Source: Deltaproteobacteria bacterium (GTDB lineage Bacteria > Desulfobacterota > BSN033 > UBA1163). From it: 34,050 bases of DNA. Made by a program: the position numbers and the translations under genes. Shown here in pieces: positions 1-34,050 of the stretch. Under the pieces are notes generated by a model. The model was not told the DNA's origin. It ran no database searches and saw nothing but the letters and a program-made list of their open reading frames with translations. The stretch covers positions 1-34,050 of the forward strand of contig JAGXTA010000022.1 in the NCBI GenBank assembly GCA_018333535.1, read 5' to 3'. Numbering within the stretch: the stretch's first letter is position 1; every line of letters begins with the position of its first letter.

Positions 1-223
1 GCCTTCTCAATGATTAAGATGTGTCGGGTCACTTAATGAAATAAAACTGGATCGGGCTGTTTTTGTAACCATCACCTCTTACCAATACGCAACAAAGGAG
101 ATTTGACTTAAACCGTGTCTCACATTCCGTAGGGAATCAAACAATGGAAGGGAGAAGTATGCCTTCAGGTGGGGGTAGGCTAATCAATTTATTGCGACCT
201 CCGTCGCATTTTCGGTCCGATAG

Positions 224-580
224 GTCGGCTGTGATTTCACCTTCATATTCGCGCTTGTTTTAGGACTAGCAATAGGCGCTTTTCAGATCGGCCTCGAAGG
301 AAAAATCGATATAGCGGTTCTCGTTACGGGTGATGCAGATCTGGTGCCATTGGCCCGAGCTCTTAAGAAACAAGGTATCCGGGTGATGGCTGTGTACTTC
401 GAATATGAAGATGGCGAAGACAGGAGTTTCATAAACGAGCGTTTACTATCTGTGTGCAACTACAGTCTGAACATCAATTCTCTTGAAAACGACAAGGACT
501 TCAAGATAGGTTTTAAAGCGCTCTTCAGAAAACCAGATGATTTCACCGACGAAAAAAACGGCGCAAAATATCGGGCCTGA
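224..580 (+). pseudogene. NYN-domain (LabA-like) protein, 5'-truncated remnant
   Basis: The frame is open from base 224 and reads through IDIAVLVTGDADLVPLARAL and then GIRVMAVYFEY, which is the core of a NYN/PIN-like nuclease fold. The GDAD acidic motif and the following hydrophobic strand are typical of the second half of that domain. Known NYN proteins begin with a strand carrying an acidic residue (DxxN) about 90 residues earlier. Here a TAG at 221-223 closes the frame and nothing resembling that first half is seen in the other frames of bases 1-220. A GTG at 344 is the only start-like codon near the core, and it would remove the catalytic GDAD motif. I read it as a decayed gene. Bases 1-223 show no other gene. 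Confidence 0.6.
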
Positions 581-993
581 ACGTCTGGCCTATAATGTTA
601 GGATTCTGAGAATATGTTCAATTCGCTTGGTGGAATTTGGTGGAAAAGATGGACGGTAAGAAAATAGATATGACCCCCGTTATGCTCATTAAAGCCAGAA
701 TTTGACCTTGCAGGCTCCCACAAGAAAAATTAGCAGGATTGAAGGGTCAGGTCTCAGCGATCAATAGATATTTGTAAAAGGTTCAAATCAGACCCCAATT
801 CTTTTTCGCATAAAACTTCTCAAATCATTTCCTTCACCGCTTCCAGAAATTCTGCCGGAGATAATTTTCTACTCGCCTTCATAGTTGGAGCCACAGCCAT
901 ATTTCATAAGCATAAGAACTGAGGAATTATTTGTTTGCAGTTTATATCTTCTTGGCGTATATATAAATTAGAAAATAAGAAGGTGCTGATCCC
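581..993. other. Intergenic region with repeat fragments, no gene
   Basis: This stretch has no credible gene. It holds a 3' fragment of the window's TGACCCC-ended repeat family at 632-681. A more diverged piece at about 740-805 contains GAAGGGTCAGGTCT and ends in CAGACCCC. The last part is AT-rich (TATATATAAATTAG at 957-970) and leads to a good ribosome binding site, AAGAAGGTG at 977-985, for the nucleotidyltransferase gene. Confidence 0.5.
632..681 (+). repeat. TGACCCC-ended repeat family, copy A (3' part only)
   Basis: This 50-bp piece (GGAATTTGGTGGAAAAG through AGAAAATAGATATGACCCCC) matches the 3' half of the repeats at 2041-2170, 4512-4633 and 6669-6804. The 5' half is missing. Confidence 0.65.
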
Positions 994-1311
994 ATGGGGA
1001 AGAAAGCTTTTGAAATTCCGTCAGACAAAATTGCTGACTATTGCCTGCGTTGGAAGATTACTGAACTTGCTCTTTTTGGTTCAGCACTCAGGGATGACTT
1101 CGATCCGGAAAGCGATATCGATGTATTGGTCACCTTTGACATAGACGCCCATTGGACTCTGTTCGATATGGTTGACATGCAGGAGGAATTGAAAGATGTT
1201 TTTGGACGTGATGTTGATCTCATAAGTCGCCGTGGCGTTGAATCAAGCTCAAACTATTTGCGTCGGAAAGAGATATTATCTTCAGCCAAGGTCATTCATG
1301 TCTCGCGATAG
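994..1311 (+). CDS. Minimal nucleotidyltransferase (MntA-like antitoxin)
   Basis: This 105-residue protein has the minimal nucleotidyltransferase signature: LALFGSALRDDF with Gly29-Ser30, then SDIDVLV with Asp41 and Asp43, and a third acidic position at Asp75 in DVDLI. Proteins of this size and motif set (COG1669, MNT) are usually encoded just before a HEPN-domain toxin (HepT, DUF86) and in characterised pairs neutralise it by AMPylation. A ribosome binding site (AAGAAGGTG) sits 8 bases before the ATG. The 3' end overlaps the start of a HEPN reading frame, the standard arrangement, but that partner is cut to 23 codons. The enzyme itself looks intact. Its role without the partner is unknown. 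Confidence 0.85.
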   Translation: MGKKAFEIPSDKIADYCLRWKITELALFGSALRDDFDPESDIDVLVTFDIDAHWTLFDMVDMQEELKDVFGRDVDLISRRGVESSSNYLRRKEILSSAKVIHVSR

Positions 1312-1369
1312 CGCCTATCTACTGGTGATCAGTCTACATGAACCCCTCATTCCTAAAGAAGGAACATAA
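1298..1369 (+). pseudogene. HEPN (HepT/DUF86) toxin, remnant of the first 23 codons
   Basis: The frame starts at an ATG overlapping the last 14 bases of the nucleotidyltransferase gene and reads MSRDSAYLLVI, which closely resembles the first residues of DUF86 HEPN toxins (typically MSRDxAYLLDI). After about 11 residues the resemblance stops, and the frame ends at TAA 1367-1369. The Rx4-6H catalytic motif found near the C-terminus of HepT is absent. The identification rests on a short stretch plus its position behind MntA, so it is an inference, though a strong one. Confidence 0.65.
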
Positions 1370-1528
1370 GTAATCAAATTTGGGGCTTAATTATTGACGT
1401 TGTAGATGACTTCTTCTTTGTCTCCTCTTTTTTTAAAAAAACTACTATACGGATTGACAAAACAGTGTTACTCTGCTCAGATCTATGCTAATATTAGAAA
1501 AAATGGTGACCGCGACGGAGGTAAAGCG

Positions 1529-1795
1529 ATGGACTTTTTTACTATGGTGTTAAGAAAAAGTGGTAACGATTGGGTGGCCTTGTGCCTGGAGAATGGATTG
1601 GTGGGGCAAGGAATGACAAAAGAAGAATCGGTTAGAAAGTTAAAGGAAGCTATTGAGTGTGTTGAGGATATTAAGAAAGTTGAAGAAGATGTATACAGTG
1701 CCCCCATATCGATCAAGGAACTCCACGAATTTCTGACGATAGAGGGGGAAGAACTTGTCTCACAGACCTTTGAATTAAGGGCAGTAAATGCCTAA
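1529..1795 (+). CDS. hicB: HicB-family antitoxin
   Basis: This 88-residue protein starts at an ATG preceded by GGAGG (1517-1521). An upstream ATG at 1406 in the same frame lacks a ribosome binding site and would add a basic stretch unlike the family. The sequence MVLRKSGNDWVALCLENGLVGQGMTKEE has the HicB pattern: a short beta strand, then WVAxCLE, GxGxTxEE, and a helix (KLKEAIECVEDI). HicB binds and neutralises HicA and often represses its own operon. The hicA start codon lies 8 bases inside this gene's end, so the two are translationally coupled, with the antitoxin first. A TTGACA at 1454-1459 could be part of the promoter, but no well-spaced -10 box is visible. Confidence 0.8.
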   Translation: MDFFTMVLRKSGNDWVALCLENGLVGQGMTKEESVRKLKEAIECVEDIKKVEEDVYSAPISIKELHEFLTIEGEELVSQTFELRAVNA

Positions 1796-2027
1796 GAATA
1801 TTCCTTCTCTAAAACCCAGGGAACTTGTCCGTCTGTTGGAGAAGGGGGGTTGCTCATTTTTTAGGGAAGGTAAAGGGGATCACTCGATCTACATTCGCAT
1901 CTTTGGAAACCAGAAGAGGGTGGTCCCGATTGACATGGGAGCAAGAGAATTATCCCCGCCTTATGTCCTCCGCATTTTCAGACAATTTGGTTTCACGGAT
2001 AATGAGATTGGACTCCTTTTGAAGTAA
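1788..2027 (+). CDS. hicA: HicA-family mRNA interferase toxin
   Basis: This 79-residue protein has the size and fold pattern of HicA (YcfA-like, dsRBD-like fold). It has an N-terminal helix RELVRLLEKGGC, then FFREGKGDHSIYIR with the family's catalytic His at position 32, and then VVPID. HicA toxins cleave mRNA independently of the ribosome and are held by HicB. The gene overlaps hicB by 8 bases. It appears intact, with no internal stop, and the key His and the GGC turn are present. Confidence 0.85.
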   Translation: MPKNIPSLKPRELVRLLEKGGCSFFREGKGDHSIYIRIFGNQKRVVPIDMGARELSPPYVLRIFRQFGFTDNEIGLLLK

Positions 2028-2040
2028 TTGGTGAGGTAAA

Positions 2041-2170
2041 TGGTGCTTGCCCTTGAAACTTGACAGAAGGTTTTATTGAAGTGCGGAGCGGATGAAGGGT
2101 CAGGTCCTCGATGTAACCGGAATTTGGTGGAAAAGGTGAACGCTACGAAAATAGAGCTAACCCATTTCTA
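2041..2170 (+). repeat. TGACCCC-ended repeat family, copy B
   Basis: About 130 bp running from TGGTGCTTGCCCTTGAAACT through GAAGGGTCAGGTCC and AATTTGGTGGAAAAGGTGAA to ATAGAGCTAACCC. It is clearly related to the copies at 4512-4633 and 6669-6804, in the same orientation. It lies between hicA and the Fe-S protein gene. Motifs of this kind (GGGTCAGGTCT) resemble REP sequences associated with Y1 (RAYT) transposases. That link is from memory and unverified. Confidence 0.7.
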
Positions 2171-2253
2171 TTGTCCCAAAGGCTCTAAAGTGGCGGCCAT
2201 GTTTCCTGTCTCACTCCAAGCAGGGAGACCCAGTACAAGAAAGGAGGTTGAGC

Positions 2254-3570
2254 ATGGGACACATTGATAGCAAGGGAATTTTTCGGAAGCTGGGCAGGAA
2301 GATAGATCATCTGCCTATGAGGGCCCCTTGGAATGAGGCATTTTACCAGATATTGAAAGAGCTTTATTCCGAGAAGGAAGCTGATGTGATTGTGAAAATG
2401 CCCTATGGTCTTTCTGACCTTAATCGTATCGCACGGGTGACAAAATACGAAAGCTCCGAACTGCAAAAAATCCTCGAAGGTTTGTGCTCAAAGGGTCTTG
2501 TGATGGACCTATGGACGAATGACGCCTATCACTATATGCCTTCGCCTATGATGATCGGTATTTTTGAGTTTACCATGATGCGAACCGGTGAAAGCGTTGA
2601 TTCCAAGGCATTGGCGCATCTCTTCCATTCATATCTAAACGCTGAGAATGGAGCCCTCTACGCAACAAACTTCAAGAAGGACAATAAGATCTCTGTCATT
2701 CGGGCGTTGCCTCACTGGGATGCTCTTGACTCATCGGAGTATGTGGAGGTTCTGGATTATGAGAAGGCTGCTAGTATTATTGAATCTTCTGAGAAGTTTT
2801 CAGTTGGAATATGTTCATGCCGCCACGAAAAGTTACACGTAGGTGAAAAAGAGTGTGATGTTCCTCTGGAAAAGTGTTCTTCTTTTAATCATGCTGCAGA
2901 CTATCTCATCAGGAACAACCTGGCAAAAGAGGTTTCCAAAACCGAGATGATGGAAAACCTGGCGCAATCCATAGAGATGAAGCTCGTGCTCTGTGCGGAC
3001 AATATCAAAAGAAATATCACCTTTATCTGTCACTGCTGTAAAGACTGCTGCAATGCCCTCGCGGGGATCAGCAAATTTGGTTACCCGAATACGGTTGTCA
3101 CTTCCACCTTTATCGCTAAGATTGATCCGGCCACCTGCCTTGGCTGCGGGAAGTGTGCAAAGGCCTGTCCGATCAATGCGATAGAGATGGTTCCCATAGA
3201 TAACCCCCAAACGAAGAAGAAAAAAGACGCCGTCCTCAATACCTCCATCTGCCTCGGATGCGGCGTCTGCTCATTGAACTGCAATAACCGTGCGGTCACT
3301 CTGGTGAGGCGGGGAAAGCGGGTTCTCCATCCAGAGAACACCTTTGAGCGGATCATTCTGCAATGCCTGGAAAGGGGAACACTTCAGAACCAGATATTTG
3401 ATAACCCTCAAAGTCTCACCCAAAAATTCATGCGGGGGTTCGTAGGAGGATTCTTAAAGCTCCCCCCGGTGAAGGCAGCCCTGATGAGCGACATGCTTCG
3501 ATCTTCATTTCTAAGCGCAATGGCAAGCGGCGTTCAGAAACAAGGAAAGGAGTGGGTGACTGAAATGTAG
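2254..3570 (+). CDS. 4Fe-4S ferredoxin-domain protein with N-terminal helical/winged-helix-like region
   Basis: The protein has 438 residues. The ATG at 2254 is chosen because AAGGAGG ends 6 bases before it; a TTG at 2248 is less likely. Residues 1-110 are mostly helical (SDLNRIARVTKYESSELQKI looks like a helix-turn-helix). A cysteine cluster follows near 185-205 (ICSCRHE and later CDVPLEKC), then FICHCCKDCC near 250-257. A two-cluster bacterial ferredoxin domain has CLGCGKCAKACP at about 295 and CLGCGVCSLNC at about 332. The second set has C-N-N rather than the usual C-P. It probably binds two 4Fe-4S clusters and acts in cytoplasmic electron transfer or redox sensing, as there is no signal peptide. 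No redox partner gene adjoins it, so its role is unknown. It ends in a strong terminator. Confidence 0.75.
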   Translation: MGHIDSKGIFRKLGRKIDHLPMRAPWNEAFYQILKELYSEKEADVIVKMPYGLSDLNRIARVTKYESSELQKILEGLCSKGLVMDLWTNDAYHYMPSPMMIGIFEFTMMRTGESVDSKALAHLFHSYLNAENGALYATNFKKDNKISVIRALPHWDALDSSEYVEVLDYEKAASIIESSEKFSVGICSCRHEKLHVGEKECDVPLEKCSSFNHAADYLIRNNLAKEVSKTEMMENLAQSIEMKLVLCADNIKRNITFICHCCKDCCNALAGISKFGYPNTVVTSTFIAKIDPATCLGCGKCAKACPINAIEMVPIDNPQTKKKKDAVLNTSICLGCGVCSLNCNNRAVTLVRRGKRVLHPENTFERIILQCLERGTLQNQIFDNPQSLTQKFMRGFVGGFLKLPPVKAALMSDMLRSSFLSAMASGVQKQGKEWVTEM

Positions 3571-3611
3571 ACCGCATCCGTTAGTGGGTCTACATGATTC
3601 CTCCTTTTTTT
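3566..3611 (+). terminator. Rho-independent terminator after the Fe-S protein gene
   Basis: TGTAGACC (3566-3573) and GGTCTACA (3587-3594) form a perfect 8-bp stem with a 13-base loop, followed 10 bases on by seven Ts (3605-3611). The stem includes the stop codon of the Fe-S protein gene. Confidence 0.75.
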
Positions 3612-3668
3612 GTGTATAAGAAAAGGTGACCAATTGTATTACAATTTCTTTTACGCATGAGGTGAGCT

Positions 3669-4448
3669 ATGGCTGAGACAATCGTGATGATTCATGGGAT
3701 GTGGGGTACGGGATCATATTGGGAGAATTTTAAAGGCTTCTTCGAGAGTAAGGGCTATCGATGTGTGGTTCCTGCGCTACGGTTTCACGATATGGATCCG
3801 AATGGGGTTCCAGATCCGAGGCTTGGAATAACCAGCCTTCTGGACTACGCCGAAGACCTTGAGAAACTGATCCGTGAGCTTCATGTGGCGCCTATCTTAA
3901 TGGGTCACTCCATGGGAGGGCTTCTTGCACAGATCCTGGGCAGCCGAGGACAGGCCAAAGCTCTTGTTCTTCTTACTCCTGCATCACCTCATGGCATCAT
4001 TGCTCTGAAGCCTTCAGTGATAAAGAGCTTCTGGAGCGGCCTCACAAGATGGGGTTTCTGGAGGAAACCATTTCGTCAGACGTTTGCTGAAGCAGCGTAT
4101 TCAATGCTGGATATGATACCTTCCGAGAGCCGGAAAAGTATATACGATAAGTTTGTTTATGAGTCTGGCAGGGCAGCGTTCGAAATCGGGTTCTGGCTCT
4201 TTGATTCGAAGGGGGCGGCAAGAGTGGATGAATCAAAGGTTACTTGTCCTGTTCTCATTATTGGTGGAGAGGAGGACAGGATCACGCCTGTATCGGTTAC
4301 TCGAAAGGTTGCAGAGAAATACAAGGAGGTGTCCACATATAAGGAATTCTCAAGCCACGCCCACTGGGTTATTGGAGAGCCCGGCTGGGAACATATCGCA
4401 GAATATATCGAGGAGTGGCTCCTTCAAGTCTTGGGTAAACCCGCCTGA
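3669..4448 (+). CDS. Alpha/beta-fold hydrolase
   Basis: This 259-residue protein shows the whole alpha/beta hydrolase layout: the oxyanion-side loop MIHGMWGTG at the N-terminus, the nucleophile elbow GHSMGG with Ser81, an acid in GGEEDRITP (Asp203) after strand 6, and the catalytic-histidine segment SHAHWVIG (His230/His232). No signal peptide is seen, so it is likely cytoplasmic. The residues between about 115 and 165 form a cap region. Substrate cannot be read from sequence; esterase or lipase-like activity is the general expectation. The start has a GAGGTGAG ribosome binding site. It stands alone between the upstream terminator and a repeat, so it is probably monocistronic. Confidence 0.85.
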   Translation: MAETIVMIHGMWGTGSYWENFKGFFESKGYRCVVPALRFHDMDPNGVPDPRLGITSLLDYAEDLEKLIRELHVAPILMGHSMGGLLAQILGSRGQAKALVLLTPASPHGIIALKPSVIKSFWSGLTRWGFWRKPFRQTFAEAAYSMLDMIPSESRKSIYDKFVYESGRAAFEIGFWLFDSKGAARVDESKVTCPVLIIGGEEDRITPVSVTRKVAEKYKEVSTYKEFSSHAHWVIGEPGWEHIAEYIEEWLLQVLGKPA

Positions 4449-4511
4449 AGAATGATTCGCATTAGGAAAAAAATGGGCCATTGGGCAGAATAAAATAAGG
4501 AAAAAGAGCAA

Positions 4512-4633
4512 TTGGTGCCTGGCCTTGAAAATTGACAGAAGATTTTATTGAAGTGGGGAGCGAATACCGGATCAAGTCTTTAATGCCGGCGGAATTTGGT
4601 GGAAAAGGTGAATGTTGAGAAGAAGATTTTATC
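4512..4633 (+). repeat. TGACCCC-ended repeat family, copy C
   Basis: About 120 bp starting TTGGTGCCTGGCCTTGAAAA and containing TTTTATTGAAGTGGGGAGCG and GGAATTTGGTGGAAAAGGTG. It matches copies B and D over most of its length, but the 3' end has decayed and lacks the TGACCCC terminus. Same orientation as the other copies. Confidence 0.7.
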
Positions 4634-4679
4634 CTCATGATATTCTGCGTGAGCATCCTGTTTTTTCTTTCTTTGGGCG

Positions 4680-5258
4680 ATGACTTCCTATACCAATTTT
4701 AAAGAGCTTAAAAACGGTGAGGTGGAGGGCCGGGACTATCGAATCAGGGTTGAATCGAGAGATCCGTGTGTTCTGATCATGGCTCCCCACGGGGGAAAGA
4801 TTGAACCCACCACTGCAGAGATTGCAGAGGCGATTGCAGGAGAGGATTACTCCTTTTATATCTTCGAAGGCTTAAAAGCGGATGGAAATTCGCTCCACAT
4901 TGAGAGTCATCTTTTCGATGAACCCCGTGCCATTCGGGTTGTCCGGGAAGCGGAGGTAGTCATCACTGTGCATGGGCAAATTGACCAGAAAGAGGAATTT
5001 GTGATGATAGGGGGCCTGCATGAAAACCTGCGGTCAGAGATTAAAAGGGAATTAGAGGGAGCTGGTTTTCAAACCCGGGCCCCGACAGATGGACTGACAG
5101 GAACCGACCCTCAAAACATCTGCAATCGAGGAAAGTTGCAACAGGGTGTCCAATTAGAGATGAGCCGGAAGGTTCGTGATTTGCTTAAAACCGACAGAGG
5201 TCGACTTCGTATTTTTGCTGATTCCGTGAGGAGCGCAATCCGGATGACAGGGTTTTGA
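4680..5258 (+). CDS. Poly-gamma-glutamate hydrolase family protein (PghP/YmaC-like)
   Basis: The protein has 192 residues. It carries the motif set of the phage-type poly-gamma-glutamate hydrolase family (PF05908): APHGGKIEPTTAEIAE with His37 and Glu42 near the start, LHIESHLFDEP with His73 and His77, VITVHG with His98, and a C-terminal NRGKLQQGVQLEMSRKVR. The family is a zinc-dependent, carboxypeptidase-like fold that cleaves gamma-glutamyl bonds. In phages it strips the host capsule, while bacterial copies are mostly uncharacterised. There is no signal peptide, so this copy probably acts inside the cell. The ATG at 4680 lacks an obvious ribosome binding site, but no better in-frame start is visible. 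Length is close to the family norm. Confidence 0.8.
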   Translation: MTSYTNFKELKNGEVEGRDYRIRVESRDPCVLIMAPHGGKIEPTTAEIAEAIAGEDYSFYIFEGLKADGNSLHIESHLFDEPRAIRVVREAEVVITVHGQIDQKEEFVMIGGLHENLRSEIKRELEGAGFQTRAPTDGLTGTDPQNICNRGKLQQGVQLEMSRKVRDLLKTDRGRLRIFADSVRSAIRMTGF

Positions 5259-5267
5259 AGGGTTTGG

Positions 5268-5450
5268 TCAAATCGCAGCTATCACGTCTTGATGTTTGTC
5301 GTCGATCTTTCCATCGAGGCCATCTATGCGGCGATCGAATTTTTGGTCCAGATTGATCATACCTTCGGCCACCTGCTGGACTTTACTTATTACGTCCTCG
5401 GATATCCAGTGAAAATGGTGGATGATTTCTTCCTTATTGACAAAATACAT
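5268..5450 (-). pseudogene. Small coiled-coil-type protein, probably C-terminally truncated
   Basis: The 60-residue minus-strand frame has a good ribosome binding site (AAGAGGTG) before its ATG. It reads EEIIHHFHWISEDVISKVQQ and then DQKFDRRIDGLDGKIDD. I recognise this as the start of a family of small helical proteins common in environmental deltaproteobacteria, in which the second half continues as a heptad-type repeat followed by a short C-terminal helix. Here the frame stops just after the first heptads (DVIAAI), so the C-terminal part is missing. Function unknown. The longer plus-strand frame covering the same bases is judged spurious. Confidence 0.45.
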
Positions 5451-5602
5451 ACTACACCTCTTACCAAAACGTCAAGACTATTCTTTGACTGGGATAAAAG
5501 CACCTCATTTTTAATCTTCAAGGATTTGACGTTTGACTGCATATCGAATAGACTCTTTCTGTCTTGGTTTCAATAATCATTCCAGGTGCGGAGGCGATCC
5601 GA

Positions 5603-6580
5603 ATGGGGATTCTTTATCTGAGCCGTCAGGATGTGGAAGAGTTAGAAATTAGTATGAAAGAGGTGATTGAAGTTGTCGATCAGGGTTTTCGCTTGAAAGG
5701 ACTGGGCAGGACCGAAATGCCGCCCAAGCCCGGGATTCACACCAGGCCCCATGCCTTCATTCATGCCATGCCGGCCTATGTAAAGGAGATGGAGGTAGCC
5801 GGCCTGAAATGGGTAAGCGGATATCCCTCCAACCCGGAGAAGGGGCTGCCTTACATCACAGGGCTGCTTGTTCTAAATGACCCGGAGACGGGAATTCCAA
5901 TGGCTGTCATGGACTGTTCCTGGATCACGGCCATGCGCACAGGCGCAAGCGCAGGCATATCAGCGAAATATCTGGCAAGAAAGGAGAGCAGGGTTGCGGG
6001 CATTTTAGGCTGTGGAGTTCAGGCCCGAACAAGCCTCAGGGCCCTGGTCGAAACCTTACCCGGTCTTTCAAGGGTTCAGTGCTACGACCTCTTTCCTGAA
6101 GCAAGCAACCGTTTTATCGTAGAAATGGGCCGCCTGTTTCCCGCACTCCGGATGGAGCATTCCAGGAACCCTGACGAGATGATGGAGGAAGCAAATGTGG
6201 TGGTGACGGCCATTCCTATTGTCACGGAGCCAAAGCCTCCCCTTCGGGCCGGAATGCTGAAAAAGGGCGGGCTTGCCATTTCACTGGACTATGACTCGGC
6301 ATGGACGAGTTCAGCGATGAGGGAGTGCGATAAATTTGTCTCCGACGATATCCATCAATTGCTGTCCACCAAAGAAGAAGGGATCTACTTTGGAACCATT
6401 CCTGAAAATATCTATGCCGATCTCGGAGATCTGGCGGCCGGATTTAAACAGGGCCGCGAAGATCCGATGGAGAGAATTTTTTCGATGAACATGGGCATTG
6501 CCGTGGATGACATGGTCACAGCGAAACTGGTCTATGAGCGGGCCATGGAGAAAGGGATAGGCACCCGGCTCCCTCTTTAA
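5603..6580 (+). CDS. Ornithine cyclodeaminase / mu-crystallin family protein
   Basis: The protein has 325 residues. The ATG at 5603 follows a GGAGG-like site (5590-5594), while a TTG at 5564 would add 13 unrelated residues. The family features are present. GLKWVSGYPSNP has the conserved Lys, and MRTGASAGISAKYLAR is the substrate-carboxylate and cofactor loop. VAGILGCGVQARTSL near residue 133 is the NAD(P)-binding GxGxxA-type turn. SDDIHQLL and DLGDLAAGFKQGR lie in the C-terminal part. Members include ornithine cyclodeaminase, alanine dehydrogenase and delta-1-pyrroline-2-carboxylate reductase, and motifs alone cannot decide between them. No amino-acid pathway gene adjoins it; the aminotransferase next door points the other way and is separated by a hairpin and a repeat. 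Confidence 0.85.
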   Translation: MGILYLSRQDVEELEISMKEVIEVVDQGFRLKGLGRTEMPPKPGIHTRPHAFIHAMPAYVKEMEVAGLKWVSGYPSNPEKGLPYITGLLVLNDPETGIPMAVMDCSWITAMRTGASAGISAKYLARKESRVAGILGCGVQARTSLRALVETLPGLSRVQCYDLFPEASNRFIVEMGRLFPALRMEHSRNPDEMMEEANVVVTAIPIVTEPKPPLRAGMLKKGGLAISLDYDSAWTSSAMRECDKFVSDDIHQLLSTKEEGIYFGTIPENIYADLGDLAAGFKQGREDPMERIFSMNMGIAVDDMVTAKLVYERAMEKGIGTRLPL

Positions 6581-6606
6581 GGGAACCCTTTTGAATTGAC
6601 CCACTT

Positions 6607-6639
6607 ATTTGGAGATGATCCAAAGGATCATCTCCAAAT
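6607..6639. terminator. Hairpin between convergent genes
   Basis: A perfect 15-bp stem (ATTTGGAGATGATCC paired with its complement) with a 3-base AAA loop lies 26 bases after the cyclodeaminase-family gene and 211 bases after the end of the convergent aminotransferase gene. There is no T-tract on either side, so it may stabilise mRNA ends rather than terminate by itself. Confidence 0.5.
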
Positions 6640-6668
6640 CAAGTCGAATTTCTCAGAAAGACCAAAGG

Positions 6669-6804
6669 GGTGCCTGCATAGGGGGTGGCTTTGAAACTTG
6701 AAAGAGGGTTTTATTGAAATGTGGGGCGAATGCAGGATCAGGTTTTTAAGATTAGCGAAATTTGATGAAAAGGTGAACGCTAAGAAAATAGACTTGACCC
6801 CCAT
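6669..6804 (+). repeat. TGACCCC-ended repeat family, copy D (best preserved)
   Basis: About 136 bp from GGTGCCTGCATAGG through CTTTGAAACTTGAAAGAGGG and TGAAAAGGTGAACGCTAAG to AATAGACTTGACCCCCAT. Same orientation as copies A-C. It lies between two convergent genes. Confidence 0.7.
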
Positions 6805-6849
6805 TATTAATTATTATTGAGCAATGACCATTGGCCATTGAAAATTGTT

Positions 6850-8043
6850 CTATCCCTTTCCCATTCCGTGTTGATCGGCCACCTCTTTAAAACCGGGCAG
6901 AGCCTTTTCAATGACGGCTCTGTCGACGGCGTAGGCGATTCTAAAATAACCGGGCTTGCCAAAACCTGTTCCAGGCACGGTCAGAATTCTTTTCGACTGA
7001 AGTTCTTTCACGAAGGCGACATCATCTTCAACGGGCGCTTTCGGGAAGAGGTAAAAGGCGCCCTCAGGCTTGACGATCCGGTAACCGTAAGAGGATAGGG
7101 AATGGTAGAATAGATCCCTTTTCTCTTCGTATTCCTTAATATTGATCGAATTTCTCTGAAGGGGCGCAACCAGCCTCTGCATCAGAGCCGGGGCGTTGAC
7201 AAACCCGAGGGTCCGGTTGGCAAAGACGATGGCGGCGATCAATTCATCTACGTCTTCACAGAAGGGGTTGGCCGCAATGTAGCCTATTCTCTCTCCCGGC
7301 AGGGAGAGGTCCTTAGAATGCGAGGTGACCCGTATGGTGTGAGGATAGAACTGGAAGGCGACAGGGAGCCTGACCTGGTCGAAAAGGATCCTGCGATAGG
7401 CTTCATCCGTAATGAGATAGAGCGTCCTTTTCAACTCCCGGCTCTTCTCTTTTAACAATCTTCCTAATTCCTCGAGGGATTCCTTTTTATAGACCACGCC
7501 TGTCGGGTTATTGGGAGAGTTGATCAGAACGGCCTTGGTTTTTTTCCCGAAGGCCTTCTCGATCTCCTTCAGATTGAGGGAGAAATCGTCATTGGTTTCG
7601 ACCAGACGAATCTTGCCGCCGCTATTTTCGATATAGAATTTAAATTCCATAAAGTAAGGGGAAGGGACGATGACCTCATCGCCTTCATCGAGGAGAGATT
7701 TGAAGACGACATTGAGCCCGCCGGCTGCCCCGACGGTCATCACAATATGTTTTTCCTCGAAAGGAAGGCCGGATTCTTCTGCGATGTATTGAGCAATGGC
7801 TCTCCGTGTCTCGACATAGCCATTATTGGGCATATAACGGTGCATTCCAGCAATGGGTTGGTCGGCGAGTGCTTTGAGCGCCTTCTTTAATGAAGCCGGG
7901 GGCTCGAGGTTGGGATTTCCAAGGGAGAAATCAAAGACATTTTCCTCGCCATAAAGCTTTTTCAACTCCTCTCCCTGTTCAAACATCCGCCTCACCCAGG
8001 AGGCGCCTTCCAATGCGTTTCTCACCTTCTCTGAAATTGCCAT
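6850..8043 (-). CDS. Pyridoxal-phosphate aminotransferase, class I/II
   Basis: This 397-residue fold-type I aminotransferase has all key features: MHRYMPNNGYVETRRAIA, the cofactor-binding VGAAGGLNVVFKSLL segment, INSPNNPTGVVY with the conserved Asn near 176-180, ITDEAYRR with the Asp that binds the pyridine nitrogen, SHSKDLSLPGERIGY with the Schiff-base Lys near 243, and FRIAY with the C-terminal substrate-carboxylate Arg. The start is supported by AAAGGAGATT 6 bases upstream. Substrate cannot be assigned; aspartate, alanine or aromatic donors are all possible. The gene is transcribed alone from a promoter near 8334-8362 and is preceded by a roughly 280-base leader with a terminator, so it is probably regulated by attenuation. 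Confidence 0.9.
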   Translation of the reverse strand: MAISEKVRNALEGASWVRRMFEQGEELKKLYGEENVFDFSLGNPNLEPPASLKKALKALADQPIAGMHRYMPNNGYVETRRAIAQYIAEESGLPFEEKHIVMTVGAAGGLNVVFKSLLDEGDEVIVPSPYFMEFKFYIENSGGKIRLVETNDDFSLNLKEIEKAFGKKTKAVLINSPNNPTGVVYKKESLEELGRLLKEKSRELKRTLYLITDEAYRRILFDQVRLPVAFQFYPHTIRVTSHSKDLSLPGERIGYIAANPFCEDVDELIAAIVFANRTLGFVNAPALMQRLVAPLQRNSINIKEYEEKRDLFYHSLSSYGYRIVKPEGAFYLFPKAPVEDDVAFVKELQSKRILTVPGTGFGKPGYFRIAYAVDRAVIEKALPGFKEVADQHGMGKG

Positions 8044-8082
8044 CTCTTGAATCTCCTTTCTTAAAAGATGCCGAAAAAAACG

Positions 8083-8148
8083 AATGAAAGCGAATAATAC
8101 GAATGGGTTTATTGGTGAAATTCGTTATCATTCGGGTAATTCGTGGAC
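8083..8148. repeat. Imperfect inverted repeat of ATTCG/CGAAT units
   Basis: A 66-bp stretch rich in CGAAT on its left side (CGAATGAAAGCGAATAATAC) and in ATTCG on its right (ATTCGTTATCATTCGGGTAA), forming an imperfect palindrome. It lies in the leader of the aminotransferase gene, between the terminator and the start codon. Confidence 0.5.
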
Positions 8149-8149
8149 A

Positions 8150-8181
8150 ACAAAAAAGCCATAAGGTTGCCCCTATGGCTT
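8150..8181 (-). terminator. Rho-independent terminator within the aminotransferase leader
   Basis: On the minus strand AAGCCATA (8181-8174) pairs with TATGGCTT (8163-8156) around a 10-base loop. The stem runs directly into a stretch of six Ts. It lies about 110 bases before the aminotransferase start and downstream of that gene's promoter, so it would stop transcription before the coding region unless it is prevented from forming. Confidence 0.65.
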
Positions 8182-8326
8182 AATAAATGGAAAAGCCATG
8201 GGGCCTGACCGGTCACCCATGGCTCATCATCCCGTTATGGGAAGGCCTTTATGGGTGACCCATATCAAAATAAAAATAAAAGTAGAAGAAATTATAGATG
8301 CTTTCCATGGGCCTTCCTCTTTTGTT
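8156..8326 (-). ncRNA. Structured 5' leader of the aminotransferase gene, candidate riboswitch/attenuator
   Basis: Reading 5' to 3' on the minus strand, the predicted transcript has several paired elements. GGAAGGCC (8317-8310) can pair at a distance with GGCCTTCC (8247-8240). A small hairpin ATGGG/CCCAT with a TCA loop lies at 8263-8251. A 9-bp hairpin AGCCATGGG/CCCATGGCT lies at 8224-8194, with GACCGGTC in its loop, and is followed by TTTT. The terminator hairpin at 8181-8156 comes last. Two loops share GGGTGACC-like bases. The set of stems followed by a terminator inside a leader is the usual form of a riboswitch or attenuator. I compared it by eye with the common classes I know (TPP, cobalamin, SAM, glycine, lysine, Moco, ZTP, fluoride, T-box) and found no match. 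Class unknown. Confidence 0.45.
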
Positions 8327-8333
8327 ACATACA

Positions 8334-8362
8334 ATTTAAGACATATCCGGTTGAATTGTCAA
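8334..8362 (-). promoter_or_regulatory. Sigma70-type promoter for the aminotransferase transcript
   Basis: On the minus strand a consensus TTGACA (8362-8357) is followed after 17 bases by TTAAAT (8339-8334). Transcription would begin near 8326, giving a leader of about 280 bases before the start codon at 8043. Confidence 0.6.
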
Positions 8363-8399
8363 GGGAAATTTAAGAGGGACTTTAAAAAAATATTTTTAC

Positions 8400-8545
8400 G
8401 CCCTCTTGATGACACAGATTTCAAAAGAAGATTACACAGATTTTATTGATATCACAACGAATTTCCTATTTATGTAATCAGTTCCTAATCGGTGTAATCA
8501 GAGATTTCTTGATTTCTTCAGAAATCTCTTTTAGAAATCTCTTTG
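8400..8545. repeat. Palindromic filler of GTGTAATC/GATTACAC type
   Basis: AAGATTACACAGATT (8429-8443) is complementary, with two mismatches, to AATCGGTGTAATCAG (8488-8502). AGATTTCTTGATTTC and GAAATCTC units also repeat after it (8503-8545). There is no gene in the 8363-8600 interval. Confidence 0.45.
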
Positions 8546-8600
8546 ACATTTATCGAAAATCCCTTTAATATTGCCAAGATATATCTCCCTTGAATAGCGG

Positions 8601-10649
8601 ATGCAGAAGATGGCCGGAGAGAAGCAGCTCGCTCGAACCAGAAATATAGGGTTTATGGCCCACATCGATGCCGGAAAGACAACCGTCACCGAAAGGGTCC
8701 TCTTCTATACGAAGAAAATTCACCGAATGGGTGAAGTTGATGATGGGACCACGGTGATGGACTGGATGGTTCAGGAACAGGAGAGGGGGATTACGATCAC
8801 CTCTGCAGTGACGACTGCGGATTGGAAAGGAAAGATCATCCACATCATCGATACGCCGGGCCATGTGGACTTCACCATGGAAGTGGAGCGTTCCCTCCGG
8901 GTGCTTGACGGGGCAATCGCCATCTTCAGCGCGGTGGAGGGGGTGGAGCCTCAGTCGGAGACGGTCTGGCATCAGGCGGATAAATATCGTGTCCCCAAAT
9001 TGGCATTCGTCAATAAGATGGACCGGCTTGGAGCCAATTTTTTTGAAACCGTCAGGATGATGGTTGACCGGCTGGGAGCCCATCCGCTGATCATCCAGAT
9101 TCCAATCGGCATGGAAGACCGGTTTATCGGAGCGGTCGATCTCATCCGCTTAAAAGGGATTGTCTGGGATGAGCACAGTCTGGGCATTGAATTTAAGGAG
9201 ATCAACATTCCCGCAGATATGGAAGAGGAAGTTGCGCTTCATCGGTCGAAATTGATCGAATCCCTTGCCGAGCTGGACGACCATTTAACGGAAAAATATC
9301 TCAATGGAGAGGAGATCTCCGAAACGGAGATGAAAGGGGTTCTCAGAAAAGCAACCATTTCGATGAAGGCTGTTCCCGTTCTTTGCGGGGCGGCGTTGCG
9401 AAATCAGGGAATCCAGCTCCTGCTCGACGCCATTGTGGACTATCTTCCTTCTCCACTCGATATCCCTCCTGCCGAGGGAACCCACCCGATCACCGGAGAG
9501 AAAGAGGAAAGAGTGCAGAAGGATGAAGCGCCCTTCAGCGCGATAGCTTTCAAGGTGCTCATGGATGAAGGGAGGAAGCTGGTCTATATCCGGATATACT
9601 CGGGCACGCTCAATGTGGGCGGAGAGGCCTTTAACCCGAGATTGAAAAAGAGTGAAAAGATTTCGAGAATCTTTCAAATGCATGCGAATCAGCGAACCCG
9701 GGTGGAAGAGGCAAAGACAGGCGAGATTGTGGCTGTCATGGGTTTGAAGGAGACGACCACAGGGGATACGCTCTGCGAGCGAGGTCATCCCATTCTCCTT
9801 GAGCCGATCGATTTCTATAAGCCGGTGATGTCGGTGGCTGTGGAGCCGAAGACAGGCCGTGATCAGGAGAAACTCGCTCAATCCCTCGAAAAATTGAGCG
9901 ATGAAGACCCCACCTTTCAGGTCAGGTTAGATGAGGATACGGGTCAGACGATCATCTCCGGAATGGGGGAGTTGCATCTCGATGTTCTGGTCAATCGTCT
10001 CCTGACCGAATACCATCTCGAAGTGAATGTAGGGAGACCGCAGGTCGTCTTTCGGGAGACAGTGGAGAAGGAGGCAGAGGCTTCCTTCAAATTTGCCAAA
10101 GAGATGGAAGAGATCAAGCTTTTCGGGGAGGTTTTCTTGCGTATTTCGCCAAACGGCAGGGGAAAGGGGATCGAATTCCATTCCGAGGTCCCTGAAGGAA
10201 CCCTGCCACACGAATGTCTTCTCTCCATCGAAGAAGGTGTGAGAGAGGGTTCCACAGTCGGGGTGATCATGGGTTATCCCCTGACAGACATTCGTATTAC
10301 TCTGTTAAAAGCCAATGCAGACCCGAATCATCCCTCTCCTCTTGCCCTCAAGATCGCCTCATCGAATGCCCTAAGGGAGGTCTGCCGGAAAGCACAACCG
10401 GTGTTAATGGAGCCGATGATGGAGGTGAACATCATCGTCCCGGAGGAGTTCATGGGAGAAGTGGTGGGGGATTTAAAAGCACGAAGGAGTTCGATTGAGG
10501 CGATCACTTCAAAAGGAAAGATCACTCTGATCAAGGCCCTCTCTCCGCTGACCCGGATGTTCGGTTACTCTACGGACTTAAGGTCCCTGACTCAGGGCCG
10601 GGGAACCTTTTCGATGCAGTTCTCACGGTATGACAAGATGATTTCATAG
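8601..10649 (+). CDS. fusA: Elongation factor G (stand-alone copy)
   Basis: This 682-residue translational GTPase has all five G motifs: AHIDAGKTT (20-28), RGITI (62-66), DTPGH (84-88), NKMD (about 138-141) and CGAA (about 262). Domain II, domain III ([10 protein letters not shown]), domain IV and the C-terminal domain V ([17 protein letters not shown]) follow. EF-G drives tRNA-mRNA translocation and, with RRF, ribosome recycling. The gene is not beside rpsL, rpsG or tuf, and its switch region reads [11 protein letters not shown] where classical EF-G has EVHDGAATMDWM-type sequence. It may therefore be a second, specialised EF-G. ATGs at 8601 and 8610 are both possible starts, and neither has a clear ribosome binding site. 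Confidence 0.9.
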
Positions 10650-10654
10650 AAAAT

Positions 10655-10798
10655 AAAGGGTTTTGGTTGAAGGGCAAGGGCGAGGATGCCCGTTTCGTTT
10701 TTAGGTTATGTCTTTTGTCTAAAGAACTTTACATAACCCTTTGACCCTAGACCAAACTGGCTTCCTAACCCTAACCCAAAGACAATTTTCACCAAAGA
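10655..10798. repeat. Palindromic intergenic element, family shared with 17584-17705
   Basis: An imperfect inverted repeat with GCCCGTTTCGTTTTTAGG on the left and AAACTGGCTTCCTAACCCT on the right, centred on GGTTATGT/ACATAACC arms. Aligned by eye it shares its layout and many words with the plsC-ftsK junction: GAGG..CCCGT.TCG, TTTTGTC, TAACC and AAAC.GGCTTC.TAACC. Confidence 0.5.
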
Positions 10799-10804
10799 AT
10801 ACCT

Positions 10805-11779
10805 ATGATGGATGATGACATTCTCAAGCTTCTCAGAGAACACCCCTCCGCTTTTCTTTCGGGAGAAGAATTGAGCCGGCGGTTGAATGTGAGCCGGACA
10901 GCTGTCTGGAAGAAGATGAACCACCTGAGATCCCTCGGCTATGAGATTGAAGCGTCAACCCGCTCAGGTTACCGGTTGATTCAGTCTCCTGACCTTCTGA
11001 CTTCCTCTGAAGTCAAATCTTTTCTGAAGACTAAGTGGATGGGGAAGATGATCCACTATTTTCCGAGTCTGGATTCAACAAACTCCAAAGCCTATGAGCT
11101 GGCCACCAAGGGCGCAGAAGAAGGAGAGGTGGTCATCGCGGAGTCTCAGGAGAAGGGGAGGGGGAGGCTGGGAAGAAACTGGTTTTCGCCTCCTTCTTTA
11201 AATCTTTATCTTTCGGTGATCCTCCGTCCCCAAATTCCTCCCTATCAGGCACCGCTCATTACATTGATGGCGGCCGTGGCAACGGCAGGGGCCATTAAGA
11301 AATATTCAGGTCTCCATCCCTTAATCAAATGGCCGAACGATATCCTTCTGAAAGGTCGGAAGGTGGCAGGTCTTTTAAATGAGGTCCGGTCCGAAACGGA
11401 CCGAATCCATTTTGTCATTCTTGGCATCGGCGTAAATCTCAATCTTGACGAAAAAATGTTCCCCAAAGAGATCCGTTCCATCGCCACCTCGATGAAGAGA
11501 GAGATGGGACAGGCGATTTCGAGAAAGGAGTTCCTCTCCTCTCTCTTACAGCAATTAGAAGAGTGGTATGCCATTTATTTGAAAGAGGGCGGCGGTGTGA
11601 TTCTGAACGCCTGGAGAGAAAAGGCCCAGATCAAGGGGAAACGGGTCAAGGTGACCTCATGGGGAGAGACCCTTTCAGGCATTGCGGTCGATGTTGATTC
11701 AGACGGCGCTCTCATATTGAAAATGGAGGATGGGAAACAGAGAAGAGTGGTCGCAGGAGATGTTGAATATAGAAGATAA
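10805..11779 (+). CDS. birA: Biotin--[acetyl-CoA-carboxylase] ligase with N-terminal repressor domain
   Basis: The protein has 324 residues. Residues 1-60 form a winged helix-turn-helix ([20 protein letters not shown]), so it is the two-function BirA type that also represses biotin genes. The catalytic domain has [20 protein letters not shown] (the GRGRxGR biotinyl-AMP loop near 118), KWPNDIL near 175, and VAGLLNE. The C-terminal SH3-like domain ([28 protein letters not shown]) is complete. It activates biotin to biotinyl-5'-AMP and attaches it to carboxylase carrier protein. coaX follows after a 122-base gap containing a repeat, a pairing seen in many bacteria. Confidence 0.95.
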
Positions 11780-11877
11780 ATGTCAAATGTCAAAATCCAA
11801 AGTTCAAATATCAAATATTTCGATTTTGGAATTTGACATTCCTTTGGAATTTAAACTTTGACATTTGGATTTCCCCA
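11778..11877. repeat. Long imperfect palindrome of TGTCAAA/TTTGACA units
   Basis: The left arm (AAATGTCAAATGTCAAAATCC) and right arm (AACTTTGACATTTGGATTTC) are near-complementary over about 100 bp. The element fills the birA-coaX gap, starting at the birA stop codon and ending about 25 bases before the coaX start. A related palindrome flanks the element upstream of glyQ. Confidence 0.6.
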
Positions 11878-11901
11878 GCTATGCTGGGGAAAGGAGGTTT
11901 T

Positions 11902-12696
11902 ATGCTACTGGTCATCGATATTGGCAACACGAATACCGTTTTGGGAGTCTATGATGGAGGAGTTCTGGTTGATCACTGGCGGATCAGGACAGAGAGGGAG
12001 AAAACCACTGACGAGTGGGGGATCCTCTTTCGCGATCTCTTCAGGTTTGACTATATCGACATGAAAGATTTCGAGGGAATGATCATCTCCTCCGTCGTTC
12101 CGCCGGTTCTGGACATGCTGCAGGAAATGGCGAAAAAATATTTCCATGTCAAACCGCTGATCGTAGGAGCAGATATTGAGACGGGAATGGTCATCTCCTA
12201 TGACCATCCCGCGGAGGTAGGGGCAGACCGGATCGTCAATGCGGTGGCGGCCTATGATCGATACCAAAGGAGTACGATTGTGGTTGATTTCGGAACAGCC
12301 ACCACTTTTGATTATGTCTCCTCCCGGGGGGAGTACATGGGGGGCGCCATTGCTCCTGGAATTGGAATATCGGCAGAAGCCCTCTTTCAACGGACCTCGA
12401 AACTGCCGCGGATTGAGATCACCAAACCCGGAAAGGTCGTCGGGAAAAATACGATTCAAAGCATGCAGTCAGGCATCTTTTTCGGATATGTGGGGCTGGT
12501 CGATGAGATTGTGAGACGGATGAAGAAAGAGACCAAATCCAACCCGAAAGTGATCGCCACAGGAGGCCTCGCAGGCCTGATCGCCGGAGAATCAGAGACG
12601 ATAGAAGAGGTCAATGAGTTTCTAACGCTGGAAGGTCTGAGGATCATCTACGAAAGAAACCAGAAGAAAAAAAAGACAGTTGGAAAAAGGCGGTAA
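11902..12696 (+). CDS. coaX: Type III pantothenate kinase
   Basis: The protein has 264 residues. The ATG at 11902 follows AAAGGAGG by 5 bases; an in-frame start at 11833 lies within the repeat and is rejected. Motifs of the type III enzyme (ASKHA fold) are [14 protein letters not shown] at the N-terminus (phosphate-1), [13 protein letters not shown] near 107, [10 protein letters not shown] near 129 (phosphate-2), GGAIAPGI near 145, and ATGGLA near 228. It phosphorylates pantothenate, the first step of coenzyme A synthesis, and unlike CoaA is not feedback-inhibited by CoA. The C-terminus ends in a basic stretch ([10 protein letters not shown]). Probably co-transcribed with birA. Confidence 0.95.
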
Positions 12697-12780
12697 GCTA
12701 ACACAGGCAAATAAAATAGCATTTCATTAATCTGGACACTTTTGTATGATAAATCAAGAACAGATTGGGAGGTATTTTAT

Positions 12781-13011
12781 ATGTTATCGAAGATAAAAGA
12801 AATTGAAGAGGAAGCTCTCCAACTAAATTCCCGCGAACGGGCTTTACTCATTGAACACCTGATAAACAGTTTGGACGATGAAGAAGATCCGGAAGCAGAA
12901 AGGTTGTGGATTGAAGAGGCAGATCGTCGGTATCAGGAATACCGAATGGGCAAAACAAAGGGAAAGTCCGCTGAATTGGTGTTTAAAGAGGCACATTCAA
13001 AAATAAGATGA
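12781..13011 (+). CDS. Addiction-module antitoxin (unstable antitoxin, TIGR02574-like)
   Basis: This 76-residue acidic, helical protein starts at an ATG preceded by GGGAGG (12767-12772). IKEIEEEALQLNSRERALLIEHLINSL followed by DEEDPEAERLWIEEADRRYQEY is the typical pattern of the small addiction-module component family (PF09720), which pairs with RelE/ParE toxins. Its stop codon overlaps the toxin start (ATGA at 13008-13011), so the two were translationally coupled. The antitoxin looks intact although the toxin frame is interrupted. A TATGAT at 12745-12750 may be the -10 box. Confidence 0.8.
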   Translation: MLSKIKEIEEEALQLNSRERALLIEHLINSLDDEEDPEAERLWIEEADRRYQEYRMGKTKGKSAELVFKEAHSKIR

Positions 13012-13307
13012 GACATGTGGTATTCCTTCCAGAGGCTGAGCAAGGAATGCTGGAGTCAGCGGTCTATTATCAATCTAAGACATCTGGGTTAGGGGTTGAT
13101 TACCTGTCAGAGGTTGAGCGCGCTGTTAAATCGATTGCAGAATAACCAAATGTATGGCCGATTCTTGAAGGGGTATTGAGGAGGCGTCTTATTCGAAGAT
13201 TTCCATTTGGTATTTTATACCGAATTGAGCCTAATGAAATAGTCATTGTTGCGGTTGCACACCTGCGACGAAGACCAGGGTATTGGAGAGAAAGAATAAA
13301 AAAGTAA
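13008..13307 (+). pseudogene. RelE/ParE-family toxin interrupted by an in-frame TAA
   Basis: The frame starts with MRHVVFLPEAEQGMLESAVY and continues for 45 codons to TAA at 13143-13145. It then resumes in the same frame with PNVWPILEGVLRRRLIRRFP, GILYRIEPNEIVIVAVAH and RRPGYWRERIKK, stopping at 13305. Together the two parts make a complete ParE-like toxin of about 98 residues, including the conserved R-FP..-YRI core and the C-terminal H.RR..YW motif. The break falls where family members usually have an ENP-type sequence, so a single codon change is the simplest cause. The active-site residues lie after the stop, so the translated 45-residue piece should be harmless. A base-calling error cannot be excluded. 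Confidence 0.8.
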
Positions 13308-13402
13308 TCGTTTTCTAATAAATTCGCAAGTGCTGTGAAAGTCATTGTTGGCTTGAAATATTCCACATGTCTTCAATCAAACATCAGCAACCTTTTAGGA
13401 CT

Positions 13403-14359
13403 TTAGCTTCTCACTTTATACCACTCCACAAATCTTTTAATCCCTTCTTCCATACTGACCGTGGGTTGATAGTTCAGCATCCGCCTTGCCTTGGTGATGT
13501 CGGCGTAGGTGATGGAGACATCGCCAGGCTGGGGCTCCATTGCTTGAATCTTAGCCCTTTTGCCAAGCGCTGACTCAATCAGGCCAATAAGTTCCTTCAG
13601 AGAAGTGGTCTGCGATTCCCCGAGATTGTAAATCTCATATCCTTTGTGGCAGTGGAAAGCTCCCATCATTCCGTCGATGAGGTCATCGATATAGGTGTAG
13701 TCCCTTTTTGAAGAACCGTCTCCGTACATCGGAATCTCTTTTCCCTGGTCGATCAACGAGGTGAATTTATGGATGGCCATCTCCGGTCTTTGTCTTGGGC
13801 CATAGGCCGTGAAGATCCGGAGGCAGGCAATATGGAACCCGTAGAGGTGATGGTAGGAATAGCAGAGAAGTTCTCCGGCCCGTTTGGTGGCCCCATAGGG
13901 TGAGATGGGTTGAATATTGAGATTGGTTTCAGAAAAGGGAACTCTCTGATTTTCTCCATAGACCGAGGAGGAGGAGACAAAAATGAAGTCTTTCATCCCC
14001 AATTCTTTACAGACCTCCAGGAGCGTGATCGTCCCCCTCAAGTTCACATCTTCATAGAGGAGAGGATCAGCAATGGAGGGTCTTACCCCGGCCCTTGCGG
14101 CAAGGTGGAAGACAGCATCGATCCGATTCCTTTTGAACAGGTCTGTGAGATGGTCACGATTCCGTATATCGCCTGTGACCATTGTGAAGGGTCCGGGATA
14201 TTTTTTGCTGATCTCCTCAACATTTCTGATTTTCAGATTGGGATCGTAATAGCTGTCGAAGTTGTCGAGGCAGACTACGGAATAGCCTTCTTTGAGGAGC
14301 CTTTCGCAGAGATGAGAGCCGATAAAACCTGCCCCGCCCGTCACTAAGATATTATTCAT
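13403..14359 (-). CDS. NAD-dependent nucleotide-sugar epimerase (UDP-glucuronate 4-epimerase-like)
   Basis: This 318-residue extended SDR protein has the NAD-binding VTGGAGFIGSH at the N-terminus, HLAARAGVRPS, VSSSSVYGE, and the catalytic SPYGATKRAGE with Tyr155 and Lys159. The LRIFTAYGPRQRPEMAI and KRDYTYIDD segments are typical of UDP-glucuronate and UDP-GlcNAc 4-epimerases and dTDP-glucose dehydratase relatives. The product would feed surface polysaccharide synthesis. The substrate is not certain; UDP-glucuronate epimerase is the best guess from SYYDPNLK and AGVRPSI. The ATG at 14359 is used; a GTG at 14371 is an alternative, and neither has a clear ribosome binding site. No glycosyltransferase adjoins it. 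Confidence 0.85.
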   Translation of the reverse strand: MNNILVTGGAGFIGSHLCERLLKEGYSVVCLDNFDSYYDPNLKIRNVEEISKKYPGPFTMVTGDIRNRDHLTDLFKRNRIDAVFHLAARAGVRPSIADPLLYEDVNLRGTITLLEVCKELGMKDFIFVSSSSVYGENQRVPFSETNLNIQPISPYGATKRAGELLCYSYHHLYGFHIACLRIFTAYGPRQRPEMAIHKFTSLIDQGKEIPMYGDGSSKRDYTYIDDLIDGMMGAFHCHKGYEIYNLGESQTTSLKELIGLIESALGKRAKIQAMEPQPGDVSITYADITKARRMLNYQPTVSMEEGIKRFVEWYKVRS

Positions 14360-14437
14360 ACTTTTTCTCACTCATTGTAATTTTATCAAATGTCAATTTA
14401 GTAGCCTCACCGACGCTATGCGCAGAGCGCTAAGCGC

Positions 14438-15607
14438 TTAGCGTATTTGTTTAGTTAGAGGATACTTCACGATCAGGGAGAGGCCAAAGGCGATCAGGGG
14501 CAGGATCAGGATCGTCTTCATCGCCATGGGCACGCCCCAATGATCCGCAATCACTCCAAGAAGGGTGACGCCGATCCCTCCTGCGCTCATTGTAAATCCG
14601 ACCATCATCCCCGAAGCCATCCCCAGATGCTGGGGAAGGACCGCCTGGCCCATCACTGTTGTGAGGGCAAAGGATGAGATTAAGACCATTCCTGCGATTC
14701 CGAGTAGGATAAAAGAGATGAATCCGCTGCTGTAATAGAAAAGAAGAAGAAGAGGAAAGGATAGGAATAAAGAGATCTGTAAAAATTTCTTGTGACCCCA
14801 TCGGTCCGCCAGCGGTGCACCGATCAGTGTTCCCACAGCCCCTGAGATGAGAAAGGTTGAAACTAGTTTTCCTGCATAGAGTGGGTTTCCTTTAAGATAA
14901 TTGATATAGTAGAAGGGAATATAAGTTGCCATCCCGAACTGAACCCATGCCCGAACTGTGGCAATGCTTACGAGGAGAAAGAAAGTTTGCTTCTGTTCCT
15001 TTGTTAGAGGCCTTCTCTCTTCGTTCTTGGCCTCCATGTGAGCTGTCTTAATAGGAGAGGTGATCGTTGAGATATTAAAAAGCAAAACGATCCCTATAAG
15101 AATTCCCGGCACGATCATTCCTGAGGTCCCTTGAATGCCAAAGGAGGTGACCAAAAGGAGCGCCCAGAGTGGACCGAGGGCAATGCCCAGGTTTCCACCG
15201 ACTGCGAAGATGGACATGCCTGTTGCCCTCTTCTCACCCGTAAAAAAGTGGGCTGTTTTGAACCCTTCCGGATGGAAGATCGCAATCCCGATGCCGCTCA
15301 CAATGACGCAGGCCAAAAGGAGGAAGTAGTGAGGAGTGAAGCCGGAGGCCGAAATGCCCAGGCAGGCGATGAGGGGGGCCAGAGGGAGGAGCCATCCGAT
15401 GGGTCTCCGATCCGAGAGGTGCCCGAAGACAGGTTGAATGATGGAGGAGGTCAGGTTTGCAGAGAGAAGAATGGTGCCTGCCATCGTATAGGAGAGGTTG
15501 AGCGCCTCTTTGAAAAAGGGGAGAAGGGCGGGAAGGGCTCCCTGATTCAAGTCGGTGACGAAATGGGCGGTGCTGAGAAGGGCCAACGCCTTCTTGTTCA
15601 TCTTCAT
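14438..15607 (-). CDS. MFS transporter, fosmidomycin-resistance (Fsr)-like
   Basis: The protein has 389 residues and about 12 hydrophobic segments, with an MFS cytoplasmic loop at GHLSDRRP after TM2 and ADRWGHKK after TM8. The N-terminal HFVTDLNQGALPALLPFFKE is characteristic of the Fsr branch, which exports fosmidomycin and other drugs. It sits in the inner membrane. The ATG at 15607 is chosen because AAGAAGG ends 6 bases before it; adjacent ATGs at 15610 and 15601 are also possible. It points the same way as the epimerase but is separated from it by about 80 bases containing a 16-base palindrome (14428-14443) over its stop codon. The actual substrate is unknown. Confidence 0.85.
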   Translation of the reverse strand: MKMNKKALALLSTAHFVTDLNQGALPALLPFFKEALNLSYTMAGTILLSANLTSSIIQPVFGHLSDRRPIGWLLPLAPLIACLGISASGFTPHYFLLLACVIVSGIGIAIFHPEGFKTAHFFTGEKRATGMSIFAVGGNLGIALGPLWALLLVTSFGIQGTSGMIVPGILIGIVLLFNISTITSPIKTAHMEAKNEERRPLTKEQKQTFFLLVSIATVRAWVQFGMATYIPFYYINYLKGNPLYAGKLVSTFLISGAVGTLIGAPLADRWGHKKFLQISLFLSFPLLLLFYYSSGFISFILLGIAGMVLISSFALTTVMGQAVLPQHLGMASGMMVGFTMSAGGIGVTLLGVIADHWGVPMAMKTILILPLIAFGLSLIVKYPLTKQIR

Positions 15608-15708
15608 CATTACCTTCTTATAATGATTGATTGGGTTTTGGTTTGTCAAATAGATTTAAAAGCGTTATTAGACATTTGAAGAAATTTTGGCTATGATAGT
15701 GTAACTAT

Positions 15709-15858
15709 TTAGAGTTTGTCCATAAATGCACTTTTTCCGTCATGCCGGACTTGATCCGGCATCCAGTCCCGCCTTTGGCGGGATTGAAAAGACTGGATTC
15801 CGGCTTTCGCCGGAATGAAAACCTTTTTCGAAACTGTTAGTTTATAAACAGACACTAT
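15709..15858. repeat. Palindromic GTCATTCC-type repeat with outer arms
   Basis: The core (15739-15820) runs from GTCATGCCGGACTTGATCC to CTTTCGCCGGAATGAAA and contains GGCGGGATTG and CTGGATTCC. Outer arms AGTTTGTCCATAAA and GTTTATAAACAGACACT extend the palindrome on both sides. Related cores occur at 20249-20343, 22049-22155 and 27909-27994. The element separates the divergent MFS and cooC genes. Confidence 0.7.
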
Positions 15859-15875
15859 TTAGGAAAGGGGATCCG

Positions 15876-16649
15876 ATGAAGATCGCTATTTCGGGGAAGG
15901 GCGGAGTTGGGAAGACGACACTTGCAGGCGTGATGGCCCGCATTTTAGCCGCAAAGGGGAAGAAGGTTCTCGCCATAGACGCGGACCCGGATTCGAATCT
16001 GGCCTCTGCCATTGGCCTACCGAAGGAGTCTCTGGATAAACTTTCTCCGATTGCTTCGATGACCTCTCTGATCGAGGAGAGGACCGGGTCGAAAAAGGGA
16101 ACTTTTGGCTCGATGTTTAAACTCAATCCAAAAGTGGATGACATTCCTGATGATCTGGGGGTGACTCATCAGGGCGTCAAACTCCTTCTTTTGGGTTGTA
16201 TCCCGCAGGGAGGCGGAGGTTGTTTCTGCCCTGAAAACGTGCTTCTGAAGAACCTGGTCCGGCATGTCCTCGTCCTGAGAGACGAGGCGCTCATCATCGA
16301 TATGGAAGCAGGCCTGGAGCATCTGGGAAGGGGAAGCACAGGCTATGTGGATGGGCTTGTCATCGTGGTTGAGCCCGGGCAGAGGGCGATCCAGACAGCC
16401 CGACAGATTAAGAAATTGGGAGAGGATCTGAAGATTAAAAAGGTGATGATCGTCGGCAACAAGGTCACATCCGAAGAGGATCGAAAAGTGATCGAAGAGG
16501 GCCTTTCCGATTTTCCTGTGTTGGGGCATATGAGTTTCAACCCGAAGATCCTGCAGGCAGACCGGGAGGGAAAATCTCCCTATGACATTGACGACCGGAT
16601 CAAGGAAGAGGTTGAGGCTATCCTAAAGGAGCTGGAGAAAAGAATATAG
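15876..16649 (+). CDS. cooC: CooC-type carbon monoxide dehydrogenase maturation ATPase
   Basis: This 257-residue MinD/ParA-type ATPase has the deviant Walker A GKGGVGKTT (7-15), DADPDSNLASAIG (switch and cofactor loop), and DMEAGLEHLGRG, a segment typical of CooC. The CooC metal-site cysteines are present: GGCFCPE gives Cys116 and Cys118, with another Cys near 108. CooC binds nickel or zinc between two subunits and supports nickel insertion into the C-cluster of CO dehydrogenase. A GGAAAGGGG site supports the ATG. No cooS, acs or cdh gene lies in the window, so this is an orphan copy here. The presence of cooC implies a CODH or acetyl-CoA (Wood-Ljungdahl) pathway elsewhere. Confidence 0.9.
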   Translation: MKIAISGKGGVGKTTLAGVMARILAAKGKKVLAIDADPDSNLASAIGLPKESLDKLSPIASMTSLIEERTGSKKGTFGSMFKLNPKVDDIPDDLGVTHQGVKLLLLGCIPQGGGGCFCPENVLLKNLVRHVLVLRDEALIIDMEAGLEHLGRGSTGYVDGLVIVVEPGQRAIQTARQIKKLGEDLKIKKVMIVGNKVTSEEDRKVIEEGLSDFPVLGHMSFNPKILQADREGKSPYDIDDRIKEEVEAILKELEKRI

Positions 16650-16654
16650 AGGCA

Positions 16655-16860
16655 AAGCCTCTAAATACGAAGTACGAAGCACGAAATTCGAAACAATCTC
16701 AAATGACCCAATTTCGAATGTTCCAAAAAGTTTAAGACATTTGGGTTTAGAAAATTCGAATTTGTCCTTCGACAAGCTCAGGATGGTGAGCAAAGTCGAA
16801 CCATTTCGAGTTGGCCCTAAGAGGACGCTTCGCCCGATATTCGGATTTCGGATTTGAGGT
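16655..16860. repeat. CGAA/TTCG-rich intergenic repeat between cooC and plsC
   Basis: Starts AATACGAAGTACGAAGCACG and ends TTCGGATTTCGGATTTGAGG. Its left side is rich in CGAA and its right in TTCG, so it can fold back on itself. A TCCTTCGACAAGCTCAGGAT unit is embedded at 16766-16785. The same type of element precedes recO (21056-21212). No gene is present here. Confidence 0.5.
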
Positions 16861-16863
16861 GTT

Positions 16864-17583
16864 ATGATTCGTACGATTTTCGTTTGGTCTTGCATTGTTA
16901 TCGCTACCCTGGTCCTGGGGGTTATAACCTTACTCGCCTACCCTCTGGACCGGAAGGGGAGGGTGGGCCACTATTGTGCGCGGCTCTGGGGAAGGATCGC
17001 CCTGCTCGCCAATCGGGTAAAGGTGAAAGTCGAGGGGTTGGAGAATATCAAAGGAAAAGGCCCTTTTATCTTTATGTCGAACCACCAGGGAAGTTACGAT
17101 ATTTTCGTCCTCCTCGGCCATCTTCCCTTCCAATTCAAATGGCTGGTGAAAAAGGAGCTCTTCTCCATTCCCTTCTTCGGCTGGGCCATGGGTGCGGCAG
17201 GCTATATCAGCATCGACCGACAGGGATCACGGGAGACCGTGGAGGCGATGAATCAAGCCGCCCAAAGGATACGGGAAGGGATGTCGGTTGTCATCTTCCC
17301 GGAGGGGTCGAGGAGTCCGGACGGTTCAATCCAGCCTTTTAAAAAGGGAGGATTTACCCTGGCCATGAAAGCGAAGGTTCCCATCATTCCCATTTCGATT
17401 GCCGGGAGCCGGGAGATCATGCCAAAGGACCGGTTGACCGCCTCCCCTGGAGAGATCCGGATAAGAGTAGGGAATCCCATCGAGACGGAGCCTTATTCAT
17501 TAAAAGACAGACCGGTTTTGATGGAGAAGGTGAGTGAAACGATTTCGAGAAATTTCGAGTTGATCACTCCAAATAGAGTCTAA
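16864..17583 (+). CDS. plsC: 1-acyl-sn-glycerol-3-phosphate acyltransferase
   Basis: The protein has 239 residues and an N-terminal hydrophobic segment (IRTIFVWSCIVIATLVLGVITLL shortened here to residues 2-24), which anchors it to the inner membrane. Acyltransferase motif I is NHQGSYD (His74 and Asp79), motif II is YISIDRQG, motif III is FPEGSRSPDG near 145, and motif IV is VPIIPISI. It transfers an acyl group to lysophosphatidic acid to make phosphatidic acid in phospholipid synthesis. The ATG lies directly after a palindromic repeat, with GAGGTGTT as a modest ribosome binding site. It may be transcribed with cooC, although the 214-base repeat between them argues for separate transcripts. 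Confidence 0.92.
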   Translation: MIRTIFVWSCIVIATLVLGVITLLAYPLDRKGRVGHYCARLWGRIALLANRVKVKVEGLENIKGKGPFIFMSNHQGSYDIFVLLGHLPFQFKWLVKKELFSIPFFGWAMGAAGYISIDRQGSRETVEAMNQAAQRIREGMSVVIFPEGSRSPDGSIQPFKKGGFTLAMKAKVPIIPISIAGSREIMPKDRLTASPGEIRIRVGNPIETEPYSLKDRPVLMEKVSETISRNFELITPNRV

Positions 17584-17705
17584 CGGTAAGGGTAACGAGG
17601 CCCGTATCGTTAATAAAAGGCTACGTTTTTTGTCGTTTAATTCTTTGCACGTAACCGTAACCATCACCGAAACGGGCTTCGTAACCGTAGCCATAACCTA
17701 AACAC
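17584..17705. repeat. Palindromic intergenic element, family shared with 10655-10798
   Basis: Left arm GGTAAGGGTAACGAGGCCCG and right arm CGGGCTTCGTAACCGTAGCC are inversely complementary at about 19 of 25 positions when the arms are extended to 25 bases. The centre contains TTTTTTGTC and TAACCGTAACC. It fills the plsC-ftsK junction. Confidence 0.6.
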
Positions 17706-17771
17706 TCGGAATATTTTCTTCATTCGTAGATGCCCTTTGGGCATGATGAATTACCAAGAGCGGGGAGCATT

Positions 17772-20015
17772 GTGATTGAGGATTCCATCAAAGAGAAGTT
17801 GAAGCGGGAGATCATCGGGATCATGCTGATCGCCATCGCCGTCTTCCTCTTCCTCAGCCTGATTTCGTACGATCCGGCAGATCCATCCCTCTTCTCTTAT
17901 TCCTCTCAAAAAACAAAAGCGATCAGCAACTGGATGGGCATTGTCGGGGCCTATGTCTCGGGCCTTCTCTTTCAGGGATTCGGGTTTCCTTCCTTTCTCA
18001 TCCCCTTCGTCCTCGGCCTCTATGCCGTCGGCTTTGTCCTTCGCTGGGAGTGGAAGTATCCGCTCATTAAATTGGCGGGTTGGGCCATCATCCTCCTGAC
18101 CACTTCATCCCTCTTCAGCTTGTGGATGAAACCCCTCCGGATTTATACAAAGGACCTCCTGGTAGGCGGGTTTTTAGGGGAAATCCTTTCCAGAAATCTA
18201 GTTCGATATTTCAACCTTCCAGGAGCCACCATTATTTTTATCGCCATTTTAATCCTCGGTTTTGTTTTGGGCACAGGGATCTCCTTTATCGCCGTCCTCC
18301 GACATCTGACCGGTGGAATCGCCAAACTCATCGAAAAGATCAGCACGATGAAGATGGTCAGAAGGGAGCAGACCGAGAGGGCAAAGAAGTTGGTGAAGCG
18401 GAAGCAGGAGAAAGGCGAGGTCAAAGGGGAAACGAAGGAGGCTCCTCCGGTCGTGGTCGTTGACAGGGCAACGCCTTCAAAGAAACGGGAGGAGATCATC
18501 GAACAGGAAGCCTTTGATTTTGGCGACCCCAGGAAGGAATATCAACTCCCTCCCACCTCCCTTCTTGACGCTGAGACAGAGAAAAGACAGAAGATCGACC
18601 GGGACAGCCTGGTGATGAACTCCCGCATCCTGGAGAAAAAGCTTCTGGATTATGGGGTTGAGGGGCGGGTCGTGGAAGTGAGACCCGGCCCCGTCATCAC
18701 GGTCTATGAGTTTGAGCCGGCTCCCGGAGTGAAAGTCAGCCGGATTGTCAATTTAGCGGATGATCTGGCGCTGGCCCTGAGTGCGGTGACGATCCGGATT
18801 GTGGCCCCCATTCCCGGGAAATCGGTGGTCGGGATCGAAGTCCCCAATGCTGTCAGAGAAACGGTTTATCTGAAGGAGATCATCGATTCCGATCCGTTCA
18901 GGAACTCGAAATCGAAGCTCTCCTTTGGAATCGGAAAAGATATTTCAGGAGGACCCTTTGTCTTTGATCTGGCCAGGATGCCCCACCTCCTGGTGGCCGG
19001 ATCAACGGGGTCGGGGAAGAGTGTCTCGGTCAATGCAATGATCAGCAGCATCCTCTTCAAAGCCACTCCGGAGGAAGTCCGGTTCCTCATGATCGATCCC
19101 AAGATGCTGGAGCTCTCCGATTACGAGGGCATTCCTCATCTCCTTCTCCCTGTCGTCACCAATCCCAAGAAGGCGGCCGTTGCCCTCAAGTGGCTGGTCG
19201 ATGAGATGGAGCGGAGGTACACGATCCTGGCGGAGAAGGCGGTCAGAAATATCGAACATTATCATCAGAAGATGGATAAGGAATTGAAGGAGAAGGGGAG
19301 GGTCTATAAACGAAAAGGGGATACTCTGGAGGGGGATGAAAATAAGACGGAAGAAAGAATGGAGAAGATTCCCTATATCGTCGTGGTGATCGATGAGCTG
19401 GCTGACCTGATGATGATTTCATCGAAAGAGGTGGAGGAGTCGATCACCCGACTTGCCCAGATGGCAAGGGCGGTTGGCATCCATCTCATTTTAGCCACGC
19501 AAAGGCCTTCGGTTGATGTGCTCACCGGCCTCATCAAGGCCAATTTCCCCGCACGGATCTCATTCCAGGTCACTTCGAAGGTCGATTCGAGGACGATTCT
19601 GGACACCATCGGTGCGGAACATCTTCTCGGGTCAGGGGATATGCTCTTTCTTCCCCCGGGCAGCGCAAAATTGATACGCATCCACGGCGCCTTCATCTCA
19701 AGCTCGGAGACCAAACGGGTCGTCGAATTTCTGAAACAACAGGGGAAACCTAACTATGAAACATCGATCCTCACGGAAGTGAAGAAAGAAAAAGGGACAA
19801 CAGGTGAGGATGATGAATATGATGAGAAGTATGATGAAGCCCTTGCTTTTGTGGCCGAGACCGGCCTGGCTTCGATCTCCCTGATCCAGAGACGGTTTCG
19901 AATCGGTTATAACCGGGCGGCCCGAATCATCGAAAAGATGGAAGAAGAAGGGGTCGTGGGCCCCTCAGACGGAGTCAAACCAAGGGAAGTTCTGGTTAAA
20001 AAGATTGAACCTTAG
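17772..20015 (+). CDS. ftsK: DNA translocase FtsK
   Basis: The protein has 747 residues from the GTG at 17772, which follows GGGGAG by 5 bases; an in-frame ATG at 17730 would add 14 residues and lacks a good site. Residues 15-150 carry about four to five membrane segments that place it at the division septum. A charged linker follows, and then the alpha/beta motor, with Walker A GSTGSGKS near 411-418 and Walker B VVVIDELADLMM near 537. The C-terminal gamma winged-helix (AETGLASISLIQRRFRIGYN) reads KOPS sequences to set direction. FtsK pumps chromosome termini to the XerCD/dif site and links segregation to division. Length is at the short, SpoIIIE-like end of the family because the linker is short. 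Confidence 0.95.
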   Translation: MIEDSIKEKLKREIIGIMLIAIAVFLFLSLISYDPADPSLFSYSSQKTKAISNWMGIVGAYVSGLLFQGFGFPSFLIPFVLGLYAVGFVLRWEWKYPLIKLAGWAIILLTTSSLFSLWMKPLRIYTKDLLVGGFLGEILSRNLVRYFNLPGATIIFIAILILGFVLGTGISFIAVLRHLTGGIAKLIEKISTMKMVRREQTERAKKLVKRKQEKGEVKGETKEAPPVVVVDRATPSKKREEIIEQEAFDFGDPRKEYQLPPTSLLDAETEKRQKIDRDSLVMNSRILEKKLLDYGVEGRVVEVRPGPVITVYEFEPAPGVKVSRIVNLADDLALALSAVTIRIVAPIPGKSVVGIEVPNAVRETVYLKEIIDSDPFRNSKSKLSFGIGKDISGGPFVFDLARMPHLLVAGSTGSGKSVSVNAMISSILFKATPEEVRFLMIDPKMLELSDYEGIPHLLLPVVTNPKKAAVALKWLVDEMERRYTILAEKAVRNIEHYHQKMDKELKEKGRVYKRKGDTLEGDENKTEERMEKIPYIVVVIDELADLMMISSKEVEESITRLAQMARAVGIHLILATQRPSVDVLTGLIKANFPARISFQVTSKVDSRTILDTIGAEHLLGSGDMLFLPPGSAKLIRIHGAFISSSETKRVVEFLKQQGKPNYETSILTEVKKEKGTTGEDDEYDEKYDEALAFVAETGLASISLIQRRFRIGYNRAARIIEKMEEEGVVGPSDGVKPREVLVKKIEP

Positions 20016-20162
20016 CAGGTTGCTGAAAAATGGCCATCTGTTGCGTTTCCCTTATCCTTCCCCGTGTCAAGCACGGGGCAGGCTTATTGCGGCGTACCGC
20101 CTAGTACGCCTCACTCCTCGGGATTTCGGGGGCCTTGCATCTGGCCTTTTTTGAGCAACCTG
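20016..20162. repeat. 147-bp inverted-repeat element after ftsK
   Basis: The left end CAGGTTGCTGAAAAATGGCC (20016 onward) and right end GGCCTTTTTTGAGCAACCTG (to 20162) are complementary at 19 of 21 positions over 21 bases. Inside is a second hairpin, CCCCGTG/CACGGGG. It begins immediately after the ftsK stop codon and probably also works as a terminator, given TTTTTT after the right-hand stem. Confidence 0.7.
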
Positions 20163-20191
20163 GGAATGTAATCAACCTTAAGGAGGATGGC

Positions 20192-21028
20192 GTGAGAAAA
20201 TTTTCTCTTCTGGACACAATTGAGGTAAATGTGACTGACAATAGACAGGTCATTCCTGCGAAAGCAGGAATCCAGCTTTTCAGAACCTTTCTGGACTCCC
20301 GCTGGAGTTTACCCCGTGCTTTGACACGGGGCGGGAGTGACAGAGTGGCGGCATTCATCGTCTTTACCTTTTTTCTTTTTTTTATTTTTCTAAACTCTGT
20401 CGCCATGGGAATGACAGCCCAGAATGTCCTGTCGGAGATTCAGAATCAATATGAAAAGTCGACTGATTTTGAGGCTAATTTTGCCCAGGAATATATAGGG
20501 AAGGTGATGCGGCAATCGCAGAAAGGGGAAGGGAAGGTCTTTTTTAAAAAAAAGGGGATGATGCGCTGGGACTATCGCGTTCCAAACCAGAAAATCATCT
20601 CGGACGGACAGACCCTCTGGTTCTATCAGCCCGAGGAGAATCAGGTTTTAATCTCCCATGCCGATAAGATGATCAAAGAGTTTGGATTTTTAGTCGGGGA
20701 GGGAGACCTGAGACGGGATTTCAATCTGATCCATATCAACCACTCCCCTTCCGGGAAGGAAGATCATCTCGTCGTAGAGATCGCTCCGAAAGATTCCCAT
20801 CCGGCCGTATCGAAGTTGTCATTGGCCGTTGACAGGAAGACCTATTTTGTGATCCAGGTGGATGTTTTTGACGGTCTGGGAAATGTGACGCGGACCCGCT
20901 TTACCGATATCAGGACGAACACAAACCTCTCCGGTTCATTCTTCCAGTTTAAAGTTCCACCCGGCACAGAGATCATCAAGATGCAAGACTCTTCTTCTCC
21001 TTCATCGGGTGGGAAGAAGCCCAAATAG
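20192..21028 (+). CDS. lolA: Outer-membrane lipoprotein carrier protein LolA
   Basis: LolA shuttles lipoproteins through the periplasm from LolCDE to the outer membrane. The conserved part starts at TAQNVLSEIQNQYEKSTDFE and includes FFKKKGMMRWDYRVPNQKII, SDGQTLWFYQPEENQV and the C-terminal TDIRTNTNL and FKVPPGTE. A long hydrophobic stretch (AAFIVFTFFLFFIFLNSVA) just before it is the signal-peptide core. The start is unusual. GTG at 20192 has an excellent AAGGAGG site and reads MRKF, but is followed by a GTCATTCC-type repeat (20249-20343) translated in frame. GTG at 20345, right after the repeat, has a GGGAG site provided by the repeat and gives a normal 227-residue precursor without a basic n-region. 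Function is secure; the start is not. Confidence 0.85.
   Translation: MRKFSLLDTIEVNVTDNRQVIPAKAGIQLFRTFLDSRWSLPRALTRGGSDRVAAFIVFTFFLFFIFLNSVAMGMTAQNVLSEIQNQYEKSTDFEANFAQEYIGKVMRQSQKGEGKVFFKKKGMMRWDYRVPNQKIISDGQTLWFYQPEENQVLISHADKMIKEFGFLVGEGDLRRDFNLIHINHSPSGKEDHLVVEIAPKDSHPAVSKLSLAVDRKTYFVIQVDVFDGLGNVTRTRFTDIRTNTNLSGSFFQFKVPPGTEIIKMQDSSSPSSGGKKPK
20249..20343. repeat. GTCATTCC-type palindromic repeat inside the 5' end of lolA
   Basis: Runs from GTCATTCCTGCGAAAGCAGG to CGGGGCGGGAGTGAC with internal ATCCAG/CTGGAC. It is the same family as 15739-15820, 22049-22155 and 27909-27994. Its length keeps the lolA frame open. Confidence 0.75.
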
Positions 21029-21055
21029 TTTGATCAGAATATGGTTAGAGGGCGC

Positions 21056-21212
21056 TTTAAACTCGAAGCACGAAATCCGAAGTTCGATACAAATCCTAAT
21101 CACCGAAATACAAAAATTCGAAATAAAGGATTAAGACAAAGGTTCATAATTTTGACCATCTGGATTTTGAAATTGTTTCGGATTTCGATATTCGAATTTC
21201 GGATTTGATCTG
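21056..21212. repeat. CGAA/TTCG-rich palindrome between lolA and recO
   Basis: The left part ACTCGAAGCACGAAATCCGA and right part TTTCGGATTTCGATATTCGA form a long imperfect palindrome ending about 10 bases before the recO start. It is the same kind as 16655-16860 before plsC, with CGAAGCACGAAA shared. Confidence 0.6.
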
Positions 21213-21220
21213 GTTCTTTT

Positions 21221-22018
21221 ATGCCACTCTACACAACCCATGCCATTGTCATTCGCTCCATCAATTATGGGGAGTCCGATAAGATCATCACCTTCTTCAC
21301 CAGGGATTTCGGAAAACTGAAAGGGATCGCCAAGGGGGCAAGAAGGAGCAAAAAACGGTTTCAGAATGTCCTCGGCCTCTTTTCATACCTCCGTCTCATC
21401 TTTTTTGACCGGGAGGGAATGGGCCTGGTGAGAGCGGAGAGCGGAGACCTCCTCCACCTCTTCCCTAACATCAGAGAGGACCTGAAAAAAATCTATTATG
21501 GAAACTACTATCTCGAATTGGTGAATGAGATGGCCGGGGAACGAGAGGCCAACCCGGAGGCCTTTGATCTCCTCTTTTCCTTTTTAGGTGATCTTGATAG
21601 GATGGCCCCGGAAGAAGAACGATTGAGGATGTTTGAGATACGGATGCTCTCTCTCTTCGGTTACCGTCCCCATCTGATCCGGTGCGGTTTATGTAAGCGG
21701 GACTGGGAGGAGCTGAAGGAGATTCCGGCCGCCTTCTTCTCCTTTGAAAAAGGGACGCTGGTCTGTGGCAGGTGTGCGAAAAATGGAGAAGGGCTCATTC
21801 CTTTATCGCTTGGAACGGCCCGGCTCATCGATCAGGTCGCACAGGCGGAGCTGACCAAACTCCGCAGGCTCAGGTTTACATCTCAGGCCCTCGCAGAGAG
21901 CCGGGGACTCCTTCCCAGATTCATCACGCATCAGTTAGGGAAGGAATTAAGATCGCTTAAAGCGCTTCGGGAAACGCTTTCTTTTAATTCCAAATTGCAA
22001 AATCCAAATGCCAAATGA
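21221..22018 (+). CDS. recO: DNA repair protein RecO
   Basis: The protein has 265 residues. An N-terminal OB-fold (TTHAIVIRSINYGESDKIIT and FTRDFGKLKGIAKGARRSKK) is followed by a helical domain and a zinc site with CGLC near 154 and CGRC near 182. RecO works with RecR and RecF to load RecA on SSB-coated single-stranded DNA. The last 12 or so residues (FNSKLQNPNAK) are encoded by the start of the following palindromic repeat, so the C-terminus has been extended or replaced by repeat DNA. The ribosome binding site is poor (GGTTCTTTT before the ATG). The recO-glyQ-glyS order is known from deltaproteobacteria. Confidence 0.92.
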   Translation: MPLYTTHAIVIRSINYGESDKIITFFTRDFGKLKGIAKGARRSKKRFQNVLGLFSYLRLIFFDREGMGLVRAESGDLLHLFPNIREDLKKIYYGNYYLELVNEMAGEREANPEAFDLLFSFLGDLDRMAPEEERLRMFEIRMLSLFGYRPHLIRCGLCKRDWEELKEIPAAFFSFEKGTLVCGRCAKNGEGLIPLSLGTARLIDQVAQAELTKLRRLRFTSQALAESRGLLPRFITHQLGKELRSLKALRETLSFNSKLQNPNAK

Positions 22019-22213
22019 ATGTCAAAGCTGATGAAATCGTAAAAAGTCGTCATTCCCGTCCTGCGGCAGGAACGGGAATCCAGAGAATTCTAACCCACTG
22101 AAAACACTGGATTCCTGCTGGAGTTTATCCCGATGAAAGTCGGGGCAGGAATGACTGATAATGGGCTTTTCAGGCTTTTTACGAGGCCATCAACTTTGAC
22201 ATTTGACATTTAT
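21987..22213. repeat. Nested palindromes between recO and glyQ
   Basis: Outermost arms ATGTCAAAGCTGATG (left, about 22019-22033) and CATCAACTTTGACAT (right, about 22188-22202) match as an inverted repeat at 14 of 15 bases. Inside them TCGTAAAAAG and CTTTTTACGA pair perfectly. Inside those lies a GTCATTCC-type core at 22049-22155 with ATCCAG/CTGGAT. The element overlaps the last codons of recO. Confidence 0.7.
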
Positions 22214-22255
22214 CGTGCTAAATCCTACTCCATTACAAAAATTGAAGGAAAAAGA

Positions 22256-23155
22256 ATGAATTTTCAGGAATTGATTTTCTCCCTGCAGAGGTTCTGGGCG
22301 GATCAGGGTTGTGTGATTCAGCAGCCCTATGATATCGAAGTGGGCGCAGGGACTTTTAACCCTGCCACCTTTCTCAGGGTCCTGGGACCCGAACCCTGGA
22401 AGGTCGCCTATGTGGAGCCCTCCCGTCGCCCCACCGATGGCCGATACGGAGAAAATCCCAATCGCCTCCAGCATTATTATCAGTATCAGGTCATCATCAA
22501 ACCCTCTGCCATCGATATTCAGGAGATCTATCTCAAGAGCCTGAAGTCTTTCGGCATCGATCCCATCAGCCATGACATCCGTTTCGTGGAGGATGACTGG
22601 GAATCTCCCACTCTGGGAGCATGGGGATTGGGCTGGGAGGTGTGGCTCGACGGAATGGAGATCACCCAGTTCACCTATTTCCAGCAGGCGGGAGGAATCG
22701 AACTCAACCCCATCCCCGTAGAGATCACCTACGGTATTGAGCGGATCGCCATGTATCTTCAGGCTGTGGATAATGTCTACGACCTCGAATGGACTAAAGG
22801 GATTAAATATGGTGATGTCCATCATCGGGGTGAGGTGGAATTCTCCCGGTACAATTTCGAAGAGGCCGATGTGGAGATGCTCTTTCGCCTCTTTGAGATG
22901 TATGAGAAAGAGGCAAATAGATTGATTGAGAAGGGGCTCGTCTTTCCGGCCTACGACCACTGTTTGAAGACCTCCCACACCTTCAACCTTCTCGATGCCC
23001 GGGGTGCGATCAGTGTCACCGAAAGGACGGGCTATATCCTGAGGGTGAGGACCCTGGCGAGATTGTGCGCAGAAGGGTATCTCAAACAGAGAGAAGAGAT
23101 GGGGTTTCCACTGTTAAAGAAGAGTTCGGAGTTCGGAGTTCGGAGTTCGGAGTAA
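22256..23155 (+). CDS. glyQ: Glycine--tRNA ligase alpha subunit
   Basis: The protein has 299 residues. The ATG at 22256 follows AAGGAAAAAG and gives the usual [19 protein letters not shown] start; an in-frame ATG at 22133 lies in repeat DNA. The sequence shows the class II synthetase catalytic core of the bacterial alpha2beta2 enzyme: [39 protein letters not shown] and EMEITQ-type [10 protein letters not shown]. It makes glycyl-tRNA with GlyS. The last residues ([10 protein letters not shown]) are encoded by a 7-base tandem repeat and are not part of the conserved fold. glyS follows after about 140 bases containing a hairpin. Confidence 0.95.
23122..23153 (+). repeat. Tandem 7-bp repeat at the glyQ 3' end
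   Basis: Four exact copies of GAGTTCG plus a partial GAGT. As the unit is not a multiple of three, a gain or loss of one copy would change the reading frame of the last residues of GlyQ. Confidence 0.9.
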
Positions 23156-23212
23156 AAAACGAATATACACATTCCCTGCACGGACACGTCATTTTATTTA
23201 TGAGAAGTTAAT

Positions 23213-23270
23213 GTAGCGTCGGCATTTACTGCCGACGGATGGCATCGCCCCCAATAAATGAGGGCGCTAC
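23213..23270. repeat. Cruciform-type palindrome between glyQ and glyS
   Basis: Outer arms GTAGCG/CGCTAC enclose two hairpins, TCGGCA/TGCCGA (loop TTTAC) and GCCCCC/GAGGGC (loop AATAAAT-like). It ends 23 bases before the glyS start. Confidence 0.65.
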
Positions 23271-23293
23271 TGACCAAGGATAAAGGACCGAGA

Positions 23294-25357
23294 ATGAAAG
23301 AACTGCTTTTGGAGATCGGGACAGAGGAGATACCAGCCGGATTTATCCCGAAGGCTTTGTCCGATCTGAAAGAACTTGTGCAGAAAGAGTTTGAAGCCAA
23401 CCGGATCGATTTTAAGGGAATCCAAACCCTGGGAACGCCCAGGCGGATCGTTCTCTATATCGAGTCCGTTTCAGAGAAACAGAGAGATGAAGAGATAAAA
23501 AAGATAGGGCCTTCGAAAGCGGCTTCCTTCGATTCCAGTGGCAAGCCCACAAAGGCGGCGATCGGTTTTGCAAAAGGTCAATCGGTTCCTGTTGAATCTC
23601 TTGAGGTGATTCAGGCAGAGAAGGGAGAATATGTCTGTGCCATTAGAAGAGAGACCGGAAGACCGACCATGGAAATCCTCCCTCACGTTCTTCCCGGCGT
23701 CATTCTTTCCATTCCCTTTCAGAAGTCGATGAGATGGGCAGAGGGGTCGATCCGGTTTGCCAGGCCCATTCACTGGATCCTCGGCCTCTTCGGAGGAGAG
23801 GTCATCCCTTTCGAAATGGGGGATGTCCGGAGTGGAAATATCACGTATGGTCATCGGTTCATGCATCCCGATCCCATTACAGTGACGGATTTTAAAACCT
23901 ATTTGCAGAAGATGGGCGAGGCTTTCGTCATTGTCGATCCGGCCGAGAGAAAGAAAAGAATAGAAGACGGGATGACCCGGGAAGGAGCCAGGGTTTCCGG
24001 GAAAGTCTTAAAGGATGAGGAACTTCTCAACGAGGTTAACTTTCTGGTGGAATATCCTCTCCCCCTTTGCGGGAGTTTTGAGGAAAGATTTCTCTCCCTG
24101 CCAAAGGAGGTGGTCATCCATTCGATGAAAGAGCATCAGAGATACTTTCCACTGATAGACGACCATGGAAGATTACTGCCCCATTTCATCTGCATCAGCA
24201 ATATTGTCCCTAAAGATGAGAAGGTGGTGGTGAAGGGGAATGAGCGCGTCCTCAAGGCAAGGCTTTCCGATGCGGCTTTCTTCTTCGAAGACGATATGAA
24301 AATTACCCTCGAAAAAAGGGTGGAACTGTTGAAGAAGGTGGTTTTCCAGGCAAAACTTGGGACTTCCTACGAGAAGGTGATGCGATTTAAAAACCTGGCC
24401 TCTTTTATTGTGGAGCGCATCAATCCGAAACTCCGGCAGGCCGTGGAGAGAGCGGCCCTCCTGTGCAAGGCCGATCTGGTGACCGGAATGGTCGGGGAGT
24501 TTCCAAAACTTCAGGGGATCGTGGGCAGAGAATATGGACGTCTGTCCGGGGAAAAGGCAGAAGTTTACGAGGCGATCTATGAGCACTACCTGCCAGGTTT
24601 TTCGGGAGACCGACTGCCTTCGAGCCCTGTCGGGGATATTGTCAGCATCGCCGACAAAATGAATACGATCGTGGGTTGTTTTGGCGTAGGCCTTGTGCCA
24701 ACCGGAACAGCCGATCCTTTTGGCCTGAGGCGCCAGGCGCTGGGGATCATCCGGATCATCCTCGAGAAGGAATATTCTCTCTCACTGGGCGAATTGATTG
24801 AAGAGAGCGGCTGGCAATTGAACGAGAAGATGGAGCGACCTTTTACCGAATTGAAGACAGAGGTTCTGGATTTCCTCCGGATCCGCTACCAGAACTTCCT
24901 TCTCGATAAGGGATATCCTTTTGATGTGATCGAAGCTGTCCTTTCAACTTCCTTTGATCAACTGTTGGATGTCCAGCGCCGGATCGACGCATTAAGGGAG
25001 GCAAAAGAGTGGAAAGACTTCGAATCGATTGTGATCGGCTTTAAACGGGCGATGAATATCCTGAAGGGAGCGCCTTCAGGGAAGGGAATCGATCCGTCCC
25101 TCTTCTCCGAACCTGCCGAGCAGAATCTTTATCAATCGTTTCTTAAAGCCGGGGAAAGAATTGGTCTTCATCTCAGCAAAAAAGATTATCCTTCAGCACT
25201 TCTGGAGATGACCCAAATGAAGAAGCCGATAGACGACTTTTTCGATGGGGTGATGGTCATGGTTGAAGATGAGGCCATCCGGAATAACCGCCTCGCCCTC
25301 TTAGATGACATAGGCCAACTCTTCCTCAGATTCGCCGACTTCTCCAAACTTACATAG
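23294..25357 (+). CDS. glyS: Glycine--tRNA ligase beta subunit
   Basis: The protein has 687 residues. The ATG at 23294 follows AAAGGACCG and gives the standard MKELLLEIGTEEIPAGF start. GlyS contributes tRNA recognition to the alpha2beta2 enzyme. The N-terminal B3/B4-like part, an HD-like domain (VHSMKEHQRYFPL and SIADKMNTIVGCF) and the C-terminal anticodon-binding helices (ADPFGLRRQALGIIRI through the DALRE motif) are all present. The protein ends DDIGQLFLRFADFSKLT. A diverged second copy of the last 12 codons plus stop occurs at 26836-26874, beyond the next gene. See findings. Confidence 0.95.
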   Translation: MKELLLEIGTEEIPAGFIPKALSDLKELVQKEFEANRIDFKGIQTLGTPRRIVLYIESVSEKQRDEEIKKIGPSKAASFDSSGKPTKAAIGFAKGQSVPVESLEVIQAEKGEYVCAIRRETGRPTMEILPHVLPGVILSIPFQKSMRWAEGSIRFARPIHWILGLFGGEVIPFEMGDVRSGNITYGHRFMHPDPITVTDFKTYLQKMGEAFVIVDPAERKKRIEDGMTREGARVSGKVLKDEELLNEVNFLVEYPLPLCGSFEERFLSLPKEVVIHSMKEHQRYFPLIDDHGRLLPHFICISNIVPKDEKVVVKGNERVLKARLSDAAFFFEDDMKITLEKRVELLKKVVFQAKLGTSYEKVMRFKNLASFIVERINPKLRQAVERAALLCKADLVTGMVGEFPKLQGIVGREYGRLSGEKAEVYEAIYEHYLPGFSGDRLPSSPVGDIVSIADKMNTIVGCFGVGLVPTGTADPFGLRRQALGIIRIILEKEYSLSLGELIEESGWQLNEKMERPFTELKTEVLDFLRIRYQNFLLDKGYPFDVIEAVLSTSFDQLLDVQRRIDALREAKEWKDFESIVIGFKRAMNILKGAPSGKGIDPSLFSEPAEQNLYQSFLKAGERIGLHLSKKDYPSALLEMTQMKKPIDDFFDGVMVMVEDEAIRNNRLALLDDIGQLFLRFADFSKLT

Positions 25358-25581
25358 CCCTAAAGTGAACCCATTACCCTACCTTGATACCTTTTTCATG
25401 AAAAAGTATCACCTCACATATCCCCTCAGAAGTTATGGGTTGTTTAAATTAGCTACAACTTGTAACTCAGCCCTTTAGGGCTGAATTTTTCAGGGCTCCT
25501 GCGGCAGGGCCCTGAGTTACATATTCGACAAGCCGTTTTATCCCTCGTAACTGAGGAATTACGACATCACAAAAAATTCTA
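25358..25581. other. Intergenic region with two hairpins downstream of glyS
   Basis: No gene is present. A near-perfect hairpin, TGATACCTTTTTC/GAAAAAGTATCA with one bulged base, lies at about 25389-25414. A larger one with arms TGTAACTCAG (25461-25470) and CTGAGTTACA (25512-25521) contains inner hairpins AGCCCT/AGGGCT. Either could end the glyS transcript, although neither is followed by a long T-run. Confidence 0.55.
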
Positions 25582-25610
25582 TTGACAATCAAGGAATTAC
25601 TTTGTATTCT
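25582..25610 (+). promoter_or_regulatory. Sigma70-type promoter for the ATPase gene
   Basis: TTGACA (25582-25587), a 17-base spacer, then TATTCT (25605-25610). The predicted start of transcription, near 25617, leaves a leader of about 45 bases before the TTG start. Confidence 0.7.
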
Positions 25611-25661
25611 TTTTGCATAATTCAATTAGAATAATTCACAATGAATAATCAGGAGGCTTAA

Positions 25662-26780
25662 TTGCGGAATCCATTTACATTAGGGATAGTCCAGCGGAAG
25701 GATTTCTGCAATCGAGAGGCGGAAATAAAGGATCTCCTCCGCTATGCGAGAAATGGGGATAATGTTATTCTCTTCTCTCCGCGGCGGTACGGTAAGTCAT
25801 CGCTCATAAAAATAGTTTTGGAACTGCTTGAAAAAGAGGGATTCTTGGCAGTGTATGTCGATCTCTTCCCTGTCTCCTCAGAACAAGACTTTATTTCAAG
25901 GTTTTCTTCCGGGGTATTAAAGGGAATTGGAAAAGGGGTTGATCCTCGGAGCCTTGGAGACAGGATCGCAAATCTCTTTAAGAGATTAATTCCAAACATT
26001 GAAGTCAAGCCTGATGGCTATGCTCTCTCCGTTAAATTTGATCAAACGGCAGAAACGGGATTACTTCTTGATGACCTGATGGAAGGCCTTTATGCTCATG
26101 TCAAGAGGAAAAAGCTAAAGGCATGCATCGCACTCGATGAATTTCAGGAGATTACAGAACTTCCTGAATCCAAAAAAATAGAGGGGATATTGAGGTCTCA
26201 TATTCAGTTTCATAAGGAGATAACCTATTTTTATGTGGGAAGCCGTCGACGAATACTGAATGATATGTTTTTAAATAAGAGCCGTCCTTTCTATAAGAGC
26301 GCTTTTTCGTATACATTGAAGGAGATCGCCAGAGAAGAATTCGTTTCCTATATTGAAAAGAGGTTTAAAGATACAGGGAAGACATGTTCCGAAGAGATTG
26401 CTAAAAAGATGTATGATACGGTAAGAGGCTATCCCTACTATGTCCAGAAGCTGGCGTCGATTACATGGGATATGTCTGCAAAAAAATGTGATAGCAAGAT
26501 ATTAGAAACTGCCCACCATGTTTTAATCACAATGGAAACGAATGATTTCGAAGGGATCTGGAGTGGCCTCACCTTGATACAGAAGGCGGTATTAAAAGCA
26601 ATTGCCAAAGAGCCTACTGCCTCACCGTATGGAAGAGAATTTCTTGAAAGACATCGCCTATCGATAGGAGGCACACAAAGGGCCATAAAAGCCCTTTTTT
26701 CCAGAGACCTCATCGAGAAGGATGATAAAAATATTCACAGATTAACAGATCCCGTAATGGAAACGTGGCTGCGTGAGTAG
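25662..26780 (+). CDS. AAA/STAND-type ATPase (archaeal ATPase-like family)
   Basis: The protein has 372 residues. It starts at a TTG preceded by AGGAGG with 5-base spacing. FSPRRYGKSSLIK is the Walker A (Lys45). CIALDEFQEI near 154-163 is the Walker B with catalytic Asp-Glu. VGSRRRIL is a sensor-like strand, and FYKSAFSYTLKEI and a C-terminal winged helix (TLIQKAVLKAIAKEPTASPYG and GGTQRAIKALFSRDLIEKDD) follow. This layout matches the archaeal-type ATPases related to STAND NTPases, which often occur as lone mobile or defence-associated genes with no known partner. It has no nuclease or integrase domain. It is more AT-rich than glyS, has its own promoter, and lies between two copies of the glyS 3' end, all consistent with acquisition. 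Confidence 0.8.
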   Translation: MRNPFTLGIVQRKDFCNREAEIKDLLRYARNGDNVILFSPRRYGKSSLIKIVLELLEKEGFLAVYVDLFPVSSEQDFISRFSSGVLKGIGKGVDPRSLGDRIANLFKRLIPNIEVKPDGYALSVKFDQTAETGLLLDDLMEGLYAHVKRKKLKACIALDEFQEITELPESKKIEGILRSHIQFHKEITYFYVGSRRRILNDMFLNKSRPFYKSAFSYTLKEIAREEFVSYIEKRFKDTGKTCSEEIAKKMYDTVRGYPYYVQKLASITWDMSAKKCDSKILETAHHVLITMETNDFEGIWSGLTLIQKAVLKAIAKEPTASPYGREFLERHRLSIGGTQRAIKALFSRDLIEKDDKNIHRLTDPVMETWLRE

Positions 26781-26835
26781 TTACCGAGAAATGGCCATTC
26801 TGAAAATCCCCTAAACAATTGTCCCCTTCGTTTCC

Positions 26836-26874
26836 CTCCTTCTCCGAATCGCCGACTTCTCAAAACTCACCTGA
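26836..26874 (+). pseudogene. Diverged copy of the glyS 3' end (last 12 codons plus stop)
   Basis: Read in one frame, this segment encodes LLLRIADFSKLT followed by a stop. The true glyS end at 25319-25357 encodes LFLRFADFSKLT and stop. The DNA agrees at 30 of 39 positions, including an unbroken TCGCCGACTTCTC, and most differences are at third codon positions. Resemblance stops on both sides of this segment. Confidence 0.7.
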
Positions 26875-26939
26875 TCCCCAACGATACCCTTCACCTCCAG
26901 TGGCCTACTCCTCAATACCCTCTCTCCTGGGAGACTATA

Positions 26940-27135
26940 TCGTAAGGCCGTTTATGGTTCGATAGAGCCTTTCCTGAGCGAACCGTTCACCCTTCGAGAG
27001 CCTCAGGGCGAACGGTTTTTTCCGAATGTCCTGAGCGAAGTCGAAGGAAGGGCTCACCACGAACGGACCACAGCACATTAAAAATCAATTACTTAACCGT
27101 TCGTCCTGAGCGTGTCGAAGGGCGAACGGTGAATT
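26940..27135. repeat. CGAACGGT/ACCGTTCG inverted-repeat cluster with CTGAGCGAAG units
   Basis: Contains AACCGTTCACCCTTCGAGAG then CAGGGCGAACGGTTTTTTC (hairpin plus T-run, a possible terminator at about 26979-27024), CCTGAGCGAAGTCGAAGG, and later AACCGTTCGTCCTGAGCGTG and TCGAAGGGCGAACGGT. This is a dispersed CCTTCGA...TGAGC type repeat. Between 26781 and 27178 no gene other than the glyS fragment is seen. Confidence 0.6.
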
Positions 27136-27178
27136 ACGACACAGTCTCTGGCAGGGGTGAGGGGGCGTTTAACATAGG

Positions 27179-27207
27179 TTGACAACTTTACTTAGGTGTG
27201 CTACATT
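27179..27207 (+). promoter_or_regulatory. Sigma70-type promoter of the CopG/PIN toxin-antitoxin operon
   Basis: TTGACA (27179-27184), a 17-base spacer and TACATT (27202-27207). The leader is very short, with AAGGAGG at 27215-27221 and ATG at 27228. Confidence 0.65.
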
Positions 27208-27227
27208 GCGTTACAAGGAGGTTAGAG

Positions 27228-27446
27228 ATGAATCAGACCCTGACCATTAGAATTCCTGACGAGTTAAGAGAGGAACTTCAGGAGATAAGCAGAGCAGAAG
27301 GAAAACCTATCAGCGATCTGGTGAGAGAATCGTTACGGAAATACATCGCTATCTATCGATTCCGAAAACTTCGCAATATGGTTCTCCCTTTTGCAGAAGC
27401 CCAGGGCATCCTTACAGATGAAGATGTCTATAAAGAAGTCTCATGA
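27228..27446 (+). CDS. Ribbon-helix-helix (CopG-family) antitoxin
   Basis: This 72-residue protein starts at an ATG 6 bases after AAGGAGG. The N-terminus QTLTIRIPDELREELQEISRAEGKPISDLVRESLRKYIA (read as its beta strand LTIRIP, helix ELREELQEI and helix SDLVRESLRKYI) is a standard ribbon-helix-helix DNA-binding domain. The C-terminal tail would bind the toxin. Such antitoxins dimerise on their own promoter and repress the operon. The stop codon overlaps the start of the PIN toxin gene (ATGA). Confidence 0.85.
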   Translation: MNQTLTIRIPDELREELQEISRAEGKPISDLVRESLRKYIAIYRFRKLRNMVLPFAEAQGILTDEDVYKEVS

Positions 27447-27850
27447 GAGTGATCCTCGATACAAATGTGATTCTGGCCGCATTTGCCAGCAGAGGATTAG
27501 CCAATGCTGTATTTGAACTCTGCCTCGAAAAGCACGAAATTATTATCAGCGAACACATCCTGTCTGAAGTTCGAAGAAATTTACAGAAAAAATTGAAAAT
27601 GCCCGAAGAAAAGATCAAGAGGATCATCCAATACCTCAGAGAGTTTTGCACCATAACCGCCTATAAGAGATTAGACAAAATGGTTTGTCGAGACCCGGAT
27701 GATGTTAAAATTTTAGGTCTTTCTGAAGTCGCAAAACCGGATTATATCATTACAGGAGATATGGACCTCCTTGCCCTGAAGGAATTCCATTCCATACCCA
27801 TCATCACTCCGAGAGAGTTTTGGGAAATATCAAAAAGCAAAAGGACATGA
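27443..27850 (+). CDS. PIN-domain toxin (COG1569-type)
   Basis: This 135-residue protein is a PIN-domain ribonuclease of the putative toxin component family. Acidic residues of the active site are Asp6 in VILDTNVILAAF, Glu in SEHILSEVRRNL (about 42), the CRDPDDVKIL acidic pair near 83-86, and TGDMDLLAL near 105. It ends with the family's IPIITPREFWE. As a Mg-dependent RNase it is expected to be neutralised by the RHH protein encoded just upstream with a 4-base overlap. Length and all motifs are normal, so the pair looks functional. Confidence 0.85.
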   Translation: MRVILDTNVILAAFASRGLANAVFELCLEKHEIIISEHILSEVRRNLQKKLKMPEEKIKRIIQYLREFCTITAYKRLDKMVCRDPDDVKILGLSEVAKPDYIITGDMDLLALKEFHSIPIITPREFWEISKSKRT

Positions 27851-27908
27851 GTAATAAATTTAAGGAGACATCGTCATTAAACGTGACGACATAAGTCTTA
27901 TTAGGTTT

Positions 27909-27994
27909 GTCATTCCGGACTTGATCCGGAATCCAGTTTTTTTCTGGATTCCCGCTGAAGTTTACCCCGTACTTGATACGGGGCGGGAATGACA
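27909..27994. repeat. GTCATTCC-type palindromic repeat
   Basis: From GTCATTCCGGACTTGATCCG to CGGGGCGGGAATGACA, with internal ATCCAG/CTGGAT. Same family as 15739-15820, 20249-20343 and 22049-22155. Confidence 0.75.
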
Positions 27995-28058
27995 GGCTCT
28001 GGCATGATTAATGTCCCTATGTATAATTCGACCCATTTTCACTTGACACTTGAGGGTA

Positions 28059-28086
28059 GGGGAGGCTTTGGCCTCCCCAATTTTTT
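28059..28086 (+). terminator. Strong rho-independent terminator
   Basis: GGGGAGGC (28059-28066), loop TTTG, GCCTCCCC (28071-28078), then AA and six Ts (28081-28086). It lies about 210 bases after the PIN toxin gene and is the first clear stop for that operon. Confidence 0.85.
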
Positions 28087-28413
28087 GAATTAGATATAAA
28101 AGGTGGGTAATACTTGAATTGATAAAGACTTTAGGGAAAATTATTTCACCTCACAAGTCCTTACTCCAACATGCTCATCAGAGTTGATGATTACTAATTG
28201 AAAGAGTGGTTAACGAGTCTGTAGAAAAACCCCATCGCTACAATTAAGGGGGGATTTTCGGGGGTCTCTTGACCCCTTCCCTGTATGAGATCGTTGTACA
28301 CAGAGCATCCTGAGAGGTTGCATTTTCTTCCAACTCACCGGTTGCGCGCGAGATTGACTTTTCCTACAGGTTCAACGTTTTAAATCAGCGGTGCCTGGAG
28401 CAATCGGCCAGAG
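28087..28413. other. Intergenic region, possible remnant of a small mobile element
   Basis: No gene is seen. TCTGTAGAAAAA (about 28211-28222) and TTTTCCTACAGG (about 28359-28370) form an imperfect inverted pair (10 of 12) about 150 bp apart, as would the ends of a decayed insertion sequence or MITE. No transposase coding is visible between them. Confidence 0.3.
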
Positions 28414-28743
28414 TTATGTGTCCTTCGTCTCATCCCATATACTCCCTTGCCAGCCGCTTATAAATCCTTTATCCGGACATACTGGACACATCCAGCGTAT
28501 TGTCCCAGGGTCGTCTTCATGAAGTGCAGCTATGATACGCCCCACACAGCGCCGGTGTTGTGGGCGTCTACGACATTGAACGTCCGTTGTCTCGATGCCA
28601 TTTTTGTTGTTTCGGCTTGTTACCGCTTCAATGATGGATCCTAAATAGTCTAACAGCAATTCGGCGCGACGAGGAATATCGATTGCCGGTAGACCATCCT
28701 GATCAAGGAAATGCTCAATATTTGTATACCAGGTGTTCACCAT
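28414..28743 (-). CDS. Conserved hypothetical protein with C-terminal zinc-ribbon-like motif
   Basis: This 109-residue protein starts at an ATG with a poor ribosome binding site. The N-terminal half (YTNIEHFLDQDGLPAIDIP then RRAELLLDYLGSIIEAVTS) is helical. The C-terminal half has RRRPQHRRCVGRIIAAL, then IRWMCPVCPDKGFISGWQGS and IWDE. I recognise the pattern CRRRPGxxxCxGxI...IxWxCPxCxDxGxIxxWxGTxWD from a widespread family of unknown function. The cysteines may bind zinc. Here the last CxxC is followed by Pro-Asp-Lys rather than the usual Gly-Asp, a small deviation. It points the same way as the restriction-modification genes but is 93 bases away from them and not obviously part of that operon. 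Confidence 0.6.
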   Translation of the reverse strand: MVNTWYTNIEHFLDQDGLPAIDIPRRAELLLDYLGSIIEAVTSRNNKNGIETTDVQCRRRPQHRRCVGRIIAALHEDDPGTIRWMCPVCPDKGFISGWQGSIWDETKDT

Positions 28744-28836
28744 AATAGTCAGATTCTATTTTACATAAAGTGGGATTTCACCTATCTCTATGGATCATAG
28801 CGGAATAGCAGTCAGGTTGAGCGTCTTGACGTATCT

Positions 28837-29574
28837 TTAGATCACTTTTTGGACTGAGGTGTAGAGGGCAGGCCAACGTCCTTGACGCAATCGGAATTTA
28901 GTGCCGTGATTATGCCCTGTTCTTGCATCAAAATCGATTAATACATGGCCATCTTCAATGCACTTCACAAACTTATCGAAGGAAAAACCAGCTAAAATAT
29001 ATAGGCTTTCGTATCTGAAATACTCATGTCTGCTCTCGACCTTCGTGTCTGCAATAACATAAAAACAATTTCTTATTTTAGTACCAATCGCATATTTCAG
29101 ATCATCAAATCCCCAATATGGTTCGGGGTTTATTGGTCCGAGCCCGATTCTCGTATCAACAGAAGATAACCAACCCAAAATCTCTAAATTTGCTCGATCT
29201 GCTTTGGATGAGTCAAAAACAAATCGGATTTTCATCGCGCTTCTATCAAGAACTACCGTGAAACCTCGGTTTGTAAAGGCAGTAGCACTTGTAGTCGAAC
29301 GAAAACTCATTTCAGTTTTTGGGTACTTTATACCAGCTTGGGCGTGCGGCCAGCCATAGAGAGGCAAAAGGACTTTCGACACTATTTTTGCAGCTATTGG
29401 AGAAGGTTCAATGTGCTTCAGAGTTATCAGTGAAGCTGAATGCTTCCTTTGCCCTTTCAGCTCCCACTCTCTGGCGTTGGGTATGGGGAGATTGTTCTCT
29501 TGAATTCCAAGCAATTGTTCGAGCGTGTTGCCAACGGTCCCATCACTCTCAAAACTCTTAATCGCTAATCTTAC
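28837..29574 (-). pseudogene. MvaI/BcnI-like restriction endonuclease, 5'-truncated
   Basis: The open frame reads GNTLEQLLGIQENNLPIP, then EWELKGQRKHSASLITLKH, FRSTTSATAFTNRGFTVVLD, and further WGFDDLKYAIGTKIRNCFYV and DGHVLIDFDARTGHNHG. This is the order of motifs of the MvaI/BcnI restriction endonuclease family, where D-x4-ExK forms the metal site. ExK is present (WELK), but the position of the expected Asp (usually P-D before it) is Asn (PNAREWELK). The frame is open to 29574 without a normal start before GNTLEQ; the first usable codon, TTG at 29514, would cut off conserved residues. About 15-20 N-terminal residues appear to be lost. It overlaps the end of the upstream nuclease gene. Confidence 0.55.
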
Positions 29575-30602
29575 TTAACTCTGAGTGTTTCCATTAATTT
29601 CAGACTTTTATGTAACTGCATTTGGATTGTAAATTTAAAACCTTCTGGTGTTAAATAAACATTTTGGTTAGTCTTCGCCAACAAGCCTAAATCAACCGCA
29701 TAATTAGAATACATTCTTGTCGCATTATATTTTGCTTTATCAGTTTGCCAATCAAAAAACTTTCCGGAATGATATGTAAAATATTCATAAAGATGACTCA
29801 TTGGAACAGGATAAGTGTTTTTTGCCAATGCAAAGGTAGCTTCAACAACTGATGCAATACCTAATATTACAGAAGATTCATAAGGATTATGTATGACAAA
29901 ATGTTTTATTAATTCTGCTTGTTCCTCACTTAAACTGTCTTGATAATGTAAATCTCGTGCTTCAATATATTTTTTTCCTAATTCGGTTAATGTAATATCA
30001 TCAGAATTTGGCATCCAATTAATTAATCTCAACTCGCTGGCAAATTTTATTTTGTTATATAAAGTTTTTTTGGAACCACCGACAATATTTTGTAACCCTT
30101 TAAGATTGATAATTTCGTTCAATTCATAGATGAATTTATTTATTAAATGAAGATTCCAGATTCCTATATCAATTGGTTTAATCTCAACAAAGGAAGCAAT
30201 GGGTCTAAGATTGTCATAAAAATAGCTAAGAATTTCTTCAGGGTTATATTCTAAACAGGAAACACCTTCCTGTACTGCAATTTGTCTTTGGTTTTCACGA
30301 ATTGAGGGGCAAAGCAAATAGGGTTGAATTTCACACTGCAATAATTTCCCTGACTTCTGAAAATCAATCAGCTCTTTCTTATACTGCAAAATTTGCTGAA
30401 TAAATTTATTGTGGAATGAAGTTACTTTAAGCTCAATTAAGAGAAACTTTGTTTGATAGGTATAGAGAAGATCGAGCCTTCCTGATGGAATTAATATTTG
30501 ACGGCCAATTAGTCTTGGCTCATCATCAAGATTTAAAATCTTTTTGGTCAATAGAGGAGCACTTACTAAAATATCCTCGATTTGTGTTTCTCTAATATCC
30601 AT
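29571..30602 (-). CDS. NucS-like (PD-(D/E)XK) endonuclease with C-terminal helix-turn-helix region
   Basis: The protein has 343 residues. The N-terminal domain ETQIEDILVSAPLL, then GRLDLLYTYQTKFLLIELKV (Asp44, Glu57, Lys59) is the D...ExK site of NucS/DUF91-type nucleases, followed by QQILQYKKELIDFQ. A middle region (GSKKTLYNKIKFASELRLI) resembles a winged helix. The C-terminal part, which includes SSVILGIASVVEATFALAKN and YSNYAVDLGLLAKT, is conserved-looking but unfamiliar. By position, right after a DNA methyltransferase, it is probably the restriction enzyme of the pair. ATG 30602 is used, while TTG at 30608 overlaps the stop of the preceding 69-residue gene. Base composition is very AT-rich, unlike the core genes. 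Recognition site unknown. Confidence 0.65.
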   Translation of the reverse strand: MDIRETQIEDILVSAPLLTKKILNLDDEPRLIGRQILIPSGRLDLLYTYQTKFLLIELKVTSFHNKFIQQILQYKKELIDFQKSGKLLQCEIQPYLLCPSIRENQRQIAVQEGVSCLEYNPEEILSYFYDNLRPIASFVEIKPIDIGIWNLHLINKFIYELNEIINLKGLQNIVGGSKKTLYNKIKFASELRLINWMPNSDDITLTELGKKYIEARDLHYQDSLSEEQAELIKHFVIHNPYESSVILGIASVVEATFALAKNTYPVPMSHLYEYFTYHSGKFFDWQTDKAKYNATRMYSNYAVDLGLLAKTNQNVYLTPEGFKFTIQMQLHKSLKLMETLRVK

Positions 30603-30604
30603 TT

Positions 30605-30814
30605 TCAATCGTCTATATAGGGATAAAATGTCAACTCATCAGTAATTGTCATTCTCTCAACAATCCATTGCCGTATAACATCTCTTACTTTTCCAATCAT
30701 TTCTATATCCCATTCAATATTTTTGTCAGTAGGATTAACCCTTTGAACAAGTTGAAAAATGGCATTATCAACAAAATCTTGCCTATCAATTTGTTTATCA
30801 GTTAACTCTTTCAT
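30605..30814 (-). CDS. Small protein within the restriction-modification operon
   Basis: This 69-residue acidic protein (KQIDRQDFVDNAIFQLVQRV, NPTDKNIEWDIEMIGKVRDV and ITDELTFYPYIDD) starts at an ATG with an AGGGGGCA site. It overlaps the end of the methyltransferase gene by 17 bases, and its stop codon adjoins the next nuclease start. The tight overlaps on both sides show it is a real, co-translated gene. No domain is recognised. It has no helix-turn-helix typical of C-proteins, so a structural partner of the methyltransferase or nuclease, or an inhibitor, are possible roles. Confidence 0.7.
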   Translation of the reverse strand: MKELTDKQIDRQDFVDNAIFQLVQRVNPTDKNIEWDIEMIGKVRDVIRQWIVERMTITDELTFYPYIDD

Positions 30815-31715
30815 AACATTGCCCCCTATTTAACTTTTTTGGCCATCCGGAAATTCCTATCTGATTTACAAGTTTCGTTCTATCCCAAATAATTATGTTT
30901 CTCAATTCGTATCCTCGTCTTCGAAGTTCTTCTATGAGTGACACATGAATCGTTATTCTTTTGTTTTTCCACCACATGTCAGGCACATTTATTACACAAT
31001 GTCCCTTGGGTTTTAGGAGAGTTAAAAGAGACTGAAAGATGTCACCCATCATATGGGTATATTGTTCAATGGGTAGCGTTCCAAGATCACGAGGGTCTTG
31101 GGAATACTGTTCTATTTTCCCAAGTTGCTCATTATCTCTGAATCTTCTGGACTTGTTCTTTCTGGCTCTATTGAGCAGGTTTGCATAGGGTGGTGATGTC
31201 CAAATTAAACTGACTGTGTTGGGTTGGAGATATTTTGTAATATTCTTGGCATCATCTTGGATAGCAACCTGTCGCGAGCGATTAAACAGGTTTGTATGTT
31301 CACGAAGCCTTTTTTCACAAAGACTAATGTATTTAGGTTGAAGATCGAATCCTACCGCATTCCGATTAAGATCAGTGGCAGCGACAAGGGTTGTTCCACT
31401 TCCAACGAATGGGTCAAGGACTAATTCACCTTGGTGTGTGAATAGCTCTATTACCTTCTTGCATAAGGAAATCGGGAAGGTTGCGGGGTGTACGTTCTTA
31501 TCGCGAATATCTCTTGATTCATAGAAGAACTGCCAGACACCGAGTTGGCTTTTCAACCAATCCTTGGCGGTCATGCAGTTAATGTGAGTTTTTGGGCAGT
31601 TACAGGTTCTGGTATACCCAATAGAGAGGGAAGTCTCATATTCTACAGAACCTTCCCTCACAATGTAGTCAGTGGGCTTATATTCCTCTTTTTTTCTTGG
31701 CTTCACGGTTTTCAT
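30798..31715 (-). CDS. DNA methyltransferase (SPPY type, N4-cytosine or N6-adenine)
   Basis: The protein has 305 residues. Motif I is VLDPFVGSGTT (AdoMet binding, 101-109), preceded by RDIRDKNVHPATFPISLCKK, and motif IV is WTSPPYANL (173-177), followed by KPKGHCVINVPDMWW. SPPY usually indicates N4-cytosine methylation but is also found in some N6-adenine enzymes. Motif I comes before motif IV. The C-terminus ends GWPKKLNRGQCYERVN; relatives I recall continue with a conserved ITMG..FEYLLDFWRP segment, so this one may be short at its C-terminus. It is the first gene of a four-gene minus-strand operon and would protect host DNA from the following nuclease. Confidence 0.85.
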   Translation of the reverse strand: MKTVKPRKKEEYKPTDYIVREGSVEYETSLSIGYTRTCNCPKTHINCMTAKDWLKSQLGVWQFFYESRDIRDKNVHPATFPISLCKKVIELFTHQGELVLDPFVGSGTTLVAATDLNRNAVGFDLQPKYISLCEKRLREHTNLFNRSRQVAIQDDAKNITKYLQPNTVSLIWTSPPYANLLNRARKNKSRRFRDNEQLGKIEQYSQDPRDLGTLPIEQYTHMMGDIFQSLLTLLKPKGHCVINVPDMWWKNKRITIHVSLIEELRRRGYELRNIIIWDRTKLVNQIGISGWPKKLNRGQCYERVN

Positions 31716-31728
31716 AGTTGCAAAGACT

Positions 31729-31777
31729 AGTTACATGTTGAAGTAACTATAATGTCCTTTTCTATGGAGTCGACTCC
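31729..31777 (-). promoter_or_regulatory. Promoter/operator region of the restriction-modification operon
   Basis: On the minus strand TATAGT (31751-31746) is a good -10 box. At the -35 position there is instead a perfect 12-base palindrome GGAGTCGACTCC (31766-31777). Just after the -10 lies a second inverted repeat, AGTTAC-8-GTAACT (31729-31748). Two palindromes around a -10 suggest binding of a dimeric repressor or activator. No C-protein gene is seen. Confidence 0.4.
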
Positions 31778-31896
31778 GCCGTTAATTTACGAATGAAATA
31801 TACATCTTTCGGCAAAACCTGTCAAACATTGATTTCAGGAAGCAATTAACACTAAATATTTTGAGAGTTTTTCAGCTCACTCACTAACTTTTATGG

Positions 31897-32130
31897 TTAA
31901 ACCCAGATGATTTTTATTTCTTTTTCAACTGCTTTAAATTCAGGATCCCCGGTATAAAGCTCTGCTTTTTGTAACCGTGCCAGCGCCGCAGCAAAACAAT
32001 CCGCATAAGCCATCGGTTTTGTAGCTTTCATGCGCGCAGCTTCACGGGTGAGTTTTTTATCCGCATCATCAAGGCTGATCGGAAAAGATTCGATCAACCG
32101 CTCAATTTCCTGAGTTTCTTCCTCTCCAAA
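31897..32130 (-). pseudogene. VapC-like PIN toxin, 5'-truncated paralogue
   Basis: The frame reads FGEEETQEIERLIESFPISL, then TREAARMKATKPMAYADCFA, KAELYTGDPEFKAVEKEIK and IIWV. It aligns along its whole length with the C-terminal 76 residues of the intact VapC at 32972-33373 and shares MAYADCF and YTGDPEF. The N-terminal part with the first catalytic Asp is missing; upstream the frame soon meets a stop and shows no resemblance. No antitoxin gene precedes it. It is thus a broken copy, about 75 % identical to the intact one at DNA level by eye. Confidence 0.75.
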
Positions 32131-32231
32131 CTGAACTGATAAAATATATTTTTTGAACCAGATTGTTTACGAAGTTGCTGCAGGATGATTCGTCCTGTGC
32201 CTGCGGGGCAGGCAGGCGCTGGAGTGATTTA

Positions 32232-32681
32232 TTATGGTAGATGTTCGAGGTCTTCCAAATCTTTATGTCTGCCACACGCTCGTTTATTCTTCTTTAAGTC
32301 TTGGAGTGAAATGAAATTGATTGGGATCCCTTCAACATCAATGATTTCTCGCCGGGCGTAACATTCCGTAAAATCAACGCCTGAAACACCCGTAATGACT
32401 TCTATCCGTACAGGGGGGAAACCCATTCGAATGATCTTGTCCTTCTCGAGGAACATCTCCTCTGAGACTCCCTCCCCGCCCATGCCAAAATCATGCAGGA
32501 CGAGAGCTGCCTTCCGGGCATTCGACTCGCTCACCGCTATCCAAATGTCCATGTCGCCGGTTGCACGTGGGTATCCATGGTAACCTACGGCGTAGCCACC
32601 CACCACCAAATATTCAACTCCGTGAGAGTTGAGAAGTCTCAAGAAATCTTTGAAGTCTGGATGTAACTCGACCCTCGCCAT
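32232..32681 (-). CDS. Nucleotidyltransferase-fold protein (DUF6036/AbiEii-like toxin candidate)
   Basis: This 149-residue protein has the nucleotidyltransferase signature YLVVGGYAVGYHGYPRATGDMDIWI, with the GG...G loop at 28-36 and Asp43/Asp45 as metal ligands. A third acidic position may be Glu in VRIEVITG. The ISLQDLKKNKRACGRHKDLEDL tail is typical of a family that pairs with a small upstream protein and is regarded as toxin-antitoxin-like. The gene overlaps the upstream 68-residue gene by 68 bases, a firm sign of coupling. The toxic activity has not been shown for this exact family as far as I know. Confidence 0.7.
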   Translation of the reverse strand: MARVELHPDFKDFLRLLNSHGVEYLVVGGYAVGYHGYPRATGDMDIWIAVSESNARKAALVLHDFGMGGEGVSEEMFLEKDKIIRMGFPPVRIEVITGVSGVDFTECYARREIIDVEGIPINFISLQDLKKNKRACGRHKDLEDLEHLP

Positions 32682-32820
32682 AAACCATCCTTCGATTCAG
32701 CTCTATAGCTTCAATCCTCTCCAATGGGCTTTTTGAAAGCCAATAACTCTTTTCCTCTTCTGTATCGTTCAGTGAGACAATTGAAATTGACTTTTTGTCA
32801 AGCCGTGGAAGTCGATCCAT
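32614..32820 (-). CDS. Small partner protein of the nucleotidyltransferase (putative antitoxin)
   Basis: This 68-residue protein starts at an ATG after AAAGGATATAATT. LNDTEEEKSYWLSKSPLERI followed by EAIELNRRMVYG is a pattern I recognise as widely found directly before DUF6036-type nucleotidyltransferases. The C-terminal part (SRLQRFLETSQLSRS) is encoded in the overlap with that gene. No DNA-binding motif is evident. The role as antitoxin is inferred from position only. Confidence 0.65.
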   Translation of the reverse strand: MDRLPRLDKKSISIVSLNDTEEEKSYWLSKSPLERIEAIELNRRMVYGEGRVTSRLQRFLETSQLSRS

Positions 32821-32971
32821 AATTATATCCTTTTAATTCCCATTCGCTCTAAGCGCGACTGGACTGTAATATACACCCTTTTTAGTTTTTTTGGAAGTAA
32901 ATATTTCAACGGGCATGGGAAAAAACATTACTAAATGTTTTGCTACTTGATCTCAAACACTGATTTTTCAG

Positions 32972-33373
32972 TTAAAGCCAAACAACCTTAATCTCTTTTT
33001 CAATCGCTTTGAATTCAGGATCGCCTGTATAAACCTCTGCCTTGTTTAGGCGGGCGAGGGCGACTGCAAAACAATCAGCGTACGCCATCGGTTTTGTAGA
33101 CTTAATGCGCGCCGATTCACGGGTCAGTTCTTTATTAGCCTCGACGAGCGTGATCGGCAGTGTCTGTATGAGTTGCTCAATTTCCTGGGCTTTTTTCTCC
33201 CCAAACCGCCTTGCGATCTGGTAGTAAACTTCTCCCCAGTTGACGATGCACATTAAAAGAGGTTTGGAGGACTCGACGGCTTTCTCGAAGAGGTCGATCA
33301 TCTTTTCGAATCCGGGTTCTTGCTCAAGGTAACACAGGAGCGCCCAGCTATCGAGAACCTTTACGGCGGCCAA
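32972..33373 (-). CDS. vapC: VapC-type PIN-domain ribonuclease toxin
   Basis: This 133-residue PIN protein has the four usual acidic residues: Asp8 in VKVLDSWALL, Glu48 in NWGEVYYQ, Asp100 in MAYADCFA, and Asp118 in YTGDPEF. It should be a Mg-dependent RNase. The gene overlaps the AbrB-type antitoxin gene upstream by 26 bases, so translation is coupled. All motifs are complete, unlike the truncated copy at 31897-32130, so this is the working member of the two. Confidence 0.88.
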   Translation of the reverse strand: MAAVKVLDSWALLCYLEQEPGFEKMIDLFEKAVESSKPLLMCIVNWGEVYYQIARRFGEKKAQEIEQLIQTLPITLVEANKELTRESARIKSTKPMAYADCFAVALARLNKAEVYTGDPEFKAIEKEIKVVWL

Positions 33374-33608
33374 TTTTCTCCTCCTCCCGCTTAAGATCTT
33401 CTCTTCTGGTTTTTTCTAATGCCTTGACAAGTCCTCCTCCCTTGAGGATGCCGCTCATCTTTTGAAAGTATTCTCTATTTAAGGGACGAAGGATAATCTC
33501 TCCTTTTCGCTCTTCGACATAAAATTTGGTTCCCTTCTTGATTCCCAGGCGATGTCTGATTTTGGCCGGGATGACAACCTGCCCCTTGATGGTCACTGCC
33601 GTTTCCAT
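33348..33608 (-). CDS. vapB: AbrB/MazE-fold antitoxin (VapB-type)
   Basis: This 86-residue protein begins METAVTIKGQVVIPAKIRHR and LGIKKGTKFYVEERKGEIIL, the swapped-hairpin SpoVT-AbrB DNA-binding domain. The C-terminal helix (EYFQKMSGILKGGGLVKALE) would block the VapC active site. Its ATG is preceded by AAAGGAGG with 5-base spacing. It should repress its own promoter at 33638-33666. Antitoxin first and toxin overlapping is the usual order. Confidence 0.88.
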   Translation of the reverse strand: METAVTIKGQVVIPAKIRHRLGIKKGTKFYVEERKGEIILRPLNREYFQKMSGILKGGGLVKALEKTRREDLKREEEKIGRRKGSR

Positions 33609-33637
33609 ATTTCCTCCTTTTAGAACCTCTGGTTAAT

Positions 33638-33666
33638 TGTATATCAAACTCAAGAAGGTAAGTCAA
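33638..33666 (-). promoter_or_regulatory. Sigma70-type promoter of vapBC
   Basis: On the minus strand TTGACT (33666-33661), a 17-base spacer, then TATACA (33643-33638). The predicted transcript starts near 33631, about 22 bases before the ATG. Confidence 0.7.
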
Positions 33667-33742
33667 GAGGTAACATGTATTACATGGGCGCTCTTTGCGA
33701 CGGCTACGGCAGGCTTGAACTAGTATAAAGTTTCATAAATAT

Positions 33743-33771
33743 ATTTACATATAAACTTCTTTGTGGTATAA
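33743..33771 (+). promoter_or_regulatory. Promoter of the IS630-family transposase
   Basis: TTTACA (33743-33748), a 17-base spacer and TATAAG (33766-33771). The predicted start of transcription is near 33778, only about 24 bases before the transposase ATG. The element's left end probably lies near 33720, where AT-rich DNA starts after a TA dinucleotide, but the inverted repeat cannot be confirmed because the other end is outside the window. Confidence 0.6.
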
Positions 33772-33799
33772 GGGTTTCTAAAACCAAAGGAGGAAACCC
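33771..33799 (+). promoter_or_regulatory. Hairpin covering the transposase ribosome binding site
   Basis: GGGTTTC (33771-33777) and GAAACCC (33793-33799) form a 7-bp stem. The ribosome binding site AAGGAGG (33787-33793) lies mostly in the loop and touches the stem. If transcription starts before 33771 the hairpin could limit translation. Confidence 0.45.
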
Positions 33800-33801
33800 C
33801 T

Positions 33802-34050
33802 ATGCCACGGAAGACCCAGAAAGCCAAGTTGGTTTTGAGCAAAGAACAGCAAGAAGACCTAAAAAAGACTGTGCAATCACGAAAAGCCCCCATTAGAGAA
33901 GTCCAACGAGCGCATATTTTACTGAGATATTCAGAAGGCATGCCCATTACCGAGATTGAAAAGATGACTCACGTGAGTAGGCCGACGATTTACAAATGGA
34001 TGGAGAAATCCTTGGCCATGGGAATTGAGGAAGGCCTTAAGGACAAATAT
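33802..34050 (+). CDS. IS630-family transposase, N-terminal part (cut by the window end)
   Basis: The 83 codons visible begin MPRKTQKAKLVLSKEQQEDL. They continue with REVQRAHILLRYSEG and a helix-turn-helix, ITEIEKMTHVSRPTIYKWME, which are hallmarks of the N-terminal DNA-binding domain of IS630/Tc1-mariner-type transposases. The DDE catalytic domain lies beyond base 34050. These elements duplicate a TA target on insertion. The frame is open to the end of the window with no interruptions. Confidence 0.85.
   Translation, partial: MPRKTQKAKLVLSKEQQEDLKKTVQSRKAPIREVQRAHILLRYSEGMPITEIEKMTHVSRPTIYKWMEKSLAMGIEEGLKDKY

Follow-up and report, generated by a model that had tools for sequence, protein, structure and literature searches.

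A lone ATPase gene between two copies of the glyS 3′ end in a Desulfobacterota genome: evidence for probable import anchored in a conserved gene

The window, the whole stretch of DNA analysed (34,050 nt of contig JAGXTA010000022.1), belongs to G000, a draft genome of Desulfobacterota type comprising 4.39 Mb on 192 contigs. Its closest named relatives are metagenome-assembled Deltaproteobacteria/Syntrophaceae, e.g. RBG_16_49_23. Downstream of glyS lie a lone AAA+ ATPase gene, a second glyS 3′ end and a toxin–antitoxin (TA) pair, arranged as follows:

23258–25357, + strand: glyS (glycyl-tRNA synthetase beta chain), the host gene, by ORF and homologs; mostly G006-like
24963–25357, + strand: terminal part of glyS, of G003-like ancestry and putatively imported, by the mosaic test; breakpoint about 25,000
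25319–25357, + strand: copy 1 of the glyS 3′ end, functional, TAG stop, by alignment and profile scan
25358–25430, + strand: spacer with palindrome CTTTTTCATGAAAAAG; ~70 % homology, downstream of glyS in G014 only
25431–25562, no strand assigned: dispersed repeat insertion, REP-like; many copies in G006, none at the G014 locus
25552–26867, + strand: transferred segment with 96.7 % identity to G014; right end within copy 2
25570–25661, + strand: promoter/operator region, partly conserved with G008 (ATPase 67 % identical)
25662–26780, + strand: lone AAA+ ATPase with a C-terminal winged-helix-like region, PF01637; TTG start, 372 aa
26836–26874, + strand: copy 2, displaced glyS 3′ end fragment, in frame, by alignment and profile scan
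26875–27197, no strand assigned: DNA after the displaced end; starts TGATCC like G006 and G011, then REP-like repeats
27228–27446, + strand: RHH antitoxin, antitoxin half of the TA pair (27228–27850)
27443–27850, + strand: PIN toxin, toxin half of the same pair

The distance between the two glyS ends includes the repeat insertion at 25431–25562, which the G014 locus lacks. The REP-like repeats within 26875–27197 have more than 60 matches in the genome. Spacers of the locus hold dispersed repeat families at 26931–27150 (many copies in G000) and at 25431–25562 (in G006). Past the TA pair are a MvaI/BcnI-type restriction gene and a methylase (28.8–31.7 kb), followed by more PIN-type modules.

The recurrence of the glyS 3′ end, as claimed in the initial annotation, is confirmed. 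The end at 25319–25357 agrees with 26836–26874 at 30 of 39 bases and 10 of 12 residues, against a maximum of 24 and a mean of 21 in 500 shuffles of the downstream 8.7 kb. In a position-weight scan, with a profile made from the glyS ends of 15 genomes including that of the window, copy 2 scores 44.9 bits vs a maximum of 0.8 in shuffled sequence. The match and the profile score, both above the shuffles, indicate that the duplicated end is real. Copy 2 retains the reading frame and stop codon (SLLLRIADFSKLT, then stop), and a 12-bp core, CGCCGACTTCTC, is identical in the two copies, which are 77 % alike overall; a weaker extension reaches 60 nt at 70 %. Within this pair alone, codon-position bias is weak (3, 0, 4). 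The ATPase gene between the copies is AT-rich, as had been stated, with ~40 % GC vs ~50 % in glyS.

The ATPase matches PF01637 (ATPase_2) at 49.9 bits, over a gathering cut-off of 33.2, and its Walker A and B motifs, RRxGK and DEF, are invariant in 18 homologs. Its profile matches the PF01637 structures 2FNA, over almost the full chain length, and 2QEN, over the last three quarters, the C-terminal region included; unlike those proteins, the window ATPase is bacterial, encoded by a lone gene and moved with a gene-end fragment. A single-sequence structure prediction was unusable (pLDDT 40). Homologs are patchy (41 of 395 genomes of the phylum). None was found in viral contigs, plasmid and phage records gave only homologs of 22–32 % identity, and a defence library gave a single marginal match. 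Two phage records, MT837124 and MT837444 (~7 kb, faecal), carry homologs of 27–28 % identity and may represent small plasmids or mobile elements of another kind. A palindrome is located close to the start codon in 14 of 33 homolog promoters at p≤0.05, with that of the window ATPase itself below significance. The promoter palindromes suggest that the homologs may be self-regulated via the winged-helix-like region, with diversified operators. A role in stress, defence or addiction would fit the mobility of the gene and its TA company. Palindromes of differing sequence near the start codons of homologs are seen in L041, L043, L048, L111, L115, L121, L128 and other loci.

Both checks proposed for the locus, for empty sites and for other genomes with the ATPase beside glyS, were carried out. 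In G006 (glyS protein 91 % identical) glyS ends in ...AAAACTCACCTGATCC and runs straight into the TA pair (91 % nucleotide identity) that follows copy 2 in the window, and copy 2 shares this ending. The empty site and the common ending thus place the ATPase between glyS and an older TA cassette. The RHH/PIN pair is the older of the two cassettes at the locus, and a PIN-gene remnant lies directly 3′ of glyS in G003 and G007. The nearest relatives do not have the ATPase and their junctions are clean. The native sequence was therefore displaced and not lost, as copy 2 and the TA pair behind it are still present. The cassette arrangement occurs in 2 of the 15 genomes examined, and a search of other families for extra glyS ends downstream of glyS left G000 and G014 as the only clear cases.

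G014, of a different genus, has the same ATPase in the corresponding place, with glyS on one side, a glyS-end fragment on the other and the TA pair beyond. With the empty sites, this arrangement makes it most likely that the initial annotation was right in proposing a replacement 3′ end brought with the insert and the original end beyond it. Between the two genomes the ATPases are 97–98 % identical (dS 0.064, dN 0.012, dN/dS 0.18), vs dS values of 2.0 for glyS, 1.6 for the RHH gene and 1.7 for the PIN gene. An ATPase dS so far below those of glyS and PIN indicates that the cassette moved recently; judged by these rates, the gene is a recent transfer under purifying selection, set in an old and diverged neighbourhood. 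The 97 % segment spans from the promoter (about 25552) to an abrupt stop within copy 2 (about 26867), and the genomes differ beyond. The 73-bp spacer after copy 1 has a counterpart in G014 only, at ~70 % identity, and the disparity with the ATPase requires either that the donor was mosaic or that two or more events took place. G014 carries a further in-frame glyS end, its third (KVFLRIDDFSKLT, then stop), directly behind its TA pair (G014:C173, about 33458–33494; 7610–7651 of L077, reverse complement), which makes a serial array of glyS, ATPase, glyS end, TA pair and glyS end.

The glyS gene of G000 is G006-like over most of its length and G003-like over the last ~350 bp. Informative sites near the end favour G003 over G006 by 31:0 and 17:4, and a mosaic test on the sites distinguishing G003 from G006 gave a maximum chi-square of 66.8 (permutation p<0.001). 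Replacement of the terminal segment by homologous recombination would be the simplest reading. However, a further breakpoint, against G009, lies at -1263; the end breakpoint is thus not uniquely tied to the cassette and is taken as support, not proof.

Analogous brackets occur elsewhere in G000. A scan of 793 genes, in which the 3′ end of each gene was sought downstream of it, found, besides the glyS cases, duplicated ends of an ABC-F gene enclosing an AF2212-like/PIN pair (L146, 1995–3294), duplicated ends of mobB enclosing a HicB-type TA module (L174, 18010–19200) and a bracketed YefM/YoeB pair (76 bp, 91 %). An unbiased direct-repeat scan of 1.28 Mb, about 29 % of the genome, added a cheR 3′ end duplicated around a PIN gene (52 bp, 87 %; L277, 8165–9109), a DUF433/DUF5615 pair (36 bp), an MqsA-type module (63 bp), two ORF6N genes (47 bp), a DUF1016 nuclease gene and an epimerase 5′ end around a DUF5674 gene. 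The cargo within brackets is mostly TA modules. Among PIN loci sampled by profile, 8 of 30 are bracketed, and among 271 other small genes 6 are (Fisher p = 8e-6), these six being mostly DUF5615, ORF6N and DUF5674 genes; a conservative count, leaving aside low-complexity, dispersed or paralogous repeats, retains 4 of 30 (p = 0.011). Flanking repeats in L164 and L151, those of the thioredoxins in L174 and those of the VapC pair of the window were set aside as tandem paralogs, L303 and L312 were discarded as low-complexity sequence, and several others proved to be dispersed repeats. In a literature search with incomplete journal coverage, no account of TA modules bracketed by gene ends was found.

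The preferred reading, with a probability of roughly 0.6, is that the cassette was imported by homologous recombination in glyS on one side, was joined on the opposite side illegitimately or through short homology, and displaced the native end. A segment from a related bacterium, consisting of a glyS end, a brief spacer and an ATPase gene complete in itself, would have entered by homologous recombination with glyS as the anchor. On its other side, illegitimate recombination, or recombination over very short homology, would have fused it to the glyS end already present. This would have shifted the native end (copy 2) downstream together with all that lay behind it, the TA pair first, and left glyS intact. 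The recent move of the ATPase-plus-fragment unit between genera, into the same place, would have come later, with the right crossover within the glyS fragment. The right flank of the ATPase does join inside the glyS end, and use of the fragment by the later transfer would mask the original junction. Repeated events could build arrays behind core genes, with TA modules as the commonest other cargo.

Homology-facilitated illegitimate recombination has been proposed for orphan immunity-gene arrays at Vibrio T6SS and Rhs loci (PMC5361080). The homologous anchor on one side that defines such a process is found here in the mosaic glyS end, its exclusivity weakened by the other breakpoints. As in the Vibrio arrays, a conserved gene appears to act as anchor, the old end and its cargo are displaced downstream and serial arrays form; unlike those arrays, the anchor here is an intact housekeeping gene, the cargo is a lone ATPase or a TA module and just a short gene end is left behind. 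The glyS pattern is similar to these T6SS arrays of orphan genes and also has features in common with ‘insertion with long target duplication’.

That mechanism, in which a widely staggered break leaves the gene end copied on both sides of the insert, is the main rival. It was proposed by Nobusato et al. 2000 for restriction-modification genes in Helicobacter, as cited in PMC3031569 and PMC2654758, and it shares addiction-type genes, long variable direct duplications and the lack of a transposase with the present loci. Direct duplications of variable length (36–245 bp) at unrelated sites, TA-type cargo and empty sites holding a single copy are all in its favour. However, over six pairs of gene-end copies 24 of 39 differences fall at third codon positions (p=0.0003, slightly optimistic since two pairs share one sequence), which indicates that most copies accumulated their differences while serving as functional gene ends in separate lineages, before juxtaposition; duplication followed by decay of a single target would show no such bias. 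At the ABC-F locus, the DNA behind the orphan end matches the native downstream sequence of G004 at 71 of 72 positions whereas behind the gene-adjacent end the DNA is orthologous but diverged (52 of 73), so that the two resemble different species; the coding part of the orphan end is nearer to G006/G007 than to G004. The codon bias and these downstream versions speak for an orthologous gene end having been imported together with its cargo, the glyS and ABC-F copies differing as orthologues do and not as copies of one target. Some loci may nevertheless be plain duplications, given that the mobB copies share a derived end unseen in relatives, which is compatible with a copied target, and that the cheR copies have no codon bias. 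At glyS, the 39 bp alone are too short for a donor to be assigned to either copy. Target duplication is a doubtful, though appreciable, alternative for the glyS locus.

Vertical inheritance would require that the ATPase stood behind glyS in the ancestor of the family and later disappeared from most lineages, a rearrangement having left the duplicated end. G008 does have a 67 % identical ATPase about 1.7 kb behind glyS, diverged to a similar degree as glyS, but G008 has no second glyS end. With glyS at dS 2.0 between G000 and G014, an ATPase dS of 0.06 is incompatible with vertical descent, and the closest relatives lack the gene with clean junctions, making this explanation improbable.

Integrase-borne elements at gene 3′ ends carry a replacement gene end and leave the original end past the insert, and the glyS locus shares both features. 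A site-specific element with the glyS 3′ end as attachment site and a recombinase acting in trans could also account for insertion at the same place in two genomes, for the identical 12-bp core and for the G014 array of three in-frame copies. The initial annotation had noted that the insert encodes no integrase, and a search with the tyrosine integrase profile (PF00589) bears this out for the whole contig; the seven integrase genes of the genome are all on other contigs. Additionally, the copies are 77 % alike, the arrangement is confined to 2 of 15 genomes, the left spacer is poorly conserved and the right edge of the shared segment falls inside the duplicated gene end. The off-contig integrases, and the identical architecture at other genes with unrelated ends, make such an element unlikely. 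Those loci have no common defined att sequence, and their unrelated sequences and cargo, together with the mosaic glyS end, equally oppose a larger integrative element that collapsed, as the initial annotation had suggested.

Distant homologs of the ATPase are also bracketed, in L048 (genome G054; ~220 bp, a gene 5′ end) and L111 (genome G377; 68 bp), both from other families of the phylum. That the ATPase promotes its own transfer, as a mobile cassette of the ATPase alone that targets gene ends, is very unlikely. Chance resemblance over 39 bp is ruled out by the shuffles and the profile scan, and an assembly artefact, conceivable in draft, metagenome-type assemblies, is opposed by the agreement of the separately assembled G000 and G014 loci despite differing flanks, so that the probability of either is minimal.

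At issue is how chromosomal TA modules and lone ATPase genes are disseminated with no transposase involved. If such modules are imported with a conserved gene as anchor, the displaced in-frame ends of core genes would be a readable scar of acquisition, revealing both the anchor gene and the order of arrival, and they lend themselves to automated searches of any genome. Should other lineages show the same pattern, the import route of such modules would become directly testable.

Further downstream, the block at 28150–31830, which holds the MvaI/BcnI-type restriction gene, the methylase and a weakly NucS-like gene, is absent from G006, where only about 390 bp lie between the sequences that flank it in the window. 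Two PIN toxin genes in tandem, one of them truncated, follow at 31851–32131 and 32930–33206, with a nucleotidyltransferase-like gene between them.
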